In this document: piece after piece, positions 1-64,000 of the stretch
How positions within the stretch are numbered: position 1 is the first letter of the stretch
Layout: every line of letters starts with the position of its first letter
Origin: Rhodanobacteraceae bacterium
GTDB taxonomy: Bacteria; Pseudomonadota; Gammaproteobacteria; Xanthomonadales; Rhodanobacteraceae
Assembly (NCBI GenBank): GCA_004299705.1
Contig: SCQS01000048.1
Coordinates: forward strand, 1-64,000
Direction: 5' to 3'
DNA length: 64,000 nt
Made by a program: the position numbers and the translations under genes
The notes under the pieces: model-generated
Database searches by the model: none
Told to the model about the DNA's origin: nothing
What the model saw: only the letters and a program-made list of their open reading frames with translations

Positions 1-107
1 TCCGCGCCCAGATCGTCGACGAACGAGGCGTTTGGCGTAACGTCCTCTTCCTTGACCCCCAACTGATCGACCACGATCTTCTTGACGCGCTCTTCGATGC
101 TGCTCAT
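1..107 (-). CDS. acpP: Acyl carrier protein, N-terminal part (cut by window edge)
   Basis: This is the first 35 codons of the acyl carrier protein that carries growing acyl chains on a phosphopantetheine arm during type II fatty-acid synthesis in the cytoplasm. The visible N-terminus begins [18 protein letters not shown] and runs into the acidic SFVDDLGA segment just before the expected DSLD attachment serine, which lies outside the window. A GGGAGG ribosome site sits about nine bases upstream of the ATG. It follows fabG on the same strand, the usual order in this cluster. The identification is very secure; only completeness is missing. Confidence 0.95.
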
Positions 108-291
108 GAGACAGTGCCTCCCGAAAAAAAACGTTCGAGGTCGGGCCGGGCCCTTCCCCACTCGACCCGCACGCGTCGCAAGACCCGCACGGTACGGATT
201 TCAATCGAACCCACGGGTCCACCAAGCTACGGGGTCAACGTGGCAATTCCATGGCCGGCTGGTCCGCGCCAGCCATGACACGAAAGTCGCA

Positions 292-320
292 ATGGTACCC
301 GGTTCTGCCCCCCAATTGAA
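292..320 (-). promoter_or_regulatory. Possible acpP promoter
   Basis: In the 224-base gap between fabG and acpP, the minus strand reads TTCAAT, 17 bases, TACCAT. The spacing is ideal but both hexamers are weak matches to the sigma-70 consensus. It would give acpP a long leader of about 175 bases. A private acpP promoter is common because ACP is needed in far higher amounts than FabG. Nothing else is seen in this gap. Confidence 0.25.
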
Positions 321-331
321 CACGCGCGAAA

Positions 332-1075
332 TCAAGCCATGTACATGCCACCATTCACGTGCAGCGTCTCGCCCGTGATGTAACTGGCAGCCGGCGACGC
401 CAGGAACGCGACGGCATGCGCGACATCGGCCGAGGCACCCAGCCGGCCCAGCGCGATGGTGCCCTCCAGCGCCTTGCGCTGTTCGTCGCTGAGGGCACGG
501 GTCATGTCGGTGTCGATGAAACCCGGCGCGACCACGTTGACGGTGATGCCACGCGAACCGACTTCGCGTGCCAGCGATTTCGAGAACGCGATGATGCCGG
601 CCTTGGCTGCCGCGTAATTGGTCTGCCCCGGATTGCCGGTAACACCGACGACGGATGCGATGTTGACGATGCGACCTTTGCGTGCCTTCATCATCGTGCG
701 CATCACCGCCTTCGACGTGCGATACACCGACGTCAGGTTGGTGTCGAGGATGGCCTGCCAATCCTCGTCCTTCATCCGCATCAGCAACTGGTCGCGGGTG
801 ATGCCGGCGTTGTTGACGAGAATGTTCAGGCCGCCGTGCTGCTTCACGATCGCCTCGATCAACGCCTCCACCGCGGTGCCATCGGTCACGTTCAGCACGC
901 GGCCTTCGCCACCCTGCGCGGACAGGCGCTGCGTGATCGCCTGCGCGCCGGCTGCGGACGTCGCGGTGCCGATCACCTTCGCGCCTTGCGCCGCCAGCTC
1001 GTCCGCGATCGCGGCGCCGATGCCGCGCGTGGCGCCGGTGACCAGCGCGATCTCACCCTCAAACATTCGATTCAT
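332..1075 (-). CDS. fabG: 3-oxoacyl-[ACP] reductase FabG
   Basis: NADPH-dependent reductase that converts 3-oxoacyl-ACP to 3-hydroxyacyl-ACP, the first reduction of each elongation cycle. It is a short-chain dehydrogenase of 247 residues, the normal length. It has the TGATRGIG cofactor loop at 13-20, NNAG at 88-91 and the catalytic tetrad N113, S141, Y154 and K158 in the YAAAK motif. The C-terminus ends in the usual GGMYMA. It lies between fabD and acpP on the same strand. The 127-base gap to fabD contains a palindromic repeat (1121-1184), so part of the cluster may be separated transcriptionally. Confidence 0.97.
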   Translation of the reverse strand: MNRMFEGEIALVTGATRGIGAAIADELAAQGAKVIGTATSAAGAQAITQRLSAQGGEGRVLNVTDGTAVEALIEAIVKQHGGLNILVNNAGITRDQLLMRMKDEDWQAILDTNLTSVYRTSKAVMRTMMKARKGRIVNIASVVGVTGNPGQTNYAAAKAGIIAFSKSLAREVGSRGITVNVVAPGFIDTDMTRALSDEQRKALEGTIALGRLGASADVAHAVAFLASPAASYITGETLHVNGGMYMA

Positions 1076-1120
1076 GGTTACTGCACCTGTTGACCGGGTC
1101 GAACAACAGCAAGAAGCCTC

Positions 1121-1184
1121 TGACGCGGATTTACGCGGATGTACGCGGATAAAAATCTGCTTTTATCCGCGTTGATCCGCGTCA
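1121..1184. repeat. Dispersed GACGCGGAT palindrome, copy 1
   Basis: The left arm has three spaced CGCGGAT units and the right arm has the complementary ATCCGCG units, beginning TGACGCGGAT and ending ATCCGCGTCA. The centre is an A/T-rich loop. The same design recurs at 14785-14863, 21505-21569 and 44161-44225, always at gene boundaries. It could fold into a long hairpin in either transcript. This copy separates fabD from fabG. Confidence 0.85.
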
Positions 1185-1202
1185 AAAAGCTTTTGCTTGA
1201 CT

Positions 1203-2186
1203 TCATTGACTCTCCACGAGCGCCGCGCGCAATTCCGCGGGCGTGCCCAGCGCGCGCGCATCGATGGCCTTGTCGATGCGCTTGCACAGCCCCGTCAGCA
1301 CCTTGCCGGGGCCGCATTCGAAAATCCGGGTGGCGCCGTTCTTGACCAGCGATTGCACCGTGTCGGTCCACAGCACCGGCATGTACAACTGGCGCTCCAG
1401 CGCGGCGCGGATGAACTCGATGCCGACGTGCGCCTTGGCGTCCGCGTTCTGCAGCACCGGGATGGTCGGCACCTGCCACGGCAATTCGGCCATCCGGGCG
1501 GCCAATTGCTGCGCTGCCTCGCGCATCAACGGCGTGTGCGAAGGCACCGATACGGCCAACTTGATGACCTTGCGCACGCCCAGTTCGCCCAGCCGCTGCG
1601 CGGCCCGGTCGACCGCGCCCACGTTGCCCGCGATCACCAACTGGCCGGGGCTGTTGTAGTTGGCCGGGGTCACGATCTCGGCGCCCGACACTTCCTTGCA
1701 GACGTTGCGGATCACTTCGTCGTCCGCGCCGATGACCGCCGCCATCGAACCCACGCCGGCCGGTACCGCGGCCTGCATCAAGCGGCCGCGTTCGGCCACC
1801 AGCGCCGCCGCCTCGCGCAACGGCAGCGCACCGGCACACACCAGCGCCGAATATTCACCGAGGCTGTGCCCGGCCATCTGCGCCGGCATGGGGCCGCCCT
1901 GCGCCTGCCACGTGCGCCACACCGCGACGCTGGCGGCGAGCAATACGGGCTGGGTGTTTTCGGTCTTGCCGAGTTCTGCTTCCGGACCGTTCTGCGCGAG
2001 CGCCCACAAGTCCATGCCCGCGCCGTCGGAGGCTTCCTCGAAGACTTTGCGGACTTCCGGAAATTCGGCCGCGAGCTCGGCCAGCATCCCGACCGATTGC
2101 GAACCCTGGCCGGGGAAGACGAAGGCGAGAGCCGGGACCGGGGACCGGGAACCGGGGACCGGGTTGTTGGAAGTGTTGTCGCTCAT
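1203..2186 (-). CDS. fabD: Malonyl-CoA:ACP transacylase FabD
   Basis: Transfers malonyl from CoA to ACP to supply the extender unit for fatty-acid synthesis. The 327-residue protein has the FPGQGSQ oxyanion-hole motif near 24-30, the nucleophile S108 in GHSLG and the catalytic H217 in VPSHTPL. The ATG at 2186 is chosen; a TTG three codons upstream is possible. The mature fold normally begins close to LAFVFPGQ, so about 18 residues at the N-terminus are extra. They are largely encoded by a GGGACCGGGGACC repeat (2133-2163) that is matched by an inverted copy upstream at 2256-2286. It is flanked by fabH and fabG. Confidence 0.96.
   Translation of the reverse strand: MSDNTSNNPVPGSRSPVPALAFVFPGQGSQSVGMLAELAAEFPEVRKVFEEASDGAGMDLWALAQNGPEAELGKTENTQPVLLAASVAVWRTWQAQGGPMPAQMAGHSLGEYSALVCAGALPLREAAALVAERGRLMQAAVPAGVGSMAAVIGADDEVIRNVCKEVSGAEIVTPANYNSPGQLVIAGNVGAVDRAAQRLGELGVRKVIKLAVSVPSHTPLMREAAQQLAARMAELPWQVPTIPVLQNADAKAHVGIEFIRAALERQLYMPVLWTDTVQSLVKNGATRIFECGPGKVLTGLCKRIDKAIDARALGTPAELRAALVESQ
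2133..2163. repeat. GGGACCGGGGACC repeat inside the fabD 5' end
   Basis: Iterated CCGGGACCGGGGACC units on the plus strand. They encode the Pro/Ser/Arg-rich stretch around residues 9-18 of FabD. An inverted version lies at 2256-2286, so the two could pair across the fabD start region. Confidence 0.8.
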
Positions 2187-2255
2187 TGGAATCAACCGAG
2201 TGCTGTTGCGGTGATCGCAAAACGCTGAAGGTCAATGCGCCGCTGCTTTTGCTTT

Positions 2256-2286
2256 TCCGGTCCCCGGTCCCTGGTCCCCGGTCCCG
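2256..2286. repeat. Inverted partner of the GGGACC repeat before fabD
   Basis: Iterated GGTCCCCGGTCCC units on the plus strand, the reverse complement of the units at 2133-2163. It lies in the fabH-fabD gap, about 70 bases upstream of the fabD ATG. In the minus-strand mRNA it could pair with the repeat inside fabD and mask the start region. Confidence 0.75.
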
Positions 2287-2289
2287 CTT

Positions 2290-3258
2290 TCAATACCTCA
2301 CCATCGCCGACGCCCAGGTGAACCCGCCGCCGAATGCTTCCAGCAACAGGTTCTGGCCGCGCTTGACGCGCCCGGTACGCACCGCGGCATCCAGTGCCAG
2401 CGGCACCGAACCCGAAGACGTGTTGGCGTGCTTGTCGACGGTGACGATCACCTGCTCCATCGACATGCCGAGCCGCTTGGCGGTGGCTTCGATGATGCGC
2501 AGGTTGGCCTGGTGCGGAATCAGGAAATCGATCTGGTCGGCGTGCATGTTGGCGGCTTGCAGCGTCTCGTCGACCAGCGCATCCAGCGTCTTCACCGCGA
2601 CCTTGAACACCTCGCGGCCGCGCATGTTGATGCGCACGCCGTGGTTCTTCTCGTCCTTGAATCCCACCGAGACGCCGACCGGGTTGTACAGCAAATCCTT
2701 GTAGCCACCGTCGGCGTGCAGGCAGGTCGCGAGGATTCCGGGTTCGTCGGAAGCTTCCAGCACCACCGCGCCCGCCCCGTCGCCGAACAGCACGCAGGTT
2801 TCGCGCTCGCTCCAGTCGACCATGCGGGTCAGGGTTTCCGCGCCCATCACCAGCGCCTTTTTCACCTGCCCCGCGCGAATGAAATTGTTGGCGACACCCA
2901 GCGCGTACATGAAACCCGAGCACGCGGCGTTGACGTCGAAAGCCATGCAGCCGTTCGCGCCCAGCCGGTGCTGGATCAGGCACGCGGTCGCGGGAAACAC
3001 GATGTCGGGGGTGGTGGTGCCGAGGATCACCATGTCCAGGTCGGACGCCTTGACGCCGGCGTCGGCCAGAGCCTGTTGTCCCGCGCGAAACGCGAGATCG
3101 CCGGTGGTTTCGCCATCGGCCGCGATGCGGCGTTCACGGATACCGGTGCGGCTGCGAATCCATTCGTCGCTGGTATCGACGATCTTTTCGAGATCGGCGT
3201 TGGTGACGACGCGTTCGGGCAGCGCACCGCCGGTGGCGAGGATGCGGGCGTAGGTCAA
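2290..3258 (-). CDS. fabH: 3-oxoacyl-[ACP] synthase III FabH
   Basis: Condenses an acyl-CoA primer with malonyl-ACP to start each fatty acid. The 322-residue thiolase-fold protein has the nucleophile C113 in NAACSGF, H249 in PHQAN and N279, the KAS III triad. The start is TTG: an in-frame TGA lies two codons upstream, and the TTG has a GGGGAA ribosome site and gives the family N-terminus TYARILATGGALPERVV. Weak TTG initiation could be a rate control. In many proteobacteria plsX lies between rpmF and fabH; here there is only a terminator. Confidence 0.96.
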   Translation of the reverse strand: MTYARILATGGALPERVVTNADLEKIVDTSDEWIRSRTGIRERRIAADGETTGDLAFRAGQQALADAGVKASDLDMVILGTTTPDIVFPATACLIQHRLGANGCMAFDVNAACSGFMYALGVANNFIRAGQVKKALVMGAETLTRMVDWSERETCVLFGDGAGAVVLEASDEPGILATCLHADGGYKDLLYNPVGVSVGFKDEKNHGVRINMRGREVFKVAVKTLDALVDETLQAANMHADQIDFLIPHQANLRIIEATAKRLGMSMEQVIVTVDKHANTSSGSVPLALDAAVRTGRVKRGQNLLLEAFGGGFTWASAMVRY

Positions 3259-3292
3259 GGCTCAGGTTCCCCATTCAAGCTTTGCGCACACG

Positions 3293-3325
3293 AAAAAACG
3301 CGACGGCGCCCAGAAGCGCCGCGCG
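3293..3325 (-). terminator. Intrinsic terminator after rpmF
   Basis: On the minus strand a GC-rich stem (CGCG plus CGGCGC arms, 3299-3309 with 3316-3325) closed by a TTCTGGG loop is followed by six T residues. It lies 29 bases past the rpmF stop and before fabH. It should end the yceD-rpmF transcript, so fabH needs its own promoter or read-through. Confidence 0.85.
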
Positions 3326-3353
3326 CGGGTTTGCAGCTTTGCCGCCAACGAGG

Positions 3354-3548
3354 TCAATCCTCGTCGACGACTGCCTGCTTGTCCTCGATCACCTTGCGGC
3401 CACGGTAGTAGCCGTCCTTGGTGATGTGATGGCGGCGATGGATCTCGCCCGAGGTCGGATCGGTGGCGAGCTGGACCTTGTCCAGTGAATCGTGCGCGCG
3501 GCGCATGCCGCGGCGGGATGGGGATGTGCGACTCTTTGCAACGGCCAT
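3354..3548 (-). CDS. rpmF: 50S ribosomal protein bL32
   Basis: Small basic protein of the large ribosomal subunit. The N-terminus [20 protein letters not shown] is diagnostic of bL32, and the middle has the usual [12 protein letters not shown] segment. Length is 64 residues, at the long end of the family because of an acidic [10 protein letters not shown] tail. No zinc-binding cysteine pairs are present, so this is the zinc-independent form. yceD lies 22 bases upstream, the standard pairing. Confidence 0.97.
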
Positions 3549-3570
3549 GACGGCTCTCCTGATAAAAGCT

Positions 3571-4110
3571 TCAACGGTGTTTCTTGTGGGTTTCGAGCAG
3601 CTCGCGCAAATCCGCGAACGGATGCGTCACTGCTTCTTCCCGCTCCGCATCCTGCGGCGCCTGCCCGGGCGTGCTCCTTTCGCCCTGCAATGCTTCGCTG
3701 CCGGGCTTGACGGGCACCAGCGGCAAGGCCAGCAACAACTCATCCTCGATCACCCGGCGCGGCTGCAACGCGCCGTGATCCAGCAACAACGGCTCGCATT
3801 CCCCCGGCAACGCCGCCGCATCTTCTTCCTCGGCGAGCAACCCGAGCCGCGTATCGACTTCGACCGGCCATTCGAAAAGCTGCAGCGTACGCTGACATTC
3901 CAGCGTCAGGCGCGCGGCCAGACGAACATGCAACTCGGGGCCACCGAGCTGGCCTTGTTCGAAGTCGAGATTATAGGCGACCTCGCCCGAATCCTTCGCC
4001 AGCGCGTCCACCAATCGCGGCAAATCCGCGACCGGCAGCATACCTTCGAAGGACCGCCGCCCGGCCACCATGCGTTCGGCATCCACGCTGGCTGGCAGGG
4101 ACGCGGACAT
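3571..4110 (-). CDS. yceD: YceD/DUF177 family, 23S rRNA accumulation protein
   Basis: 179-residue member of DUF177 (YceD), a family needed for normal 23S rRNA levels and almost always encoded just before rpmF, as here. The conserved central part runs from the [12 protein letters not shown] segment to [17 protein letters not shown]. This copy lacks the first cysteine of the usual CxxC. An acidic stretch [11 protein letters not shown] follows, with a D/E-rich C-terminal half. It shares a transcript with rpmF. Assignment is by length, context and the LTLECQR pattern. Confidence 0.88.
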
Positions 4111-4180
4111 AAGCGCGGAATGCTAGATTCCGCACTGCACAAAGTCAACCGTCGAGCATTGGGGCGACTTGGCCCGTATC

Positions 4181-4684
4181 ATGCTTGCCATTCCTGCGTC
4201 GAGATCGCAAGGCCCGCATTTGACATCCGTCCCCGCCTCCTCGCTTGCCATCATCCTGCCCGCGCTGGTGGCGGTCGTCGCCTGCGGCGTGGTCGTCTGG
4301 CTGCTGGTGCGCCAGATGCACCGCCAGCACACCCTGCGCACGCTGTATCTCGAAGCCGACGGCATCGAGCACGACCTGAAAGAATGCCGCCAGCGCCTGC
4401 AACGCGCACACGCTTCCATGTCGATCGGCCCCGACCAGCCTGCCGCTGGCGAAGCGCATGCCAAACACGCCATCGACGCCGCCTTGCGCGACTTGCTGGC
4501 GCATCGCCTGTGGCTGCGCGACGAATCCGACCACGCCAGCCAGCGCGAACTGGACGCCGCCGTCACCGCGATGGGCAAGGCGCGCGGCGCGCTCGGCCAG
4601 CAGTTGCGCGAACTGGATTCCGCCCAGCGCGCGCTGGAAACCGCGGTGCGCGAGAAAATCGAAGACCTCTCGCAACAACCATGA
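4181..4684 (+). CDS. Small membrane protein with coiled-coil tail, unknown function
   Basis: 167-residue protein with one N-terminal transmembrane helix (about residues 20-43, LAIILPALVAVV then a VVVWLLV run). A long charged helical region rich in Arg, Glu, Gln and Ala follows, with heptad-like spacing and two predicted coiled-coil stretches. This single-pass anchor plus coiled coil suggests a structural or scaffold role at the inner membrane, but no known family is recognised. A TTG at 4169 is an alternative start. Its stop overlaps the maf start in ATGA, so the two are translationally coupled. It is divergent from yceD. Confidence 0.7.
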   Translation: MLAIPASRSQGPHLTSVPASSLAIILPALVAVVACGVVVWLLVRQMHRQHTLRTLYLEADGIEHDLKECRQRLQRAHASMSIGPDQPAAGEAHAKHAIDAALRDLLAHRLWLRDESDHASQRELDAAVTAMGKARGALGQQLRELDSAQRALETAVREKIEDLSQQP

Positions 4685-5265
4685 ATACGCCCAGGATCGT
4701 GCTGGCCTCGACCTCGCGCTACCGGGCCGAACTGCTGCGGCGCATCATCCCCGAGTTTGAACAGATGTCCCCCGGTGTGGACGAGCCGGAGCTGCCCGGC
4801 GAGCCGCCACGGGTGCGTGCATCACGGCTGGCCGTGGCCAAGGCTCGGGACATTGCCTCGAACCTGGGCGACGCGCTGGTAATCGGCTCAGACCAGGTCG
4901 CCGCGTTGGGCGACCACGTGTTGCACAAGCCCGTCAGCATCGAAAATGCACACGAACAGTTGCGTGCAAGCAGCGGAAAATCCGTGGATTTCTTCACCGG
5001 CCTGTGCGTGATCGACAACCTTGACGGCCGACACCACGAAGTACTGGACCATACGCAAGTCGTGTTCCGCACGCTGACCGATGCGGAAATCGCGCGCTAC
5101 GTCGCGCTCGAACGCCCGCTCGATTGCGCCGGCAGCTTCAAATCCGAAGGCGCCGGGATTGGCTTGTTCGAGCGGATCGAAAGCCAGGACCCGACCGCCT
5201 TGATCGGTTTGCCGCTGATCGCGCTGGCGCGGATGCTGCGCGCGGCCGGCATCGCCGTCCCCTGA
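4681..5265 (+). CDS. maf: Maf-like nucleoside triphosphate pyrophosphatase
   Basis: Housekeeping pyrophosphatase that hydrolyses non-canonical or methylated NTPs to monophosphates. The 194-residue protein has the N-terminal ASTSRYRAELL motif (9-19), GVDEPELPGE, the SDQV signature near 79-82 and the GSFKSEG segment near the C-terminus, matching the YceF subgroup. Its ATG overlaps the preceding stop by four bases, giving tight coupling to the small membrane protein. In other proteobacteria the YceF-type maf gene often lies near yceD-rpmF, which fits this position. Confidence 0.93.
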   Translation: MNTPRIVLASTSRYRAELLRRIIPEFEQMSPGVDEPELPGEPPRVRASRLAVAKARDIASNLGDALVIGSDQVAALGDHVLHKPVSIENAHEQLRASSGKSVDFFTGLCVIDNLDGRHHEVLDHTQVVFRTLTDAEIARYVALERPLDCAGSFKSEGAGIGLFERIESQDPTALIGLPLIALARMLRAAGIAVP

Positions 5266-5330
5266 TTCCACGCGACCGCGACGGCTCCCGTCGTACACTG
5301 CCGGCAAATCCAGCGTACTTGGGAGCGGGA

Positions 5331-6287
<957 letters not shown>

Positions 6288-6293
6288 TCGGGC

Positions 6294-7256
6294 ATGGACG
6301 CCGCGATGCACGGGGAACGCGGGAACCTGGTGGCGCGGATCCGTAGCTGGTTTCCGGCGCTCGAACGCGGACGCAGCCCGGAAGCCTTGCCGATCCGGCT
6401 GGACCGCCGCCGCATCTACATCGTGCCGACGCGCGCCGGGCTCGGCTTCGCGGTGCTGCTGGCCACGATGCTGACCGGCGCACTCAACTACCAGAACAAC
6501 GCGGCGCTGCTGCTGACCTGCATGCTCGGCGCCGCGCTGGCTTCCAGCATGCTGCTGACCTGGCGGGAACTGCACGACCTGACCCTGCGCTCGCTGCACG
6601 CGGACCACGGCTTCTGTGATGCGCGCCTGCCGATCCACCTGGCCTTCGCGGACGACGGGCGCGCGCGGCCGGGATTGCACATCGCACTGGATGCCATCCA
6701 GCAACCCTGCCCCTTGCGGCGCGGCGTCGGCCGGGCCAGCGTGACCATGCCGACCGACACGCGCGGCTGGGTGCCAGTGCCGCGCATGAAATTGTCCAGC
6801 ACGCTGCCGTTCGGCCTGTTCCGCGCGTGGAGCTGGATCACCCCGAACCAACATGTTCTGGTCTATCCGCGCATCCTGCGCGATGACCGGCCACGCCAAC
6901 GCAACAACGACCCGAACGAGCGCATTGCCGGCAGCGACGAATTCGCGAGCCTGCGCGATTACCACGCGGGCGACCCGATCCGGCACGTCGCCTGGAAAGC
7001 CAGCGCGCGCCACGATCATCTGCTGGTGCGCGAATTCGACAGCGCCGCGCCGGGCCAGCCGCTGCGCTTCGACTGGAATGCGCTGTCGGGCGTGGATCGT
7101 GAAACCCGCATCGCGCGCCTCACCGGTTGGGTATGCGACGCCTACGCCGCGGCGCATCCGTGGATCCTGATCCTCGAAGACCGCCGCCCGCTGGGCCCGG
7201 CCAGCGACGCCGCACACTACCACCGTTGCCTGACCGCGCTGGCGGAGTTGCCATGA
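6294..7256 (+). CDS. DUF58 domain protein (MoxR partner)
   Basis: 320-residue protein with two hydrophobic segments near 45-85 and a DUF58 core carrying the signature SLRDYHAGDPIRHVAWK (about residues 219-235) followed by the LLVREF strand. DUF58 is related to von Willebrand A folds and is thought to bind MoxR, but its biochemical role is unproven. It starts six bases after moxR and overlaps the next gene by ATGA. An alternative ATG lies at 6306. Confidence 0.9.
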   Translation: MDAAMHGERGNLVARIRSWFPALERGRSPEALPIRLDRRRIYIVPTRAGLGFAVLLATMLTGALNYQNNAALLLTCMLGAALASSMLLTWRELHDLTLRSLHADHGFCDARLPIHLAFADDGRARPGLHIALDAIQQPCPLRRGVGRASVTMPTDTRGWVPVPRMKLSSTLPFGLFRAWSWITPNQHVLVYPRILRDDRPRQRNNDPNERIAGSDEFASLRDYHAGDPIRHVAWKASARHDHLLVREFDSAAPGQPLRFDWNALSGVDRETRIARLTGWVCDAYAAAHPWILILEDRRPLGPASDAAHYHRCLTALAELP

Positions 7257-9244
7257 AACACCGGCGCGTGCCGCCCGGAACGCGCGACGAGGCCTGGGCG
7301 CTCGCGACCCTGCCGTTCAACCTGTTGTGCCTCACGGTGGTGTGCGTGCTGGCCGCACACGCGCCGCACATGCCGGTGTGGTACACGGCGGCGTTGTTCG
7401 CGATCGTGCTGGCGCGCTGGTGGCAACGGCGGCAGGAGCATCGGCGCGTCTCGGCGTGGCTGCGGATCGTGTTGCTGATTGCCGTGCTGGCGGCGGTGAT
7501 CGCGGTCTACGGCACGCCGTTCGGTCGCGAGCCGGGCGCGGCGATCGTGTGCGGGCTGCTGGTGGTCAAGTTGCTGGAAAGCGAGCGTCTGCGCGACGCA
7601 CGCATGACGGTCGGCTTCGCCTGCTTCATCCTGATGAGCGCGCTGCTGTTCGACCAGTCGCTGGCCTTCACGGTCGTGGTCGGTTTGATGCTGCTGCCGG
7701 CGCTGGCGACGCTGCGCGCACTGGAACCCGGTCTGCCTGAAGATCGCTGGCTGCCCGCGTTCAAGACCGGCACGGTGCTGCTGGCGGCCAGCCTGCCCGC
7801 GGCGTTGTTGGGGTTCCTGCTGATTCCGCGCCTGGCGACACCGCTGTGGGGCGCGGCCGGCAACGGCGTGGCACGCACCGGCATCAGCGACCGCATGGCG
7901 CCGGGCGACCTGCATTCGCTGCTGACCGACAACGCGGTCGCGATGCGGATCGGTTTCGACGGCGCGCCGCCGCCCGACAGCCAGCGCTATTTCCGCGGAC
8001 TGGTGCTGTGGGAATTCAACGGTCGCGCGTGGCTGCCGGGCGACGCCGCAAAACGCCCGTGGCCACCCGCACCCGTGGCGACGCGCGGACCGCTGGTGCA
8101 TTACGACGTGACGTTGCTGGCCAGCCAGCAGCACTGGCTGTTCGCGCTGGACGTGCCGGTCGCCGCATCCGAAGACGCGCAGATGGGGCCGGACCGCACC
8201 TTGTGGTCGGCCAAGCCCGTGGCCCAGACGCTGCGCTACCGCGTCGCTTCGGCCACCGACTATCGCCTCGGGCCGGCCACGCTCGATCCGCGCCTGCGCG
8301 CGGCGGCCCTGGAATTGCCGGCCGGCTTCGACCCGAGCGCCCGCGCCCTGGCCGAGCGCTGGCGCGCCGCCGCCGGCGCGGACGATATCGCCGTGGTACG
8401 CGACGCGCTGGAACTGTTCCACGACGACGGCTTCGTGTACGACCTCGACGCGCCGCCGCTGGGGCGCAACAGCATCGACGATTTCCTGTTCGACACCAAG
8501 ACCGGCTTCTGCGAACACTACGCCAGCGCCTTCACCTTCCTGATGCGCGCGGCCGGCATCCCGGCACGCGTGGTGGTCGGCTACCAGGGCGGCTACTGGA
8601 ACGCCTTCGCGCATTACCTCTTGATCCGCCAATCCGATGCGCACGCCTGGTCGGAAGTGTGGCTCAAGGGCCGCGGCTGGGTGCGCGTCGATCCGACCGC
8701 CGCGGTCAGCCGGGTGATCCTGGCCAGCACCGGCGGCGCCATGGGCGACGTGGGCGGCGGCGGCACCAGCTGGTGGCTGCCGTGGCGCGACCGCCTGGAC
8801 ATCGTCAATCGCTGGTGGGGACAGACCGTGGTCGGCTTCGACGCGCTGAAACAAAGCCGGCTGTTCACGCCGTTCGGCATCGGCCACGCCACCGCGCAGA
8901 TGCTGGGCATCGCGCTGGCCATCGTGGTGTTCCTCGCGCTCGGGCTGGGCGCGCTGCTCGCGGCGCTGCGCCCGCGCGACAAACCGCGCGATGCGCTGGC
9001 CGCCGCGCAACAGCGTCTGCAGCGCAAGCTTGCGCGCTTCGGCGTCGTGCGCGGCGCGACGGAAGGCCCGCAAGACTTCTTCGCGCGTGGCACGGCGGCC
9101 CTGCCCGATTCGGCATTGACGCTGCGTGCACTGTCAACCGAATACCTTGTGCTGCGTTACGCCTATGCCGAACCACCGCCTGAACGAATCCGCGCATTCG
9201 TGCGCAACGTCCGCCACTTTCGCCCTCGCCGCGTGGTCAAATAG
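7253..9244 (+). CDS. TgpA-like membrane transglutaminase (DUF3488 plus transglutaminase core)
   Basis: 663-residue inner-membrane protein. The first 200 residues hold about six transmembrane helices (DUF3488/TgpA N-terminal domain). A periplasmic transglutaminase-like core carries a papain-type triad: C420 in GFCEHYA, H464 in DAHAWSEVW and D480 in VDPT. A further helix near 575-600 leads to a cytoplasmic DUF4129-like tail. The homologue TgpA of Pseudomonas aeruginosa is essential for viability; its substrate is not known. It overlaps the DUF58 stop by four bases, and moxR, DUF58 and this gene form one operon. Confidence 0.92.
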   Translation: MKHRRVPPGTRDEAWALATLPFNLLCLTVVCVLAAHAPHMPVWYTAALFAIVLARWWQRRQEHRRVSAWLRIVLLIAVLAAVIAVYGTPFGREPGAAIVCGLLVVKLLESERLRDARMTVGFACFILMSALLFDQSLAFTVVVGLMLLPALATLRALEPGLPEDRWLPAFKTGTVLLAASLPAALLGFLLIPRLATPLWGAAGNGVARTGISDRMAPGDLHSLLTDNAVAMRIGFDGAPPPDSQRYFRGLVLWEFNGRAWLPGDAAKRPWPPAPVATRGPLVHYDVTLLASQQHWLFALDVPVAASEDAQMGPDRTLWSAKPVAQTLRYRVASATDYRLGPATLDPRLRAAALELPAGFDPSARALAERWRAAAGADDIAVVRDALELFHDDGFVYDLDAPPLGRNSIDDFLFDTKTGFCEHYASAFTFLMRAAGIPARVVVGYQGGYWNAFAHYLLIRQSDAHAWSEVWLKGRGWVRVDPTAAVSRVILASTGGAMGDVGGGGTSWWLPWRDRLDIVNRWWGQTVVGFDALKQSRLFTPFGIGHATAQMLGIALAIVVFLALGLGALLAALRPRDKPRDALAAAQQRLQRKLARFGVVRGATEGPQDFFARGTAALPDSALTLRALSTEYLVLRYAYAEPPPERIRAFVRNVRHFRPRRVVK

Positions 9245-9273
9245 ACAGCATCAGTTCATCCCGGAGGCCTGTC

Positions 9274-9879
9274 ATGTCACGTCGCACGTTGTTCTTATCG
9301 GTCATGGGGGCACTGGCCCTGGGCGGTTGCGCCACCATTCCGACGCCCTTGCAAGGCAATTACACGCCGGTTGCGCTGAGCGCGGCGCAAACCGGCGCCG
9401 CCAGCGCGGCACCAGTGCGCTGGGGTGGCGAAATCATCGAAACCAAACCGCGCGAGCAGCAAACCTGCTTCTTCGTGCTGGCCGAGCCGCTGGATTCGCA
9501 GGCGCGCCCGAAGGCCGGCGAGCAAAGCTTGGGGCGCTTCGTTGCCTGCAAGCAGGGCTTCTACGATCCGGAAGTGTTCCACAAGGGCCGCGAAATCACC
9601 GTCACCGGAACGCTGAACGGCTCCGTGCAGCACAAGGTCGGCCAGTTCGACTACACCTATCCGAAAGTCGAAGCCAACAATGTTTACTTGTGGCCGAAAC
9701 GACCGCTGTATGTCGAGCGCCCCTACTACAACTCGTGGGGTCCTTGGGGCCCGTGGGGCGATCCGTTCTGGGGCGGTGGCTGGGGCCCTTGGGGTTACGG
9801 TCCGTGGTATTACCCGCCGCGCGTGATCGTGGTGCCGGATCGGGATCGGGAGCCACCGCCGCCGCCGAAGAAAGGCTGA
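9274..9879 (+). CDS. Slp-family outer-membrane lipoprotein with Trp/Gly-rich tail
   Basis: 201-residue lipoprotein. The signal peptide ends in the lipobox LGGC, so Cys18 is lipidated, and the next residue Ala favours the outer membrane. The body matches the Slp (starvation lipoprotein) family, including RWGGEIIETKP, an FVAC segment and GREITVTGTL. The C-terminal 60 residues are unusual: a run of WGPWGPWG-type units, an aromatic YYPPRVIVVPDRD segment and a PPPPPKKG end. A CGGAGG ribosome site precedes the ATG. It lies 29 bases after the transglutaminase gene and may share its transcript. Confidence 0.88.
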   Translation: MSRRTLFLSVMGALALGGCATIPTPLQGNYTPVALSAAQTGAASAAPVRWGGEIIETKPREQQTCFFVLAEPLDSQARPKAGEQSLGRFVACKQGFYDPEVFHKGREITVTGTLNGSVQHKVGQFDYTYPKVEANNVYLWPKRPLYVERPYYNSWGPWGPWGDPFWGGGWGPWGYGPWYYPPRVIVVPDRDREPPPPPKKG

Positions 9880-9894
9880 CGCGGAAGCCAAGAG

Positions 9895-9939
9895 CCATCC
9901 CCCTCATTCCCCCTTCGATGCGAAGGGGGAAGTTTTTTT
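9895..9939 (+). terminator. Repeat-derived terminator after slp-like gene
   Basis: A TCCCCCTTCG/CGAAGGGGGA hairpin (9908-9930) is followed by seven T residues, a good intrinsic terminator for the lipoprotein gene. The stem is a member of the CCCCCTTC palindrome family seen elsewhere in the window, here used as a functional terminator. It lies directly against the stop of the convergent HIT gene. Confidence 0.8.
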
Positions 9940-10283
9940 CAGGCCATGCGTTCGGGCATCTGCTTGCCGGCCAACAGGTGCACGTGCAGGTGGTACACCG
10001 TCTGCCCGCCGCCCTTGTTGCAGTTGATCACGCAGCGGTAGCCGGCTTCGGCAAATCCTTCGCGCTTGGCATACGCCGCTGCGGCCAGCAGCAGTTTGCC
10101 CAACAGTGGGGCATCGGCCTCGCCGACGTCGTTCAAAGTTGCAAAGGACTTTTTCGGAATAAACAGCACGTGCACCGGCGCCTGCGGATGGATATCGCGA
10201 AACGCCAGCACGTCGTTGTCCTCGTACACGATGTCGGCCGGGATCTCGCGGCGGATGATCTTGTCGAAAATGGTGTCGGACAT
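9939..10283 (-). CDS. HIT-family nucleotide hydrolase (HinT type)
   Basis: 114-residue histidine-triad protein that hydrolyses purine nucleoside phosphoramidates or acyl-adenylates. The triad is H98, H100 and H102 in YHLHVHLLAG. N-terminal residues MSDTIFDKIIRREIPADIVY are typical of HinT. The ATG at 10283 is chosen because it gives the family N-terminus; an upstream extension of 25 codons has no family similarity. It is convergent with the Slp-like lipoprotein gene. A second HIT protein is encoded at 39809-40225. Confidence 0.93.
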   Translation of the reverse strand: MSDTIFDKIIRREIPADIVYEDNDVLAFRDIHPQAPVHVLFIPKKSFATLNDVGEADAPLLGKLLLAAAAYAKREGFAEAGYRCVINCNKGGGQTVYHLHVHLLAGKQMPERMA

Positions 10284-10360
10284 GGCGGCTGTGGACTGCG
10301 TAGTGAGTCGAACTAGGGAGCGGAGGCCGGAAACAGCGTAAACGGTGACGCTAGACAAAT

Positions 10361-10465
10361 CACCCCCTTCCGAAGGAAGGGGGTCGCGCGCCTCGCGCGG
10401 GGGGGGATGCCGGCCGTCACGCGAAAGCCATCCCCCTCAATCCCCCTTCGCAAGCGAAGGGGGAC
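10361..10465. repeat. CCCCCTTC palindrome pair before recR 3' end
   Basis: Two hairpin units: CCCCCTTCCGAAGGAAGGGGG followed by a GCGCGCCTCGCGCG stem, then CCCCCTTCGCAAGCGAAGGGGG. This is the same family as at 9895, 42880-43373, 49029-49140 and 62949-63047. It fills most of the HIT-recR gap and could act as a bidirectional transcription barrier. Confidence 0.8.
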
Positions 10466-10471
10466 ATTCCA

Positions 10472-11077
10472 TCAATCATCGAGCGCGTGACGGCTGCCGA
10501 ACGCATGCGCCAGGGTGCCGCGATCGACGTATTCGAGTTCGCCGCCCAGCGGCACGCCGTGCGCGAGCCGGGTCGCGCGCACGTTGGCTGCGTGCGCGAG
10601 TTGCCCCAACCAGTGCGCGGTGGCTTCACCTTCGACGGTCGGGTTGGTCGCGATCACCATCTCGCGCACTTCGCCTTGCGCGAGGCGCCGCGTCAACAAC
10701 TCCGCGCCGAGTTCATGCGGGCCCAAACCATCCAGCGGCGACAGGCGCCCCATCAACACAAAATAGCGACCACGGTAACCCGTGGCCTGCTCGATCGCGA
10801 GCAGATCGGCCGGCGTCTCCACCACGCACAACAGCGAGGCGTCGCGCGAGGCGTTCGCGCAGATCGCGCACGCATCGGCTTCGCTGAAATTGCGGCAGGA
10901 TTTGCAGTGGCCGATGCGTTGCATCGCGGCCTGCAAGGTTTGCGCCAGATGCACACCGCCCTCGCGATCGCGTTCCAGCAGATGGAACGCCATGCGCTGC
11001 GCGCTCTTGGCGCCGACGCCGGGCAGGCAACGCAGGGCTTCGATCAGGTCGGCGAGGAGGTTGGGTTGGTCGGCCAT
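10472..11077 (-). CDS. recR: Recombination protein RecR
   Basis: Partner of RecF and RecO in loading RecA at gaps. The 201-residue protein has an N-terminal helix-hairpin-helix ([14 protein letters not shown]), a four-cysteine zinc site (C58, C61, C70, C73) and a Toprim domain starting at [13 protein letters not shown]. The ATG at 11077 is chosen because [15 protein letters not shown] is the family N-terminus. It follows dnaX and ybaB on the same strand, a highly conserved order. The 87-base ybaB-recR gap contains a 71-base inverted-repeat element. Confidence 0.97.
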
Positions 11078-11090
11078 GGGGTGGGAAACC

Positions 11091-11161
11091 GGGGTCAGAG
11101 TCGCTTTTCCGAAACCTGCTTCGCACATGCGGATGACTGCTGGAAAGGCGACTCTGACCCC
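11091..11161. mobile_element. MITE-like element with GGGGTCAGAGTCGC terminal inverted repeats
   Basis: Twenty-base ends at 11091-11110 (GGGGTCAGAGTCGCTTTTCC) and 11142-11161 are inverted repeats with one mismatch, around a 31-base centre. GGGGTCAGAGTCG-type ends are typical of repeats linked to REP-associated (Y1) transposases in proteobacteria. No transposase gene is in the window, so this would be a non-autonomous copy. It is inserted in the ybaB-recR gap and leaves both genes intact. Confidence 0.8.
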
Positions 11162-11164
11162 ATT

Positions 11165-11488
11165 TCAAAATGGAAGCTTGAATCCCGGCGGCAGGTTCAT
11201 GCCCGCACCCACGCCGCCCAGCTTCTGCTGGCTGGCCTCGGCCACCTTGTTGACGGCGTCGTTGACTGCCGCCGCGACCATGTCCTCGGCCATCTCGGGG
11301 TCGTCCGCCATCAGCTTGCGGTCGATGCGCACGCGGCGCACCTCGTGACGGCCACTCATGCTGACCTCGACCATGCCGCCGCCGGCGCTGCCGGTCACTT
11401 CCAGTTTGGCGATTTCTTCCTGCGCGCGCTTCAGGTTTTCCTGCATCTGCTGCGCCTGTTGCATCAATTGTCCTATCTGGCCTTTCAT
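11165..11488 (-). CDS. ybaB: YbaB/EbfC nucleoid-associated protein
   Basis: 107-residue DNA-binding protein that dimerises into a tweezer shape and coats the nucleoid. The N-terminus [19 protein letters not shown], the helical EEIAKLEV segment and the [18 protein letters not shown] region are family hallmarks. Its ATG overlaps the dnaX stop by four bases, so the two are translationally coupled, as in most bacteria. Confidence 0.97.
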
Positions 11489-13128
11489 GCTTGCCTGCCT
11501 GTCGGTCGAATGCTTTCCGGAATGATTTGCGCACCGAACTGGCGCTGCATGTCCTGGATGAACGGGTCTTCCGCCAGCGCACGTTCGGCAGCGGCCTGTT
11601 CTTCGGAGCGCGCTTTCGCCGCACGCGTGGCCGGTGTTTCCGCCACGGCCTCGTGCACGATGCGCACGCGCAACGGGCGGCCGATCGCCGCACCGAGTTG
11701 ATCCTGCAATTGCCTGCACACGGCGTCGCTGCTGAAGATGACGTGCTCGGGCTTGAGCGCCAGCGTCAGCACCTCGCCCTCGAACGACTTCGGCACCGCA
11801 TGCTGCGCAAGCAGCCCGACGGGGCCGCCCAGGCCCGCCGCGCGGATCCACATCTCCCAATCGGCGATGCCCTGGATACGTGGCGCCGCAGCTGCGGGCT
11901 TGGCCGGTTTTTCCGGTGCGTCGGCAACACCGCCGGCATGCGTCACGCCGACATGCTGCGCCGAGGGTGCCGACGCAATGCTTGTCGTTCGTGGTGTTGG
12001 CGCGCCCTCGCGCTGGGCAGGCGCTGCCTGCCTTGCTTCGCCATCGGCGCCGCCACGAAACGCCAGCATCCGCAACAGCGTCATCTCGAAACCGGAACGC
12101 ACATCCGGCGCCAGCGGCAGGTCGCGACGGCCGTTGAGCGCGAACTGGTACCACACCTGCACGTCCTCGGGGGCGAGTTTGCCGGCAAGTGCGCCCAGCA
12201 CCTCACGCTCGGCTTCATCACCGGCGTACCCCGGCACCAGTTGCCGCAACTGGATGCGGTGCAAGGCGGTCGCGAGTTGCTCCAGTACCACCGCGAAATC
12301 GGGCGACAAGCCGGCAATGCGGTCGGCTTCGTCCAACAACGCCTTACCGTTGCCCTCGGCCAGCGCCTGCAGCAACACGCCAACGTCGTTGTCGGCGATC
12401 GTACCCAGCATCGCGCGCACGTCGCCCACGTGCAGCGTGCCGCCGCCGTGCGCGATCGCCTGGTCAAGCAACGACAACCCGTCGCGCAACGAGCCGTCCG
12501 CGCCGCGCGCAAGGGCATCGATCGCGCCGTCGTCGAAGCCGACGCTTTCCTTGCCGAGGATCATCCGCATCTGCCCGGCGATCTGTTCCGGCAGCAGACG
12601 TTTCAAACCGAATTTCAGGCAACGTGACAACACCGTCACCGGCAATTTCTGCGGATCGGTGGTGGCCAACAGGAACTTCACGTGTTCGGGCGGTTCTTCC
12701 AGCGTCTTCAACAGCGCGTTGAAGGCGCTCTTGGAGAGCATGTGCACCTCGTCCACGAGGTACACCTTGTAGCGGCCCTGCGCCGGTGCGTACTGCGCGT
12801 TCTCGATCACCTCGCGCACGTCGTCCACGCCGGTGTTGCTGGCCGCGTCGATCTCGATCAGGTCCACGAAACGCCCGGCATCGACCGCCTTGCAGATCGC
12901 GCACTCGCCGCAAGGGTGCGCGGACATGCCCTTTTCGCAGTTCAGCGACTTGGCGAAGATGCGCGCGATCGTGGTCTTGCCGACGCCGCGGGTGCCGGTG
13001 AAGAGGTACGCGTGGTGCACGCGTCCGGAATCCAGCGCGTGGGTCAGTGCCTTGACCACGTGTTCCTGCCCGACCAGTTCATCGAACTGCTTCGGACGCC
13101 ACTTGCGGGCGAGAACCTGATAACTCAT
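11485..13128 (-). CDS. dnaX: DNA polymerase III subunit tau/gamma
   Basis: Clamp-loader ATPase that links the replicase core to the helicase. The 547-residue protein has Walker [10 protein letters not shown] (45-53), a zinc module with C64, C73, C76 and C79, Walker [10 protein letters not shown] (122-130), and the SRC sensor motif. A Pro/Ala-rich linker (around 375-420) joins a C-terminal tau domain. The ATG at 13128 starts the family N-terminus [12 protein letters not shown]. No strong A-AAA-AAG slippery site is seen; only a single GAAAAACC run lies in the linker, so production of a short gamma form by frameshifting is doubtful. Confidence 0.97.
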
Positions 13129-13215
13129 GGGGACGACTTCGAGGCCATCCCCCATTGTGCCAAGTCAGGGCGACAAGACCAAGCGCACAGGCGCATTCGC
13201 TTGCAGCATTCGTCC

Positions 13216-13244
13216 TTGTACGTATTCCCCGCGCCCGTTATCCT
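13216..13244 (+). promoter_or_regulatory. Promoter for tRNA-Ser(GGA)
   Basis: TTGTAC and TATCCT are separated by 17 bases. The -10 box ends 30 bases before the tRNA. A GC-rich discriminator (GCGCAGTCCGCGG) follows, as in stringently controlled stable-RNA promoters. The SRP RNA downstream is probably read from the same promoter. Confidence 0.55.
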
Positions 13245-13274
13245 GCGCAGTCCGCGGCGACCAACCCGCGGTTC

Positions 13275-13367
13275 GGAGAGGTGTCCGAGCGGTCGAAGGA
13301 GCACGCCTGGAAAGTGTGTAAGCGGCTAAACCCCGCTTCGCGGGTTCGAATCCCGCCCTCTCCGCCA
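13275..13367 (+). tRNA. tRNA-Ser, anticodon GGA
   Basis: A 93-base type II tRNA. The acceptor stem GGAGAGG pairs with CCTCTCC, followed by G and an encoded CCA end. The anticodon loop is CTGGAAA with GGA, reading UCC and UCU. A long variable arm is present, as required for serine, and the T arm is GGGTTCGAATCCC. It lies seven bases before the SRP RNA gene. Confidence 0.97.
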
Positions 13368-13373
13368 GTTTAT

Positions 13374-13483
13374 GGTGGCTCCGTCGGTGCCTCCGCGACG
13401 ATAGATCGAAAACTCCGCCAGGGCCGGAAGGCAGCAACGGTATCGCTCGACTCGTGCGCCGGAGATACGCTGGCGGGGCCGCC
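13374..13483 (+). ncRNA. ffs: Signal recognition particle 4.5S RNA
   Basis: RNA core of the bacterial signal recognition particle, which targets membrane proteins together with Ffh. The conserved Ffh-binding hairpin is visible as CCGGAAGGCAGCAACGG around 13424-13440. The ends pair: GGTGGC with GCCGCC (13374-13379 with 13478-13483), then TCCGTCGG with CTGGCGGG. The rod-like fold of about 110 bases is normal for the small form. Transcription likely continues from the tRNA-Ser gene just upstream. A short TTTT run at 13487 may help end it. Confidence 0.93.
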
Positions 13484-13510
13484 GCCTTTTCAGGACACTC
13501 TGAATAATCC

Positions 13511-13596
13511 TCGTCATCCCCGCGAAAGCGGGGATCCAGTGACTTCAACCCGTTAAAACCAAAGACTCTGGATTCCCGCTTTCGCGGGAATGACGA
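13511..13596. repeat. TCGTCATTCCCGC palindrome (paired REP-like element)
   Basis: Left arm TCGTCATCCCCGCGAAAGCG and right arm ending CGCGGGAATGACGA form a long imperfect inverted repeat, each arm also holding its own small hairpin. The same family occurs at 33286-33415, 47169-47278 and 63616-63741, with half copies at 33468-33500 and 40453-40487. It separates the SRP RNA from the convergent moaE. Confidence 0.85.
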
Positions 13597-13613
13597 GCAA
13601 AATCAGATTTCCT

Positions 13614-14027
13614 TCAGGGGTGCAGCCACTCGGAATCGCCCTCGACATAGTGCTCGCGCTTCCAGATCGGTACCCGCGCCTTGACTTGGTCGATCACGTA
13701 GCGACAGGCATCGAATGCCGCCGCGCGATGGCCCGCCGACACGCCCGCCCACACCGCGACCTCGCCCAGCGCCAAGTCGCCGATCCTGTGCACGCACACG
13801 ATGCGTTCGACCGGAAAGCAGGATCGAGCTTCATCCACGATCCGTTGCCCCTCGGCCTGCGCCAGCTCGACATAGGCCTGATACGACAGGGCATGCACCG
13901 CGCGACCATCGTTGTGATCGCGCACGCGGCCCTCGAAACAGACCACCGCGCCGACACCGGCCGCTTCGAGTCCGCGTTGCAGGCGTGCGGCATCGATCGG
14001 TGCCGCGCTGATCGAAAAGCCGTCCAT
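13614..14027 (-). CDS. moaE: Molybdopterin synthase catalytic subunit MoaE
   Basis: Large subunit of molybdopterin synthase, which inserts two dithiolene sulfurs into cyclic pyranopterin monophosphate. The 137-residue protein has the FEGRVRDHN motif, the CVHRIGDLALGE strand, and the active-site lysine region PIWKREHY near the C-terminus. Its start overlaps the moaD stop (TGATG), matching the fixed stoichiometry of the two subunits. Confidence 0.96.
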   Translation of the reverse strand: MDGFSISAAPIDAARLQRGLEAAGVGAVVCFEGRVRDHNDGRAVHALSYQAYVELAQAEGQRIVDEARSCFPVERIVCVHRIGDLALGEVAVWAGVSAGHRAAAFDACRYVIDQVKARVPIWKREHYVEGDSEWLHP

Positions 14028-14266
14028 CAGCCCCCACTCACTGGCGGCAGGAACACCACCTCGTCGTTGTCCGCGAGGTGATGGTTCCAGTCGGTGAAAG
14101 CGCCATTGACGGCCACGCGCAAACGCTCCGGCGCGAACGTGAAGCCATGCCGCGCTGCAAGCTCGATGTACAGCGCAAGCACGTCAGGCGCCCCACTGGT
14201 CACGGTTTCCTCGGCCCGGCCCGCGGCGTCGCACAGTGCAGCGAAATACAACAGGCGATACCTCAT
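14027..14266 (-). CDS. moaD: Molybdopterin synthase sulfur carrier MoaD
   Basis: 79-residue ubiquitin-fold sulfur carrier. The C-terminal Gly-Gly (PPVSGG), which is converted to thiocarboxylate, is intact. The N-terminus [16 protein letters not shown] and the [20 protein letters not shown] strand match the family. It is coupled on both sides: ATGA with the moaC stop and TGATG with moaE. Confidence 0.95.
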
Positions 14267-14760
14267 CGCGGCACGACCTTGCCGGACTTCACCTCGCGCT
14301 TGCCGCCCGATTTCTCCAGCAAGCGCACCGGGCCGATCTGGATTTCGTGCGACAACGCCTTGCACATGTCGTACACGGTGAGCGCCGCGACACTGGCACC
14401 GGTCAAGGCCTCCATCTCGACGCCGGTCTTGTGCGTGATCGCGACCTCGCAGCGGATCGCAAGCGAGGTATCCGTGATGAAATCCGCCTCGATTCGACAA
14501 CGTTCGATCGCCAGCGGGTGACAGAACGGAATCAGTTCGTGGGTGCGTTTGGCGGCCATGCTGCCGGCCACGATCGCGGTATCGATCACCGGCCCCTTCT
14601 TGCTGCGCATGCCACCCTCGCGCAACGCGTCGGCAACGGCTTTCGGAAACCGCACCACGGCTTCGGCCACGGCGACGCGCGCGGTGGCGGCTTTGGCGCC
14701 GACATCGACCATGCGCGGGCGGTTGGCGGCATCGAGATGAGATAATTTTCTTTGAGTCAT
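14263..14760 (-). CDS. moaC: Cyclic pyranopterin monophosphate synthase MoaC
   Basis: Converts the MoaA product to cyclic pyranopterin monophosphate. The 165-residue protein has [10 protein letters not shown] near the N-terminus, the KKGPVIDTA loop, the IPFCHPLAI motif and the [17 protein letters not shown] helix, all typical. It is the third moa gene in the order A-C-D-E. The gap to moaA is 110 bases and is largely a palindromic repeat, unlike the overlaps between the other moa genes. Confidence 0.97.
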
Positions 14761-14784
14761 ATGGCGCCAGTGACAAAGGCTCTG

Positions 14785-14863
14785 GACGCGGATCTACGCG
14801 GATAAGCGCGGATAAGAGAAAGGCTCTTTTGCCTTATCCGCTGTTTCCGTGTTCATCCGCGTC
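14785..14863. repeat. Dispersed GACGCGGAT palindrome, copy 2
   Basis: The left arm begins GACGCGGATCTACGCGGAT with a third unit, and the right arm ends CATCCGCGTC. The centre is a GAAAGGCTCTTTTGCC hairpin. It occupies the moaA-moaC gap and could lower expression of moaCDE relative to moaA. Confidence 0.85.
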
Positions 14864-14870
14864 AAAGGTT

Positions 14871-15917
14871 TTACCCACCTATACGATACATCTCCACGTG
14901 CTCCAGCACGCCCGCCGCGCGCAACTCGGCGCGGCGTTCGCTGTAGCGGTCGCCGCGATGGCTCCAGATGCCGGCCACGGTCGCGCGCAACGCGGCATCG
15001 GATTCGCCCGCGCGCAGCGGCGCGCGCAGGTCGTGGCCGGCGTGCGCGAACAGGCAGGTATACAACTTTCCGTCGGCCGCCAACCGCGCGCGCGTGCAAC
15101 CGCCGCAAAACGGTTCGGTCACGGAATTGATGAAGCCCACCTCGCCCGCGCCATCGCGAAAACGCCAGCGCCGCGACGTGGATGCGGCATTGCGCGGCAA
15201 TGCCTCCAGCGGCCAGCGCGCATCGATGCGTCGCACCAATTCCGCGCCGGGCACCACCCGGTCACCACGCCAGCCGTTGACGGTGCCGACATCCATGTAT
15301 TCGATGAAGCGCACGATGTGGCCGGTGCCGCGGAAGCGTGCCACCAGATCCGGCACGCCGTCGTCGTTGACGCCGCGCATCACCACGCAGTTGATCTTGA
15401 GCGGTGCTAATCCCACCCGTTCCGCCGCCGCGATGCCAGCCTCGACCTGCGCAAGCTCGCCACGCCCGCCGGACATCCTGCGAAACACGTCCGGGTCCGC
15501 GCTGTCCATGCTCACGGTGATGCGCTGCAGGCCGGCGTCGCGCAATGCTTGAGCGAGTTTCGGCAGCAGCACGCCGTTGGTCGTGAGTGCCAGGTCCTCG
15601 ACGCCGTCGATGGCAGCCAACCGCGCAACCAGTTCCGGCAAACCACGGCGCAGCAAGGGTTCGCCGCCGGTCAACCGCAACTTTTTCACGCCCAGCGACA
15701 CGAACACCCGCGCGATGCGTTCGATCTCGTCGAAGTCCAGGCGATCGCGGGCACGCAGGAAAGCATGATCGGCGGGATACGCTTCTTCCGGCATGCAGTA
15801 CGGACAGCGGAAGTTGCAGCGGTCGATCACCGAGATCCGCAAGTCCCTCAAGGCGCGCCCCAACGCATCGGGCGGCGCCAGCGACGGCTGCAACGCGAAT
15901 GGCGCCTCGGGTTTCAT
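14871..15917 (-). CDS. moaA: GTP 3',8-cyclase MoaA
   Basis: Radical-SAM enzyme that rearranges GTP in the first step of molybdenum cofactor synthesis. The 348-residue protein has the CxxxCxxC cluster site C34, C38, C41, the GGEPLLRRG motif, and a C-terminal second iron-sulfur site in EPFCGGCTRARLAADG followed by the LYTCLF cysteine. The C-terminal Gly-Gly needed for activity is present (YRIGG). The start overlaps the stop of the upstream hydrolase gene by one base. Confidence 0.97.
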   Translation of the reverse strand: MKPEAPFALQPSLAPPDALGRALRDLRISVIDRCNFRCPYCMPEEAYPADHAFLRARDRLDFDEIERIARVFVSLGVKKLRLTGGEPLLRRGLPELVARLAAIDGVEDLALTTNGVLLPKLAQALRDAGLQRITVSMDSADPDVFRRMSGGRGELAQVEAGIAAAERVGLAPLKINCVVMRGVNDDGVPDLVARFRGTGHIVRFIEYMDVGTVNGWRGDRVVPGAELVRRIDARWPLEALPRNAASTSRRWRFRDGAGEVGFINSVTEPFCGGCTRARLAADGKLYTCLFAHAGHDLRAPLRAGESDAALRATVAGIWSHRGDRYSERRAELRAAGVLEHVEMYRIGG

Positions 15918-16732
15918 CAGCCGGCTTCCGTGCGCACCGGGTGCGGCGCATGCAGGGGGTAACGGCCATCCGGCACCGCCACCTTGAAGCCGCGTCCACG
16001 CAAGGCTTGCGCATCCGCTTCGCTGCCGTAGTGGTACAGCAACAGTTGCGCGCGCATTGCTTCGGGGTATTCGCGTTCCAGATCATCTACACCGGTATGC
16101 GACGGATTGCCGTGCAACGCGCAGTCGTGCGCGATCAAGGTTTGCGCATCAGCCAGGGCGGACAAAGTCTCCGGGATCGGACGAGTATCGCCAGTCCACC
16201 CAAAGCATCCGCGCAACGCCACGCCGAACGAAGTTCCCGGCACGTGGTGACGCGTCGCGAACACATCGAACCACCAGCCATCCAGCCAGAACCCGCGCGT
16301 CAGCGCGACCAGTCGGAACGCTTCCCAGAAATTGGAGCCACCCTCGGCGATCGCGTTCGGATAATCGGCAACACGCGCCTGCAGGATCGGCACCAGGTTG
16401 GCGTGCATGAACAGCTTGACCCGCCCGCGCTGTGCCGGATCGAACCACGCCGTGTGGAACAGGCGCTCCAGCCCGGCCACGTGATCCATGTGGCCGTGCG
16501 TGATGAACACCGCCGGCGGCAGCGCGCCGTAACCGCGCAGGTAATGTTCGAGCGTGCCTGGACCGCAATCGATCAGCAGCAACGGGGTGCCGTCGCGCTC
16601 CAGCACCGCACCAGACGCGCCCAGATCGACGGCACTGGCGGCGCCAGTGCCGAGCACGTGCAGCGACCAAACACCCGCCCCGGCGTCACGCACTGACGCG
16701 TCAACACGGGAATGGCTCACCGCATGTTTCAT
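15917..16732 (-). CDS. Metallo-beta-lactamase-fold hydrolase
   Basis: 271-residue protein of the metallo-beta-lactamase fold. The zinc motif HGHMDH is at 79-84, a further His lies in TRHHVPGT, Asp in FGWTGDTRP, and a late His in LLLYHYGS. This arrangement resembles RNase Z-like and phosphodiesterase members rather than antibiotic-hydrolysing enzymes. It is coupled to moaA downstream and kdkA upstream by short overlaps. The substrate is unknown; a role in Mo-cofactor or LPS metabolism is only suggested by position. Confidence 0.8.
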   Translation of the reverse strand: MKHAVSHSRVDASVRDAGAGVWSLHVLGTGAASAVDLGASGAVLERDGTPLLLIDCGPGTLEHYLRGYGALPPAVFITHGHMDHVAGLERLFHTAWFDPAQRGRVKLFMHANLVPILQARVADYPNAIAEGGSNFWEAFRLVALTRGFWLDGWWFDVFATRHHVPGTSFGVALRGCFGWTGDTRPIPETLSALADAQTLIAHDCALHGNPSHTGVDDLEREYPEAMRAQLLLYHYGSEADAQALRGRGFKVAVPDGRYPLHAPHPVRTEAG

Positions 16733-17493
16733 GCTTCGGTACCGAGCGTGCGTTCGTAAGCGCGCATCAATGGGGTCCAGATTTCTCGATCCAGCGTTGT
16801 CTCGTCATGATCGCACGCACCCACCTTCAACAGCGAGCGCTTGAAGCGGGCCAGGTTGGCCAGCTTCCAGGCAGTGCCGCTTACCCGCAGCTCGCCCCGA
16901 TCGAAATCGACCAACCACAACGCGCCGCCGGCCGCGAGGATATTGTGCGCGTTCAGGTCGGCGTGATCCACGCCTGCCGCATGGAACCGCGCGATCAGCG
17001 CGCCGACCTGCTCTGCCAGCGCCGCATCAAAACGTTGCGACTGGATGACTTCGGTGAGGGTCTGCGCATTCTCGATCGCACGCGTGATCAGATCCGCGGT
17101 GTAATACGGCCCGCGCCGCAGGTAGCGCGCAGCGACCGGCGCCGGCACCGGCAGGCCGCGTGCGGCCAGTTCCCCCAGCAACCGGAACTCCGCGAACCCG
17201 CGATTGCGGCTGCGTCCGTTCCACACGTAGCGATCGTCCAGCAATGGCGCCATCCAGCCACCGCGGTGGTAATGCCGCAACACGCAGGCACCGACCGGCG
17301 TATCCAGATGGGCGACGCCGCCGCGCCCGCCGGCGGCGGTGCGCAGGGCATCGCGCGACAACCACCAATCGCGATCGAACCAGGCCAAGGTGGGCGTTGC
17401 GGGCAAATTTCCGTCGTACACCATCGCGCCCTTGCCGGATGCGACAATGCGCGGGTCCACCGTATGATTTCCAGCGCCTGGATGCTTCGACAT
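16729..17493 (-). CDS. kdkA: 3-deoxy-D-manno-octulosonic acid kinase
   Basis: Phosphorylates Kdo in the lipid A inner core. The 254-residue kinase-fold protein has the catalytic loop DHADLNAHNIL and the metal-binding VDFDRGELR, together with RHYHRGGWMAP and GRSRNRGFAEFRLL, typical of KdkA. Phosphorylated single-Kdo cores are known from several gammaproteobacteria. It is divergent from a heptosyltransferase gene with only 27 bases between the starts, consistent with joint core-LPS control. A GTG two codons upstream is an alternative start. Confidence 0.88.
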   Translation of the reverse strand: MSKHPGAGNHTVDPRIVASGKGAMVYDGNLPATPTLAWFDRDWWLSRDALRTAAGGRGGVAHLDTPVGACVLRHYHRGGWMAPLLDDRYVWNGRSRNRGFAEFRLLGELAARGLPVPAPVAARYLRRGPYYTADLITRAIENAQTLTEVIQSQRFDAALAEQVGALIARFHAAGVDHADLNAHNILAAGGALWLVDFDRGELRVSGTAWKLANLARFKRSLLKVGACDHDETTLDREIWTPLMRAYERTLGTEA

Positions 17494-17520
17494 GCTCACG
17501 CCACAAGTCTAGCAAGCCCG

Positions 17521-18570
17521 ATGCCCGAACCCCTCGAATCCCTGTGCCTGCTGCGCACCTCTGCCCTGGGCGACGTGACCCACGTGGTACCGCTGGTGCG
17601 CACGCTGCAGGCGGCATCGCCGCAAACGCGCCTGACCTGGATCGCGGGCAAACTGGAACACAAACTGGTCGGCGACATCGCCGGTGTCGAGTTCCTGGTA
17701 TTCGACAAGACCGCCGGCATCGCCGGATACCGTTCCGTGCGAAAGGCACTGGCGGGGCGTCACTTCGATGCGCTGCTGCAGATGCAGGTTGCATTGCGTT
17801 CCAACCTGCTGAGTCTCGTCGTGCATGCCGACCGCCGCATCGGCTACGACCACGCGCGCGCCAAGGATCTGCACGGCCTGTTTGTCAACGAGCGCATCCC
17901 CGCACGCGGCAGCGAACACGTGCTGGACGCGATGGGGAGTTTCATCGAACCGTTGGGCCTCAAGCAGACGTCGGTGCGCTGGGACATTCCGATCCCTGAC
18001 GACGCGCGCGCATGGGCCTTGGCGCAATGGCCCGACGACGGGCAGCCGACACTCATAATCAGTGCGGCTTCCAGCCACGCGCTGCGCAACTGGCGCCCCG
18101 AGCGGTACGCCGCCATCGCCGATCACGCCGCGCAAGCGCTGCAGATGCGAGTGGCGTTGACCGGCGGGCCATCCACGCAGGAACGCGCGCTTGGTGATGC
18201 GATCCTCGCGCACATGCAAACGCGGCCACTCGATTTGATCGGACGCGACACCTTGAAACGCGCATTGGCGCTGTACCAGCGTGCTTCCATCGTGGTGACG
18301 CCCGACGCCGGGCCCATGCACATGGCCAATGCGGTCGGCGCGCGCGTGCTGGGCCTGCACGCCGCCAGCAATCCCGCGCGTTCGGGTCCGTATTCCGACC
18401 GCCGCTGGTGCGTGGATCGCTACGATGATGCGGCGCGCAAGTTTCTGCACAAGTCCGCCGTGGCAATCCCGTGGGGAACGAAGATCGAATATCCAGGCGT
18501 GATGGATCTGGTGACGGTCGACGATGTGGTGGCAAAGCTCGAAGCCGCGCTTCAGGCGCCCGCACCATAA
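17521..18570 (+). CDS. waaC: Glycosyltransferase family 9, LPS heptosyltransferase I-like
   Basis: 349-residue GT9 (ADP-heptose) transferase that adds heptose to Kdo in the inner core. It has the N-terminal RTSALGDVTHVVPL motif and the C-terminal nucleotide-sugar site TPDAGPMHMANAVG, with HAASNPARSGPYS after it. The neighbour kdkA on the other strand supports the LPS role. The 3' end overlaps the convergent DUF6165 gene by 19 bases. WaaC is preferred over WaaF on the general pattern, but the subtype is not certain. Confidence 0.82.
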   Translation: MPEPLESLCLLRTSALGDVTHVVPLVRTLQAASPQTRLTWIAGKLEHKLVGDIAGVEFLVFDKTAGIAGYRSVRKALAGRHFDALLQMQVALRSNLLSLVVHADRRIGYDHARAKDLHGLFVNERIPARGSEHVLDAMGSFIEPLGLKQTSVRWDIPIPDDARAWALAQWPDDGQPTLIISAASSHALRNWRPERYAAIADHAAQALQMRVALTGGPSTQERALGDAILAHMQTRPLDLIGRDTLKRALALYQRASIVVTPDAGPMHMANAVGARVLGLHAASNPARSGPYSDRRWCVDRYDDAARKFLHKSAVAIPWGTKIEYPGVMDLVTVDDVVAKLEAALQAPAP

Positions 18571-18953
18571 TCCTGGTACGACTTTTCCTCCACCAACCGT
18601 GAACCCAGCTTCAGGTTGATTGCACGCTTGACCGCCGCGCGCTTGTCGTTGGTGTGGTACACCGCGCGCGCCAGTTCGATGAAGCGCGCGTCAAAGGCAT
18701 GGTCGCGTTCCTTCACGCGTATTTCATCCTCGATTTCCCACAGCGCCTCGTTGATGCGTTTCAACTGGCCGCGCTCGGCCGCAATGTCGATGCGCGAGTG
18801 TTCGTCCGCACGCCACAGGCCATCCAGCAACTGAAGTTCATCGCGCACGTTGGCCAGTTTGGCCGCGTCGGCGATGCGTTCGGACTTGATTTCGAGAATC
18901 GTGATCTTGTCGATCAGTTCTCCATAAGACACCGGTGCGGAGATCAGGTTCAT
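18552..18953 (-). CDS. DUF6165-like conserved protein near LPS genes
   Basis: 133-residue, mostly helical, charged protein beginning MNLISAPVSYGELIDKITIL. It has heptad-like Leu/Ile spacing and the YHTNDKRAAVKRAINLKLGS C-terminal part. Similar short proteins are found next to LPS and glycan genes and were assigned to DUF6165; the function is unknown. The ATG at 18953 is chosen because sequence upstream of it has no family features. It is convergent with, and overlaps, the heptosyltransferase gene. Confidence 0.75.
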   Translation of the reverse strand: MNLISAPVSYGELIDKITILEIKSERIADAAKLANVRDELQLLDGLWRADEHSRIDIAAERGQLKRINEALWEIEDEIRVKERDHAFDARFIELARAVYHTNDKRAAVKRAINLKLGSRLVEEKSYQDYGAGA

Positions 18954-19094
18954 TTCATCGCCACTCGGAAAAATGATGCGCAGCGTAACAACTCTCGGCA
19001 CTTTCGACACCTGACCCTTGCATTCTTCGCAGCCTTCCCCACCTTGCAAATTGGTGCCCTTCAAGACGGCACGCCGATCCGATGGAGTGCAGCA

Positions 19095-19793
19095 ATGAAA
19101 ATTCTGATGGTGATGACCTCACACGGGCAGCTTGGCGACACCGGCAAGCCGACCGGATTGTGGCTGGAAGAACTGGCCACCCCGTACTACGTGTTCAAGG
19201 ATGCCGGCGCCGAACTGACCTTGGCTTCGCCCGCGGGCGGGCAGCCACCGGTCGATCCCGGCAGCGAGCAGGCCGACAACCAGACCGAGGCCACCCGGCG
19301 TTTCCGGGCCGACCCCAAGGCCATGCAGGCGCTCGAGCACACCCACAAGCTGGCGGACATCGATCCCGAAGCCTACGACGCTGTGTTCTACCCGGGCGGC
19401 CATGGCCCGTTGTGGGATCTTGCCGACAACGAGGATTCGCGCATCCTGATCGACGCGATCTACGCGGCGGGCAAGCCGGTCGCCGCGGTGTGCCACGGTG
19501 TCGCCGCGCTGCGCGACGCGCGCGGCCCGTTCGGGCTGCCGCTGGTGCGTGGCCAGGCCGTCACCGGATTCTCCGATTCCGAAGAGCGCGCCGCGGGGCT
19601 TGCCGACATGGTGCCGTTCCTCATCGAGGACATGCTGAAGGAAGCCGGTGGCAACTATTCCAGCGCCGCCGATTGGCAGCCGCACGTGGTCACCTCGCAC
19701 AACCTCATCACCGGCCAGAATCCGGCGTCGTCGGCCGGTGCAGCCAAGGCCGTGCTGGAACAGTTGCGGCAACCGGCTCAGGCCGCGGCCTGA
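19095..19793 (+). CDS. DJ-1/PfpI-family protein (Hsp31-like glyoxalase or chaperone)
   Basis: 232-residue class I glutamine-amidotransferase-like protein. The nucleophilic cysteine is C133 in AAVCHGVAAL, with the conserved acidic residue E26 and the YPGGHGPLWDLAD motif at 100-112. This matches the Hsp31-like branch, whose members convert methylglyoxal to lactate without glutathione and protect against carbonyl stress. An AUG at 19095 follows a short purine-rich site (GGAGTGCAGCA). It is monocistronic in appearance. Confidence 0.87.
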   Translation: MKILMVMTSHGQLGDTGKPTGLWLEELATPYYVFKDAGAELTLASPAGGQPPVDPGSEQADNQTEATRRFRADPKAMQALEHTHKLADIDPEAYDAVFYPGGHGPLWDLADNEDSRILIDAIYAAGKPVAAVCHGVAALRDARGPFGLPLVRGQAVTGFSDSEERAAGLADMVPFLIEDMLKEAGGNYSSAADWQPHVVTSHNLITGQNPASSAGAAKAVLEQLRQPAQAAA

Positions 19794-19822
19794 GCGGGCG
19801 CCGCGTCGACAGCGCCTCTCGG

Positions 19823-21463
19823 TCACTTTCCGGCGGGCGCTGGCATCGCAGCCCTCTCGACATACGGCACCAGGCCGGTGGGCGTCGGCAACGCCTGCAG
19901 GAACTTCGGATTGCGCCGCGCGTGGGTGGCCTGTTCGTAGGCGTAGGCGATGCCGATCAAGGTGGGCTCGCTCCATTTGCGTCCGAAGAACAACATCCCG
20001 ACCGGCAGGCCGTGCACGAAACCGGCCGGCACGGTGATCGATGGATAACCCGCCACCGCCGCAGGGCCGTAGGCCGAAGGCAGGTCCGGGTCACCATTGA
20101 CCAGATCGATCGGCCAGGTCGGCGGCTGCGCCGGCGCCAGCAACGCATCGAGATGGTGCGCGTTCATTGCGGCGTCGATGCCTTCGGGGCCTGCGAGTTT
20201 CTGCAATTTGGCCAGCGCGTCGCGATAGGCCTTGTCGGTCAATGGCCCCTTGGCCTCCGCCTCGGTGAACAGTTCCTGCCCGAACCACGGCATTTCCTCG
20301 GCGGCATGCGCCTTGTCGAACGCAATCAGGTCTGCCAACGAATGCACCTTCAGGCCCTTGCGCGTCGCGAGGTAGGCATTGATGTCGTGCTTGAACTGGT
20401 AAAGCAGCACGGTTGACTCGGCCTTGCCGTAATCGTTGACGTGCGGAATCTTGACGTTGTCGATCACGCTGGCGCCATGTGCGCGCAGCACCTGGATGGT
20501 TTGATCCAGCAACTTCGTCACCGCGGGGCCGTCATCGGAAAGCTCGCGTACCACGCCGATACGTTTGCCCTTGAGCGCATTCGGATCGAGGAACTTCGTG
20601 TAGTCCGTGGCGTGCCGGTCCGCGTTCTTCGTGGCCGGATCGCGCGGATCGCTGCCCGCGATCGCGGTCAGCACGATCGCCGCATCGCGCACGTCGCGCG
20701 CCATGGGCCCGGCGGTGTCCTGGGTCGAACTGATCGGAATGATTCCGGCACGGCTGACCAGTCCGACCGTGGGCTTGATGCCGACGATGCCGTTGGCCGC
20801 CGATGGGCAAATGACGGAACCGTTGGTTTCGGTGCCGATCGCGACGGTCACGAAACCTGCCGCGACCGCGGCCGCCGACCCAGAGCTTGAACCGCAGGCG
20901 CTGTGGTCGAGCACATACGGATTACGCGTCAAACCACCACGTCCGCTCCAGCCGCTGGACGAATGCGTCGAGCGATAATTGGCCCACTCGCTGAGATTGG
21001 TCTTGCCGAGGATCACCGCGCCCGCCTTGCGCAGCTTGGCCGCAACGGTCGCGTCACGCGGCGCGGGCGCGCCCAGCATTGCCAGCGAGCCCGCCGTGGT
21101 CGGCATCTTGTCGCCGGTGTCGATGTTGGCTTTCAGCAGGATCGGGATGCCCCAAAGCGGGCCGTGCGTGCCCTTGGCGCGCGCTGCATCACGGCGTTTC
21201 GCAATCGACAACGCATCGGGATTCAGCTGCAGCACCGAGTTGACCCGCGGCCCGGCCTGGTCGAGCGCGTCGATGCGCCGGATGAAGTCGCGGACCAATT
21301 GCTGTGAACCGAGTTTCCCGGCAGCCATCTGCTGCTGCAGCGACGTGATATCCGCGTAGTCGGTCGCTGCATCGATCGATGACGCGGGCGGGCCGGCCAG
21401 CGCAGCGATGGAAACACTGCAGAGCAACGCGATAGCGCAGCGCCCTGAACGTCGACTTTTCAC
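19823..21463 (-). CDS. Secreted amidase (amidase signature family)
   Basis: 546-residue enzyme with a signal peptide (CAIALLCSVSIAALAGPPAS) and the Ser-cisSer-Lys triad of amidase-signature hydrolases: K111 in LLKANIDTGD, cis-Ser 193/194 in CGSSSGS and S216 in TETNGSV. The start is GTG at 21463, with a GGGAGG ribosome site seven bases upstream; a TTG six codons earlier lacks one. It is a periplasmic or secreted amide hydrolase whose substrate is unknown. It is followed by no co-directional gene and lies downstream of a gamma-glutamyltransferase gene, so both may act on peptides. Confidence 0.9.
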   Translation of the reverse strand: MKSRRSGRCAIALLCSVSIAALAGPPASSIDAATDYADITSLQQQMAAGKLGSQQLVRDFIRRIDALDQAGPRVNSVLQLNPDALSIAKRRDAARAKGTHGPLWGIPILLKANIDTGDKMPTTAGSLAMLGAPAPRDATVAAKLRKAGAVILGKTNLSEWANYRSTHSSSGWSGRGGLTRNPYVLDHSACGSSSGSAAAVAAGFVTVAIGTETNGSVICPSAANGIVGIKPTVGLVSRAGIIPISSTQDTAGPMARDVRDAAIVLTAIAGSDPRDPATKNADRHATDYTKFLDPNALKGKRIGVVRELSDDGPAVTKLLDQTIQVLRAHGASVIDNVKIPHVNDYGKAESTVLLYQFKHDINAYLATRKGLKVHSLADLIAFDKAHAAEEMPWFGQELFTEAEAKGPLTDKAYRDALAKLQKLAGPEGIDAAMNAHHLDALLAPAQPPTWPIDLVNGDPDLPSAYGPAAVAGYPSITVPAGFVHGLPVGMLFFGRKWSEPTLIGIAYAYEQATHARRNPKFLQALPTPTGLVPYVERAAMPAPAGK

Positions 21464-21504
21464 GACAGCACCTCCCGTCAATTATGCGAATCGGAAAAGC
21501 ATTC

Positions 21505-21569
21505 GACACGGATCAACGCGGATGGCCACGGATTTTTCTCATCCGTGTTGATCCGCGAAAATCCGTGTC
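21505..21569. repeat. Dispersed GACACGGAT palindrome, copy 3
   Basis: The left arm GACACGGATCAACGCGGAT plus a CACGGAT unit, and the right arm ATCCGTGTTGATCCGC ending ATCCGTGTC, form an inverted repeat. It sits between ggt and the amidase gene, in the same design as copies 1, 2 and 4. Confidence 0.85.
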
Positions 21570-21624
21570 CAAAGTGCTCTTGCGCTTTGCCATGCATTGC
21601 GCATGAATATCGGCTTTCCAGAGG

Positions 21625-23484
21625 TCAATACCCGATCACCTCGCCATCCCTGCGCATCTCGCTGGCGCCCTTGTAAACGTGATCCCTGGCGTCGTACTGG
21701 ATCGCCTCGTAGCCGCCGTAGCCGCCTTCCGCATGGGTGGTCACCTTCACCTTGTAACCGCGTTGGCGCAGCGCGTCGGCGACGCCGGGGTCGAACCCGG
21801 ATTCCAGCATCACCATTCCGGTGCCTTTCGATGGCAGACCGGTCGGCGTCGCATCGCCAACGTGATCCCAGCGCGCAGCGTCGCCCGCTTCCTGCACGTT
21901 CATGCCGAAGTCGATCATGTTGACAAGAACCTGGGTCTGTCCCTGCGGCTGGAAATAGCCGCCCATCACGCCGAACGCCATCCACGGCTCGCCATCCTTC
22001 ATCACGAAGGCCGGGATGATGGTGTGGAACGGTCGCTTGCGCGGCGCGTAGGCGTTGGCACTCTTCGGGTTCAGGGAATACAGCGCGCCGCGATCCTGGA
22101 AAATGAAGCCCAGGCCCGGCGCCGCCTCGCCCGAACCCATCCCGGCGTAGTTCGACTCGATCATCGAGACCATCATGCCGCTGCTGTCAGCGGTTTCGAA
22201 GTCGGTGGTGTCGCCGCTGCCCGAGGGATACACGCCCGTCTGGTAGGGCAGCGGGTTGCCGGGTGCGATGTCCGGATTGGCGTGCTGCAGATCGAGCAGC
22301 TTGCGCCGCTGATCCGCGTACGCCTGCGACAACAATCCCTTCAACGGCGCATTGTAGAAACGCGGATCGGCGTACCACTTGGACAAATCCGCCGCGGCAA
22401 GCCGGAACGCGCCGATCTCGGCCATCAAGGTATCGGGACTGCCCACGCCCATCTTCTTGAGGTCGAAGCCCTTGAGTACGTTCAGCGTTTCAAGCGTCGC
22501 GAAGCCCTGTCCGTTCGGCGGCAGCTCGTACACGTCGTAGCCGCGATAGTCGACTGATTGCGGCGTGACCCATTCGCCGTGGAAGTCCGCGAAATCCGAA
22601 TAAGCCGGGCCGCTACCGATGCTCTTGAAGAAGTTCGCCATCACGTGCGCGATCTGGCCCTTGTAGAACGCGTCGCGCCCGCCCTGGGCGATCAGGGTGA
22701 GCGTATGCGCCATGTCCGGATTGCGGAAGATTTCTCCCGCGCGCGGCGTGTGGCCGTCGATCAGGAACACTTTCTGTGCGTTCTGGAAATCCTTGATCAA
22801 ACCCTTGTGCTTCTCGAACGCGGCCCAGTTGCCCTTCCAGTATTCGGCCACGACCTGGGTGACCGGAAAGCCATGGCTCGCGTAGTAAATCGCGGGCGCC
22901 AAGTCTTCGCTGATCGGCAGCTTGCCGAACTTCGCGTGCAGCGCGAACCACGCATCGACGATGCCCGGCACCGTCACCGGCAGCGGCCCGAGCAGCGGAA
23001 TCTGGTCGGTCAGCTGCATGCCGGCCTGCTCATAGGCCGCCTTCACGTCGGCCTGCATCTGCGCAAGCGAACGATCCTTGGGCGACCAGCCGGAACCGTT
23101 GTAGCCGTACAACTTGTGTGTCTTGGGGTCGTACACGATCACGAACGCGTCGGCGCCGAGCCCGTTCAACACCGGCTCGGTCAGGCACAACATCGCGCTG
23201 GTGGCGATCGCGGCATCCACCGCACTGCCGCCCTTCTTCAGAATCTCGACGCCCACCAGTGAAGCCAGCGGCTGTTCGCTCGCGATCATCCCGTGCTGCG
23301 CGAACACCGGCGAACGCGTCGCCCATGGCTCGCCCGCATAGTGATCGCCGCGGCTGATGCCGGCCTGCGCAGCGGTCATGCCCGACAGCAACACGAGGCC
23401 ACCGGAAAGCACCGCCGCCAGCACCCGCAGGTGCAGCCGCGACCCACGCCTCGATCCACGACGCCCGCTCGAAAACACGTTCAT
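21625..23484 (-). CDS. ggt: Gamma-glutamyltransferase precursor
   Basis: Periplasmic, self-cleaving enzyme that removes or transfers gamma-glutamyl groups from glutathione and related peptides. The 619-residue precursor has an N-terminal export signal ending TAAQA, and autocleavage is expected before T426 in GDTTDFE. The proposed small subunit has the MGSGEAAPGLGF and GVMGGYFQPQG motifs. The usual THxSV context reads TTDFETAD here, a divergent subtype. A GGGAGGG ribosome site precedes the ATG. It is followed by an amidase gene on the same strand. Released 5-oxoproline could feed the pxp genes elsewhere in the window. Confidence 0.93.
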   Translation of the reverse strand: MNVFSSGRRGSRRGSRLHLRVLAAVLSGGLVLLSGMTAAQAGISRGDHYAGEPWATRSPVFAQHGMIASEQPLASLVGVEILKKGGSAVDAAIATSAMLCLTEPVLNGLGADAFVIVYDPKTHKLYGYNGSGWSPKDRSLAQMQADVKAAYEQAGMQLTDQIPLLGPLPVTVPGIVDAWFALHAKFGKLPISEDLAPAIYYASHGFPVTQVVAEYWKGNWAAFEKHKGLIKDFQNAQKVFLIDGHTPRAGEIFRNPDMAHTLTLIAQGGRDAFYKGQIAHVMANFFKSIGSGPAYSDFADFHGEWVTPQSVDYRGYDVYELPPNGQGFATLETLNVLKGFDLKKMGVGSPDTLMAEIGAFRLAAADLSKWYADPRFYNAPLKGLLSQAYADQRRKLLDLQHANPDIAPGNPLPYQTGVYPSGSGDTTDFETADSSGMMVSMIESNYAGMGSGEAAPGLGFIFQDRGALYSLNPKSANAYAPRKRPFHTIIPAFVMKDGEPWMAFGVMGGYFQPQGQTQVLVNMIDFGMNVQEAGDAARWDHVGDATPTGLPSKGTGMVMLESGFDPGVADALRQRGYKVKVTTHAEGGYGGYEAIQYDARDHVYKGASEMRRDGEVIGY

Positions 23485-23661
23485 GCACTCCCTCCCGTGC
23501 GATTGACGAATCCACTGAGCATACGCCGAGACACGGGCCCGGCGCGACTGCCGTCAGTCGTAGTCAGCCTCGGCCATGGAGCATCGCCAAGCCATCGCCC
23601 TGATATCAGGCCCGCAGCAATCGGTGGCGGCCCGGAACGCACATTCCGGCAACAATTTCGG

Positions 23662-23691
23662 TTGTAAGCCCCCCAGCAGCGCAACTATCAT
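23662..23691 (+). promoter_or_regulatory. Possible promoter for tRNA-Ser(CGA)
   Basis: TTGTAA and TATCAT are separated by 18 bases, with a GC-rich stretch after the -10 box. The box ends 86 bases before the tRNA, implying a leader to be trimmed. It is the best sigma-70 match in this 293-base gap between ggt and the tRNA. Confidence 0.35.
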
Positions 23692-23777
23692 GGGCGGCCC
23701 GCAACTGCGGGGGTGCATCACGGATGATGTGGACAACGCGCCGGATGGGTTCCGCCAATCTGTTCGCAAAAAGTTCT

Positions 23778-23868
23778 GGAGAGGTGGCGGAGTGGTCGAT
23801 CGCGCCGGATTCGAAATCCGGTTTACGGTTATGCCGTAACGTGGGTTCGAATCCCACCCTCTCCGCCA
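23778..23868 (+). tRNA. tRNA-Ser, anticodon CGA
   Basis: A 91-base type II tRNA. The acceptor stem GGAGAGG pairs with CCTCTCC, with G and an encoded CCA. The anticodon loop is TTCGAAA with CGA, reading UCG. The long variable arm is a TACGGTTATGCCGTA hairpin, and the T arm is GGGTTCGAATCCC. A terminator follows within ten bases. Confidence 0.97.
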
Positions 23869-23875
23869 TGAGTGC

Positions 23876-23899
23876 AAAACGCCCCTCGCGGGCGTTTTT
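23876..23899 (+). terminator. Terminator after tRNA-Ser(CGA)
   Basis: AACGCCC and GGGCGTT arms around a CTCGC loop with five T residues on the plus strand and an A-run on the other side, so it can work in both directions. It ends the tRNA transcript and probably also the convergent lytic transglycosylase gene. Confidence 0.85.
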
Positions 23900-23926
23900 G
23901 CGTATGTGGGCAACACCCCACGGTTC

Positions 23927-25414
23927 TCACCGCCTGCACCCCTCCAACCGCAACCGCTTGCCGACCCGCAGGTCGGACGCAGCGTGCAGGTGGTTGCCGC
24001 GGATCAAATCGTGCACACCATCGCAATGGAAGCGCCGTGCAATCGAATACAGGGTGTCGCCCTTGCGAACGGTGTAGTGCCCGGCGGAGCCGTGCCGCGA
24101 GCTGCGCGATGGCGGCGGATCGGCGGCGACTTGCACCGGCGGGGTCGGCAACTGCGCGTTCTGCAACTGACTGGCCAAGGTGACCCAGCGGCCACCCGTG
24201 CATGATCGTTGGTACGCGCCCTCGAGGAACTTCGGCAGGTTGATGCGCGTATTGAGCGGCTGCAGCTGCGAGGGATCCATCTGCGGATTGAGGTTGCGCA
24301 GCGTGCGATACCAGCCGTAACGCGCGCCGTCGTCGTCGCCCAGGCACACCGCCAACTCGTTCAGGGACGCCGCCTGGGTGATGTTGACGTAACCCGGCGC
24401 ACCATCGACCTTCGGGAAATGCAGGTTGTAGCGTTGCGGGTGCAGGAACAGCCACGCCGCCGCCAACACCATCGGCACGTATTCGCGGGTTTCCGGTGCC
24501 AATGCGAAGTAGACGTTCGGATCCCAGAAACTGGCATCCGGCGTGCCGGCCGCAAGGCGCCCCACCCGTCCCTCGCCACCGTTGTAGGCCGCCAACACCA
24601 GCGCGAGGTTGTCGTTGAGCAACCCCAATTCCTGGTTGAGATACGCCGCGGTCGCCTGCGCGGCCATGGTCGGATCGAAACGCTGGTCGAACCCGTCCAC
24701 GGTATTCAGACCGAAGCGTGCGCCGGTGGCGGGCATGAACTGCAACGGGCCGACCGCACCCGATCGCGACACCGCATGCACGCGGCCACCCGATTCCTTG
24801 GCGATCAAGCCGAACAGGATCGCTTCGGGCAATCCTGCCTTGTGGAACGCGGGCCACATCTGGTAACGCAGGTACTGATAATCGACGTAAGCGCGGATCA
24901 GATTGGGCCGCAGCCGCGTCAACCAAACCTGCAACGCCGCTTGCACGGTACCGTTGGTGGCGACCAGGTCCGACAGTTTGTGATCGTGCAGCAACTGCAC
25001 GGTGCGCTTTGCCTGCGGCAGCGTAGCCAGCACGCCCGAATTGTTCCCGGCGATGACCTGTTCCTCGTCATCGAGCGCCTCGTCATCCTCGGTGCCAAGG
25101 AAACTGCCGTCCTTCAGGCGCAACGCGCGATCATAGGCAGACAGGAAGCGCGCGGTATCGCAGCCGGGTGTGTTCACGCACTGATCGGATGCGCTGCGCA
25201 TCGCGTCCAGCGCGGCCTTCAGCGTCTTCTGTGATTGCGCGTTGTCGCCGCGCCGCGCCTGTTCCAACGCCTGATCGTATTGCGCGCTGGCCTGGTTCAA
25301 CTGCGCGTAAAGCTGGTTCAGACCCGAAGTCGACGCTTTCGTCGGCGCCTGCGCGCAGCCCGCCAGCAAACCCAGCGCGCCGACGCACGCCATCCATCCC
25401 AACCGCCGCATCAT
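23927..25414 (-). CDS. mltD: MltD-like lytic murein transglycosylase lipoprotein
   Basis: 495-residue periplasmic lipoprotein that cleaves peptidoglycan glycan strands. The signal peptide ends in the lipobox LLAGC. The GH23 catalytic domain has the glutamate in AKESGGR and the SGAVGPLQFMPATGARFGL and AAYNGGEGRV motifs. One C-terminal LysM repeat (YTVRKGDTLYSIARRF) binds peptidoglycan, fewer than the two to four seen in many MltDs. About 150 helical residues precede the catalytic part. The start is taken at the first of two adjacent ATGs, just before the signal peptide. Confidence 0.92.
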   Translation of the reverse strand: MMRRLGWMACVGALGLLAGCAQAPTKASTSGLNQLYAQLNQASAQYDQALEQARRGDNAQSQKTLKAALDAMRSASDQCVNTPGCDTARFLSAYDRALRLKDGSFLGTEDDEALDDEEQVIAGNNSGVLATLPQAKRTVQLLHDHKLSDLVATNGTVQAALQVWLTRLRPNLIRAYVDYQYLRYQMWPAFHKAGLPEAILFGLIAKESGGRVHAVSRSGAVGPLQFMPATGARFGLNTVDGFDQRFDPTMAAQATAAYLNQELGLLNDNLALVLAAYNGGEGRVGRLAAGTPDASFWDPNVYFALAPETREYVPMVLAAAWLFLHPQRYNLHFPKVDGAPGYVNITQAASLNELAVCLGDDDGARYGWYRTLRNLNPQMDPSQLQPLNTRINLPKFLEGAYQRSCTGGRWVTLASQLQNAQLPTPPVQVAADPPPSRSSRHGSAGHYTVRKGDTLYSIARRFHCDGVHDLIRGNHLHAASDLRVGKRLRLEGCRR

Positions 25415-25599
25415 TACCACCACCCGAACGCGAGACAACGCACGCACCCTAGCGTGCAGCGGGCGGCGACTCAAGTTGCACGTTGCGGGAGTGCTGTCCT
25501 GCACTGCCGCGAAACGCCGGGTATTTCACGACACCCTGCTGTCACCACCACGCCGTACAATCGCAAGACCCATCACATGCCGGCACACGAGGAGGCCGC

Positions 25600-27108
25600 G
25601 TGAACGACATCCTGATCGGCAGGAATGATTCCACCGCGGTCGAACTCGATCCGCACTTCGGCAACCGCCACGGCATGATTGCGGGGGCCACCGGCACCGG
25701 CAAGACCGTGTCGCTGATGGTGCTGGCGGAAGGCTTCTCCAGGCTAGGGACGCCGGTGTTTCTGGCCGACGTCAAGGGCGACATCGCCGGCATGTCGCAA
25801 CCCGCGTCTTCGCCGCCCGGTGACAAGCTGAAGGCGCGGCTTGAAAAACTCGGCATCGAGAAATCCTGGCAGCCGCAGGCCAACCCGGTGGTGTTCTGGG
25901 ATCTGTACGGCAAACTCGGCTCGCCGGTGCGCGCCACGGTTTCCGAGATGGGCCCGACGCTGCTGGCGCGCGTGCTGGAACTGAACGACACCCAGCAGGG
26001 CGTGCTGGAAATCGTGTTCAAGCTGGCCGACGACAATGGCTGGTTGTTGCTGGACCTTCCCGACCTGCGCGCGCTGCTGAATTACGTCGGCGACAACTCC
26101 AGGGACGTTTCGCAACATTACGGGCTGGTCAGCAAATCCAGCCTCGGCGCGGTGCAGCGCGCACTGCTGCAACTGGAGCAACAAGGTGCCGCGCAATTCT
26201 TCGGCGAACCCGCGCTGGACTTGCAGGACATCATGCGTCAGGACATGTCGGGGCGCGGCATCATCAACATCCTTGCTGCCGACCAGTTGATCCTGAAGCC
26301 GAAACTGTATTCGACGTTCCTGCTGTGGATGCTGTCGGAACTGTTCGAGCAACTGCCCGAGGTCGGCGACCCCGATCATCCCGGGCTGGTGTTCTTCTTC
26401 GACGAAGCGCACCTGCTGTTCGACGATTGTCCGCCCGCATTGCAACAACGGGTCGAACAGGTCGTGCGCCTGATCCGCTCCAAGGGCGTAGGTGTGTATT
26501 TCTGCTCGCAGAATCCCGACGACGTACCCGACGTGATCCTGGGCCAGATGGGCAACCGCATCCAGCACGCGTTGCGTGCGTTCACGCCACGCGACCAGAA
26601 AGCCGTGAAGGCCGCTGCGGAAACCTTCGCGCCGAACCCGAAACTCGACGTCGCCAAGGTCATTGGCGAATTGGGCACCGGTGAGGCACTGGCATCCACT
26701 TTGCGCGACAAGGGCGCGCCCACGCCGGTCGAGCGCGTGCTGGTTTCGACGCCGACCTGCCGGCTCGGTCCGATCAGCGACGAGGAGCGCGCGACGATCC
26801 GCTCGCGCTCCCCAGTCGGGCCGAAATACGACACCACCATCAACCGCGAATCGGCGGCGGAAATGCTGGCCAAACGCGCCGACGAAAAGGCCGTCGACAA
26901 CCCGAAAGACACCGCGCAGCAGGAAGCCGACAAGGCCCCGCAAGGCTCCGCGTGGGGTGGCGCGATGCACGACGCGATCTTCGGCACCAAGCGCCGCCAG
27001 GGCATGCTCGAAACCATGGCCAAGCAAACCGTGCGCACCATGGGCAGCCAGCTCGGTCGCCAGATCTTGCGCGGCGTGCTGGGCGGCATCTTCGGTGGCA
27101 AACGCTGA
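25600..27108 (+). CDS. HerA/DUF853-type ATPase
   Basis: 502-residue P-loop ATPase of the HerA-FtsK superfamily, DUF853 branch. Walker A is [10 protein letters not shown] (29-38), Walker B is [12 protein letters not shown], and the arginine-finger region follows. The C-terminal tail ends in a glycine-rich [11 protein letters not shown]. The family is widespread but its role is not settled; DNA translocation is assumed from the superfamily. The GTG start at 25600 has a perfect GAGGAGG ribosome site. greB follows after five bases and is probably co-transcribed. Confidence 0.9.
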
Positions 27109-27113
27109 GAACC

Positions 27114-27632
27114 ATGTCCCGTTGGCGTCCGCCCCCACCCCGCTCGACGGCGATCATCACACGCGCGGGTTTCAATGCGTTGAAGGCCGAGCTCGACCAC
27201 CTGTGGCGCGAGCTGCGCCCCGAAGTCGTGAAGGCACTCGCGGCAGCCGCGGCCGAAGGCGACCGCTCCGAGAACGCGGAGTACACCTATCGCAAGAAGC
27301 AACTCGGTGAGATCGACCGACGCGTACGATACCTGTCCAAACGCATTCCCTCACTGAAGGTCGCGGAAGGCGTTCCCGCCGATCGTGAAGCCGTGTTCTT
27401 CGGCGCCACGCTGGCAATCGAAAACACGGACACCGGCGAGACGCATACGTACCGCATCGTCGGCCCCGATGAAACCGACGCAAGGAAAGGTTGGATCAGC
27501 GTCGATTCACCGCTGGCGCGCGCGGCGCTGAAGAAACGCATCGACGAGGAATTCGAGGCGGAGTTGCCGGGCGGCAAGACGCGGTTCGTAGTGTTGTCCG
27601 CGGGCTACCCGGACGAACGCAACGTCAAATGA
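27114..27632 (+). CDS. greB: Transcription elongation factor GreB
   Basis: Rescues backtracked RNA polymerase by stimulating transcript cleavage. The 172-residue protein has the N-terminal coiled coil with acidic tip ([21 protein letters not shown]) and the C-terminal FKBP-like domain. The RYLSKRI segment after the coiled coil marks GreB rather than GreA. The reading frame begins a few bases after the HerA-like gene. Its 3' end overlaps the convergent vapC by eight bases. Confidence 0.95.
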
Positions 27633-28053
27633 CAACCAGGTGGCGCGAGCCCGCGCCGGGAACCGCGGCCAGCGCGACACGCTCATCAAACGTTGCAAAG
27701 CAAGCGCCGTGGCGCGATGCCAACGCCAGCAGATAGGCATCCGTCAACTGTCTGGGTGTCAGCAGACTGCGCCATTCAAACGCGGCTTCGTCCAGCAGAC
27801 TCGCGTCATCGGGGAGAAACGCGTGATGTCGCGTAAGGGTCGCTTCACGCAAAAGCGTCGCGGCTTGGGCAGGCGTGACGTGGCCCGGGTACGCCGGCTG
27901 CGACAGGATGCGTACGCAGCCGTTTTCCGTGATCGGGCACGATGCCCATCCATGTCGGACATTGGCCGCAAGCCACGCCCGGGCACGGCCGTGGTGTACG
28001 TGCGCTGCATCCAGCAACGCGATCAGCACGTTGACGTCAAGCAGCGCTCGCAT
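27625..28053 (-). CDS. vapC: PIN-domain toxin VapC
   Basis: 142-residue PIN-domain ribonuclease, the toxin of a type II toxin-antitoxin pair. The metal-binding acidic residues are visible: D7 in [12 protein letters not shown], the central E43 in ITENGCVRI, and late aspartates in [10 protein letters not shown] and ATFDERV. The start overlaps the vapB stop (TGATG), giving the usual antitoxin-first coupling. Target RNA is unknown; tRNA cleavage is common in the family. Confidence 0.9.
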
Positions 28054-28295
28054 CAAACGCCTTCGCGTTCACGCAGGCGCTCGACGGTTTCGTCGCTGAC
28101 GAGGCGCCCCTTGGCCGCGAGCGGCTTGAACCCGTAAAAAGCCGGCTCCTCGGCGACGCCTTCCGAAGGCTTCGAGCCGGTCAGGGCTTCGCGGGCGAGC
28201 TCGGACAGAACCTTGCCTGCCGTTTCACCGCTGCGTCGTGCAAGGCCCTTTACTGCGGTCAACACGTCGCTGTCGATGTCGAGCGTGGTGCGCAT
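28053..28295 (-). CDS. vapB: VapB-type antitoxin (ribbon-helix-helix)
   Basis: 80-residue antitoxin. The N-terminus MRTTLDIDSDVLTAVKGLA is a ribbon-helix-helix DNA-binding fold, and the C-terminal half, with AFYGFKPLAAKGRLVSDETVERLRE, would wrap the toxin. The ATG at 28295 is chosen because it begins the RHH strand. Upstream is a strong promoter overlapped by three direct repeats, the likely operator. Codon use looks like that of the neighbours. Confidence 0.87.
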   Translation of the reverse strand: MRTTLDIDSDVLTAVKGLARRSGETAGKVLSELAREALTGSKPSEGVAEEPAFYGFKPLAAKGRLVSDETVERLREREGV

Positions 28296-28326
28296 GGCGG
28301 AATCCCAGCTATCAATGGACGACTGG

Positions 28327-28361
28327 ATGTTATGACATCTGATGCACTGATGCAATGATGC
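28327..28361 (-). promoter_or_regulatory. vapBC promoter with repeated TGATGCA operator
   Basis: On the minus strand TTGCAT, 17 bases and TAACAT form a good sigma-70 promoter (28355-28327). Three direct repeats of TGATGC(A) with 8-base spacing (28340, 28348 and 28356 on the plus strand) cover the -35 box. RHH antitoxins bind such short repeats, so VapB autoregulation is likely. The promoter starts at the 3' end of rimO. Confidence 0.65.
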
Positions 28362-28367
28362 CGCAAC

Positions 28368-29684
28368 TCACGCCAGCACGGCTTCCAGATCGTGCGCGCC
28401 CGCGCCCATGACGTGCACTTGCACGAACTGCCCTGACTTCAAGGCCAAGCCATCCGTGATCCGCACCACGCCGTCGATCTCGGGGGCATCCGCCATCGAG
28501 CGCGCGATGGCGCCATTGGCACCCACTTCGTCCACCAGAATTTTCAAAGTGCGGCCGATCTTCTTCTGCAGTTTCGCGGCGGAAATCTCCGCCTGCACCG
28601 CCATGAAACGTTCCAGCCGATCTTCCTTCAATTCATCGGGTACCGGATCGGGCAACGCATTGGCCTTGGCGCCGCCGACGGGCGAGTAAGCGAACGCGCC
28701 CACACGATCGAGTTGCGCTTCATGCAGGAAATCCAGCAACTCCTCGAACTCGGCGTCGGTTTCGCCGGGAAAGCCGACGATGAAGGTGCTGCGGATCGTC
28801 AGATCGGGGCAAGCCTTGCGCCACGCGTGGATGCGCTCCAGCGTCTTGTCGATGTTGCCGGGACGCTTCATCAACTTGAGGATGCGCGGGCTGGCGTGCT
28901 GGAACGGGATGTCGAGATACGGAAGGATTCTCCCTTCCGCCATCAGCGGGATCACTTCGTCGACGTGCGGATACGGGTACACGTAGTGCAGGCGCACCCA
29001 TGCGCCGAGTTCGCCCAAACCGCGGCAGAGGTCGGTCATGCGCGTCTGGTACGCAGCGCCGCGCCACGCGCGTTCCGCGTAACGCACATCGACGCCATAC
29101 GCACTGGTGTCCTGCGAAATCACCAGCAATTCCTTGACGCCGGAGCGCACCAGTTTCTCGGCTTCGATCAGCACCTCATCGATCGGTCGCGAAACAAGGT
29201 TCCCGCGCATCGACGGGATGATGCAGAAGGTGCAGCGGTGGTTGCAGCCTTCGGAAATCTTCAGGTACGCGTAGTGCTTTGGGGTCAGCTTGATGCCCGT
29301 GTCGGGCACGAGGTCCACGAATGGATCGTGCGGCTTCGGGAGCGCCGCGTGCACCGCACCCATCACGTTGGCGTAATCCTGCGGGCCGGTGATCGCCAGC
29401 ACCTCGGGATAGGCCTCGCGGATCAGCGCATCGCGCTTGCCGAGGCAGCCCGTCACGATGACCTTGCCGTTCTCGTGCAGCGCCTCGCCGATCGCGTCCA
29501 GCGATTCCTGCACTGCTGCGTCGATGAAGCCGCAGGTGTTGACGATCACCGCGTTGGCCTTGTCATAGCGCGGCACGATCTCGTAGCCCTCGGCCTGCAA
29601 CTGGGTGAGGATGCGTTCGGAATCGACCAGCGCCTTGGGGCAGCCGAGGCTGACGAAACCGACTTTGGGATTGGGGATGGGCAT
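28368..29684 (-). CDS. rimO: Ribosomal protein S12 methylthiotransferase RimO
   Basis: Radical-SAM methylthiotransferase that modifies Asp89 of ribosomal protein S12. The 438-residue protein has the N-terminal UPF0004 cluster cysteines C15, C51 and C80, the radical-SAM site C147, C151, C154 in [18 protein letters not shown], and a C-terminal TRAM domain. The [14 protein letters not shown]-terminus distinguishes RimO from MiaB. It appears monocistronic; vapBC follows downstream on the same strand from its own promoter. Confidence 0.96.
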
Positions 29685-29745
29685 GGGCGAACACGCTTGG
29701 GTGAACCGGTAATTTTACAGGCTTTGGCCCGCCACCATCCGCGCG

Positions 29746-31401
29746 TCACAAGCTGGCCTTGTCCAACATGCCCATCAATTTTGGTTTGCGTCGATGCAGC
29801 TCCCGAACGTGCGCCACCAGCGGACGCCATTCGGACACCTGCAGCAACTTCGACGCTTCACTCAGGTTCGCGACCAACCGCTTGTAGTCACTGGCGCTGT
29901 TCAATGCTTCGGCCTGCGCCTGTGCGACACGCAGATAAAACGCGCCGGCGTCGGCCGGAAATTTGTGCTTCGCTTCCCCGGCCAGAACCAGCAGCACATG
30001 CAACGCCACCGGCTTTGCACGCGCCAGTTGCAGCGCCGTGTCGAGATCGCCGTCGTGCAGCAACAACATGATGCGCGTGGACACGGCGCCGCCGCGGCGT
30101 TCGGTTTCCAGCTTTGCCACCGCTTCCAGCGCACGTTGTCGCCACGCCGGCCATTGCCCGCCGGCCAAGCGCTTCAGCGCATCCCAATGGCCATCGACAG
30201 AATGCTCCAGAAAGTTTTGCCAGACCTGTTGCAACGCTTCCTCGCCCATGCCCGCGTCGGCAAGGCATTCCGCCAGCGCCGCGCGCAGGCGGGAATCCTC
30301 CGGGAACTTCTTGACCGCCGCTTCCGCCCACGCCAGCGCCTCGCGGTCGCGACCGAACTCGCGCAGACTTTCCAATACCCGCAGGTGATCCCAGGCGTGC
30401 GTCAGATCGCGCCGCAACACCCGTTGCAGCAATTCGAAGTCACCCGCGCAGCGCGCAAGCTCTTCCGTGCGGCGGCACACGCCGAAGGACTCGTCGTAAC
30501 GATTGTCGGGCCTGGCGGGTGGCAGGCGCTCGAACTCGGCCAACACGCGCTTGGCGTAGTCCGCCTGGCCCGCGGCGCCCAGCGCATCCCAGAAATCCGC
30601 CAGCGACAGCAACTCCCAGCCGTCCGCGCAGACCAGCGGATACAAAGTCTTCGCCAGCGCCTTGTCCGGCTTCGCCGCCTTGCAGGCATCGGCGTACAGT
30701 GCGGCGATCTCGCGCAGGCACTCGCCGATCGCACCGGCGGAATCGTCGGCGCCACCGTCGTATACCTTGATAAGGCGCTTCAACGCGTATTCGCACAACG
30801 CGCGGCACTCGGCAGGATCGCGCTGCAGCACGTCACGCAATTGTTCGATGGCCGCATCCAGCCGCCGCGCGTAACGGATCGCGCCGTGGTAATCCAGCCA
30901 GCCACCGGTATTGAACAGCTTGCCCAACGCCGTCTTCAGCGCATCGGGCTGCTCGGCGGCGCGATACAGCAACAGGCGTTTTTCGATGTCGCGATCCTCC
31001 AGCGCCAGCTCGTGCAACCAGCCCGACAGACGTTCGACGGGTTGCGCGCGCAGGAACGCCAGCAACTCGCCGGGTTGGCGCGCCGCCGCCGGTGCGGACT
31101 CGCCTTCGGCATCTCCTGCATCCGAATCTTCCTTGCGCGCTGTCAGCACCGCCGCCACCAGGTGCTTGCAGAACACGCCGCCGTCGGCGGCAGGACAATC
31201 GCAGTGCCACGTCCACTGCTTGCCTTCGCGTCGCAGCCACAGACCATAGGTTTCGCTGCCGTACGCCTCGCCTGTCAGGGACGACTCCGTCGCCTGCGTC
31301 AGGCTGATCCGCCCGTCGCTGTAGTAGCCGTGGCCGCGCAACAACGCCTGTTCGCCTGCCCATTCCAGCAATTGCCGGTTGTCTGGAAAGCCTGTGCCCA
31401 T
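29746..31401 (-). CDS. SWIM zinc-finger protein with helical repeats
   Basis: 551-residue protein with an N-terminal SWIM zinc finger (C67, C69, C78, H80, pattern CxCx8CxH) after a degenerate DNA-binding-like strand region. The remaining 450 residues are helical TPR-like repeats rich in Ala and Leu, such as [14 protein letters not shown] and [16 protein letters not shown] proteins of this kind are seen near MoxR or helicase genes and near defence loci; the function is unknown. It is divergent from the type I restriction-modification genes across only 38 bases, so the two may share control. Confidence 0.82.
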
Positions 31402-31430
31402 GTTTTGTATTTTGCAATATTTGTTATAGC
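31402..31430 (+). promoter_or_regulatory. hsdM promoter in an AT-rich divergent gap
   Basis: GTTTTG, 17 bases and TATAGC precede the hsdM ATG by nine bases, so the message would begin almost at the start codon. The gap is strikingly AT-rich compared with its surroundings and contains a TTTTGCAATATT imperfect palindrome around TTGCAA. The HTH fused to HsdM could bind here and control both divergent genes. Confidence 0.5.
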
Positions 31431-31439
31431 ATTCACGTC

Positions 31440-33233
<1,794 letters not shown>

Positions 33234-33285
33234 GCACGATCAAACCCCTGCGCCCCATTTCGCCTCGCACCATTCCTTCCCTCGT

Positions 33286-33415
33286 CGTCATTCCGGGGCC
33301 GCCCGCGCTTTCTGCGGGCGGAACCCGGAATCCAGCTTTTCGTATTTCGTCGTCACCCCAGAGCTGGATTCCGGGTTCGGCCTGCGATGGAGCCGCAGGC
33401 CGCCCCGGAATGACG
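33286..33415. repeat. CGTCATTCCGGGG palindrome between hsdM and hsdS
   Basis: Left end CGTCATTCCGGGGCCGCCCG and right end CGCCCCGGAATGACG are inverted repeats; an inner GATTCCGGGTT motif and several small hairpins lie between. It is a full-size member of the TCGTCATTCC family. It separates hsdM from hsdS by 280 bases in an operon where the other genes nearly touch. Confidence 0.85.
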
Positions 33416-33467
33416 AATTTGGGGACAGTCTGGTGAACACATCGCCCCACCTGAACACCCAGCGCCT

Positions 33468-33500
33468 GTCATTCCCGCGCAAGCGGGAATCCAGTGGCGT
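33468..33500. repeat. Half copy of the TCATTCCCGC palindrome before hsdS
   Basis: GTCATTCCCGCGCAAGCGGG followed by AATCCAGTGGCGTTG is one arm of the same family. It lies immediately before the chosen hsdS ATG. If hsdS began at the GTG at 33433, this repeat would be translated into its N-terminus. Confidence 0.75.
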
Positions 33501-33513
33501 TGAATGCGCCACA

Positions 33514-34797
33514 ATGCCATCGGGTTGGCAATCCTTCGCGATTGGTGATCTGTTCGAGATCGGCGCTGGCAAATCCGTTACGCCACAAGCGCGAAACGGC
33601 GAACGTGCGCACCCGTTCCTGCGCACATCGAACATTTTCTGGGGCCGCGTGGACGTCTCCGATGTCAGCACCATGCACTTCACTGACGAGGAGATCGAGA
33701 GTAAAAGTTTGCGCGTCGGCGACTTGCTCGTCTGCGAAGGGGGCGACATTGGTCGCTCTGCCATCTGGAGCGGAGAACTGCAACATTGCGGATTCCAGAA
33801 CCATTTACATCGTTTGCGCGCGAGGAGTGACGATGTCGTTGCGCGGTTCGCGATGTACTACTTGCAGGCAGGCTTTACTCAGCTTGGCATCTACGAAGGT
33901 GCGGGCAACAAAACCACCATCCCGAATCTTTCGCGCAGCCGGTTGGCGGCGCTCAAAATCCCCCTCCCCCCCAAACCCGAACAGCAAAAAATCGCGGCGG
34001 TGCTATGGAAGATCCAGCGCGCCATCGCGGTGCAGGATCGCCTGCTCGACGCCACCGCCGACCTGAAGCAGTCGGCCATGCAACGCCTGTTCACCCACGG
34101 CACCCGTGGCGAACCGCTGAAGGACACCCCCATCGGCCCGATGCCGGAGAGTTGGACGCCGACACCAATCGGGTCACTTGGCACTGTCGTCACGGGCTCA
34201 ACTCCCAAAACATCTGTTGCAGGTTTCTACGTGAACGGCGATCTCCCCTTCATTGCTCCGGGCGACATCGGCGAAGCCACGGAAATTTCCGACACCGTGA
34301 AGAAGATCACCGAAGCAGGGATGGCAGTATCTCGCGTGCTCCCCGCCGGGAGCACATGCGTAGTCTGCATTGGGTCCAGCATCGGGAAAGTGGGATTCAG
34401 CACGCAAGAACGCTCGGCAAGCAACCAACAAATCAATTCCATCATTCCGAACGACTCATATGACGCTCGCTACGTTTGCCACCTGCTTCAATTCCATTCC
34501 AAGCATGTCGCAAGTCGCGCCGCGCCGAGTCCGGTCGCCATTCTGAGCAAGTCGCAATTTTCAGCGATTGAATTGCCGGTTTCAGAAGATGCCGGCGAAC
34601 AACGCGCCATCGCCTCCGCCCTCGCCGCGATCGACCGCAAACTGGTGCACCACCGCAGGAAGCGCGCCGCGCTGGACGCGCTGTTCCAGACCACCCTGCA
34701 CGACCTGATGACTGCGCGCCGACGCGTCGTCGATCTCGAAATCGACGTATCGGAAGTCGCCGATTCCGTCCAACCGCCGCAAGGAGCCGCCGCATGA
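33514..34797 (+). CDS. hsdS: Type I restriction-modification specificity subunit
   Basis: 427-residue DNA-recognition subunit with two target-recognition domains and two coiled coils. TRD1 runs from the start to about 150. The first conserved coiled coil follows PLPPKPEQQKIAAVLWKI, with the LKQSAMQRLFTHG end. TRD2 starts near PIGPMPESWTPTPIG, and the second coil contains GEQRAIASALAAIDRKL and the ALFQTTLHDLMT end. The ATG at 33514 gives the family N-terminus (GWQSFAIGDLFEI). A GTG at 33433 with GGGGACAG upstream is an alternative. It overlaps dinD by ATGA. The recognised DNA sequence cannot be predicted by eye. Confidence 0.92.
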   Translation: MPSGWQSFAIGDLFEIGAGKSVTPQARNGERAHPFLRTSNIFWGRVDVSDVSTMHFTDEEIESKSLRVGDLLVCEGGDIGRSAIWSGELQHCGFQNHLHRLRARSDDVVARFAMYYLQAGFTQLGIYEGAGNKTTIPNLSRSRLAALKIPLPPKPEQQKIAAVLWKIQRAIAVQDRLLDATADLKQSAMQRLFTHGTRGEPLKDTPIGPMPESWTPTPIGSLGTVVTGSTPKTSVAGFYVNGDLPFIAPGDIGEATEISDTVKKITEAGMAVSRVLPAGSTCVVCIGSSIGKVGFSTQERSASNQQINSIIPNDSYDARYVCHLLQFHSKHVASRAAPSPVAILSKSQFSAIELPVSEDAGEQRAIASALAAIDRKLVHHRRKRAALDALFQTTLHDLMTARRRVVDLEIDVSEVADSVQPPQGAAA

Positions 34798-35663
34798 AGA
34801 AGGAAATCATCACCCGCCTGCACAAGAGCTTCGAGCAACATGCCCACGAACGCGACGGCGTCGAGTACTGGACCGCACGCGAGTTGCAAGGCCTTCTGGG
34901 CTACACGGATTGGCGCAACTTCCTGCAAGTTGTGGAGAAAGCAAAAATGGCTTGCCAGAACGCCAAGCAGCCAGTGGCAGACCATTTCGTTGACGTCAAC
35001 AAAATGGTCGAGATCGGATCGGGCACCTCGCGCGGCATCGATGATATCGCCCTCACCCGCTACGCCTGCTACCTGATCGCACAGAACGGCGATCCGCGCA
35101 AGGATGCCATCGCCTTCGCGATGACCTACTTCGCGGTGCAGACGCGCAGGCAGGAGCTGATCGAGCAGCGGCTGGCCGAGTTCGAGCGCGTGCGGGCACG
35201 CGAGAAATTGACCCTGTCGCAAAAGGAACTGGCCGGCGTGCTGTTCGAGCGCGGCATCGACAGCCAGGGTTTCGCCCGCATCCAGAGCAAGGGCGACGCG
35301 GCGCTGTTCGGCGGCTTCACCACTGGCGACATGAAGAAGAAGCTCGCGGTGCCCGGCAACCGGCCGCTGGCGGATTTCCTGCCGACCATCACCATCAAGG
35401 CCAAGGATTTCGCCAACGAAGTGACCAACCTGCAGGTCAAGCAGCAGGACCTGCGCGACGAACCCGGCATCAGCCGCGAGCACGTCAAGAACAACCAGGA
35501 CGTGCGCAAGATCCTCACCGACCGCAACATCCGGCTGGAGTCGCTGCCACCCGGCGAGGACGTGAAGAAAGTCGAGCGGCGGCTGAAGTCGGAGGAGAAG
35601 AAGCTGCCGAAGCAAGGCAAGGCGCTGGCCAGATCGAAGACCAGCGGAAAGCCGGATAAATGA
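34794..35663 (+). CDS. dinD: DinD-like DNA-damage-inducible protein
   Basis: 289-residue homologue of E. coli DinD. The family features YWTARELQGLLGY, RNFLQVVEKAKMACQN and a SQKELAGVLFERG central part are clear. DinD (274 residues) binds RecA filaments and inhibits RecA-dependent strand exchange. Its ATG overlaps the hsdS stop by four bases, so it is made with the specificity subunit, and hsdR follows after 152 bases. The lysine-rich tail is longer than usual. No LexA box is seen just upstream because the gene is inside the operon. Confidence 0.88.
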   Translation: MKKEIITRLHKSFEQHAHERDGVEYWTARELQGLLGYTDWRNFLQVVEKAKMACQNAKQPVADHFVDVNKMVEIGSGTSRGIDDIALTRYACYLIAQNGDPRKDAIAFAMTYFAVQTRRQELIEQRLAEFERVRAREKLTLSQKELAGVLFERGIDSQGFARIQSKGDAALFGGFTTGDMKKKLAVPGNRPLADFLPTITIKAKDFANEVTNLQVKQQDLRDEPGISREHVKNNQDVRKILTDRNIRLESLPPGEDVKKVERRLKSEEKKLPKQGKALARSKTSGKPDK

Positions 35664-35717
35664 CCACCCCAGCTACCCTTTCGGGAGAGCCCCCGGGGCT
35701 CTTGTCACAGGGGTGGG
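35664..35717 (+). promoter_or_regulatory. Nested hairpin element before hsdR
   Basis: An outer stem CCACCCC/GGGGTGG (35664-35670 with 35710-35716) encloses two hairpins: CCC-TTTC-GGG (35676-35685) and AGAGCCCC/GGGGCTCT (35686-35702). This is a three-way-junction design in the 152-base dinD-hsdR gap, the only long gap after hsdS. It could be an attenuator or processing site that delays hsdR. It matches no riboswitch class that can be named from sequence alone. Confidence 0.45.
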
Positions 35718-35815
35718 ACCTTTGAAGGAAGGCGCCGGACGGCTCTAGAAACCCGCGGTCGCAACAAGCAAGTGCAACTTCCAGCGCCCGCGCACATGAT
35801 GCCACACACACCGCG

Positions 35816-38764
35816 ATGAGCAAACCCAAGCCATCCAACCACCTGCCTCCGAAGTTGGCACTCGAATCCACCACCGTCCAGTTCGCACTGGTCGAGCACG
35901 CAGCCGCGGTCGGCTGGGTGAAAGTGACGCCCGAGGCAGCGCTGGCCAGGCGCGGCGGCGAAGGCGGGCTGTTCTTCCGCGATGAACTGGAAGCGGCGCT
36001 GCTGCGGCTGAACCCCGGCGTGGTCACCGTCGCCGAAGTGCCGGGCATCGTGTCGCGGCTGGAGGCGATTCCGGCCAGCATTGAAGGCAACCGCGAGATG
36101 CTGGACTGGCTGCGCGGCTTGAAGTCGATCTTCGTCGAATCCGAAAAGCGCCAGCGCAACGTGCGGCTGGTGGATTTCGACGACGCGCCGGGCAGCAATG
36201 TGTTCCAGGTGACGTGGGAGTGGCCGTACCGCAACGGCCGCAGGGGCAACCGCGCGGACGTGATGTTCCTCGTCAACGGCGTGCCGGTGGCGATCGTCGA
36301 GAACAAGAATCCGAAGTCGATGGATGCGATGGAAAAGGCGCTGGGCCAGTTGCGCCGCTACGAATTGGAAACGCCGGAAATGCTGGCCGCGCCGCAGGTG
36401 TTCAACATCACCCACCTGATCGAGTATTTCTACGGCGCCACCTGGAACTGGCAGCGCAAGTTCGTGTTCAACTGGAAGCAGGAAACGCCCGGCAGCTACG
36501 AGGAGCGAGTGCAGCATTTCTTCCAGCACGCACGCTTCCTGGCGCTGCTGCGCGACTGGATCGTGTTCTACGTCGAGGACGACGAACTGCGCAAGACCAT
36601 CCTGCGCCAGCACCAGACCCGCGCCGCACTGAAGGTGGTCGAGCGCTGCGCCGAAGATGCGAAACACAGCGGCCTGGTCTGGCACACGCAGGGTTCCGGC
36701 AAGACCTTCACCATGATCACGGCGGCGCGGCTGATCCTGGAAAACCCGGCGCGCTTTCCGGGCGCGACGGTGCTGATGGTGATCGACCGCAACGAACTGG
36801 AAGGCCAGCTAGCCGGCTGGGTGGAGCGGTTGCTGGGCGAACTGCAGGGCAGCGGCATCGCGGTGGAAATCGCCGCGCGCAAGACACATCTGCGCGAGCT
36901 GCTGCACCGGCAGTTCAGCGGCCTGATCGTCACCATGATCCACAAGTTCGACAAGCAGGACGCCAACCTGTCGACGCGCGCAAACGTATTCGTGTTGATC
37001 GACGAGGCGCACCGCTCCACCGGCGGGGACCTCGGCAACTACCTGATGGGCGCGTTGCCCAACGCCACCCTGATCGGATTCACCGGCACGCCGGTGGACC
37101 GGACCGCCTACGGCAAGGGCACCTTCAAGACCTTCGGCCACGAGGACGCATCGGGGTATCTCGACAAGTATTCGATCGCTGAATCCATCGCCGACGGCAC
37201 CACCGTGCCGTTGCGCCACACACTGGCGCCCGCGAAGGTGTTGCTGCCCGAGGAGAAGCTGGAAAAGGAGTTCTACGCGCTGGCGGCAACCGAGTGCATC
37301 ACCGACGTCGCCGACCTGAACCGGATTCTGGATCGCGCGGTGAGCCTGCGCGCGTTCCTGAAGGCCGATGCGCGTGTGGACGCGGTGGCGCGTTTCGTGG
37401 CGCAGCACTTTCGCGAGAACGTCGAACCGCTGGGCTACAAGGCGTTCCTGGTCGGCGTGGACCGCGAAGCCTGCGCGATCTACAAGCAGGCGCTGGACCA
37501 ATATCTGCCGCCGGAATGGTCGGTGCCGGTGTACACGTCCAGCGCGGCGGATGCGGTCGATCACCCGTTGGTGGCGCGCTACCAGTTGAGCGCCGACGAG
37601 GAGAAGCGCGTCCGCAAGCAATTCCGCAAACCCGGCGCGGACCCAAGAATCCTGATCGTCACGGACAAACTGCTGACCGGCTACGACGCACCGGTGCTGT
37701 ACGCGATGTACCTCGACAAACCGATGCGCGACCACGTGCTGCTGCAGGCCATCTCGCGCGTCAACCGGCCGTACGAAGACGATGCGGGCCGGCGCAAGCC
37801 CTGCGGCCTGATCGTCGATTTCATCGGCATGCTGCGCGACTTGAAGAAGGCGCTGGCGTTCGATTCGCAGGACGTCTCGGGCGTGATCGAAGACCTCGAC
37901 CTGTTGCTGGACGATTTCAGGCGCGAACTGGCCGATGCGGAAGCGGACTACCTTGTTTCGGCTTCCGGCGGCAACGACAAACAACTGGAACGCCTGCTCT
38001 ACAACGCGCTGCTGGAACCGGAGGCGCGGCAAGCCTTCATCGACCGCTACCGCCGCATCGAATCGTTATACGAAATCCTGTCGCCCTCGCCCGAACTGCG
38101 CGCGCACATCGCGAGCTACCGCAGGCTGGCCGATCTGTACCTGATGGTGCGCAACGCTTACGGTGCGCCCACCGCGTTCCACGGCGACGTCGCGCGCAAG
38201 ACCGAGCACATGATCCGCGAAACGGCCGCGAGTTACGGCCCCGTCGCGGCGGGCAAGACCATCGAATTCAACCTGCAAACGCTGGAATCACTGCGCGGCC
38301 AAGACGGCGACGACAACGGCAAGGTCATCAACCTGGTGCGCGCCATCGAACAGGAAGCGGAAGACGCAGGCGCGCAGCAGCCGGTATTGCTGGGTCTGGC
38401 CGAGCGTGCACGCGCGATCCTCGACGCGCTGGAACGGCGCGGCGTCAGCACCGCCGAGGCCATGACGCAGATCGAGGCGCTGGTGAAGGAACGCGCCGAA
38501 GCCGATGCGGAACGCGAACGCTCCGGGCTCGATCCCGTGACGTTTTCCATCTTCTGGAAGCTGCACGGCGAGGGGTTCAAGGATCCACGCAGGGCGGCCG
38601 GGGAAATCGTTGCGGCAGGACGCAGGTTCCCCGATTTCACCGACAACGCCGAGGAACTGCGCCAGTTGAAGGCCGAGATCTACCGCAGCCTGATGCGTGA
38701 AGTAGCGGGTGCGCGCATGGTCGCACTCGGCGAAGCCTTGCTGCGGCTGCTGGCACACCGCTGA
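35816..38764 (+). CDS. hsdR: Type I restriction endonuclease subunit R
   Basis: 982-residue motor and nuclease subunit. The N-terminal PD-(D/E)xK-like nuclease has D148 and E162-N-K164 in VAIVENKNP. The SF2 helicase has Walker A HTQGSGKT (290-297), DEAH (396-399), and motif VI in LLQAISRVNRPY. The long C-terminal domain is helical. The ATG at 35816 gives the family N-terminus (SKPKPSNHLPPKLALES). Its TGA overlaps the ATG of the small peptidase gene (TGATG). The nuclease residues appear intact, so the system looks active. Confidence 0.95.
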   Translation: MSKPKPSNHLPPKLALESTTVQFALVEHAAAVGWVKVTPEAALARRGGEGGLFFRDELEAALLRLNPGVVTVAEVPGIVSRLEAIPASIEGNREMLDWLRGLKSIFVESEKRQRNVRLVDFDDAPGSNVFQVTWEWPYRNGRRGNRADVMFLVNGVPVAIVENKNPKSMDAMEKALGQLRRYELETPEMLAAPQVFNITHLIEYFYGATWNWQRKFVFNWKQETPGSYEERVQHFFQHARFLALLRDWIVFYVEDDELRKTILRQHQTRAALKVVERCAEDAKHSGLVWHTQGSGKTFTMITAARLILENPARFPGATVLMVIDRNELEGQLAGWVERLLGELQGSGIAVEIAARKTHLRELLHRQFSGLIVTMIHKFDKQDANLSTRANVFVLIDEAHRSTGGDLGNYLMGALPNATLIGFTGTPVDRTAYGKGTFKTFGHEDASGYLDKYSIAESIADGTTVPLRHTLAPAKVLLPEEKLEKEFYALAATECITDVADLNRILDRAVSLRAFLKADARVDAVARFVAQHFRENVEPLGYKAFLVGVDREACAIYKQALDQYLPPEWSVPVYTSSAADAVDHPLVARYQLSADEEKRVRKQFRKPGADPRILIVTDKLLTGYDAPVLYAMYLDKPMRDHVLLQAISRVNRPYEDDAGRRKPCGLIVDFIGMLRDLKKALAFDSQDVSGVIEDLDLLLDDFRRELADAEADYLVSASGGNDKQLERLLYNALLEPEARQAFIDRYRRIESLYEILSPSPELRAHIASYRRLADLYLMVRNAYGAPTAFHGDVARKTEHMIRETAASYGPVAAGKTIEFNLQTLESLRGQDGDDNGKVINLVRAIEQEAEDAGAQQPVLLGLAERARAILDALERRGVSTAEAMTQIEALVKERAEADAERERSGLDPVTFSIFWKLHGEGFKDPRRAAGEIVAAGRRFPDFTDNAEELRQLKAEIYRSLMREVAGARMVALGEALLRLLAHR

Positions 38765-39087
38765 TGCCGCGTGCGTCTCGCGAAGCCGGGTTTCGTCTGC
38801 GCGTCGTCGTATGGGCAAAAAAGTTGAGGGTTGCGCCGCGGCAGATCCGCATCCAGCCGATGACTCGCAAGTGGGCATCGTGTTCGGCCACTGGCCGCGT
38901 GACATTTTCGCGCGAGCTGTTGCACAAGCCGCACGATTTCCAAACCTACGTGATCGTGCATGAACTATTGCATCTGCGCTTGGCCAATCACGGCAAATTG
39001 TTCCGGGCCAGCCTGCGCGCGCATCTCGGGCACAACCGCTGGCTTGCGCGTAGCGTCCCTTCGGCATCCCGGCAGCGCGACCAGTAG
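38764..39087 (+). CDS. Small YgjP/DUF45-like zinc metallopeptidase
   Basis: 107-residue protein with HELLH at 66-70 and a further histidine at 76 (ANHGKLF), the zinc-site pattern of YgjP-type (M48-related) proteins. It lacks the long N-terminal domain of YgjP and has an Arg/Lys-rich first half (LRVVVWAKKLRVAPRQ). It starts one base inside the hsdR stop, so it is made in step with HsdR. Such short peptidase genes are repeatedly found next to type I hsdR genes. Proteolytic control of HsdR, as ClpXP does in E. coli, is a possible role but is inferred. Confidence 0.82.
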   Translation: MPRASREAGFRLRVVVWAKKLRVAPRQIRIQPMTRKWASCSATGRVTFSRELLHKPHDFQTYVIVHELLHLRLANHGKLFRASLRAHLGHNRWLARSVPSASRQRDQ

Positions 39088-39122
39088 TACGCTTGCCGAA
39101 TTGTCTCTTCAGGGAAACTGCC

Positions 39123-39812
39123 ATGGGCGAACGCATCAATATCATGACCACTGGCACGCATTGCATCGGCGCGTATCTCGCGAAACCGGCCGGCAAGCCG
39201 AAGGGTGGGATCGTGGTGGTGCAGGAAATTTTCGGCATCACGCCGCACATCCGTGATGTCGCGGATCGTTTCGCCGCCGCGGGTTACGCCGCGATCGCGC
39301 CAGCGTTCTTCGACTTCGTGGAGAACGACGTCGAACTCGCCTACGACAAGGCCGGCATTGAGCGCGGCAAGAACCTCGCACTGGAAGTGGGGTTGGACCG
39401 CGCCGTCGAAGCCGTGGCCAGCGCGCGGCAATCGATCGAATCGTCGGGCAAAGTCGGCGTGGTGGGATTCTGCTGGGGTGGGACGGTGGCGCTGCTGTCC
39501 GCGCAACGTCTCGGCCTGCCGGCCGTGAGCTACTACGGCGCGCGCAACGTGGCTTACCTTGACCAACCGCTGAAGGCGCCGGTGATCTTCCACTTCGGCG
39601 CGACCGACCGTTCCATCACCGCCGAGGCCGTGGAAAAACATCGCAAGGCCTGGCCCGCTGCGCCGGTGTACGTGTACGAGCATTGCGGTCATGCTTTCAA
39701 TCGCGACGTGGACAAGAACGTCTACAACGCGGCCGCGGCGAAGCTGGCGTGGCAACGCACGCTCGCCTTCTTTGATGAAAATTTATTCGGCAAGGAACTC
39801 GCAGGCGCATGA
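39123..39812 (+). CDS. Dienelactone hydrolase family protein
   Basis: 229-residue alpha/beta hydrolase. The nucleophile is C117 in GFCWGG, with D162 in FHFGATDRS and H190 in CGHAFN, the Cys-Asp-His triad of dienelactone hydrolases. Many family members act on lactones or esters beyond chlorocatechol breakdown, and no catechol genes are nearby. The ATG at 39123 follows a GGGAAACTGCC site. It overlaps the next HIT gene by four bases and begins the long plus-strand operon. Confidence 0.93.
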   Translation: MGERINIMTTGTHCIGAYLAKPAGKPKGGIVVVQEIFGITPHIRDVADRFAAAGYAAIAPAFFDFVENDVELAYDKAGIERGKNLALEVGLDRAVEAVASARQSIESSGKVGVVGFCWGGTVALLSAQRLGLPAVSYYGARNVAYLDQPLKAPVIFHFGATDRSITAEAVEKHRKAWPAAPVYVYEHCGHAFNRDVDKNVYNAAAAKLAWQRTLAFFDENLFGKELAGA

Positions 39813-40225
39813 GCGGCCATTCCGAAGCGGATTTCCAGCTCGACCCGCGGCTCGCGGCGGACACCGTGCTCGTCGCCGACTGGCCGCTCTGCCGCGTTCT
39901 GCTGATGGACGATGCGCGATTCCCGTGGCTGATCCTGGTGCCTCGACGCACAGGCGTGGCGGAACTGGACGACCTGGCCCGCACCGACCGCCTGCAGCTA
40001 CTGGACGAAACCGATCGTGCACTGGCGCTGCTGCGCGGACTCGGCCCCTGCGACAAGATCAACGTCGGCGCCCTGGGCAATATCGTGCGCCAGCTGCACG
40101 TGCATGTGGTCGCGCGTCTCCAAGGCGATGGCGCATGGCCCGGGCCGGTTTGGGGCGTTGGTACGGCGCAACCCTATCCCTCGACCGAACGCGAAGCGTT
40201 GCTCGCACGCCTGCGCCAGGCATGA
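39809..40225 (+). CDS. HIT-domain protein (second copy)
   Basis: 138-residue histidine-triad protein with the triad in QLHVHVVAR around 94-100 and the PWLILVPRR strand. It is a divergent, longer HIT member than the one at 9939-10283 and probably not HinT itself. Its start overlaps the dienelactone hydrolase stop, and its stop overlaps the pxpB start. Nucleotide hydrolysis is expected; the substrate is not known. Confidence 0.88.
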   Translation: MSGHSEADFQLDPRLAADTVLVADWPLCRVLLMDDARFPWLILVPRRTGVAELDDLARTDRLQLLDETDRALALLRGLGPCDKINVGALGNIVRQLHVHVVARLQGDGAWPGPVWGVGTAQPYPSTEREALLARLRQA

Positions 40226-40941
40226 CCACGGGCTTCGCCATCGAGCCATTGGCCGAAGACACGCTGCTGTTGCGTTTCGGCGACGGCATCGACGCCGCGA
40301 CGAACGCGCGTGTGCACGCCGCGGCGCTGGCATTGCGCGACGCAGACTTGGCGGGCATCGTGGACATCGCACCAGCCTATGCGAGTCTGCTGGTGCGGTT
40401 CGATCCGTTCGCGGGGAACGACAACGCACTGCTCGAAACCATCACGAAGGCGCTGGATCCCGGCCTCCGCCGGGATGACGAGCAAAAGCGTGTAACCCAG
40501 GGATGCATGGCAGACCGCATCGTCGAAATTCCAGCGTGCTACGGCGGCGACTGCGGCCCCGATCTCGATGCGATCGCGGAACACGCGCGGTTGCCGCGCG
40601 ACGAGGTGATCGCCCGCCACACGGCGGTGGAATACAGCGTGGCGATGCTGGGTTTTGCGCCCGGCTTTCCCTATTTGCTGGGGCTCGACCCCACACTGCA
40701 GATGCCGCGCCGCGCGAACCCGCGCACGCGCGTGCCCGCGGGTTCGGTCGCGATCGGCGGCGCGCAGACCGGCATCTACACACGCGAGCTGCCCGGCGGC
40801 TGGCAATTGATCGGGCGCACGCCGCTGGTGGTGTTCGATCAGGCGCGCGAAACGCCTTGCCTGTTCGCGCCGGGCGATCGCGTGCGCTTTCGCGCGATCG
40901 GCGCGGACGAATTCGTGCAGCTCGCGAAGCGTTCCGCGTGA
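40222..40941 (+). CDS. pxpB: 5-oxoprolinase subunit PxpB
   Basis: 239-residue PxpB (KipI family). With PxpA and PxpC it hydrolyses 5-oxoproline to glutamate using ATP. The N-terminal half has the FGDGIDAATNARVH and IVDIAPAYASLLVRFD motifs; the C-terminal half has HTAVEYSVAMLGFAPGFPYL and GGAQTGIYTRELPGGWQ. Between them, residues around 78-92 (LDPGLRRDDEQK) are encoded by a REP-like repeat at 40453-40487 that keeps the frame. Most homologues have a shorter link here. It overlaps the HIT and pxpC genes by four bases each. Confidence 0.94.
   Translation: MTTGFAIEPLAEDTLLLRFGDGIDAATNARVHAAALALRDADLAGIVDIAPAYASLLVRFDPFAGNDNALLETITKALDPGLRRDDEQKRVTQGCMADRIVEIPACYGGDCGPDLDAIAEHARLPRDEVIARHTAVEYSVAMLGFAPGFPYLLGLDPTLQMPRRANPRTRVPAGSVAIGGAQTGIYTRELPGGWQLIGRTPLVVFDQARETPCLFAPGDRVRFRAIGADEFVQLAKRSA
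40453..40487. repeat. REP-like half palindrome inside pxpB, in frame
   Basis: CTGGATCCCGGCCTCCGCCG then GGATGACGAGCAAAA is the right arm of the TCGTCATTCC family, with the same ending as the copies at 13596 and 47278. It lies inside pxpB and adds about twelve codons without a frameshift or stop. Confidence 0.85.
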
Positions 40942-42014
40942 GCTTGGAAGTCATCAAACCTGGATTGCTGACCACGCTGCAGGACGCCGGCAGGCCCGGC
41001 CTCGCCCACCTCGGCATCGGTCGCGCGGGCGCATTCGATACGCCGGCGTTACGGATCGCCAATGCGTTGTGCGGCAACCCGTCCGACGCCTGCGTGCTCG
41101 AAATCACCCTGCTCGGCCCAACCTTGCGCGCACACCACGATGCGTGGATCGCGGTGACCGGTGCGCCGATTCCCGTCCGCGTCGGCGGCATCGAGCAAGC
41201 CATGTGGGCGCCGGTGCCCGTCCCGGCCGGCACGACCATCGAACTGGGCGCGATGCGCGAAGGCTGTCGAAGTTACCTGGCCGTGCAGGGTGGTTTCGAC
41301 GCCGCACCGGTGCTCGGCAGCCGCAGCATGGACGTCAACGCGCGCATCGGCCCGTTCGGCGGGCGCCCCTTGCAGGCGGGCGACGTGTTGCCGATCGCAA
41401 CCGCCGACGGCGGCACGCTTGCGTCCGCAGCGGATGCCGGCACGGTGAAAAAACGTGCGTGGCGACTGGATCCACGGCCATGGTTCGACGAGGGCAATAC
41501 CCGTCGCACGCTGCGCCTGATCCCCGGCGCGCACTTCGAGCGCCTCGCGGAATCCTCGCGTGAACGACTGTTCTCAGGCTCATTCAAGGTCGATGCCGAC
41601 TCCAACCGCGTGGGCCTGCGGCTGATCGGCCCGCGGCTGGAATGGACGACACCCATCGAGATGGTCAGCGAAGGCTGCGTGCCGGGGTTGTTGCAATTGC
41701 CCCCGTCCGGGCACCCCATCGCGTTCGGCCCGGAGTGCCCGGTCAGTGGCGGCTACCCGCGCATCGGGCAGATCGCGGCGGTGGACATGTCGTGCCTCGC
41801 GCAACTGCGGCCCGGCGATGCGTTACGCTTCGCAGCATGCACGTTCGATGAAGCGGTGGAGGCGCTGCGCAAGCGCGAACGCGCATTGCAAAAACTGGAG
41901 GCCACGATCGACCAGCGCCTGCGACAAGACCGCGATGCCCGTGGACCGTGGATGAAACCGCGTGTGGAAACGAGTTCCAACCCCCTCACCCCAACCCTCT
42001 CCCCCAAGCGATGA
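40938..42014 (+). CDS. pxpC: 5-oxoprolinase subunit PxpC
   Basis: 358-residue PxpC (KipA family), the partner of PxpB. The N-terminus VIKPGLLTTLQDAGRPGLAHLG and the PVSGGYPRIGQIA segment near 270 are diagnostic. The start is GTG at 40938, overlapping the pxpB stop (GTGA). The last dozen codons (SSNPLTPTLSPKR) derive from a CCTCTCCC repeat hairpin at 41985-42032, so the natural C-terminus was probably nearer the MKPRVE residues. pxpA follows after 73 bases. Confidence 0.94.
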   Translation: MSLEVIKPGLLTTLQDAGRPGLAHLGIGRAGAFDTPALRIANALCGNPSDACVLEITLLGPTLRAHHDAWIAVTGAPIPVRVGGIEQAMWAPVPVPAGTTIELGAMREGCRSYLAVQGGFDAAPVLGSRSMDVNARIGPFGGRPLQAGDVLPIATADGGTLASAADAGTVKKRAWRLDPRPWFDEGNTRRTLRLIPGAHFERLAESSRERLFSGSFKVDADSNRVGLRLIGPRLEWTTPIEMVSEGCVPGLLQLPPSGHPIAFGPECPVSGGYPRIGQIAAVDMSCLAQLRPGDALRFAACTFDEAVEALRKRERALQKLEATIDQRLRQDRDARGPWMKPRVETSSNPLTPTLSPKR

Positions 42015-42032
42015 AGCTGCTTGGGAGAGAGA
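41985..42032. repeat. CCCCAACCCTCTCCCCCAAG hairpin at the pxpC 3' end
   Basis: CTCTCCCCCAAGC and GCTTGGGAGAG form a stem around the pxpC stop codon. The same motif with the arms swapped in content occurs at 51560-51602. It is a repeat-borne hairpin within the pxp operon and might modulate pxpA expression. Confidence 0.7.
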
Positions 42033-42087
42033 AAGAGAATATCCGGCAAGCCCCCATCCCCCATCCCTCGCCCCCGCTCCCAGCCCC

Positions 42088-42855
42088 GTGAAAACCATCG
42101 ACCTCAACGCGGACCTCGGCGAATCCTTCGGCGCCTGGCGCATGGGCGACGATGCCGGCGTGATGCCGTGGATCAGTTCGGCCAATATCGCCTGCGGCTT
42201 CCATGCGGGCGACCCGGCGATCATGCGCGCGACCGTTGCACTGTGCGCCGAGCACGGTGTCGCGATCGGTGCGCACGTTTCACTGCCCGACCTGCAAGGC
42301 TTCGGTCGCCGCGAAATGAAAATCCCACCCGCTGATGTTTACGCGCAAACGCTGTACCAGCTCGGCGCGCTGCACGCCTTCGTGCTCGCCGCCGGCACCC
42401 ACCTGCACCACATCAAGCCGCACGGTGCGCTGTACAACATGGCGGCGCGCGACCGCAGGTTGGCCGACGCCATCGCCGCGGCCGTGCATGATTTCAGCCC
42501 CACTTTGATCCTGGTCGGGCTGGCGGGCAGCGCGCTGGTCGACGCCGGGCGCGACGCCGGATTGCCGGTGCAACGCGAAGGGTTCTGCGATCGACGTTAT
42601 CGGGCGGATGGCTCGTTGATGCCACGATCCGAGGCTGGCGCAGTGATCGAGGACGTCGATGCGGCCGTCGCACAGGCGGTTTCCATTGCCTCGCACGGTG
42701 AAGCCACCGCCAGCGACGGCACAGCGGTGCACATCGACGCGGACACCTTGTGCGTGCACGGCGACCGCGCCAACGCCGCCGCGTTCGCCGAACGCCTGCG
42801 CCGCGCGCTGGAAACCGCAGGGCTGCGGGTCGCCCCGGCGAAACGCCCGGCATGA
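42088..42855 (+). CDS. pxpA: 5-oxoprolinase subunit PxpA
   Basis: 255-residue PxpA (LamB/YcsF family), the subunit that binds 5-oxoproline. The N-terminus MKTIDLNADLGESFGAWRMGDD, the SSANIACGFHAGDP motif and HIKPHGALYNMAA are diagnostic. The start is GTG at 42088, because the family N-terminus begins exactly there. Its last codons (VAPAKRPA) and the following sequence are the unit of a tandem repeat array downstream, so the 3' end of this gene has been copied three times. Confidence 0.95.
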   Translation: MKTIDLNADLGESFGAWRMGDDAGVMPWISSANIACGFHAGDPAIMRATVALCAEHGVAIGAHVSLPDLQGFGRREMKIPPADVYAQTLYQLGALHAFVLAAGTHLHHIKPHGALYNMAARDRRLADAIAAAVHDFSPTLILVGLAGSALVDAGRDAGLPVQREGFCDRRYRADGSLMPRSEAGAVIEDVDAAVAQAVSIASHGEATASDGTAVHIDADTLCVHGDRANAAAFAERLRRALETAGLRVAPAKRPA

Positions 42856-43400
42856 TGCCCAGGTCGCCACGCAGCTTCTCACCCCCTTCCGCAGGAAGGG
42901 GGTCGACGCGCACGCGTCGGGGGGATGTCATCGCGAGCACGCAAGCCATCCCCTCGGCCGCGCTGCGCGCGCGTTCGCTTCGCTCCGCCCTTCGCAGGCG
43001 AAGGGGGAAGCAATGCACATCGCCCTGGCGAAACGGCCAGCATGATGCCCAGGTCGCCACGCAGCTTCTCCCCCCCCTTCCGCAGGAAGGGGGTCGACGC
43101 ACACGCGCCGGGGGATGCCATCGCGAGCAAGCAAGCCATCCCCCTCGATCCCCCTTCGCAAGCGAAGGGGGAAGCAATGCACATCGCCCCGGCGAAACGG
43201 CCAGCATGATGCCCAGGTCGCCACGTAGCTTCTCACCCCCTTCCGCAGGAAGGGGGTCGACGCGCACGCGTCGGGGGGATGTCATCGCGAGCACGCAAGC
43301 CATCCCCCTCGTCGCGCTTCGCGCGCGTTCGCTGTCGCTCCGCCCTTCGCAGGCGAAGGGGGAAGAAGTGCACATCGCTCCGGCGAAACGCCCGGCATGA
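42851..43400 (+). repeat. Three-copy tandem array built from the pxpA 3' end and the CCCCCTTC palindrome
   Basis: Units begin with CATGATGCCCAGGTCGCCAC at 42851, 43041 and 43205, and a fourth partial start lies at 43396, giving unit lengths of 190, 164 and 191 bases. Each unit holds CCCCCTTCCGCAGGAAGGGGG, a CGACGCGCACGCG stem and a CGAAGGGGG hairpin, and ends in GCGAAACGxCCxGCATGA, which is the pxpA 3' end. This fills the whole 564-base pxpA-DUF969 gap; no gene is seen there. Unit differences rule out a CRISPR. Confidence 0.9.
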
Positions 43401-43419
43401 CGCGACCCAGACCCTTGCC

Positions 43420-44181
43420 ATGACCGCCCTGCTGCATTACCTGCCCTTGCTCGGCGTGTTGGTCGTCGTCATCGGTTTCGCGCTGCGCTTCAATCCGGTG
43501 CCGGTGGTGGTGGTCGCGGGCATCGTCAGCGGGCTTGCCGCCGGCAAATCCATCGGCGACATCCTTGCGCTGCTGGGCACGAGCTTCGTGTCCGAACGCG
43601 CGCTGTTGTTGTTTGTGCTCACGCTGCCAGCTATCGGCGTGCTGGAACGCGCGGGCCTGCGCGAACACGCGCGCAACTGGATCGCCTCGCTGCGAAGTCT
43701 TACCCTGCCGCGCTTGCTGATTGCCTACCTCGGGCTGCGCCAAATCCTGTCGATGCTCGGGCTGACCAGCGTCGCGGGGCAGGCGCAAACCGTGCGTCCG
43801 TTGCTGGCACCGATGGCGGAAGCCGCGGCGGAAAAGCGCGGCAGGCCACTGGCACCGGAAGAACGCAACGCCGTGCGTGCCTTCAGCGCGGCCACCGACA
43901 ACATCGGTCTGTTCTTCGGCGAGGATGTGTTCATCGCGCTGGGCGCGGTGCTGTTGATCCAAGGTTTCTACGCCCAGCATGGCATCGAATTGCATCCGCT
44001 GCAGATCGCGCTGTGGGCGTTGCCGACCGCGATCGCGGCCTTCGTCATCCACGCGATCCGCACGCTGCTGTTCGCGCGGCGGATAAGAAATGTGGCCAGT
44101 GGCCCTGCAGCTCCTCTGGAGCAGCAGAGTCGAACCGCAAACGAACAGCAAAACAAACTGGACACGGATCAACACGGATGA
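43420..44181 (+). CDS. DUF969 membrane protein, candidate 5-oxoproline transporter component
   Basis: 253-residue inner-membrane protein with about six hydrophobic helices (for example LPLLGVLVVVIGFALRF and IALGAVLLIQGFYA), a match to DUF969. DUF969 and DUF979 genes are neighbours in many genomes and are commonly found with pcp and pxp genes, which suggests transport of 5-oxoproline or pyroglutamyl peptides. The last 15 or so residues (LDTDQHG end) are encoded by a palindromic repeat at 44161. The start ATG follows the tandem array and has no strong ribosome site. Confidence 0.85.
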   Translation: MTALLHYLPLLGVLVVVIGFALRFNPVPVVVVAGIVSGLAAGKSIGDILALLGTSFVSERALLLFVLTLPAIGVLERAGLREHARNWIASLRSLTLPRLLIAYLGLRQILSMLGLTSVAGQAQTVRPLLAPMAEAAAEKRGRPLAPEERNAVRAFSAATDNIGLFFGEDVFIALGAVLLIQGFYAQHGIELHPLQIALWALPTAIAAFVIHAIRTLLFARRIRNVASGPAAPLEQQSRTANEQQNKLDTDQHG

Positions 44182-44225
44182 ACGCGGATGGGCTCGATCC
44201 GTATGCATCCGCGTCAATCCGTGTC
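44161..44225. repeat. Dispersed GACACGGAT palindrome, copy 4
   Basis: Left arm GACACGGATCAACACGGATG and right arm ATCCGCGTCAATCCGTGTC. It covers the stop codon of the DUF969 gene, so its first codons are translated, and extends into the gap before DUF979. Confidence 0.85.
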
Positions 44226-44262
44226 AAAAGGCTTCGACATTGACCTGTGAATTTCAAACAGC

Positions 44263-45231
44263 ATGCTGACGATCGAGCAAGCCTACTGGCTGATCGCGCT
44301 GTTCCTGGCCGGCGCAGCGATCCTCAACCTGCGCGCACACCGCTGGTCGCACGCGGCATTCTGGGGCGTGCTGGCGGTGCTGATCGCCGGCGGCAAGTAC
44401 GTGCTTGCCGCGCATGCAGCGCATCACCAATTTCCCGCGCAACTCGCCGGCGTCGGCGTGATCGCCTTGGCGGTGCTGTCGCCGCGCATGACGCGCGGAC
44501 AAGTCAGCGAGCGCGACAGTGCGGCGCGCGAAGCCGACGCGCTGCGCCTGCGCCATCGCCTGTTCGGGCCGGCCTTGCTGATTCCACTGGTCACGTTGCT
44601 GGTGGCATTGTTCGGAGCGTATTGCGTGGTCGGCGGCGTGCATTTGTTCGCGCCCTACCGCATGACGCTCACGGGCCTCGCACTGTCCTGTGTCGTCGCC
44701 TTGATCGCGGCGCTGTGGGTGACTCGTGCCAAACCCGCCGCGGGCCTCGCCGAAGGTCGGCGTCTGCTCGACACGCTGGGTTGGGCCGCGCTGTTGCCGT
44801 TGACCCTGGCCGCGCTCGGCGGCGTGTTCGCGGCGACCGGGGTCGGCACCGCCGTCGCCGACGTCGTGCGCCTGGCCGTTCCCGTGAACAGCGCACTGGC
44901 CTGCGTGCTCGCGTTCGGGGCCGGCATGGTGCTGTTCACCGTGATCATGGGCAACGCCTTCGCGGCGTTCCCGGTGCTGATGGCGGGTGTCGGCATCCCC
45001 TTGTTGATCCACCTGCACGGCGCCAACCCGGCGATCCTGGGCGCGATGGGCATGGTGACCGGCTACTGCGGCACCCTGTTCACGCCGATGGCGGCCAATT
45101 TCAACATCGTGCCGGTGGCGCTGCTGGAGCTGCCCGGCCAGAACGACGTGATCCGTGCACAATGGAAAACCGGCGCGCTGCTGCTGGTCGTAAACTTGAC
45201 GCTCATGTACTTCCTGGTCTTCCGGTTTTGA
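44263..45231 (+). CDS. DUF979 membrane protein, partner of DUF969
   Basis: 322-residue polytopic membrane protein with about nine hydrophobic segments and the conserved FAAFPVLMAGVGIPLL and GYCGTLFTPMAANFN region, matching DUF979. It follows the DUF969 gene and precedes pcp, with a stop-start overlap to pcp. Together the two proteins probably form one carrier. Transport activity is inferred from context and fold, not shown. Confidence 0.87.
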   Translation: MLTIEQAYWLIALFLAGAAILNLRAHRWSHAAFWGVLAVLIAGGKYVLAAHAAHHQFPAQLAGVGVIALAVLSPRMTRGQVSERDSAAREADALRLRHRLFGPALLIPLVTLLVALFGAYCVVGGVHLFAPYRMTLTGLALSCVVALIAALWVTRAKPAAGLAEGRRLLDTLGWAALLPLTLAALGGVFAATGVGTAVADVVRLAVPVNSALACVLAFGAGMVLFTVIMGNAFAAFPVLMAGVGIPLLIHLHGANPAILGAMGMVTGYCGTLFTPMAANFNIVPVALLELPGQNDVIRAQWKTGALLLVVNLTLMYFLVFRF

Positions 45232-45893
45232 ACCCCGCCACGCGCCAGCATGTACCCACCGTGTTGCTGACCGGCTTCGCACCATTCGCGGGCGAGAAGG
45301 TCAATCCTTCGTGGCAGGCCGTGCGGGAACTCGATGGCGCCATGATCGGTGACTATCGCGTGATCGCCGTGGAGCTGCCCTGCGAGTTCGACGCCTCGCT
45401 GCCAATGCTGTGGAAGGCGCTGCGCAAGACCGAACCGCACGTTGCCATCGCGGTGGGTCTGGCCGGTGGGCGCGAAGGCATTTCACTGGAACGTGTGGCG
45501 ATCAACCTGATCGACGCGCGCATTCCCGACAACGCCGGCGCGCAGCCGGTGGACGTGCAGGTCCTGCGCGGGGGCGCGGCGGCATTCTTCGCCACGCTGC
45601 CGGTGAAAGCTTCGCTGCAGGCGCTGCAGGCAGCCGGCATCCCCGCGCACATTTCACAGACCGCGGGCACCTACGTCTGCAACCAGGTGTTCTACGCGCT
45701 GATGCACGCGCTGCGCCGGCGCCGCAATACCCGCGCGGGTTTCGTGCACGTGCCGTGGCTGCCCAAGCAAGCGATTGCCCATGGCCAACCGGGGATGCCC
45801 CGCGACCAGGCCACGCGCGCGCTGGAAATCATCGTGCGCACGGCGCTGAACACGCCGCGCGACGTCAAGATCGCCGGTGGCGCGGTAGCGTGA
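45228..45893 (+). CDS. pcp: Pyrrolidone-carboxylate peptidase
   Basis: 221-residue cysteine peptidase (family C15) that removes N-terminal pyroglutamate from peptides. The triad is visible: E in AGGREGISLERVAIN, C in TAGTYVCNQVFY and H in AGFVHVPWLP. The TTG at 45228 overlaps the DUF979 stop (TTGA), typical of coupling; a GTG ten codons later in PTVLLTGFAPF is an alternative. Its product, 5-oxoproline, is the substrate of PxpABC encoded by the same operon. Confidence 0.92.
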   Translation: MNPATRQHVPTVLLTGFAPFAGEKVNPSWQAVRELDGAMIGDYRVIAVELPCEFDASLPMLWKALRKTEPHVAIAVGLAGGREGISLERVAINLIDARIPDNAGAQPVDVQVLRGGAAAFFATLPVKASLQALQAAGIPAHISQTAGTYVCNQVFYALMHALRRRRNTRAGFVHVPWLPKQAIAHGQPGMPRDQATRALEIIVRTALNTPRDVKIAGGAVA

Positions 45894-45907
45894 GCGCGAT
45901 GCTTTCG

Positions 45908-45981
45908 TAGGAGCGCGCCTGCGCGCGATGAAAGCACCAAAGGTGCAAACACCGCATGGTCGCCAGCAGGCTGGCTCCTAC
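45908..45981. repeat. GTAGGAGCGCGCC REP hairpin
   Basis: GTAGGAGCGCGCCTGCGCGC and GCCAGCAGGCTGGCTCCTAC form an inverted repeat of the classic GTAGGAGC REP type known from pseudomonads and xanthomonads. It lies between pcp and the convergent lipoprotein gene, and its end overlaps the lipoprotein stop codon. Confidence 0.85.
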
Positions 45982-46385
45982 TTCTTCTTGCTCTTGGGTG
46001 CTTCCACCGCGCTCATCAAGGTGAGCTTGCCCTTGTGCAGGACGTAGCCGGTGAAATGGAAACTCAACTGCAGGTTGGCAAATTCCTCGAGATCGGCATT
46101 GTTGATCTTGGACGAGTCCGTGTCTTCCAGCAGCACGGTCTTGGGCAGCTGCTTCTGGTCCTGCAGGTAGCGGAAATGGGCCTCCAGATCAGGCGCGGAG
46201 AGCACCGCCCCATCCAGCATGAACTGGTTGTCCTTGTAGGCGCCGATCGTCATGTCGTATTTCTGCGGCACATTGACCGTGGTTTCGCCGCCATGGCGGA
46301 TGTTGGCACTGCACCCCGCCAGCGCAAACAACGTCGCCAGCATGGCCGCGCCGGAAAGGCGCACAACAATCGAACGCAGGTTCAT
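45978..46385 (-). CDS. Small lipoprotein of unknown function
   Basis: 135-residue lipoprotein with a signal peptide and lipobox LAGC at residue 24 (MLATLFALAGCSANIRHGG). The mature part has no recognised domain; it shows VNVPQKYDMTIGAYKDNQ and LQLSFHFTGYVLHKGKL strands and a lysine-rich end (APKSKKK). A GGAGA ribosome site precedes the ATG. Ser after the cysteine suggests the outer membrane. dcd is upstream on the same strand, 133 bases away. Confidence 0.75.
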   Translation of the reverse strand: MNLRSIVVRLSGAAMLATLFALAGCSANIRHGGETTVNVPQKYDMTIGAYKDNQFMLDGAVLSAPDLEAHFRYLQDQKQLPKTVLLEDTDSSKINNADLEEFANLQLSFHFTGYVLHKGKLTLMSAVEAPKSKKK

Positions 46386-46518
46386 GGATCGGGTCTCCGT
46401 TGCAGATGACGAATGCGGGCCATGTGGCCGCAGCCGGGGAAGTGTGCCACAAGCTGTCTGAATGCGCTGCGCGTTTTCCCTCTCCCGACAACTCCTGCGT
46501 TTGGGGGAGGGGGAGTCG

Positions 46519-47082
46519 CTATGTCTTCGGCAGTGTCACACCGCGCTGGCCCTGGTACTTGCCGCCGCGATCCTTGTAGCTGGTGGCGCAGACCTCGTCG
46601 GACTCCAGGAACAGCATCTGGGCCACGCCCTCGTCGGCATAGATCTTGGCCGGCAGCGGCGTGGTGTTGGAAAACTCCAGCGTCACGTGGCCTTCCCATT
46701 CGGGTTCCAGCGGCGTGACGTTGACGATGATGCCGCAACGCGCGTAGGTGCTCTTGCCCAGGCAGATCGTCAACACGTTGCGCGGGATGCGGAAGTATTC
46801 GACCGTGCGGGCCAGCGCGAACGAATTGGGCGGGATGATGCAGCACGCGCCCTTGAAATCGACGAAGTTGCGCGAATCGAAGGCCTTGGGATCGACGATG
46901 GTCGAGTTGATATTGGTGAATATCTTGAACTCGTCTGCGCAGCGCACGTCGTAGCCATAGCTTGACGTGCCGTACGACACGATCCGTCCGCCGCCGTTCT
47001 GCTTGACCTGGCCGGACTCGAATGGCTCGATCATGCCGTGCTCGGCCATGCGGCGGATCCAGTTGTCGCTTTTGATGCTCAT
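46519..47082 (-). CDS. dcd: dCTP deaminase
   Basis: Converts dCTP to dUTP on the way to dTTP. The 187-residue protein has the N-terminus [18 protein letters not shown], the trimer motif [27 protein letters not shown] with the catalytic glutamate, and [20 protein letters not shown] near the C-terminus. Length and sequence are typical of the deaminase-only form. It is separated from apbC by 214 bases that are mostly a repeat. Confidence 0.97.
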
Positions 47083-47168
47083 GGGTTTAAGGACTGGGAA
47101 ATGGGGAGTCGGAAAGCCTAACAGCGAAGTTCGAAACCGCCAGGGAACGCCAGATTAATCATTCTTGT

Positions 47169-47278
47169 CGTCATTCCCGCGAAAGCGGGAATCCAATGCC
47201 TCTCTCTGCTTATTGACACGCAAAGGCACTGGATTCCGGGTTCCGCCGCGATGGAACTGCGGCGGCCCCGGAATGACG
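47169..47278. repeat. CGTCATTCCCGCG palindrome between dcd and apbC
   Basis: Left end CGTCATTCCCGCGAAAGCGG and right end GGCCCCGGAATGACG, with an inner TGGATTCCGGGTTCC motif: a full-size member of the TCGTCATTCC family. It mixes the AAAGCGGGA arm of the 13511 copy with the GGCCCCGGAATGACG arm of the 33286 and 63616 copies. Confidence 0.85.
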
Positions 47279-47296
47279 AGCAAAACCAAAGCGTCG

Positions 47297-48388
47297 TCAA
47301 TCATCGACAACGCGGATGTTGGGCACGCCGGTCATATCGCGCTCGGCCTGCAACGACAGGCGCGCGGTGGTGTTGCGCGCGATTTCGCGATAACGCATCG
47401 CAAGATCGGAATCGGGCATCGCTGACACGGTGGGATTGCCGCCGTCGGCCTGCTCGCGGATGCGGATATCCAGCGGCAGCGAACCCAACAGCGGCACGCC
47501 GTATTGTTCGGCCATCCGCGCGCCGCCGCCGGCGCCGAAGATGTGTTCCTCGTGGCCGCAATTCGAGCACACGTGCGTGGCCATGTTCTCGATGATGCCG
47601 AGCACCGGCACCTGCACCTTCTCGAAAGCCTTGAGACCCTTCCTCGCATCCAGCAGCGCGATGTCCTGCGGCGTCGTGACGATCACCGCACCCGCCACCG
47701 GCACGCGCTGGGTCAGCGTCAACTGGATGTCGCCGGTGCCGGGCGGCATGTCCACCACAAGGTAATCCAGATCGCGCCAGCGGGTCGATTGCAACAACTG
47801 CGTCAGCGCCTGCGTCACCATCGGGCCGCGCCACACCATCGGCGTGTCCTCGCCAACGAGGAAACCGATCGACATCACCTGCAGGCCGTGGTTGGTCATC
47901 GGGATGATGGTCTTGCCGTCGGGCGATTCCGGCCGTCCTTCGATGCCCAGCATCAGCGGCTGGCTGGGGCCGTAGATGTCGGCATCCAGCACGCCTGCGT
48001 TGGCGCCCTCCGCCGCAAGCGCCAGCGCGAGGTTCACCGCCACCGTGGACTTGCCGACGCCGCCCTTGCCCGATGCCACGGCGATGATGTTCTTGACGCC
48101 CGGCAGCGGCATCAAATTTCCCTGCACCTTGTGCGTCGCGATGCGTGAAGTCACCGACACCGCGGCCTGTGCGATGGCCGGGTCGTTCTCCAGCGTTGCC
48201 TTGATCTGCGCCACGAAGATCCTGCGCCAATCCGCCGCCGGATAGCCCAGCGCGATTTCGACCGCGACCTTGCCGCCATCCACGCCGACCGCGTGGATTT
48301 CGCCCGACTCCTGCAGCGACGCGCCGGTGTGCGGGTCAATGATTTCGCCGAGGATTTCGCGAACGCGTGATTCGGAGACAACAGGCAT
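47297..48388 (-). CDS. apbC: Iron-sulfur cluster carrier ApbC/Mrp
   Basis: 363-residue P-loop ATPase that carries and delivers [4Fe-4S] clusters. The N-terminal DUF59 domain (about 5-80) precedes a deviant Walker A, GKGGVGKST (107-115), and a C-terminal CxxC in HVCSNCGHEE that binds the cluster. DAD and DMPPGTGD motifs follow the family. The length is typical of the proteobacterial DUF59-Mrp fusion. It is divergent from the DUF2147 gene. Confidence 0.96.
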   Translation of the reverse strand: MPVVSESRVREILGEIIDPHTGASLQESGEIHAVGVDGGKVAVEIALGYPAADWRRIFVAQIKATLENDPAIAQAAVSVTSRIATHKVQGNLMPLPGVKNIIAVASGKGGVGKSTVAVNLALALAAEGANAGVLDADIYGPSQPLMLGIEGRPESPDGKTIIPMTNHGLQVMSIGFLVGEDTPMVWRGPMVTQALTQLLQSTRWRDLDYLVVDMPPGTGDIQLTLTQRVPVAGAVIVTTPQDIALLDARKGLKAFEKVQVPVLGIIENMATHVCSNCGHEEHIFGAGGGARMAEQYGVPLLGSLPLDIRIREQADGGNPTVSAMPDSDLAMRYREIARNTTARLSLQAERDMTGVPNIRVVDD

Positions 48389-48540
48389 CTGGGCAACCGT
48401 GGCAATGAAAACAGTCGGAAAGTATGCCAGAGGCCGACCCGCATTCCCTGATGCGGGTCAGCCCTCACACCGCGCATGCGCACGCTTGACGCACATGGCG
48501 CCAGCGTGCAGGCTTGTCGCAACGCCCCAGGAGATACGCC

Positions 48541-48993
48541 ATGCGCCGCATCCTCGTATTCGCGATGCTCACCGTCGGACTGCTGCTGGCGGTGCAAGCC
48601 TATGCCGCCGACTCGACCCCGGTCGGCACCTGGACCCAGGTCGACGACGCCACCGGCAAGCCCAAATCCATCATCGAAATCACCCAGCAACCGGACGGCA
48701 CCTTGCAGGCCGTGGTCAAGCAGGTACTGTTTTCCAAGGACGGCACGCACCCGGTCTGCGATCAGTGCACGGGCGAGCGCCACAACAAGCCGGTCGACGG
48801 CATGGTGGTGATGTGGGGTGTGAAGCAGGATGGCGACACGTGGGACGGCGGCCAGATCCTCGACCCGGGCAACGGCAAAATCTACAAGGTCAAACTGACC
48901 TTGCAGGATGGTGGCCAGAAACTCGACGTGCGCGGGTACATCGGCATTCCGATGCTGGGGCGGACGCAGACGTGGTTGCGCAAGGCAGATTGA
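48541..48993 (+). CDS. DUF2147 secreted protein
   Basis: 150-residue exported protein. The signal peptide ends near AVQAYAA, and the mature part is a single DUF2147 domain with VGTWTQVDDATGKPKSIIEI and the VKLTLQDGGQKLDVRGYIGIPMLGRTQTW region. CxxC residues (VCDQCTG) lie in the middle. The family is of unknown function, found in the periplasm of many proteobacteria. An AGGAGA ribosome site precedes the ATG. A TTGACG box lies 50 bases upstream but has no clear -10 match. Confidence 0.9.
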   Translation: MRRILVFAMLTVGLLLAVQAYAADSTPVGTWTQVDDATGKPKSIIEITQQPDGTLQAVVKQVLFSKDGTHPVCDQCTGERHNKPVDGMVVMWGVKQDGDTWDGGQILDPGNGKIYKVKLTLQDGGQKLDVRGYIGIPMLGRTQTWLRKAD

Positions 48994-49028
48994 ATTCGCT
49001 GATCCCGCGCCATGCCCGGCTGAAAAAC

Positions 49029-49140
49029 CATCCCCCTCGATCCCCCTTCCTACGGAAGGGGGAAGACAAGCACGACACAGCATCGAAGCCTTCACCCCCT
49101 TCCGCAGGAAGGGGGTCGATGCGTAGCATCGGGGGGATGC
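49029..49140. repeat. CCCCCTTC palindrome pair before the acylase gene
   Basis: Two hairpins of the family (TCCCCCTTCCTACGGAAGGGGGA and CCCCCTTCCGCAGGAAGGGGG) followed by a GATGCGTAGCATC stem. It lies in the 272-base gap between the DUF2147 gene and the penicillin acylase gene. No other feature is seen there beyond the ribosome site of the acylase. Confidence 0.85.
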
Positions 49141-49265
49141 ACTGCGGGATTCACGGCACACGATCGTCTCGTCGGCAATGACCGAACGGTGACGAACGGC
49201 GGTTCCCTTGCCGCACTGTTCGGAATAAGGTTGCAGGGTTCTCGTATCCGCCGAGGGGAAGATCG

Positions 49266-51548
49266 ATGTCCACACGTTTTGCGATGATTCAACGCGGCTG
49301 CGCGGGCGGCCTGCTTGCCGTACTGCTGGCGATCCCGCTCTGCGCGAACACGCAGACACGCACCGGCGCGGTTGCTGCCCCGGCATGGCAAACGCCGATC
49401 GCCGCGCACAGTGCGGAGTACGCGCGCCTGCAAAAGGAAGCGCAAGCCGTCACGATCACCCGCGACAACTGGGGCATCCCGCACGTGCACGGCAAGACCG
49501 ATGCCGACGCGGTGTTCGGGATGATCTACGCGCAGTGCGAGGACGACTTCAACCGCGTGCAGATGAATTACCTCACGGCACTGGGCTGGACCGCGCAGGC
49601 CGAGGGCGAAAAGGCGATCTGGGGCGACCTGCGCTACCAGCTGTTCATCGACCCCGTGGTGCTGAAGCAGGATTACGAGAAAAGTCCCGGCTGGCTGAAG
49701 CAACTGATGAACGCGTGGGCCGACGGCATGAACTGGTACCTCGCCACGCACCCTGACGCACACCCCAAGGTCATCCAGCATTACGAACCGTGGATGGCGC
49801 TGTCGTTCACCGAGGGCAGCATCGGTGGCGACATCGAACGCGTGAATTTGTCCAGACTCGCGAAGTTCTACGGCGCACCGCAAGCTGTCGCCGTCGCGCT
49901 GGCGCGCACCACGCCCGCGACCTGGGTCGATCCGACCGGCTCCAACGGCATCGCGATCGCGCCCAAGCTTTCCGCCGACGGTCACGCGCTGCTGCTGATC
50001 AACCCGCACGTCACCTTCAACTTCCGCAGCGAATCGCAGATGTCCAGCGACCAGGGCCTCGATGCCTACGGCGCTTCCACCTGGGGCCAGTTCTTCATCT
50101 ACCAGGGTTTCAACCAGCACATCGGCTGGATGCACACCTCGACCGGCGTCGATGCCGTGGACCAATTCGCGGAAACCGTCCGCAAGCACGGCGACGGCTA
50201 CCAATACCGATTCGGCGACCAGTGGCTGCCGGTGAAGATGCGCGCGATCACCATCCATTACCGCGCCGACGATGGCACGATGAAGTCGCGCACGTTCACC
50301 GCGTACTTCACCCAGGCCGGCCCGATCGTTGCAAAGGAAAATGGCAAGTGGATCGCCGAGGCGCTGATGAACCGCCCGATCGCCGCGCTGGAACAAAGCT
50401 GGCTGCGCACCAAGGCCACGGACCTTGCCAGCTACATGAAGGTGGCCGAGCTCAAGGCCAACTCGTCCAACAACACGATCTTCGCCGACGACAAGGGCGA
50501 GATCGCGTTCCTGATGCCGCAGTTCATCCCCAAGCGCGACAACGCGTTCGATTACCTGAAACCGGTCGATGGCAGCAACCCGGCCACCGCGTGGCAGGGC
50601 CTCACCGCCCTCAAGGACATGCCCAACGCCATCAATCCGCCCAACGGCTGGGTGATGAACACCAACGACTGGCCCTACTCCGCCGCCGGCAAGTACAGCC
50701 CCAAGCGCGCGGACTATCCGCAGTACATGGATTCATTCGGTGAGAACGCACGCGGCAAGCACGCGACCGAACTCCTGACCGGCGCCAAGGACATGACCAC
50801 CGCCAAGCTGATCGACATCGATTTCGATTCCTGGCTGCCGGCCTTCGCGCGCCTGATCCCGATCCTGATCAAGGACTACGACGCGTTGCCCGCCAGCGCC
50901 CCGTTGAAGACCAAACTCGCCGGCCCGATCGGCGTGTTGCGGCACTGGGATTACCGCTGGGGCCTGGCGTCGATCCCGACCACCCTGGCGGTGACGTGGG
51001 GCGATGCGATGTGGAACGAAGTCGCCGCCAAGGCCAAGGCCAGCGGCCTCGACGCACACACCACCGACCTGCGCGAGATCGATTACATCGCCGAGAAAGC
51101 CAGCCCGGCGATGCGACTCGGCACCCTGGCCAAGACCGTCGACACCCTGGTCAAGGACTTCGGCTACTGGGGCGTGCCGTGGGGCTCGATCAACCGCTAT
51201 CAGCGCCTCGACGATTCCATCACACCGCACTTCGACGACGCCAAACCCAGCCTGCCCGTGCCGTTCACGTCATCGCGCTGGGGTTCGCTCGCGGCGTCCA
51301 ACACGCACGCCTGGCCCGGCACCCAAAAATACTACGGACGCAGCGGCAACAGCTTCGTCGCGGTGATCGACTTCGGCCCGAAAGTCAGCGCACGCGCGAT
51401 CCACGTGGGCGGCCAAAGCGGCAACCCGAAATCGCCGCACTTCCGCGACCAGGCCGAACGCTGGACCACTGGCGATCTGCGCACCGTGTACTTCTGGCCG
51501 GATCAATTGAAGGGGCACGTCGAGCGGGTGTATCACCCGGGAGAATGA
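49266..51548 (+). CDS. Penicillin acylase family (Ntn-hydrolase) precursor
   Basis: 760-residue exported self-processing amidase. A signal peptide occupies about residues 1-28. The alpha subunit has TITRDNWGIPHVHGKTDADAVFGMIYAQ. The beta subunit likely starts at S226 in PTGSNGIAIAP after autocleavage at Gly225. Later features include NTNDWPYSAAGKYSPKR and the oxyanion region. The N-terminal nucleophile Ser is present, so activity is expected. Family members also include acyl-homoserine-lactone acylases and cyclic-lipopeptide acylases, so quorum quenching is possible; the substrate is not set by sequence. Confidence 0.9.
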   Translation: MSTRFAMIQRGCAGGLLAVLLAIPLCANTQTRTGAVAAPAWQTPIAAHSAEYARLQKEAQAVTITRDNWGIPHVHGKTDADAVFGMIYAQCEDDFNRVQMNYLTALGWTAQAEGEKAIWGDLRYQLFIDPVVLKQDYEKSPGWLKQLMNAWADGMNWYLATHPDAHPKVIQHYEPWMALSFTEGSIGGDIERVNLSRLAKFYGAPQAVAVALARTTPATWVDPTGSNGIAIAPKLSADGHALLLINPHVTFNFRSESQMSSDQGLDAYGASTWGQFFIYQGFNQHIGWMHTSTGVDAVDQFAETVRKHGDGYQYRFGDQWLPVKMRAITIHYRADDGTMKSRTFTAYFTQAGPIVAKENGKWIAEALMNRPIAALEQSWLRTKATDLASYMKVAELKANSSNNTIFADDKGEIAFLMPQFIPKRDNAFDYLKPVDGSNPATAWQGLTALKDMPNAINPPNGWVMNTNDWPYSAAGKYSPKRADYPQYMDSFGENARGKHATELLTGAKDMTTAKLIDIDFDSWLPAFARLIPILIKDYDALPASAPLKTKLAGPIGVLRHWDYRWGLASIPTTLAVTWGDAMWNEVAAKAKASGLDAHTTDLREIDYIAEKASPAMRLGTLAKTVDTLVKDFGYWGVPWGSINRYQRLDDSITPHFDDAKPSLPVPFTSSRWGSLAASNTHAWPGTQKYYGRSGNSFVAVIDFGPKVSARAIHVGGQSGNPKSPHFRDQAERWTTGDLRTVYFWPDQLKGHVERVYHPGE

Positions 51549-51569
51549 AACGCACCGACCTCTCCCTGT

Positions 51570-51596
51570 CCCCCAAACGGTTTCACCGTTTGGGGG
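51570..51596. terminator. Bidirectional hairpin between convergent genes
   Basis: CCCCCAAACGG and CCGTTTGGGGG with a TTTCA loop, extended by CTCTCCC/GGAGAG outside. There is no clear T-run. It lies between the convergent acylase and Old Yellow Enzyme genes and is related to the hairpin at 41985. It probably blocks read-through in both directions. Confidence 0.6.
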
Positions 51597-51612
51597 GAGA
51601 GGGTTCAGCCGC

Positions 51613-52764
<1,152 letters not shown>

Positions 52765-52766
52765 TC

Positions 52767-53693
52767 ATGAGCAAAGGCACCCACGATTACGCGCCCGATC
52801 CGCGCAACGCCGCCATCAAGGTCAACTTGAACGACGCATTGATCGCGCGCGACGAAGCCAAGGTTTCCGTGTTTGACGCGGGCTATGTGCTGGGTGATGG
52901 CATTTGGGAAGGCCTGCGCGTGCACGGCGGTGGCCTGCCCTTCCTCGACATGCACCTGGATCGTTTGTACGAAGGCGCCAAGGCCATCGACCTCGACATC
53001 GGGCTGACGCGCGAGCAGTTGACCGAACGCATCCTCGCGACCCTGCGCGCCAACGGCATGCGCGACCACGTGCACATCCGCCTGATGGTGACGCGCGGCC
53101 TCAAGGCCACGCCGCACCAGGACCCGCGCTTCGTGATCGGCCCGCCGACCATCGTGATCGTGCCCGAATACAAGGAACCACTGCCGGACACCGTCGCAAA
53201 AGGCATCCGCCTGTTCACCGTGCACGTGCGCCGCGGCGCGCCCGACGTGCAGGATCCGAAGCTCAACAGTCATTCCAAGCTCAACTGCATCCTCGCCTGC
53301 ATCCAGGCCCAGAAGGCCGGGTACGACGAGGCGCTGATGCTGGACCCGCACGGCTTCGTCGCCACCTGCAATTCCACGCACTTCTTCATCGTGCGCCGCG
53401 GCGAAGTCTGGACATCCACCGGCAAGTATTGCCTCGGCGGCATCACCCGCGCCAACGTCGTCAGGCTCTGCCGCGACCACGGCATCCCGGTGTTCGAAAA
53501 GGATTTCAGCCTGACCGACGTGTACGGCGCCGACGAAGCCTTCGTCACCGGCACTTTTGCCGGGTTGACGCCGGTTTGCGAGATCGACGGGCGCACGATT
53601 GGCGACGGCACGCGTGGCCCCATGTGCAAACGCCTGCAGCAGGTGTACATGCAATTGATGGAAACCGAGAGCCGCGCGGGCGTGCAGGTGTGA
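52767..53693 (+). CDS. Class IV aminotransferase (branched-chain or D-amino-acid type)
   Basis: 308-residue PLP enzyme of fold type IV. The catalytic lysine is K171 in NSHSKLNCILA, and the family segments VSVFDAGYVLGDGIWEGLRV, LMVTRGL and GGITRANVVRLCRDHGIP are present. The first residues of the ORF upstream of 52767 are not family-like; the ATG has a GGGAAAG ribosome site. The substrate class (branched-chain, D-amino acid or aminodeoxychorismate) is not settled. It overlaps the next gene by GTGA. Confidence 0.88.
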   Translation: MSKGTHDYAPDPRNAAIKVNLNDALIARDEAKVSVFDAGYVLGDGIWEGLRVHGGGLPFLDMHLDRLYEGAKAIDLDIGLTREQLTERILATLRANGMRDHVHIRLMVTRGLKATPHQDPRFVIGPPTIVIVPEYKEPLPDTVAKGIRLFTVHVRRGAPDVQDPKLNSHSKLNCILACIQAQKAGYDEALMLDPHGFVATCNSTHFFIVRRGEVWTSTGKYCLGGITRANVVRLCRDHGIPVFEKDFSLTDVYGADEAFVTGTFAGLTPVCEIDGRTIGDGTRGPMCKRLQQVYMQLMETESRAGVQV

Positions 53694-54442
53694 CGGTGCG
53701 CGAACCCCTGCGTATCGCGATGTGGTCGGGACCGCGCAACATTTCCACCGCGCTGATGCGCGCGTGGGAAAACCGCGCAGACACCTGCGTGATCGACGAA
53801 CCGTTCTACGCGCACTACCTGGTCGAAACGGGCATCGACCATCCGGGCCGCGAGGACGTGATCGCGACCCAGGAAACCGACGACGCCAAGGTCGCGGCAA
53901 CGCTCATCGGTCCGATCCCCGGCGGCAAGCCGATCTGGTACCAGAAACACATGACCCAGCACATGCTGTCCGAAATGCCGCTGGACTGGCTGGATCGCGT
54001 CAGCAACTGTTTCCTGATCCGCGAACCCGAGCGCGTCGCAGCATCGTTCACCCGGCAGCGTCCCGATGCCGAGGTGTGGGAACTCGGCTTCGAGCAGCAG
54101 GCACGCCTGTTCGACTACGCGTGCGAGCGGCTGGGCCACGCGCCGCCGGTCATCGATGCAGCCGATGTGCTGCGGGATCCGCGTGGCATCCTGGCTGCAC
54201 TGTGCGCGCGGCTCGGCATCCCTTTCAGCGAGCGCATGTTGCGCTGGCCGTCGGGCAAGCGCGCCAGCGACGGCGTGTGGGCGCCGCACTGGTACGCGGC
54301 GGTGGAACGTTCCAGTAGTTTTGCGCCATGGCGACCGCGCGAAACCGAACTGAGTGATTTGCAGCAGCGGCTCGCCGACGCTTGCCGGCCTTATTACGAA
54401 CGGCTGGTGGCATATCGCTTGACCGCACAACCGACAGCGTGA
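53690..54442 (+). CDS. Sulfotransferase-fold protein coupled to the aminotransferase
   Basis: 250-residue P-loop protein of the sulfotransferase fold. The phosphate-binding loop MWSGPRNISTALMRAWENR is near the N-terminus, with IREPERVAASFTRQRP as the second PAPS-binding segment. The GTG start lies inside the aminotransferase stop, so both are made together. Similar small proteins are annotated as branched-chain amino-acid aminotransferase-associated. They are not proven sulfotransferases. A sulfated amino-acid derivative would be a possible product. Confidence 0.78.
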   Translation: MTVREPLRIAMWSGPRNISTALMRAWENRADTCVIDEPFYAHYLVETGIDHPGREDVIATQETDDAKVAATLIGPIPGGKPIWYQKHMTQHMLSEMPLDWLDRVSNCFLIREPERVAASFTRQRPDAEVWELGFEQQARLFDYACERLGHAPPVIDAADVLRDPRGILAALCARLGIPFSERMLRWPSGKRASDGVWAPHWYAAVERSSSFAPWRPRETELSDLQQRLADACRPYYERLVAYRLTAQPTA

Positions 54443-54467
54443 CCGGCGGAGACAGCTCCGGGCCGAG

Positions 54468-55328
54468 CTACACCGTCGCGACGATGCGCCCCACTTCCGC
54501 CAGCACGGCTTTGCGTCCGACGGGATCGGTCGCGTGGTTCATGTAATAGGCCGTGACCAGCAGGGGCTTGCGTTTGGGTGGCCAGACAATTGCGATGTCG
54601 TTGTTCGCACCAAGCCCATTTCCATCCCACTGTCCCGTCTTGTCGCCAATACGCCAACCTGGCGGCAACCCGGCGCGCAACGATTGCAGCCCCGTCTGGC
54701 AATCCAGCATCCAGTGTGTCAGCAGCTTGCACGATGCAGGCGTCAGCGCATCGCCCAGCAACAATTTTTGTATGTCGCCCAGCATTGCCGAAGGCGTGGT
54801 CATGTCGTAGGGATTGAGCTCCGGCTCGATACGATCCAGCAACGTGACCGGATCACCGAGACTGCGCGCATAACGCGTCACCGCGGCCGGGCCGCCGATG
54901 TTCGCCAGCAGCAGGTTGGCCGCGGTGTTGTCGCTCAAGGTGATCGCGGCCCGGCACAGCTCGGCAATCGTCATGCCGGGTGGGCCGACGTGTTGCTTGG
55001 TGAGTGGTGCCCAGTCGAGCAGCGCGGACTGGTCGAACACGATGCGCCGGTCGAGTTCCTCCTCGCCACGATCCACGCGCGCCAGCACGGCCGCCGCCAG
55101 CAGCAGCTTGAACGTGCTGCACATCAGGAAGCGCTCGTCGCCGCGATTCGCGATGCGCCGACCACTGCCGGTATCGAAGATGGCAACGCCGAGACGCCCG
55201 CCGTGCACGCGTTCAAGATCGGCCAGCCGCAGCGCGGCATCGTGGCGGGTTGCGGCAAGCAGACGCGGTGCGACACCCAAGGCCAATGCTCCGACCACAG
55301 CGCCCTTTAACCACTCACGACGATTCAC
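54468..55328 (-). CDS. Class A beta-lactamase with Tat-type signal
   Basis: 286-residue serine beta-lactamase. The catalytic motifs are complete: S71-T-F-K74, S132-D-N134, the omega-loop E168 in EPELN and K230-T-G. The signal NRREWLKGAVVGALALG fits a twin-arginine leader, and the LMCSTFK context with cysteine before the serine resembles the chromosomal L2/SFO group. The start is GTG at 55328 after an AGGGAA site. No LysR-type regulator is adjacent. Substrate range cannot be read from sequence. Confidence 0.94.
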   Translation of the reverse strand: MNRREWLKGAVVGALALGVAPRLLAATRHDAALRLADLERVHGGRLGVAIFDTGSGRRIANRGDERFLMCSTFKLLLAAAVLARVDRGEEELDRRIVFDQSALLDWAPLTKQHVGPPGMTIAELCRAAITLSDNTAANLLLANIGGPAAVTRYARSLGDPVTLLDRIEPELNPYDMTTPSAMLGDIQKLLLGDALTPASCKLLTHWMLDCQTGLQSLRAGLPPGWRIGDKTGQWDGNGLGANNDIAIVWPPKRKPLLVTAYYMNHATDPVGRKAVLAEVGRIVATV

Positions 55329-55478
55329 TAGTCTTCCCTTTTGTTCAGAAACGGGTGCACACTATGCTGGGAGGTTGTGTCCGAGGACCGTCGCTGCACA
55401 GGTTGATTCATGACAACGTCGCGTGGCAGCCCGACGCGCAGGACTCAACGCACCCAGCCATCGTACGACGACGGTGGA

Positions 55479-57092
55479 TCAAGACTCCGCAATCGTCAAC
55501 CCTGCTGCGCGCAGGCGTTCCCGCAACCCGTCGAGTGCATGCCCGTAACGCGATGCACGTGCGGTGTCCCGCCGCAAAGGCTGCCTGACCTGCGCGGCAC
55601 TGGGCGTGCTCAACACTGTGCGTTCGGTACGATGGAATTCCAGACATGCCGGGTCGAACGGCAATCCGCAGAAATCCAGCAGGCGACGAATCGTTGGTTC
55701 CGGCTCGGTCACGAGCGTTTCGTACTCAAGGTTGAACACGCGGTCGGGAAAATTCTTCAGCCAGAACTGAGTCAAGCGCCAGAAGTCGATACAGAAATCT
55801 GCCATTTCATCCAGGTCAAAGCTGAACTCGGCGCCTTGGTCAAACCATTGACGGTAGCATCCAAGGCAGGCTTCCACCGGGTCGCGATGTACGACCACGA
55901 CGCGCGCGCTGGGCAACATGGTCAATGCCGCACCCGCCAGTACCCAATTCAAGAGGTTCTTGTCAACCATCCGCGGCTTGCGTTCGCGCCAGCGTGCCGT
56001 GCGCGCAAGGTATTCTTCGCCAAGCCGCTGCCAATCCTGCGTGGTCGCATCGGGCACCCAGAAGGGGAATGTGCTGGCTCGGCGGCGCGTTTCCGATTCG
56101 ATTACCTGACCGATGTCCTTGATCTCATTGGCGCCTTCAACTTCCGCATGAGATGCCAATATCTGCTCTACAAGTGTGGAGCCAGATCGCGGCAGGCTGG
56201 CAATGAAGATCACGTCGCGCCCGAGTTCAGTGTCTGGTGTACACGCTACAGGCTCCGCAAACACTCGCCTAATCGTTTCCACTCGCTCGTGTTCGCCCAC
56301 GGCGTCCCACTTCATTCGCCTGCGTTGCGACGTATTGGCTCGCTTCAGCAGTTCGAAGGCCCGCGCGTAATCGCCTTGGTCTTCCAGCGCGCGCGCCAGT
56401 ACGAACTCGAGCCGGATGCGCACGCCGGGCGATAGGCTCCGGTTCCCAAGCGCCCGTTCCAGCGATTCCACATCCTGCTTCTCGAATGCTGCGGTTTTCA
56501 GATCCGCCAGTGCCAACCAAGCTTCCATGTAATCGGGTTGGCGACTTAGAAGCTCGCGCAGATCAGCCACTGCTACGTTGACCCTGCCAACCCCCGCTTG
56601 CGCGCGCGCCAAGCCGACCTCGGCCCGCGCGTACGTAGGATCAATCGACAGTGTACGTTGCAAGGCCTCGATCACCGCATTCGCTTGCCCCTGCGGCCAC
56701 AAACCCTCGGCCAAGTTGTACCACGCTGAAGCGGAATCTGGCGCCAACTCGCACGCACGTTGCAGGTGCGCCAAGCCGTCATCGATCCTACCCGTCCGGT
56801 ATAACGCGACACCCAGCCCAATGTGCAAGTCCGCATCATCGGGCAATGCATCCAGTGCCCGTTGGAAACAATCTGCGGCGCCAACGTGATCCCCAAGATT
56901 CTGGGCTGCGATGCCCATCCAGCGCGTGATCTCGACGCTATCCTGCGCCAAGGCAAGTGCGCTGGTCAGTGTCCGCATCGCGGCGGCGGCATCCCCGGAT
57001 TGCGACTCTTTCCGCCCGCGCTTCAGCAACCGCGCCGCCATGGGCGACAGCGATTCGGGTGTCGCCGCCATCGGTATTTTTGCCTGCGTCAT
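55479..57092 (-). CDS. TPR-sulfotransferase, copy 1
   Basis: 537-residue protein with N-terminal tetratricopeptide repeats (about 25-200) and a C-terminal sulfotransferase. The 5'-phosphosulfate loop is SLPRSGSTLVEQILASH (299-315), with the VVVHRDPVEACLGCYRQWF 3'-phosphate region and a conserved end AAQVRQPLRRDTARASRYGH. It resembles TPR-linked protein sulfotransferases that modify tyrosine or glycan targets. It shares the C-terminal half almost motif for motif with the copy at 60580-62169. It lies 105 bases after the TonB receptor stop, past a terminator. Confidence 0.9.
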   Translation of the reverse strand: MTQAKIPMAATPESLSPMAARLLKRGRKESQSGDAAAAMRTLTSALALAQDSVEITRWMGIAAQNLGDHVGAADCFQRALDALPDDADLHIGLGVALYRTGRIDDGLAHLQRACELAPDSASAWYNLAEGLWPQGQANAVIEALQRTLSIDPTYARAEVGLARAQAGVGRVNVAVADLRELLSRQPDYMEAWLALADLKTAAFEKQDVESLERALGNRSLSPGVRIRLEFVLARALEDQGDYARAFELLKRANTSQRRRMKWDAVGEHERVETIRRVFAEPVACTPDTELGRDVIFIASLPRSGSTLVEQILASHAEVEGANEIKDIGQVIESETRRRASTFPFWVPDATTQDWQRLGEEYLARTARWRERKPRMVDKNLLNWVLAGAALTMLPSARVVVVHRDPVEACLGCYRQWFDQGAEFSFDLDEMADFCIDFWRLTQFWLKNFPDRVFNLEYETLVTEPEPTIRRLLDFCGLPFDPACLEFHRTERTVLSTPSAAQVRQPLRRDTARASRYGHALDGLRERLRAAGLTIAES

Positions 57093-57145
57093 TTCATCGG
57101 AAGTTGCTTCTCGCCGCCATTATGCCAACCCATGACTGCAATTCC

Positions 57146-57176
57146 AAAAAAACCGCCGGGTACGAGCCCCGGCGGC
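57146..57176 (-). terminator. Terminator after the TonB receptor gene
   Basis: On the minus strand CCGCCGGGG/CCCGGCGG arms around a CTCGTA loop are followed by seven T residues. It lies 22 bases past the receptor stop and before TPR-sulfotransferase copy 1, which would then need its own promoter in the 30 or so remaining bases or rely on read-through. Confidence 0.88.
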
Positions 57177-57197
57177 TGAGAGTAAAACGTGGCGACA

Positions 57198-60100
57198 TTA
57201 CCAGTTGTACGCGACGCTAAACCGCCAGTAGCGGGGAGGCACCCAACCCTCCACCCGGTGATAAGTCGTCAGCGGGTAGTAGGCGCGATACTGGAGTGGC
57301 GTCTGGCTGTTGAACACGTTGAAGACATCCAGCTTGAAGGCCAGTTTGCGGCCTGCCCAGTCCGGTTGGTAAATCACGTTGAGGGCCAGCTGATGGGTCC
57401 AGGGCGTGAATCCCGTCGAACCCGGAGGCGCCACCTTTCCGTTGCAGAAGTGATACTGCGGACCGTAATTCGGCGTTACCGGAACGGGATAATTGCCTAG
57501 ACAGATGTCGGGGTGTCCCGAAGCAATGAACAGATTGCCACCCACCATCCACTCCGGGGTGATCGCGTATTCGCCGGAGATCTTGAACTGATGTTTTTGG
57601 TCGTTGGGCAGCAGGCCGTACGAGCCCTGCATGATCTGGTAAAAATCCCACTGCTCGGTGATGGATACCGAATTGCCGCCTTGGCCAATGACCGAATCCA
57701 CCGGGCCCTCGGTATTACCCCAGTTGCGCGAAAAAGTGTAGGAAACCTGGCCCCACCACTTGCCATCCCAAGGGTGCGTCAGCGACAGGTTGATGGCGTA
57801 GTACTTGCGCACCACCCCTTTCGAGAAGCCCTGCTGGGCCATATTAACCGTCACCGGCACCAACCCGCCGCTGGGAGATTTGACCTGAATCGTCTGGGTT
57901 ACGCCCGGGTTGATCAGCACTGCTCCGAGCGTATAGTTGGTGCAGTTTTGCGGGGTCAGCCATGCATAACCTTCGCTCAGGCCCGCGGCGCACATCCTCT
58001 GCTGGTCGTCCCAGTCGTCCACGATTCGGCCCAGTCTTTTGTATATGCCGTCCGCTCCGAACACCCAGCCCGTGCCCAGGAAATTCAGCTTGTGCTGCAT
58101 GCCCAACACGTAGGCATCGGCATATTCGGCCTTGATGTTGGTGGCAGCAACCGTGCGCGGATCCAGCGGCAACCCGTACTCATTGTTCTGCGAAACGCCG
58201 CTCACCGGGTTTTCCGGAATCGGTGTCAGGCCTTGCGGGATGCCGTTTGAATCAATGCCGTTGTAAGTGAAATACTGCTGGGTGTAAGTGGAAGCGCCGG
58301 CGCCGCGCAGCGCCACGGCTGCCGGCAATGCGAGGTAATAGCGTCCGGCGTTGCCGTACACCTTGAACGTGGAATCGCCATTAACATCCCAACTGAAGCC
58401 GATGCGCGGCTCCCACTGCGGCTTGGTCAATCGGATATATGGCTGCCCTGCCGGGTTGTAGTTGACGAACGTGTCGTCGCGCAAGCCGATTTTCATCAGG
58501 AAGTTGGGCGTGATCTGCCAGTTGTCCTGAACGTATTCTGCGCGCTGCGCCACCCGCACGCTGGCAGCGTTGGTGAAAATGTACTTGCTCACGTAATAAC
58601 CCGTCGCCCCGTCGGGGTTGGAGTTCGGTGGGCCAATGTAGGGCGCAATGGACGGATCGGTACCCGTAATGTTGTCGCCAGGGCCCAGCGTGTTGCTGGG
58701 CGGCCCCAACTGCGACCCATAGGACCACGCGTAGCCGGGGCCGGTCATGACCGAACCGTCACCGATGTCCCAAGTGGTGCTGTTGTCGATACCGACCTCA
58801 AGGTCGTGGGTACCCATGAAATGCCAGGGCAATTTCCAATCCAAGTCCACGCGATAGTTCGTCACGCTGTCTTTGTGAGCCGGATTGCCAACGTCAGCAG
58901 TGGTCTGCGAGTTGGTGATGCCACCCGGGGGCACGAACGCAGGATTTTGGGATGCCGCACCGAAGATATAGGGTAGCGGTGACGCCGGTGGCTCCTGATA
59001 GTACTCACCGTGCAATTTGCCGAACATCGCGTGCAGGGTCAGGTTGTCGGTGATGTAGGACGTGTAGTTGGCCACCCACATCCTGAAGGCATTCTTGCTG
59101 GCCGGAAAGCCGAGGAGATAGTTGCCGGTGGCGTGGGTGTTGTAGTCGTAGCCAAAACGCGACGTCCATGTCTTGTTCTCGACCTGAACGCCGGTCAAAG
59201 TCAGGTAATTGTTGTCGTTGATGTTCCAGTTCAGCTTCGCATAGATTTTCGGGCGGTGAATGGTCGTGAAGTCGTTGAAGGTATTGGCGCCGATCGGGGT
59301 GACCGAATTGGAATGGATCTTGTCACTCTCCAAGCCCACGAAGAACAACAGCTTGTCCTTGATGATGGGGCCGCTGACGTACGCGTCATAGATGTTCTCG
59401 GAGTAGTGGTTGTCGCTGCGCCGGCGATACAAATCGCCTGGCAGCTGGCCGGGCGTGGTGTTGCGCGGATTGTCGTAGAGCTGGTCGACATAGGTGCTAC
59501 GCCAACTTCCGGGTTGCCAGATACCCCGGAACCCGAAATGCCATTCATTGGAACCGCTCTTGCCGATCTGGTTCATCACGCCGCCGATGGAACGGCCGTA
59601 CTTGGCGCCGTAACCACTGGTGATGGTCTGCTGCTGCTCGATGGCGCCGTACGGCAGACTGACGCCGCCTTGGCCGGTAAGCGCATCGGTGGTGTTCATG
59701 CCGTCGATGTAATAGGCATTCTCGGCCGTTGACGCGCCACCGAAAACCAGCTCCGGGTTGCCAGTCGCTGACGGATTGGCGGCTTGCAGCAACGCCGATC
59801 CTGGCGTGACGCCCGGCGACATCAGGGCGATACTCTCGGCATTTCGACCGAGCGGCAGTTGGCTCAGCTGTGTGGCCGTTACGGTGTTGCTCTGGTTGGT
59901 GCTGGTGACGTCGATCACCGGAACGGCGTTGGCGGTCACGTTGATCGTGGACAGCGTCTGGAGGTTCTTGGCGCCCGTGGTGGAGGTGAAATCAACCGTC
60001 ACCGCGCCCGATGCCGTCGGTGTGACGTCGGCACGGGTCTGCACCACCTTGCCATCCTGAAGCAACCTGACTGTATAGGTACCGACCGGCAAGATGACCG

Positions 60101-60329
60101 AATACTGACCGGATGGGCCAACGGTGATGGTGCGATTGAAACCTGCGCCGCCAGTGATCTGGATGGTTTCATTCGGAGCAACCGGTACCCTGCCCGCGAT
60201 GGTACCGTTGACGGCCTGCGCGAATGCGCCTCCGGCAAAGGCCAACGCCACCGAGCCACCGATTGCCAACGCCAGCGCCTTGCGCTGGAACATGCGATTG
60301 CGCGAAGCGCGCTGAGACTTTCCTCTCAT
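57198..60329 (-). CDS. Oar-like TonB-dependent receptor with carboxypeptidase-regulatory domain
   Basis: 1043-residue outer-membrane receptor. A signal peptide (KALALAIGGSVALAFAGGAFAQ) is followed by a small CarboxypepD_reg-like Ig fold (GTIAGRVPVAPNETI), a plug domain with LSTINVTANAVP and ENAYYIDGMNTTDALTG, and a long barrel ending in the aromatic YNW, as required for Bam assembly. The start ATG at 60329 is chosen at the signal peptide; a longer upstream frame has no similarity. It belongs to the Oar group, whose ligands are mostly unknown. TPR-sulfotransferase genes flank it on both sides. Confidence 0.92.
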   Translation of the reverse strand: MRGKSQRASRNRMFQRKALALAIGGSVALAFAGGAFAQAVNGTIAGRVPVAPNETIQITGGAGFNRTITVGPSGQYSVILPVGTYTVRLLQDGKVVQTRADVTPTASGAVTVDFTSTTGAKNLQTLSTINVTANAVPVIDVTSTNQSNTVTATQLSQLPLGRNAESIALMSPGVTPGSALLQAANPSATGNPELVFGGASTAENAYYIDGMNTTDALTGQGGVSLPYGAIEQQQTITSGYGAKYGRSIGGVMNQIGKSGSNEWHFGFRGIWQPGSWRSTYVDQLYDNPRNTTPGQLPGDLYRRRSDNHYSENIYDAYVSGPIIKDKLLFFVGLESDKIHSNSVTPIGANTFNDFTTIHRPKIYAKLNWNINDNNYLTLTGVQVENKTWTSRFGYDYNTHATGNYLLGFPASKNAFRMWVANYTSYITDNLTLHAMFGKLHGEYYQEPPASPLPYIFGAASQNPAFVPPGGITNSQTTADVGNPAHKDSVTNYRVDLDWKLPWHFMGTHDLEVGIDNSTTWDIGDGSVMTGPGYAWSYGSQLGPPSNTLGPGDNITGTDPSIAPYIGPPNSNPDGATGYYVSKYIFTNAASVRVAQRAEYVQDNWQITPNFLMKIGLRDDTFVNYNPAGQPYIRLTKPQWEPRIGFSWDVNGDSTFKVYGNAGRYYLALPAAVALRGAGASTYTQQYFTYNGIDSNGIPQGLTPIPENPVSGVSQNNEYGLPLDPRTVAATNIKAEYADAYVLGMQHKLNFLGTGWVFGADGIYKRLGRIVDDWDDQQRMCAAGLSEGYAWLTPQNCTNYTLGAVLINPGVTQTIQVKSPSGGLVPVTVNMAQQGFSKGVVRKYYAINLSLTHPWDGKWWGQVSYTFSRNWGNTEGPVDSVIGQGGNSVSITEQWDFYQIMQGSYGLLPNDQKHQFKISGEYAITPEWMVGGNLFIASGHPDICLGNYPVPVTPNYGPQYHFCNGKVAPPGSTGFTPWTHQLALNVIYQPDWAGRKLAFKLDVFNVFNSQTPLQYRAYYPLTTYHRVEGWVPPRYWRFSVAYNW

Positions 60330-60514
60330 GAGACGTACACCCCCAAAAGGTGACAACTCGTGCGGCGCCTGCGTCGATTCTCCCCAGAACGACACGCATG
60401 CAAACCGCACCCAAGTACTTTCGGCAACCCCAAGGTCGTCGGAAGCGGTTTGCACTGCCCCTCGTTGCAGTGCTTCACGACCGTAACCCGCAATTAACCA
60501 AATTGCAAGCATTG

Positions 60515-60526
60515 ATTCACGTGAAT
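60515..60526. promoter_or_regulatory. 12-base palindrome upstream of the receptor gene
   Basis: ATTCACGTGAAT is a perfect palindrome in the 250-base gap between the receptor start and TPR-sulfotransferase copy 2, about 190 bases upstream of the receptor ATG. It could be an operator, but no regulator gene is adjacent. No clear -10/-35 pair is seen in the gap. Confidence 0.3.
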
Positions 60527-60579
60527 GAAAGCAGATCGAGAGCAATGGCCATTGCAAGAGGGTCTGTGCGCAAGCGTTG

Positions 60580-62169
60580 TCAATCTTGCACTGCCGCCAG
60601 CCCCGCATCGCGCAAACGTTCACGTAACGTATCCAACAGATGGCCGTAACGCGCGGCACGTGCCGTGCCACGCTGCAAGGGCTGGCGCACCTGCGCCGCG
60701 CTGGCCGCGCTGATCACGGTCCGCTGTGTCTGGTGAAAAGCCAGGCAAGCCGGATCGAACGACAGACCGCAAAAATCGAGCAGCCTGCGGATCACGCTTT
60801 CCGGGTCGGCCAGCAACGCTTCGTATTCGAGGTCAAACACGCGGTCTGGATATAGCTTGAGCCAGAATCGGGTGAGACGTACGAAGTCGGCGCAGTAATC
60901 CACCAGTTCGTCCAGATCGTAGGCGAACTGGGTGCCACTGGCGAACCACTGGCGATAGCAGGCGAGGCAAGCCTCGACCGGGTCACGCCGCACCACCACC
61001 ACCCGCGCGGATGGGAGCATGGCCAATGCAGCGCCGATGTATTTCCAGTTCACCAGGTTCTTGTCGGTGAAACGCGGCTTGCGTTCATGCCGCCACCGCG
61101 CGGTGCGCACGAGATATTCCCTGCCTAAGCGCTGCCAGTCGGCGGGCGTCGTTCCCCGTACCCAGTCAGGGAACAGCCTGCCACTCCGCCGTGATTCGCC
61201 ATCCAGAACCGCGGGCAGATCGGTGATCTCGTTGGCGCCTTCCACATCGGCATGCGAGGCCAGTATCTGCTCCACCAGCGTGGAGCCCGAGCGCGGAATG
61301 CTGGCAATCAGGATGACCTCGCTTCCCGACTGCGGATCGAGCGGCGCCGCAGGCGGCGAAGCAAACGCGTGCTCGATGGCATCGATGCGCGCACGATGTT
61401 CCGCCGCATTCCAGCGCATGCGGCCGCGCTGCATGCGGTTGGCGCATTGCAGCACCTCGAAGGATGCCGAGTAGTCTGCCTGGTCTTCCAGCCCGCGCGC
61501 CAGGGCGAACCCGAACAGCACTCGATCTTCCGCAGGCGCGTCGGCACGTTCGAAGTTGCGCCGCAGCAGCGCCAGGTCCTGCCTTGTGAGTGGCACGACC
61601 TTGAGATTGGCCAGCGCGAACCATGCGTGGGCATTTCCTGGGTGAGCCTGCAGCAGTCGCCGCAATTCGGCGACGGCGGCATCAACCTGGCCGACGCTGG
61701 CCTCGGCATCGGCCAAGGTTAGTCGCGCCGAAACGTGCGACGGGTCGAGTCGTAGGGCACGATGCAGGGCTTCGATCGCCTCACCGGTGCGCACCTGCAG
61801 CTTGAGCGCGCGGCCCAGGTTGAACCAGCCGCCCGCCACGTTCGGCGCCAAATCGCAAGCGCGCCGCAATCCCGCGATCGCACCGGCCACATCACCCATC
61901 TCGAACAACGCGATGCCTAGTCCCGCATGCAGCCGCGCGTCGCGCGGTTCGGTTTCGACGGCCTTGCGGAAATATTCGGCGGCGCGCTCGTGCCGACCCT
62001 GCATCTGCGCCGCCACCCCGGCCATACCGAGCGCGGATGCGCAATCGGGTGCCTGCGCAAGCAGTGATGACAACGTGGCCGCGGCGGCATCGAATTGCCG
62101 ACGCGACAACTCGCCCTGCGCCTTCTGTAGCAGATGCACCACATTTGGAGGCAAAACTTGAGTGGTCAT
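60580..62169 (-). CDS. TPR-sulfotransferase, copy 2
   Basis: 529-residue paralogue of the protein at 55479-57092. N-terminal TPR repeats (about 20-185) lead to the sulfotransferase domain with SIPRSGSTLVEQILASH (290-306), VVVRRDPVEACLACYRQWF and the same C-terminal end AAQVRQPLQRGTARAARYGH. The two copies differ most in the TPR part, which may select different protein substrates. It lies upstream of the TonB receptor, 250 bases away, on the same strand. Confidence 0.9.
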   Translation of the reverse strand: MTTQVLPPNVVHLLQKAQGELSRRQFDAAAATLSSLLAQAPDCASALGMAGVAAQMQGRHERAAEYFRKAVETEPRDARLHAGLGIALFEMGDVAGAIAGLRRACDLAPNVAGGWFNLGRALKLQVRTGEAIEALHRALRLDPSHVSARLTLADAEASVGQVDAAVAELRRLLQAHPGNAHAWFALANLKVVPLTRQDLALLRRNFERADAPAEDRVLFGFALARGLEDQADYSASFEVLQCANRMQRGRMRWNAAEHRARIDAIEHAFASPPAAPLDPQSGSEVILIASIPRSGSTLVEQILASHADVEGANEITDLPAVLDGESRRSGRLFPDWVRGTTPADWQRLGREYLVRTARWRHERKPRFTDKNLVNWKYIGAALAMLPSARVVVVRRDPVEACLACYRQWFASGTQFAYDLDELVDYCADFVRLTRFWLKLYPDRVFDLEYEALLADPESVIRRLLDFCGLSFDPACLAFHQTQRTVISAASAAQVRQPLQRGTARAARYGHLLDTLRERLRDAGLAAVQD

Positions 62170-62511
62170 GACAGTTGAAGGCTACAAGCACAGAAGGCTG
62201 AAAGAGTACACCGGCATGCGGTACGGACCTGCTCGTGAGGACGGCATTGAAAGCCACATTGCAATTCAAGCGGCTCCCCTGCCACCAGCTTCGTTGGCTC
62301 CTCAACCCAGCCAAGCACAGCTCTGTGCACATGCATGAAATACGGCTCACGCCTTGCGTGAGCCAAACGCAATTCTCCTCTGCCAGATTCATGCCGGGCC
62401 ATTTTTCAAACCCCTCTTGTACCGCGCGGAATCACCCCACATTCTTGTGGGTAAGCCGCACGGCGGATAGACCGTGCGGGCACACCGCGCGCAACATCGA
62501 GGGATGCCGCC
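62170..62511. other. 342-base divergent gap with three small hairpins
   Basis: Between TPR-sulfotransferase copy 2 and msrB. Hairpins: GGCTCACGCCTTGCGTGAGCC region (62343-62363), CCCACATTCTTGTGGG (62436-62451) and GCACGG/CCGTGC (62458-62477). None has a T-run. No convincing ORF and no strong sigma-70 pair are seen. The last two hairpins lie within 80 bases of the msrB start and would be in its leader. Confidence 0.4.
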
Positions 62512-62976
62512 ATGCCCGACTACCGCAAGACACCCGAAGCCCTGGCCAAACTCACCCCGCTGCAATACCGCGTGACGCAGGAATCGGCCACCGAGCGTCC
62601 GTTCGACAACGCCTTCAACGACCACGACGAGCCCGGCCTGTACGTGGACATCGTTTCCGGCGAGCCGCTGTTCACGTCGCTGGACAAATTCCACAGCCAC
62701 TGTGGCTGGCCAAGCTTCAGCAAACCCATCGAGGCGCTCAACGTGGTGGAACTGCACGATGCCAGCCACGGCATGCAGCGCACCGAGGTGCGTTCCGCGC
62801 ACGCCGACAGCCACCTGGGCCACGTGTTCGACGACGGCCCGCGCGAGCGCGGCGGCTTGCGTTATTGCATCAACTCCGCGTCGCTGCGCTTCGTGCCCGT
62901 GGCCGATCTGGAAAAGGAAGGCTATGCGGAGTACCGTAAACTGTTTACCTCCCCCTTCCAAAGGAAGGGGGAATGA
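62512..62976 (+). CDS. msrB: Peptide-methionine (R)-S-oxide reductase MsrB
   Basis: 154-residue reductase for methionine-R-sulfoxide. The catalytic cysteine is C119 in [12 protein letters not shown], with [13 protein letters not shown] (C64) and the [14 protein letters not shown] motif. The two zinc CxxC pairs of E. coli MsrB are missing (VSGEPLF instead), so this is the zinc-free type. The last residues (SPFQRKGE) are encoded by a CCCCCTTC repeat. msrA follows after 105 bases and is probably co-transcribed. Confidence 0.96.
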
Positions 62977-63047
62977 GGGGGATGGCATCCAAATCCATTG
63001 GCATCCCCCGCCGCTGCGCGGCGACCCCCTTCGTTCCAAAGGGGGTG
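62949..63047. repeat. CCCCCTTC palindrome pair across the msrB 3' end
   Basis: TCCCCCTTCCAAAGGAAGGGGGA overlaps the msrB stop, and CCCCCTTCGTTCCAAAGGGGG follows, with a CGCCGCTGCGCGGCG stem between. It is in the same family as at 10361 and 49029. It separates msrB from msrA. Confidence 0.85.
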
Positions 63048-63081
63048 AATCCCGACCACAGGCAACCATGAGGCACATTCC

Positions 63082-63594
63082 ATGACCACCCAACGCGCCA
63101 TCCTTGCCGGCGGCTGCTTCTGGGGCATGCAGGGCCTGATCCGCAAGCAACCCGGTGTGGTTTCCACGCGCGTCGGTTACTCCGGCGGCGACGTGCCGAA
63201 TGCCACCTATCGCAACCATGGCAGCCACGCCGAATCCATCGAGATCACTTTCGATCCGGCGCGCATCAGTTACCGCAAGTTGCTGGAATTCTTTTTCCAG
63301 ATTCACGACCCGAGCACCCGCAACCGCCAGGGCAACGACCTCGGCAGCAGCTATCGTTCGGCGATCTTCTACTTGAACGACGAACAGAAACGCATCGCCG
63401 AAGACACCATCGCCGACGTGGATGCATCCGGACTGTGGCCCGGCCGGGTCGTCACCGAAGTCGTGCCCGCCGGCGATTTCTGGGAAGCCGAGCCCGAGCA
63501 TCAGGATTACCTGGAGCGAATCCCAGACGGCTATACCTGCCATTTCGCGCGACCCGACTGGGTGCTTCCGGTGCGCGAGAAGGCGGCAGGGTAA
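63082..63594 (+). CDS. msrA: Peptide-methionine (S)-S-oxide reductase MsrA
   Basis: 170-residue reductase for methionine-S-sulfoxide. The catalytic cysteine is C12 in GGCFWGMQ, followed by [19 protein letters not shown] and the [23 protein letters not shown] motif. It lacks the extra N- and C-terminal cysteines of some MsrAs; recycling may use a different path. With msrB it repairs oxidised methionine in proteins. The gene is complete. Confidence 0.97.
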
Positions 63595-63615
63595 AAATCT
63601 CAATGATCTCTTTGA

Positions 63616-63741
63616 CGTCATTCCGGGGCTGCCTGCGCTCTTTGCAGGCAGAACCCGGAATCCAGTTCTGAAGCCTACGAAAAGCGAAACTGGATTCCGG
63701 GTTCCATCGCCAGACGAGCCGGCGATGGCCCCGGAATGACG
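63616..63741. repeat. CGTCATTCCGGGG palindrome after msrA
   Basis: Left end CGTCATTCCGGGGCTGCCTG and right end GGCCCCGGAATGACG with an inner AACTGGATTCCGGGTT motif: a full-size member of the TCGTCATTCC family, closest to the copy at 33286-33415. It fills half of the msrA-alcohol dehydrogenase gap. Confidence 0.85.
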
Positions 63742-63829
63742 AACAAAAATCAACTGATGTGATCACCGCCCGCGCACTCGCGCGGCAGCCAGTACCCTTC
63801 TCCGCCATCGCGCTCACAGGAAACTCCCA

Positions 63830-64000
63830 ATGCCCCACACCCCCGCCTACGCCGCCCAGTCCGCCGACAAGCCGATGGGCCCGCACACCATCGAGCGCCG
63901 CGCACCCGGTGCGCGCGACGTCGCCATCGACATTTTATACTGCGGCGTCTGTCATTCCGACCTGCACACCGCGCGCAACGAATGGGGCGGCACGCATTAC
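63830..64000 (+). CDS. Zinc-dependent alcohol dehydrogenase, N-terminal part (cut by window edge)
   Basis: The first 57 codons encode MPHTPAYAAQSADKPMGPHT and then the catalytic zinc-site motif CGVCHSDLHTARNEWGG, typical of the YahK/cinnamyl alcohol dehydrogenase branch of the medium-chain family. The GVCHSD cysteine is the first zinc ligand. An ACAGGA ribosome site precedes the ATG. The cofactor-binding half lies outside the window. Confidence 0.88.
   Translation, partial: MPHTPAYAAQSADKPMGPHTIERRAPGARDVAIDILYCGVCHSDLHTARNEWGGTHY

Follow-up and report, generated by a model that had tools for sequence, protein, structure and literature searches.

Conserved pairing of an Oar-like TonB-dependent receptor with TPR-sulfotransferases in a Rhodanobacteraceae bacterium and its relatives

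Introduction

To our knowledge, RaxX is close to being the sole bacterial protein with proven tyrosine sulfation, and we know of no substrate that has been assigned to a TPR-fused sulfotransferase. The marks described for the TPSTs are a positively charged 5'-PSB residue, a catalytic Glu or His between the PAPS motifs and an invariant 3'-PB Ser (PMC6637879). With regard to gene neighbourhoods, a passage of PMC9372746 places a sulfotransferase gene by envelope or transport genes and names neither a TonB receptor nor a TPR enzyme. The Oar/PopC system of Myxococcus xanthus, to which the receptor studied here is likened by label, also has a TonB-dependent transporter, and the abstract of the paper on it makes no mention of a sulfotransferase (PMC6434023). 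One Sutterella arylsulfate sulfotransferase gene has been reported near a TonB-annotated gene, although this case, as far as the excerpts of that paper go, concerns arylsulfate sulfotransferases and a single instance with no conserved pair (PMC10932419). The consulted portions of the literature on TonB or Xanthomonadaceae together with sulfotransferases (including PMC10932419, PMC3071791 and PMC6180160) contain no description of the pair reported below.

In this study we analysed a stretch of 64,000 nt from a Rhodanobacteraceae bacterium (contig SCQS01000048.1, assembly GCA_004299705.1), hereafter the window, in which an Oar-like TonB-dependent receptor lies between two TPR-sulfotransferases, termed ST_up and ST_down. 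These enzymes have in common with TPST1/2 and RaxST the catalytic fold (in a predicted model), a conserved 5'-PSB Arg and a Glu that falls on a TPST2 Glu, and, like RaxST, they are presumably cytoplasmic (no signal peptide was seen by eye); they differ from the TPSTs in their fused TPR superhelix and in the replacement of the 3'-PB Ser. A TPR superhelix ahead of the catalytic domain is also found in O-GlcNAc transferase (OGT), a likeness of layout only, the catalytic domain being a glycosyltransferase in OGT and a sulfotransferase in the window enzymes. A RaxX-RaxST-RaxAB cluster has a RaxX precursor peptide and a RaxAB exporter next to its sulfotransferase; neither is among the five proteins put through Pfam, which comprised the block itself and two adjacent genes' products.

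Results

The receptor and its flanking enzymes

The block consists of three long ORFs of the window, all on the minus strand and in the order ST_up, receptor, ST_down (Table 1). This is as the initial annotation had described it, two TPR-sulfotransferases around an Oar-like receptor on one strand, and the ORFs, their order and the presence of TPR repeats and PF13469 in both outer genes bear the description out. The longest ORF of the receptor runs into the ST_up gene; judging from the N-termini of relatives, the ATG given in Table 1 is the likely start, and the receptor queries used throughout (57198-60362) began 11 codons ahead of it.

Table 1. Features of the receptor-sulfotransferase block, in window coordinates
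Feature	Position	Strand	Basis or remark
ST_up, TPR-sulfotransferase (529 aa)	60580-62169	-	TPR repeats; PF13469, E 5.5e-39
Sulfotransfer_3 catalytic domain of ST_up	60751-61314	-	PF13469, 135.1-135.4 bits (cut-off 27)
Oar-like TonB-dependent receptor (1043 aa from the likely ATG at 60329)	57198-60329	-	Longest ORF 57198-60671
Terminator-like hairpin with T-run, between receptor and ST_down	57151-57177	-	Consensus scan
ST_down, TPR-sulfotransferase (537 aa)	55479-57092	-	TPR repeats; PF13469, E 9.5e-37
Sulfotransfer_3 catalytic domain of ST_down	55650-56210	-	PF13469, 127.8-130.2 bits (cut-off 27)

Two Pfam models matched the receptor above threshold, OMP_b-brl_4 with 70.3 bits (cut-off 30) and Plug with 25.5 bits (cut-off 23.9), whilst its carboxypeptidase-regulatory domain scored 25.3 bits, under the curated cut-off of 32.3 that the same domain passes in a relative, L219 (36.9 bits). 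The predicted model of the receptor, of modest confidence (mean pLDDT 70), resembles the TonB-dependent transporters YddB, FusA, FpvA and others (TM to target 0.60-0.69), and both the plug domain and the barrel fold that define such a transporter are thus found by Pfam and in the predicted model. The label 'Oar-like' itself is that of the initial annotation and is used here as a provisional one.

ST_up and ST_down are 55% identical over 523 columns. The expectation that they would differ most in their TPR parts held good, with 114 of 281 aligned residues identical there (41%) as against 174 of 247 (70%) in the catalytic part; because the divergence lies mainly in the TPR part, the two enzymes probably take different targets or sites.

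Fold, catalytic residues and likely class of substrate

Both window enzymes are members of Sulfotransfer_3 (PF13469), and an APS kinase, required for PAPS, is encoded in the genome. In an AlphaFold model of ST_down (mean pLDDT 84), the catalytic domain resembles TPST1, TPST2 and a tick TPST (Z 19.6-19.9, rmsd 3.0-3.3, 236-242 residues) and the TPR part matches that of OGT, on which grounds the window enzymes are best read as putative cytoplasmic protein sulfotransferases. Four residues, R302, E323, K378 and R403, are invariant in 54/54 close relatives, and E323 falls on a TPST2 Glu in a gapless portion of the alignment. Two of the TPST marks, the positive 5'-PSB residue and the catalytic Glu/His, therefore have their equivalents in R302 and E323, whilst in place of the 3'-PB Ser there is Gly in ST_down and Ala in ST_up. 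At this position the 54 close relatives carry Ala in 38 cases, Ser in ten and Gly in six (Ala/Gly in 44/54), and Ser is present in 31 of 38 other profile matches.

By sequence, the best PDB match of the ST_down catalytic domain is CurM (5.1e-8), a sulfotransferase from a polyketide pathway, ahead of TPST2 (1.7e-4); heparan sulfotransferases match it weakly (E 0.3 and above). No polyketide genes came to notice at the window block. For L054, a TPR-sulfotransferase elsewhere in the window genome, a sequence match to a TPST was obtained (2.7e-14). The precedence of CurM over the TPSTs, together with the loss of the 3'-PB Ser in most relatives, would fit an enzyme whose substrate is a glycan or small molecule, such as a surface polysaccharide or the receptor's ligand, as opposed to a protein, and one TonB receptor-enzyme pair of the window genome (L055) sits, by eye, among sugar-kinase-like, transporter-like and LacI-like genes. 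However, a TPR superhelix joined to a TPST-like modelled fold is typical of protein-modifying enzymes, and the several receptor families with which the enzyme goes (see below) need not have a common ligand. We therefore consider a glycan or small-molecule substrate rather unlikely, and prefer a protein as the candidate substrate.

Conservation of the receptor-enzyme linkage

To survey the linkage, receptor loci were taken as 80 regions around the higher-scoring rows among the listed best matches to the window's receptor, several genomes contributing more than one receptor. A tree of 100 related receptors (FastTree, midpoint root) was built after removal of a duplicate (L143, equal to L064) and without the short N-terminal fragment of a broken receptor (L051), both of which are likewise left out of the branch counts; the duplicate is kept in the counts of 38 linked loci, of 54 relatives and of hairpins. 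In branch I, which holds the window's receptor and is over-sampled because the loci came from best matches to that receptor, 37 of 49 receptors have a TPR-sulfotransferase at most 253 bp from their 3' end, compared with two of 51 in the sister branch II. One of the 37 enzymes is divergent and was caught by profile, and measuring from the longest ORF start makes two of the receptor-enzyme gaps negative. The initial annotation had named a lack of conserved linkage in other genomes as grounds for abandoning its proposal; these counts show the opposite, and the window block is one instance of a conserved receptor/TPR-sulfotransferase pair. For seven branch-I receptors, no enzyme was found in the fetched flanks.

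The pair is present in nine sampled genera, and its genes are arranged both head-to-tail and tail-to-tail, ten pairs being convergent. Its carriers include Rhodanobacter sp. B05 (L063) and Dyella acidiphila (L067). Within the window genome there are three close receptor copies, the window's included, each with a TPR-sulfotransferase beside it. Enclosure of the receptor by two enzymes, as the initial annotation put it, is true at the window but is a special case, since most of the 38 linked loci have one enzyme, on the 3' side. The full triple of enzyme, receptor and enzyme was found again in two further genomes, L074 and L242, with flanks matched to the window's by eye. Counterparts in the same places are 76% (ST_up) and 75% (ST_down) identical in L074, and 74% and 61% identical in L242, whilst receptor identity is 56% to L074 and 62-70% to L242. 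ST_up and ST_down fall in separate tree branches, each with its L074 counterpart, and the L242 counterparts pair off with them in the same manner. L074 has a wide gap that at first suggested an additional gene; by eye, it is a transposase remnant that can be read there.

Receptor and enzyme distances are correlated (r 0.80, n = 39, shuffles at most 0.44), much of which shared species history alone could explain. In one paralogue and in G024 the receptor is frameshifted, whilst the enzymes there remain open. S9 peptidases occupy the position of the enzyme beside three branch-I receptors. As a separate observation, S9 peptidases near some receptors and enzymes may reflect a shared peptide theme, the count being small.

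Association with other TonB receptors

A count of Sulfotransfer_3 genes in three genomes of the genus put 16 out of 45 at no more than 800 bp from a TonB receptor, against an expectation of about one (about 2%); for this count, 45 of 54 Sulfotransfer_3 rows were used (nine weak ones were dropped), gene extents were approximated, and the receptor set comprised 62 Plug-model matches and one receptor that Plug missed. These 16 include other receptor families, and the remaining 29 have no adjoining receptor. Receptors with enzymes on both sides were seen at L237 and L238. Further afield, a TonB receptor adjoins five of 15 loci from the class (four recognised via Pfam, one via phmmer) and three of 29 from the phylum; at the other 26 phylum loci no receptor was seen alongside, within 1.5-kb flanks and at limited sensitivity. 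The initial annotation took bacterial sulfotransferases to be rare, which is not so in this phylum: 142 of 200 sampled genomes have a PF13469 match, and the window genome has 17 such places; of 14 well-known control genomes, just two have a match.

As ST_up and ST_down are paralogues, their neighbourhood might be put down to chance or to recent local duplication. The spread over nine genera, the pairing off of the L074 and L242 counterparts by separate enzyme branches, and the excess of sulfotransferase genes near receptors all speak against this. Together with the contrast between branches I and II, that excess rules out a chance neighbourhood, and we regard the explanation as a whole as having a negligible probability.

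Transcription of the pair

In the region of the block, a consensus scan detected three terminator-like sites, below the 7.4 of shuffles. A hairpin after the receptor stop is nevertheless seen in 26 of 29 head-to-tail pairs, compared with 9/505 shuffles; the same kind of hairpin occurs in 46 of 62 unlinked receptors and so is not peculiar to the linked ones. A simple operon is ruled out by the ten convergent pairs and by this hairpin in codirectional ones, and co-transcription therefore cannot be the general cause of the linkage. The same facts, in that co-transcription is not required, are consistent with two genes that share a regulon or a niche, such as nutrient scavenging, and do not act on each other, as is the finding of S9 peptidases in the enzyme's position. 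Yet the linkage is specific to one receptor branch, persists where the genes have switched orientation and is seen again with other families of receptor, and a shared regulon or niche is consequently a very unlikely account.

Search for a target site or cargo

Thirty-two receptor columns are specific to branch I (at least 80% in I, at most 20% in II), of which none is Tyr and six are Ser or Thr. Acid-flanked Tyr residues are fewer in the linked branch (13.8 in branch I versus 17.1 in branch II). With no Tyr among the specific columns and no such enrichment, we rejected the idea that branch-I receptors carry a sulfation site peculiar to their branch. One Tyr is present in 100% of branch I and 24% of branch II, and sits in a predicted barrel strand. 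Within branch I, strong acid-flanked Tyr sites are slightly more numerous in linked (3.4) than in unlinked (2.4) receptors, there being only seven of the latter.

We also considered whether the sulfated product might be a cargo: a protein or peptide destined for secretion, which exits via the Oar-like receptor or is recognised by it, much as PopC leaves through Oar or as RaxX is sulfated ahead of export in Xanthomonas. Precedents are available, as Oar of Myxococcus is needed for protease export (PMC6434023) and RaxX is reported to be sulfated by RaxST in the cytoplasm and then secreted (PMC6637879, PMC9372746). Moreover, the L074 receptor is less conserved than its two enzymes, as a specificity part might be; L242, however, breaks this pattern, its receptor identity lying between those of its enzymes. 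Neighbour clustering at the 38 linked loci (ORFs of at least 80 aa, top 25 clusters) recognised no shared cargo gene, and the families present at all 38 were just the receptor, the enzyme and frames overlapping them. On balance, we judge such a cargo to be unlikely.

Discussion

Starting from the linkage, domain layout, predicted fold and conserved catalytic residues described above, we tentatively favour, as a possible reading that falls somewhat short of probable, that the pair joins a TonB transporter to a PAPS-dependent TPR-sulfotransferase which sulfates an envelope protein prior to export. In such a scheme, the TPR superhelix of the enzyme would hold an unfolded protein, and the TPST-like domain would move sulfate from PAPS, probably onto tyrosine. 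We infer that modification would take place in the cytoplasm, ahead of export through Sec. The target would most likely be a protein of the envelope acting together with the receptor, either the receptor precursor or a dedicated exported partner. A wider version is doubtful on the present evidence: here protein sulfation would be a widespread system dedicated to TonB-dependent transporters, with TPR-guided, TPST-like enzymes sulfating the receptor or its exported partner in the cytoplasm, one enzyme to every receptor branch and two to certain receptors.

That a receptor branch is usually paired with a TPR-sulfotransferase provides concrete, testable substrate candidates. What the pairing suggests is that some surface protein is sulfated in bacteria in association with these receptors, a modification not usually sought at TonB receptors. 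If the receptor or its cargo is sulfated, then TonB receptors might rely on that modification for binding, for export, or in their recognition by phages or bacteriocins; and should the widespread system prove true, outer-membrane transport would have a new level of post-translational modification.

Composition of the block

Domain searches detected TPR repeats and a Sulfotransfer_3 domain in ST_up and ST_down alike, and OMP_b-brl_4 and Plug domains in the receptor between them, together with a CarboxypepD_reg match under the curated cut-off. The two enzymes share 55 % identity overall: 114 of 281 residues agree across the TPR half, and 174 of 247 across the catalytic one. The initial annotation had described the block accurately. 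A third sulfotransferase, of another family, lies near the block (1.8e-62), and the gene directly after ST_down scored 303 bits against an NCBIfam class A beta-lactamase cut-off of 200; no specific named beta-lactamase family among the 25 listed reached its cut-off.

Features of the receptor–sulfotransferase block and its surroundings
Feature	Coordinates	Strand	Remarks
ST_up, TPR-sulfotransferase, 529 aa	60580-62169	-	First in transcription order
TonB-dependent receptor, 1043 aa	57198 to likely start 60329	-	Second in transcription order
Terminator-like hairpin and T-run	57177-57151	-	Between receptor and ST_down
ST_down, TPR-sulfotransferase, 537 aa	55479-57092	-	Third in transcription order
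Class A beta-lactamase	54468-55328	-	
Sulfotransfer_5 match	53711-54403	+	In ORF 52904-54442

Linkage of receptor and enzyme across the family

The receptor query (E 1e-100) matched 87 of 117 family genomes and 22 of 26 genera, and the enzyme query 79 of the 117. In order to survey linkage, neighbours were scored in 80 regions around the higher-scoring receptors among the matches listed and in seven further loci. Among 101 receptors, a close-relative enzyme was codirectional downstream in 29, convergent at the receptor 3′ end in 10 and upstream only in one, whilst 61 had none within 500 bp. In a FastTree phylogeny of 100 receptors, the window's clade of 49 contained 27 head-to-tail and nine tail-to-tail pairs (gap ≤ 253 bp); a catalytic-domain profile added a divergent, convergently oriented enzyme 169 bp from its receptor (L163), giving 37 of 49 linked. 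Two of 51 receptors were linked in the sister clade. The initial observation is confirmed, and is stronger than its reader could know.

The 12 others comprise L074 (enzyme 5′ at 81 bp, with ST_down 1.4 kb away past an apparent transposase remnant), L138 (a 28 % identical enzyme 244 bp upstream), L171 and L205 (first of tandem receptor pairs, the second member being linked), L153 (contig end), and seven (L161, L162, L167, L169, L170, L172 and L174) for which the enzyme was absent from the fetched flanks. The 3′ neighbour of L161 and L174 (Pfam) and of L162 (similarity) is an S9 prolyl-oligopeptidase-type peptidase; at L054, such a peptidase adjoins a TPR-sulfotransferase. A PF00144-type serine hydrolase occurs in eight of 38 linked loci (L050, L064, L066, L141, L142, L144, L146 and L151), directly behind the enzyme at L050 (12931-14649, the copy covered by the Pfam run) and further off elsewhere.

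Linked loci were found in sampled genera g1, g3, g6, g9, g10, g14, g18, g19 and g23, and in the named organisms Rhodanobacter sp. B05 (L063) and Dyella acidiphila (L067). In a class-wide sample of 274 genomes the receptor matched three besides the window's own, two of them in the window's order; one of these two has the pair (L219), as does a MAG labelled Steroidobacteraceae (L066). No description of the conserved pair was found in the literature searched. The nearest statements in print, as far as searched, are a remark in a passage of PMC9372746 that TPST genes lie beside genes for extracytoplasmic proteins, and one in a passage of PMC10932419 on Sutterella, where a single gene for an arylsulfate sulfotransferase lies close to a TonB gene.

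The complete triple recurs in L074, a Rhodanobacteraceae MAG (ST_up, receptor and ST_down 76, 56 and 75 % identical to the window's), and in genome G024 (L242; 74, 62–70 and 61 %, the receptor being in two pieces through a frameshift), their flanks being matched to the window's by eye. Because each window enzyme groups with its L074 counterpart in the enzyme tree, the duplication predates the split between these loci. The receptor is less conserved than its enzymes in L074; L242 has no such difference. A Sulfotransfer_5-like gene also flanks the L074 triple (by eye).

A hairpin like that in the window lies just past the receptor stop codon in 26 of the 29 head-to-tail pairs and in all 10 tail-to-tail ones, compared with nine of 505 shuffled sequences; 46 of 62 unlinked receptors have one too. 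Since most pairs carry it, co-transcription does not in general explain the linkage, and a simple operon is ruled out as its general cause.

Paralogues in the window's own genome

PF13469 matches this genome, of 3.6 Mb in 78 contigs, at 17 places. Besides the window copy, the receptor search recovered one close paralogue at 54 % on contig C8, another at 55 % on C76, where the gene is broken and gave two separate hits, and a single remote match at 28 %. Both close paralogues have a TPR-sulfotransferase ∼110–140 bp downstream on the same strand, and TonB receptors of another Pfam type each adjoin one on C68 (L055) and C46 (L057). Receptor frameshifts near 8305 of L051, an own-genome paralogue, and near 7693 of L242 leave the neighbouring enzymes open, and may represent pseudogenes, phase variation or sequence error. 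In L052 (G000 C12 1-13000), TPR-sulfotransferases and other TPR proteins are densely clustered, along with a gene that, by eye, may encode a 2OG-Fe(II) oxygenase; L239 and L240 resemble it, with a TonB receptor close by.

Enzyme similarity and possible substrate

In an AlphaFold model of ST_down, built from a 12-sequence alignment (mean pLDDT 84), the catalytic domain matched TPST1, TPST2 and tick TPST (Z 19.6–19.9, 236–242 residues), and the TPR part aligned with O-GlcNAc transferase and designed TPR proteins. By sequence, the best catalytic-domain match was CurM (5.1e-8), with TPST2 at 1.7e-4; the own-genome L054 enzyme scored 2.7e-14 against tick TPST and about 1e-10 to 2e-11 against TPST1/2. 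The 5′-PSB Arg, a Glu at a TPST2 Glu position and a further Lys and Arg do not vary among the 54 close relatives compared. The 3′-PB serine is described as invariant in a passage of PMC6637879. At this position, which is residue 411 of ST_down and its counterpart in ST_up (within 55650-56210 and 60751-61314, respectively), 44 of the 54 close relatives have Ala or Gly, whilst 31 of the 38 other sequences that match the profile have Ser. Judged from sequence, this is a branch-specific change in the predicted cofactor site. APS kinase was present in three of three genomes tested.

That these enzymes turn up next to TonB receptors from several families points towards the receptor, or something common to such receptors, as the substrate. 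This is weakened by the receptor alignment of both clades, in which no tyrosine column specific to the linked branch meets the cut-off and acid-flanked tyrosines are not enriched there. The sulfation module suggested by the initial annotation is half supported. A main rival is that the sulfated product is an exported partner, as Myxococcus Oar exports a protease (PMC6434023) and RaxST sulfates a peptide before its export (in passages of PMC6637879 and PMC9372746). Alternatively, the enzyme may sulfate a glycan or small molecule, a reading that the CurM match favours.

Association beyond this receptor branch

In three genomes of the genus, 16 of 45 Sulfotransfer_3 places lay within 800 bp of one of 63 TonB receptor places, where chance predicts ∼2 % each; L237 and L238 have receptors of other families with enzymes on both sides. 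The enzyme matched 11 genomes of the class-wide 274 besides the window's own, and a TonB receptor adjoins five of 15 such loci (L224, L230, L235 and L236 by Pfam; L229 by phmmer). Across the phylum, PF13469 matches occurred in 142 of 200 genomes versus two of 14 well-known control genomes, and a receptor adjoins three of 29 loci examined (L248, L249 and L252). On these genus, class and phylum counts, part of the sulfotransferase family recurrently lies beside such receptors, and the family itself is common in this phylum.
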